From Promethearchaeota archaeon (GTDB lineage: Archaea; Asgardarchaeota; Lokiarchaeia; Sigynarchaeales; SOKP01): 5,041 nt of DNA. Where the stretch lies: assembly GCA_019057975.1 (NCBI GenBank), contig JAHLWJ010000343.1, positions 1 through 5,041 on the forward strand, given 5' to 3'. Both the position numbers and the translations under genes were made by a program. Every line of letters begins with the position of its first letter. Within the stretch, counting starts at the first letter, position 1. The notes beneath the pieces were generated by a model that saw only the letters and a list, made by a program, of their open reading frames with translations, was not told the DNA's origin and did no database searches. Positions 1-5,041 of the stretch are shown here, one piece after another.

Positions 1-13
1 GCCCAATTTTATC

Positions 14-25
14 TGGTTCTAACCA
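14..25. repeat. Short inverted repeat upstream of leader copy 1
   Basis: Five-base arms TGGTT and AACCA are separated by CT. It lies 25 bases upstream of leader copy 1. It is short enough to arise by chance, and is listed because the other two leader copies also have an inverted repeat just upstream. The GGTT/AACC ends match the outer ends of the palindrome at 762-783. No function can be assigned. Confidence 0.25.
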
Positions 26-50
26 CATCACATATTAGAATCGCTTATAC

Positions 51-155
51 GATTGCAAAAATTCGGTCTAAATCATTTTTTAAGATAGTAAACAGTTTTG
101 TTTTACAAATCAAATATTTTTATGATTTGTTAAAAATTTGAATTAAAAGTGAAAT
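51..155 (+). promoter_or_regulatory. Conserved leader element, copy 1 (upstream of the four-helix membrane protein gene)
   Basis: This is the first of three copies of an intergenic element of about 105 bp (others at 799-901 and 2594-2699). Positions 51-111 align without gaps to 799-859 with 54 of 61 identical, and to 2594-2654 with 48 of 61. The shared blocks are a GATTG start, GTCTAAAT, a T-run followed by TAAG, an AGTTTTGTTTTACAAATC-like block, a TTTGTTAAAAATTT-like A/T block and a terminal GTGA. GTAAA (88-92) and TTTAC (102-106) can form a 5-bp stem. Unlike the other copies, its GTGA (149-152) is not followed six bases later by a start codon (AAA stands there), and the gene begins only at 241. 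It is either a promoter and long 5' leader or a copy that lost its original gene. Confidence 0.7.
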
Positions 156-204
156 AAAAAATCAAAATTAAACTCTTGGGTACAGTTCTTTAAATTTCAC
201 TTTT
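145..204. repeat. Perfect 11-bp inverted repeat in the 5' spacer of the first gene
   Basis: AAAAGTGAAAT at 145-155 is the exact reverse complement of ATTTCACTTTT at 194-204, with a 38-base spacer. The left arm contains the terminal GTGA of leader copy 1. If transcribed, the arms could pair and hide that GTGA, leaving the GGTGA at 230-234 exposed. The arms are A/T-rich, so the stem would be weak. Regulation by this structure is inference. Confidence 0.45.
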
Positions 205-229
205 CTATTAAAGAATCTAAAAAAATGTT

Positions 230-234
230 GGTGA
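230..234 (+). promoter_or_regulatory. Ribosome-binding site GGTGA deciding a GTG start
   Basis: GGTGA is complementary to the ATCACCTCC tail of archaeal 16S rRNA and ends six bases before the GTG at 241. An in-frame TGA at 232-234 overlaps the site, so no start codon further upstream is possible. This fixes the unusual GTG start of the downstream gene. Confidence 0.7.
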
Positions 235-240
235 ATAATA

Positions 241-627
241 GTGGGACGAATAAAAGGGATTTTAGCCATATCGATTGGGATTTATATTTTAATTACGTTC
301 CTCGGTATAATATTTCAAGTTTTAAGTATTCGACCAGATATAGCAATTGCTTTCATAGTTAATTTTATAGTTTTTTGGATTTTTACATTTCTGATCCCTG
401 GAATACTTTCAATAGCAAGATATAAAATAAGCGATAAGTCGAAGTGGTGGTATATGATTGCCCCGGTAGCTTCACTTTTAATGTTAGTCTATATGATATT
501 GATAATAAGTTTTTACGGAGATAATTTTTGGAATTATTTCGCTCAATATTTTATTTATGCCATAGGAGCATCAATACTCCTAAGTCTTATAATCATTTGC
601 TATGCCCATCAGGAGGGTGGTTTCTGA
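241..627 (+). CDS. Small four-helix integral membrane protein, unknown function
   Basis: This is a 128-residue protein starting at GTG. The start is supported by GGTGA six bases upstream and by an in-frame stop at 232-234. Four hydrophobic segments are visible, at about residues 6-28, 33-58, 70-92 and 102-121. The basic N-terminus (GRIK) and the basic loop between helices 2 and 3 (RYKISDKSK, 60-68) suggest both termini and that loop are cytoplasmic. No catalytic, metal-binding or transporter motif is recognisable, and I cannot name a family. Aromatic residues cluster at helix ends (FWIF, KWWYM, NFWNYF), as is usual at membrane interfaces. The gene stands alone: it is preceded by leader copy 1 and followed by a T11 tract, so it is probably monocistronic. 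It shares an upstream element with the two surface-protein genes downstream, which hints at an envelope-related role, but this is only inference. Confidence 0.75.
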   Translation: MGRIKGILAISIGIYILITFLGIIFQVLSIRPDIAIAFIVNFIVFWIFTFLIPGILSIARYKISDKSKWWYMIAPVASLLMLVYMILIISFYGDNFWNYFAQYFIYAIGASILLSLIIICYAHQEGGF

Positions 628-671
628 ATTATTACCAAAAAAAACTCCGAACTGCTTAAAAAATTAATTTT

Positions 672-706
672 ATCTGAATCAGATTAATATACAAATTTTT
701 TTTTTT
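672..706 (+). terminator. T11 terminator tract with short inverted repeat
   Basis: Eleven consecutive T lie at 696-706, followed by more T-rich sequence to about 720. They sit 69 bases after the stop codon at 627. ATCTGA (672-677) and TCAGAT (679-684) form an inverted repeat with a one-base centre just before the tract; as RNA only about four pairs could close. Archaeal RNA polymerase terminates at T-runs without needing a strong hairpin, so the T-run is the main evidence. Confidence 0.65.
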
Positions 707-747
707 AATTTTCTTATTTTAAAATTAATCCAAATTGAATAATTACT

Positions 748-762
748 CACTGCTTAGTGCAG
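748..762. repeat. Overlapping small hairpins abutting the palindrome
   Basis: CACT (748-751) can pair with AGTG (756-759) around GCTT. Alternatively CTGC (750-753) can pair with GCAG (759-762) around TTAGT. The two are mutually exclusive and run directly into the 22-bp palindrome. They are short and may be chance, but the density of symmetry in 748-783 is higher than in the surrounding spacer. Confidence 0.25.
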
Positions 763-783
763 GTTAAATGATATCATTTAACC
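762..783. promoter_or_regulatory. Perfect 22-bp palindrome, candidate operator
   Basis: GGTTAAATGAT at 762-772 is followed at once by its exact reverse complement ATCATTTAACC at 773-783. It ends 15 bases before leader copy 2 and 121 bases before the start codon at 905. A perfect two-fold site of two helical turns is typical of binding sites for dimeric winged-helix or ribbon-helix-helix regulators. It lies well downstream of the T-run ending the previous gene, so it is not an obvious terminator. The regulator is not in this window, and the role as operator is inferred. Confidence 0.5.
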
Positions 784-798
784 CTAATTCATTTATAA

Positions 799-901
799 GA
801 TTGTAAAAAATCAGTCTAAATCTTTTTTTAAGTCAGTAAATAGTTTTGTTTTACAAATCTTATCTTTTTGTGATTTAATAAAAATTTTAATTTAGTGAAA
901 A
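799..901 (+). promoter_or_regulatory. Conserved leader element, copy 2 (upstream of the eight-repeat protein gene)
   Basis: This is the second copy of the shared element. Positions 799-859 match copy 1 at 54 of 61 and copy 3 at 49 of 61 bases, without gaps. Its A/T block GATTTAATAAAAATTTTAA at 872-890 is identical to 2664-2682 in copy 3. GTAAA (836-840) and TTTAC (850-854) can pair. ATTTATAA at 791-798, just before the element, is a candidate TATA box that would place most of the element in the 5' untranslated RNA. Alternatively the A/T block itself is the TATA box and the message is almost leaderless. The GTGA at the 3' end argues for the first reading. Confidence 0.75.
895..898 (+). promoter_or_regulatory. 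Ribosome-binding site GTGA favouring the second of two ATGs
   Basis: GTGA ends three bases before the ATG at 902 and six bases before the ATG at 905. The other two genes in the window both have six bases between GGTGA or GTGA and the start codon, so 905 is the better-spaced start. Confidence 0.5.
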
Positions 902-904
902 ATG

Positions 905-2491
905 ATGAGAAAAAAAAAATTAAAAGTTTTAGTATTGATATTATTTTTGCTTTTACCAATAGAAATTATTACAAGTTCTTATACTAATAAGTTTCCTTTT
1001 TTATTAGTACAATCAGACGAAGAAATAGCAAAAACTGAAATAAAAATGTCACTGAATTCTTTTGGAATTGATTGGTTACCGGACGGGACGCCTATAAGTA
1101 CGGCAAACAATAGCCAAAGGAATCCTCAAATTTGTAGCGATGGAGCTGGGGGTGCGATCATCACGTGGCAGGACTATAGAAGCGGATCGAATTACGATAT
1201 TTACGCGCAGAGAATTGATTCCTCCGGAAACTTACAGTGGACCGCTGATGGTGTAGTTATATGTACAGCAAGTGATAGCCAATATAGACCTGAAATATGT
1301 AGCGACGGAGCTGGGGGTGCGATCATCACATGGTACGACTATAGAAGCGGATTATACTCAGACATTTACGCGCAGAGAGTTAATCACTTAGGTAATATAC
1401 AATGGACTATAAATGGCACAGCTATCTGCACAGCAGGCGAATCCCAATTAGAGTCTCAATTATGCAGTAATGGGGCAGGTGGTGCAATCATTACTTGGAT
1501 TGACTATAGAAGTGGATCTAATTACGATATTTATGTTCAAGAAGTTAGTTCTTCCGGAGGTATCGAGTGGAATATCAATGGTACAGCTATATGCACAGTA
1601 AATAATGACCAAGTTAATCCTCAGATATTTAGCGATGGATCGGGAGGTGCGATCATTACCTGGAAGGGTGCGGGTATTTACGCACAGAGAATTGATTCCT
1701 CCGGAAATTTAAAGTGGACTGTAAATGGCACAGCTATCTGCACAGCAAATGGTGACAAAAGAATTCCTCAATTATGCAGTAATGGGGCAGGTGGTGCAAT
1801 CATTACTTGGTTTGACTATAGAAGTGGATCTAATTACGATATTTATGTTCAAGAAGTTAGTTCTTCCGGAGGTATCGAGTGGAATATCAATGGTACAGCC
1901 ATATGTACAGCAAATGGTGACCAATATGCTCCTCAATTATGTAGCGATGGATCGGGAGGTGCAATAATTACATGGTACGATGGTAGAAGTGGATCCACTG
2001 GTCGTAATATTTACTCTCAGTCTATAAATTCCTCTGGAAATATACAGTGGACTAACAATGGCGTAGCTATATGTACTGCCAATAATGACCAATGGGTCCC
2101 TCAATTGTGTAGCGATGGATCGGGGGGTGCGATAATTTCATGGTACGATAATAGAAATATCGATATAACAGGTCGAGATATTTATGTTCAGCTTATTAAT
2201 TCCGCAGGAAATGTCTTGTGGATATCCAACGGTTTAGCTATATGCACAGTAAATAATGACCAAATTAATCCTCATATATGCAGCGATGGAGCAGGAGGTG
2301 CGATAATTACATGGAACGATGGTAGAAGTGAAAACGACGATATTTATGCGCAACATATAAAATCGCCAGAATTAGAAGGTGGGGAGATTCCCTTTGTGAT
2401 CATTGTTGCTATCGTTTCCTTCATTGGAATTGCAGTACTTATTGGCATAGCAACAACTTTAATAATTAAGAAACGCCGTAAAATTGAATAA
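905..2491 (+). CDS. Membrane-anchored extracellular protein of eight ~55-residue repeats, probable beta-propeller
   Basis: This is a 528-residue protein from the ATG at 905. The ATG at 902 would add one Met, but 905 has the six-base spacing from GTGA. Residues 1-25 look like a signal peptide: MRKKK, then a Leu/Ile/Val core. Eight tandem repeats follow, beginning at Trp57, 112, 167, 222, 271, 326, 382 and 439 and ending near 487. Each repeat reads roughly W-x2-NG-x-AICTA, then PQ-I/L-CSDG, GGAIITW-x-D-x-R-SG, DIYAQ and a Gly turn. Repeats of this kind occur in many secreted bacterial and archaeal proteins (recalled, not searched). Four short strands per repeat fit propeller blades, and LNSFGID just before Trp57 could supply the closing strand. 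Residues 495-521 form one membrane helix followed by KKRRK, giving an outside domain and a tiny cytoplasmic tail. No catalytic motif is seen; ligand or partner binding at the cell surface is inferred. Repeat 4 lacks six residues of the DYRSG loop. Confidence 0.85.
   Translation: MRKKKLKVLVLILFLLLPIEIITSSYTNKFPFLLVQSDEEIAKTEIKMSLNSFGIDWLPDGTPISTANNSQRNPQICSDGAGGAIITWQDYRSGSNYDIYAQRIDSSGNLQWTADGVVICTASDSQYRPEICSDGAGGAIITWYDYRSGLYSDIYAQRVNHLGNIQWTINGTAICTAGESQLESQLCSNGAGGAIITWIDYRSGSNYDIYVQEVSSSGGIEWNINGTAICTVNNDQVNPQIFSDGSGGAIITWKGAGIYAQRIDSSGNLKWTVNGTAICTANGDKRIPQLCSNGAGGAIITWFDYRSGSNYDIYVQEVSSSGGIEWNINGTAICTANGDQYAPQLCSDGSGGAIITWYDGRSGSTGRNIYSQSINSSGNIQWTNNGVAICTANNDQWVPQLCSDGSGGAIISWYDNRNIDITGRDIYVQLINSAGNVLWISNGLAICTVNNDQINPHICSDGAGGAIITWNDGRSENDDIYAQHIKSPELEGGEIPFVIIVAIVSFIGIAVLIGIATTLIIKKRRKIE
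1073..2365 (+). repeat. Eight tandem coding repeats of about 165 bp
   Basis: Units start at 1073, 1238, 1403, 1568, 1715, 1880, 2048 and 2219, with lengths of 55, 55, 55, 49, 55, 56, 57 and about 49 codons. Length changes fall in the loop after the ITW-x-D strand: repeat 4 is shortened there (WKGAG), while repeats 6 and 7 are extended (STGRN, IDITGRD). The GGAI-I-S/T-W core is present in all eight. Repeats 1 and 2 keep near-identical DNA at 165-base spacing, for example 1133-1187 against 1298-1352. Conservation at protein level throughout shows the array is under selection as coding sequence. Confidence 0.9.
1411..1912 (+). repeat. Near-identical internal duplication, repeats 3 and 5 (offset 312 bp)
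   Basis: Positions 1411-1435 and 1723-1747 are identical. Positions 1455-1587 match 1767-1899 with a single difference (A1499 against T1811, Ile against Phe). Identity fades after about 1600/1912. The offset of 312 bases equals repeat 3 plus repeat 4. Other repeat pairs differ at many synonymous sites, so this pair was copied or homogenised recently. Confidence 0.85.
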
Positions 2492-2505
2492 AAACTAAAT
2501 TCATC

Positions 2506-2524
2506 TTTTCTTTTTTCTTAATTT
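2506..2524 (+). terminator. T-rich terminator after the eight-repeat gene
   Basis: A pyrimidine-rich stretch with T4 at 2506-2509, T6 at 2511-2516 and further T lies 15 bases after the stop codon at 2489-2491. No hairpin precedes it. This fits intrinsic archaeal termination and suggests the next gene has its own promoter. Confidence 0.55.
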
Positions 2525-2560
2525 CTAATTATCGAAGCATCAAAAGTTAACAAACCTATT

Positions 2561-2592
2561 CATTAAATCGATATAAAAATGATAATTTAATG
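2561..2592. repeat. Inverted repeat immediately upstream of leader copy 3
   Basis: CATTAAAT (2561-2568) is the exact reverse complement of ATTTAATG (2585-2592), with a 16-base spacer. The right arm ends one base before leader copy 3. It resembles the 762-783 palindrome in containing TTAAAT/ATTTAA halves but has a wide spacer and A/T-rich arms, so it may be chance. Confidence 0.35.
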
Positions 2593-2593
2593 T

Positions 2594-2699
2594 GATTGTA
2601 AAAATTCAGTCTAAATTATTTTATAAGTCAACAAGCAGTTATATTCTGCAAATCTTAATTTTTGATTTAATAAAAATTTTAAAAAAAAAGTGAAATTCA
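2594..2699 (+). promoter_or_regulatory. Conserved leader element, copy 3 (upstream of the LVIVD propeller gene)
   Basis: This is the third copy of the shared element. Positions 2594-2654 match copy 2 at 49 of 61 and copy 1 at 48 of 61 bases. A two-base gap near 2658 is followed by the 19-base block GATTTAATAAAAATTTTAA (2664-2682), identical to copy 2. The stem differs from the other copies: GCAG (2635-2638) pairs with CTGC (2646-2649) around a seven-base loop, shifted four bases on its left side. A run of nine A (2681-2689) precedes the GTGA at 2690-2693. Confidence 0.7.
2690..2693 (+). promoter_or_regulatory. Ribosome-binding site GTGA for the LVIVD propeller gene
   Basis: GTGA ends six bases before the ATG at 2700. 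The spacing is the same as for the first gene and for the preferred start of the second. It forms the 3' end of leader copy 3. Confidence 0.55.
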
Positions 2700-5041
2700 A
2701 TGAAAATTAAAACAAAAAAAGGAATATTATACTTAGGAGTTGCTTTTCTACTATGCCTTAACAGCATTTTTCCTTATATTCTCATTGAAAGTACCGTACT
2801 CGAAACGGATATTCAAGAAAAAAATCTACCAAGGCTTAGCAGTCAATATATTAATATAATTACTCCAGAAAATAAAACTTACATAGGAGGGATGCAAGGT
2901 TATTACCCTGCAACATATGGTTTTGAGAATGAGACACTAGGGTCAGATCCAATTGAATGGTTAAGTGCTCGTACTGGAGGGACCGTTCGTATAGTTGAAG
3001 AAGTAGGAACCCATAAGAATGTTGCAGAAATACGGGATATAGATAATTCTGGTTATGTTTCTTTTCTCAACCAATTTGATTCCAATAAAGTATCAGGAAC
3101 AGTCGAATTCTGGGTAAGTACAAATGATACATCTAAAGCATTTTATATGAGGATCTTAGCATCCATTTCAGAAAGAGCCGTGATGATGAGAATCGAAAAT
3201 AATTATATTTATTGTCAAGATTCTACTACTTGGAGGGTCGTAAAATCAATTTCAAATAATAAATGGTACCATTTCAGTATTGAATTTGATTGCTCAACTG
3301 ATACTTACAATTGTTGGATTGATGGGAATCTAGAAGCAGCAGATTATGGATTTAGAGACAGTGATATTAGTTCAGTTAGTAAGATACAGTTATATACCAC
3401 CAATATTGAGGTAGATTATGAGATATATGTTGATGCTGTAGGATATTCTTGGGATATTAATTACAATATTGGAGATAATTTTTATGAAGGACTATTGCTT
3501 AGTTTCACTAATAATACCAAGCTCGATTGGGTAGGTTATTCATTAGATGGTCAATCAACTAAAACTATTTATGGAAATACATCAATTCCAACACCTAATG
3601 ATGGATTACATAGTATTCAATTGTTTGGAAATGACTCATTGGGAACGGGATATCATTCAGATAAAAGATGGTTCAAAGTTGAAGCATTTTCAAATAATTA
3701 TATAGAAGACTTTACTACTACGACGTATATGGATGATCTTGCTACTAATTCTTCAGGATGGGGGTCTGGAGCCCTGAATTTACCGAACAAAAATTTAACT
3801 GTTAATGTTTTTGAAGCGCCAAGTAATTGGAGATCAAGCAAAGTTCAGATGTCTGGAGATATAGTATACTCTGCTAATTATTATAGATTTGAAATCCATG
3901 ATATTAGTAATCCGAGCGAACCAATTCTACTTTCAGCGTATTCAGATGGTTGTTATGACTTCGTTATATCTGGAAACTATGCATACATAGCAGCTTATCG
4001 TCATGGATTAATAATATTGGATATTTCAGATAAAAGCAATCCTAGTCTTTTAGGCTCGTGTGATAACTATCAGACTCATTCGAGTATTACTGATTTATAT
4101 GCAACGACTATTGAGATTAAGGGGGCATATGCTTACATTTGGGATATGATACATGAATTAATAGTAATCAATATTGCTGATCCTAGTAACCCCTTTAAAG
4201 CCGGAGATTGGCTTGAGAGTGGTGGATTTTATGGGGAAAAAATGATAATTAAAGACAATTACCTTTATTTATTAACTGGAAATGTAATAATTTTTGATAT
4301 AAGCAGCCCTACGAGCCCATCAGATGTGTATACTTATAATACAGGGACCTATTATGACACAGGAGTTATTTCTGGCAATTACTTATATTTACCTGGACAA
4401 TATACTTTAGACATCTTAAATATTATTACCCCTACAGCTCCTGCTTTTGTAAGTTCCACAAGTACTGGAGTATCTGGCCCACAGAGTATCGCTTTCGATA
4501 ATACTTTTGTCTATATAGGAGGTAATAGAATTGCATCACCCAATAATTACGGATTAGTTGAAATATACGATGTTTCTAATGTCGTAAATCCTCAATTTGA
4601 ATATAGGTATATATCTCCGTGTGCAGATCCTTCTCATAGTTCAATGATCGATACAATTGACGTAATAAATGGATTTTCGTTTATGTATGATTATAGAGGA
4701 TATTATATCATCGCAGATTTCAATTTAATCGATCAATATGAAGCAATAGCTATTGGTCAATCGTCATCAATATATTCGGGAACATCCAATGTATTATTGA
4801 CACAACTATTACTTACAGTTTCTGAAGAATTACCCTCGGATACAGGAATTACTTATTACATTTCCGCAGATAACGGAACCCACTGGGAGCAAATTATTCC
4901 AAATTCCGTTCATGCATTTGAATATCTAGGAAATCAACTAAAATGGAAAACTGTATTAACAACTTCTCACTTATATAGAACGCCACAATTAAATTCCTTA
5001 AGCATTGCATATTTACCATTATTAAATGGAACTATTTTATT
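2700..5041 (+). CDS. Mosaic surface protein with jelly-roll, Ig-like and seven-bladed LVIVD propeller domains (3' end outside window)
   Basis: The frame is open from ATG 2700 to the window edge: 780 complete codons, with the C-terminus missing. Residues 1-30 look like a signal peptide (MKIKTKK, then a hydrophobic stretch). Residues 54-77 (ITPENKTY to YGFEN) lead into a LamG/ConA-like jelly-roll to about 251, marked by GTVEFWV (133-139), KWYHFSIEFD (188-197) and CWIDG. About 258-336 is an Ig-like stalk ending DGLHSIQLFGND to WFKV. A linker containing SGWGSG precedes a propeller at about 377-690. Blade ends of the LVIVD type (hydrophobic run, D-I/V-S-x-x-x-NP) fall near residues 401, 441, 492, 533, 571, 624 and 673, giving seven blades; the last two or three are degenerate. 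A final beta module has YYISADNGTHW (719-729) and LKWKTVL (747-753). Many N-x-S/T sites suggest a glycosylated outside protein. LVIVD repeats are common in archaeal surface proteins but have no general activity assigned; adhesion or ligand binding is inferred. A C-terminal anchor may lie beyond the edge. Confidence 0.85.
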   Translation, partial: MKIKTKKGILYLGVAFLLCLNSIFPYILIESTVLETDIQEKNLPRLSSQYINIITPENKTYIGGMQGYYPATYGFENETLGSDPIEWLSARTGGTVRIVEEVGTHKNVAEIRDIDNSGYVSFLNQFDSNKVSGTVEFWVSTNDTSKAFYMRILASISERAVMMRIENNYIYCQDSTTWRVVKSISNNKWYHFSIEFDCSTDTYNCWIDGNLEAADYGFRDSDISSVSKIQLYTTNIEVDYEIYVDAVGYSWDINYNIGDNFYEGLLLSFTNNTKLDWVGYSLDGQSTKTIYGNTSIPTPNDGLHSIQLFGNDSLGTGYHSDKRWFKVEAFSNNYIEDFTTTTYMDDLATNSSGWGSGALNLPNKNLTVNVFEAPSNWRSSKVQMSGDIVYSANYYRFEIHDISNPSEPILLSAYSDGCYDFVISGNYAYIAAYRHGLIILDISDKSNPSLLGSCDNYQTHSSITDLYATTIEIKGAYAYIWDMIHELIVINIADPSNPFKAGDWLESGGFYGEKMIIKDNYLYLLTGNVIIFDISSPTSPSDVYTYNTGTYYDTGVISGNYLYLPGQYTLDILNIITPTAPAFVSSTSTGVSGPQSIAFDNTFVYIGGNRIASPNNYGLVEIYDVSNVVNPQFEYRYISPCADPSHSSMIDTIDVINGFSFMYDYRGYYIIADFNLIDQYEAIAIGQSSSIYSGTSNVLLTQLLLTVSEELPSDTGITYYISADNGTHWEQIIPNSVHAFEYLGNQLKWKTVLTTSHLYRTPQLNSLSIAYLPLLNGTIL
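3831..4770 (+). other. Seven LVIVD-type propeller blades within the partial gene
   Basis: The blades repeat a pattern of a G-N/D-x-A/L-Y-hydrophobic strand, a GL-x-I-hydrophobic-D-I-S strand and a turn rich in D/N, S and P. Examples are GLIILDISDKSNP (residues 434-446), LIVINIADPSNP (487-498) and VIIFDISSPTSP (529-540). Successive blade ends are 40, 51, 41, 38, 53 and 49 residues apart. The seventh (IIADFNLIDQYEAI) has lost the NP turn. The blade count is read by eye; the first five are clear, the last two less so. Confidence 0.7.

Follow-up and report, generated by a model that had tools for sequence, protein, structure and literature searches.

Asgard archaea are the closest known archaeal relatives of eukaryotes, and to our knowledge little is understood about how they regulate their genes. 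The window analyzed here, a stretch of 5,041 nucleotides of Lokiarchaeal DNA, raises a question of this kind: why should three adjacent genes be preceded by versions of one and the same sequence of about 105 bp? Gene 1 (241 to 627) encodes a 128-aa hydrophobic protein with no Pfam or NCBIfam match; gene 2 (902 to 2491) encodes a 529-aa repeat (propeller-like) protein with a hydrophobic N terminus and a C-terminal membrane anchor; and gene 3 (2700 to 5041), which is cut by the window end and is 1,090 aa long in the reference genome described below, encodes an LVIVD-repeat protein. All three lie on the forward strand, as do the shared elements at 51 to 155, 799 to 901, and 2594 to 2699, which are present as a first-pass annotation had described them, with ungapped identities over 61 bases of 54 (copies 1 and 2), 48 (copies 1 and 3), and 49 (copies 2 and 3). 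The elements are real, and their similarity is far beyond chance. Local alignments of the three upstream regions scored 129, 87, and 102, whereas the highest scores in 500 shuffles each were 44, 54, and 49, and a 23-nt core pattern (up to three mismatches allowed) found three matches in the window, all with 0 mismatches, where 0.01 was expected.

Each element begins with a 36-bp core (51 to 86, 799 to 834, and 2594 to 2629, forward strand, upstream of genes 1, 2, and 3, respectively), seen in alignments and found by both of the core models introduced below. The core consists of an asymmetric site, TTGTARAAWWTYRGTCYWAAT, directly before a TATA box. The site occupies approximately 53 to 73, 801 to 821, and 2596 to 2616, and is followed by a TATA-like TTTTTAA in copies 1 and 2 (77 to 83 and 825 to 831) and by the TATA box TTTATAA in copy 3 (2620 to 2626); the box is thus poor in the first two copies and better in copy 3 and in a fourth copy outside the window, which also has TTTATAA. 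Common to all four cores is TTG(T/C)AAAAA(A/T)TC(A/G)GTCTAA plus the TATA box, and in an ungapped alignment of 36 sites T27 to T29 and A32 are among the conserved columns, which places the box at a fixed position. The site is no palindrome, since its best dyad symmetry (0.43) lies under the mean of the column-permuted control (0.47).

The remainders of the elements (87 to 155, 835 to 901, and 2630 to 2699, forward strand) presumably contain the transcript start and the 5′ untranslated region (UTR). Here some details given earlier need adjusting. The block identical between copies 2 and 3 exists (at 871 and 2663) but has 20 bases rather than 19. The tetranucleotide GTGA, which we take to be part of an ordinary archaeal Shine-Dalgarno sequence, does stand six bases before the start in copy 3 (2690, with ATG at 2700), but in copy 2 the GTGA (895) is followed by two ATG codons, at 902 and 905, which gives distances of three and six bases. 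Likewise, copies 2 and 3 abut their genes, whereas copy 1, with its GTGA at 149, ends at 155, 85 bases before the GTG start of gene 1 at 241; that gene has a separate GGTGA (230), again six bases ahead of its start codon.

The genome of Loki_b31 (Candidatus Lokiarchaeota archaeon; 3.5 Mb) stands in for that of the window, whose DNA differs from contig NJBI01000001.1 at 18 positions (two of them within element 3) and is therefore regarded as another strain of the same species. The contig, whose first 20 kb we call L051, has three exact matches to the core pattern, spaced as in the window, and cores 1 to 3 were recovered there by both covariance models (one of 36 sites, one of the four own cores). 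In the same species-genome pattern scan, a single match turned up in each of 16 stretches from other organisms; these were followed further with the weight matrix alone and were taken as chance. Two matches in IMG/VR, both in apparent protein-coding DNA of near-identical contigs, were also taken as chance. The full 105-bp element has three copies in the Loki_b31 genome, all at this locus, the next DNA match being 35 bases long (E 6e-4). The fourth copy is shorter and is found on the opposite strand, to the left of copy 1 at a distance of 2.4 kb; 32 of its bases, TATA box included, are 94% identical to copy 3, and an open reading frame (ORF) of 246 aa starts 66 bases after its 36-bp core. Core-model matches in Loki_b31, among those listed, fall on contigs C61 (four), C14 (two), C78, C82, C16, and C46, so that one site stands ahead of several unlinked genes and points toward them, as a shared operator would.

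Between copies 4 and 1 lie two adjoining minus-strand genes. One, divergent from the window's genes and 0.2 kb to the left of the window, encodes a 242-aa winged-helix protein (L051:5100-5828), and the other a 428-aa membrane protein (L051:3775-5061). Residues 82 to 149 of the former match the HVO_0163-type N-terminal HTH domain (Pfam PF24266) at E 8.6e-5, with a score of 23 that is below the curated cutoff of 31; 19 of 29 homologues of this putative regulator match the same family at E 0.001. The regulator differs from that family in having further winged-helix-like parts on both sides of the domain. The membrane protein is predicted to have seven helices, its N terminus outside and its C terminus inside, and a cytoplasmic domain of the longin fold. 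A weak Pfam match to WbqC in 2 of 33 of its homologues (E 0.005) was disregarded.

It is with this operon that the core is associated in other genomes. A weight matrix made from the four own cores was scanned over the loci of homologues, loci with pattern or element matches, and controls. Setting aside six loci that had been chosen for matching the pattern or the element DNA (L003, L020, L060, L010, L018, and L015), its best foreign matches lay in the loci of regulator homologues. At a shuffle-based threshold it found sites at 12 of 29 regulator loci versus 1 of 40 control loci (p 5.5e-5) and, after iteration, at 24 of 29 versus 0 of 40, the control set leaving out L103 and L117 (which hold the own locus), L118, and L126; the homologues of gene 1 within the control set (L104 to L116) had no site after iteration. 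Seven of the 40 iterated sites fell within the coding sequence of the membrane protein, at conserved positions; their conservation was put down to coding, and they were discarded without the loss of any locus. Of the remaining 33, 32 (L086:2590 was left out) together with the four own cores gave the 36 sites of a covariance model without structure. Searched in 127 genomes, it gave 108 matches among those listed at E < 1e-3, of which 55 have a regulator homologue no more than 6 kb away, or 61 if L159 and L162, which later proved to hold such a homologue, are counted. Because the 32 foreign training sites came from regulator loci, all matches on training sites were removed for a recount; 74 remain, and 27 of these are near a regulator homologue, although such places make up only about 0.16% of the sequence. 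Around the regulators, the strand of the operon carries 27 matches beyond it and 17 upstream of it, and another 11 are upstream on the opposite strand; in 18 of 51 regulator contigs no site falls inside the 6-kb limit. At the present locus the regulator has no own-strand site directly upstream, unlike those 17 cases. The four own cores alone, as a model searched in 126 genomes, had their best foreign match (G034:C95:59930) 1.4 kb past the closest regulator homologue, which is 55% identical; 2 of the 35 foreign matches listed were at regulator loci (p 0.0013), and the others look like chance, for which reason the four cores alone make a weak model.

The same association is seen across genomes. 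Close regulator homologues (E < 1e-40) occur in 28 of the 97 genomes common to the motif and regulator searches, and the motif (E < 1e-3) is found in all 28 versus 7 of the 69 others when training sites, which came from 25 of the 28, are counted. Without them the figures are 23 of 28 versus 7 of 69 (p 1e-11) or, among genomes G001 to G061, 23 of 28 versus 6 of 33 (p 6e-7), in counts that include sites at orthologous places and are to that extent not independent of one another; 5 of the 28 have no match beyond the training sites. It could be argued that the promoter is bound by some other factor and that the winged-helix/membrane-protein operon is merely one of that factor's targets, given that the motif precedes the operon itself in the 17 cases above and turns up in 7 of 69 genomes that have no close regulator homologue. 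However, the motif goes with the genes of this particular regulator in the matches free of training sites (27 of 74), and the best foreign match of the own-core model is at the closest homologue; we consider this explanation unlikely, if worth keeping in mind.

Where the sites lie argues for a promoter. In 40 regions examined for ORFs, all 62 core sites fall outside ORFs of at least 80 aa (with ORFs from 60 aa, two sites, in L160 and L185, overlap short ORFs), and for 53 of the 62 an ORF starts within 350 nt, with median distances of 62 and 67.5 nt. They thus resemble archaeal promoters, with a TATA box in a constant position and a gene that begins shortly downstream. The sites precede either the regulator operon or, in most other cases, genes whose products have a hydrophobic N terminus and may be secreted or anchored. 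Away from regulators, a hydrophobic N-terminal segment was found in 11 of 16 targets versus 14 of 64 other ORFs; by family, the comparison is 7 of 11 versus 12 of 53 (p 0.012), a modest difference obtained with a simple hydropathy rule. This test drew on 20 regions that hold part of the 53 matches far from regulators and were picked mainly by score before their gene content was known; it excludes L159 and L162, and 5 of its 21 sites have no ORF start within 150 nt. The profile search of the genome and its relatives that had been proposed as a check gave further cores that face the next gene and are enriched at genes for proteins with hydrophobic N termini. The idea of a common regulon promoter is supported for the 36-bp core, which recurs elsewhere in intergenic, gene-directed positions before such genes, but not for the 105-bp element as such.

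From the observed motif, its position and distribution, its association with the operon, and the predicted folds, we infer binding, sensing, signaling, and the direction of control, and our best explanation, with a probability of roughly two in three, is that the elements are promoters of a surface-protein regulon under the membrane-protein/winged-helix pair. Each would be an archaeal promoter in which the asymmetric site of about 21 bp occupies the place of the BRE, directly before the TATA box and at a fixed distance from it, while a short 5′ UTR that includes a ribosome site comes after the box. The asymmetric site is probably bound by the 242-aa protein. To judge from the predicted folds, the membrane protein may sense something at the cell surface, and it may alter the activity of the regulator through its longin domain, either by direct action or with a small GTPase as intermediary. 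The regulator would then recruit (or block) TBP/TFB where surface-protein genes have their promoters and, in some of the relatives, at its own operon as well. A site that adjoins or overlaps the BRE suits an activator that recruits TBP/TFB, according to a published account (PMC7408454). This position over the BRE just upstream of the TATA box, together with the weak boxes of copies 1 and 2, makes activation somewhat more likely than repression, although the position also suits a repressor that blocks TBP/TFB.

Why, then, does the similarity within the window extend beyond the core? The shared leaders had been held to lie beyond what ordinary gene duplication explains, but for genes 2 and 3 this fails, as the two are alike at their 3′ ends too. 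The end of gene 2 (anchor, stop codon, and flank; 2416 to 2523, forward strand) recurs at the end of gene 3 beyond the window, with 84% identity over about 100 bp, and no third copy was found in the Loki_b31 genome at E 1e-5. The full-length similarity is best explained by a transcription unit that was duplicated locally, with its middle exchanged: in this species promoter and leader, and with genes 2 and 3 the 3′ end too, would have been tandemly duplicated, which would be why the similarity spans 105 bp. None of the matches listed in a DNA search of 195 relatives spans the element; partial matches at E 0.01 occur in 74 of the 195, the widest among those listed covering 87 bases at 72% identity. 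Could such descent, without any common regulation, be the whole story? The confinement of full-length copies to one locus and the likeness of genes 2 and 3 at both ends would be expected, but copy 4, on the other strand, precedes an unrelated gene, and cores are also found in relatives and at genes not linked to this locus, which makes duplication alone quite improbable.

The remaining alternatives fare worse. A generic strong promoter of these archaea, independent of the regulator, might be suspected from the TATA box in the core and the A/T richness of the genomes; yet no genome has more than 21 matches at E 0.1, and of the 69 that lack a close regulator homologue, 62 show no match at E 1e-3, so that a generic A/T-rich promoter model, which the first-pass annotation had named as the possible undoing of its reading, is very doubtful. 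Doubtful to a still greater degree is a structured leader RNA or riboswitch, the second of its suggestions: three genes do have a 5′ leader in common, but the element matches no Rfam family at E up to 1, six stretches fold like shuffled sequence (z between −1.15 and 0.49), none of the matches listed for the 195 relatives extends over its whole length, and what is conserved takes in the TATA box and lies ahead of the presumed start of transcription. A recombination cassette for the exchange of surface genes, of which the element would be the head, suits the two genes alike at both ends and different in the middle but can practically be discounted, since Loki_b31 has no dispersed full-length copies of the kind expected of an interspersed repeat or mobile element, and in the regions studied the core goes together with TATA boxes and gene starts.

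A bolder proposal, to which we give slightly less than even odds, is that this regulon belongs to an undescribed form of Lokiarchaeal transmembrane signaling, in which a seven-helix receptor with a longin domain and its own winged-helix factor would use a dedicated site joined to the TATA box to set surface-protein expression, with several paralogous copies per genome, many of them beside their own targets. A search of the published open-access literature found no description of the motif, the regulator, or the pair. Bacterial two-component systems and membrane-sensor pairs offer a parallel, in that a membrane protein and a DNA-binding protein are encoded together near their target genes, as here; unlike two-component proteins, those of the operon matched no kinase or receiver domain in Pfam and NCBIfam scans. 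Seven-helix receptors (GPCRs and ACER-type proteins) may be counted among the closest known systems. The longin fold is known in eukaryotes from SNAREs and coat proteins, and if the proposal is true, it would here serve signal transduction to the chromosome. Lokiarchaeum has 41 longin-domain proteins, five of them fused to Arf-like GTPases, according to one report (PMC4917890); the longin domain described here differs in following a seven-helix membrane domain, beside the gene for a transcription regulator. Archaeal activator promoters, as described in PMC7408454, resemble the cores in that a regulator site stands immediately before the TATA box at a constant distance, with weak boxes in copies 1 and 2 of ours, whereas the site sequence and regulator family found here could not be matched to a described system and activation is our own suggestion.

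By cryo-tomography, according to one study (PMC9834061), a Lokiarchaeon has no ordered S-layer but numerous surface proteins. If our proposal is true, a cell could choose among sets of such proteins. The finding offers a concrete, testable site, a candidate regulator, a candidate longin-domain membrane sensor, a list of target genes, and many paralogous systems to compare. Some targets do not look secreted, and we take these to be flavodoxin-like (L174), dehydrogenase-like (L175), and isomerase-like (L178 and L195) proteins. In six regions (L162 and L182 to L186), two sites stand before one gene.

Between the locus of a relative (L182, contig C38 of genome G023) and that in the first 20 kb of Loki_b31 contig NJBI01000001.1 (L051), identity reaches 75% for the membrane proteins but only about 50% for the neighbouring winged-helix regulators. 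This disparity hints that the regulator has been exchanged or that its specificity is quickly changing. In seven of the relatives' loci (L179, L183, and L185 to L189), an additional helical stretch of ca. 120 amino acids lies between the site (the 36-bp core of the leader element) and the regulator, either as its own ORF or fused N-terminally to the regulator. More distant relatives carry many copies of weaker membrane protein homologues, which span the predicted seven-helix and longin parts (approximately residues 1 to 355); genomes G083, G074, G068, and G070, for example, each yielded 10 to 17 matches. Apparently, these homologues constitute a broader family.

Within the window, the resemblance of copy 1 of the leader to the other copies (149 to 172) extends beyond the start codon position, which reads ATC in copy 1 and ATG in copy 3. 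Copy 1 may formerly have preceded a different gene. A short way upstream of element 2 lies a perfect 22-bp palindrome, GGTTAAATGATATCATTTAACC (762 to 783). The approximately eight repeats of gene 2, which encodes the propeller-like protein, are also similar at the DNA level (1033 to 2370), with repeat units of 154 nt spaced 147 to 171 nt apart.
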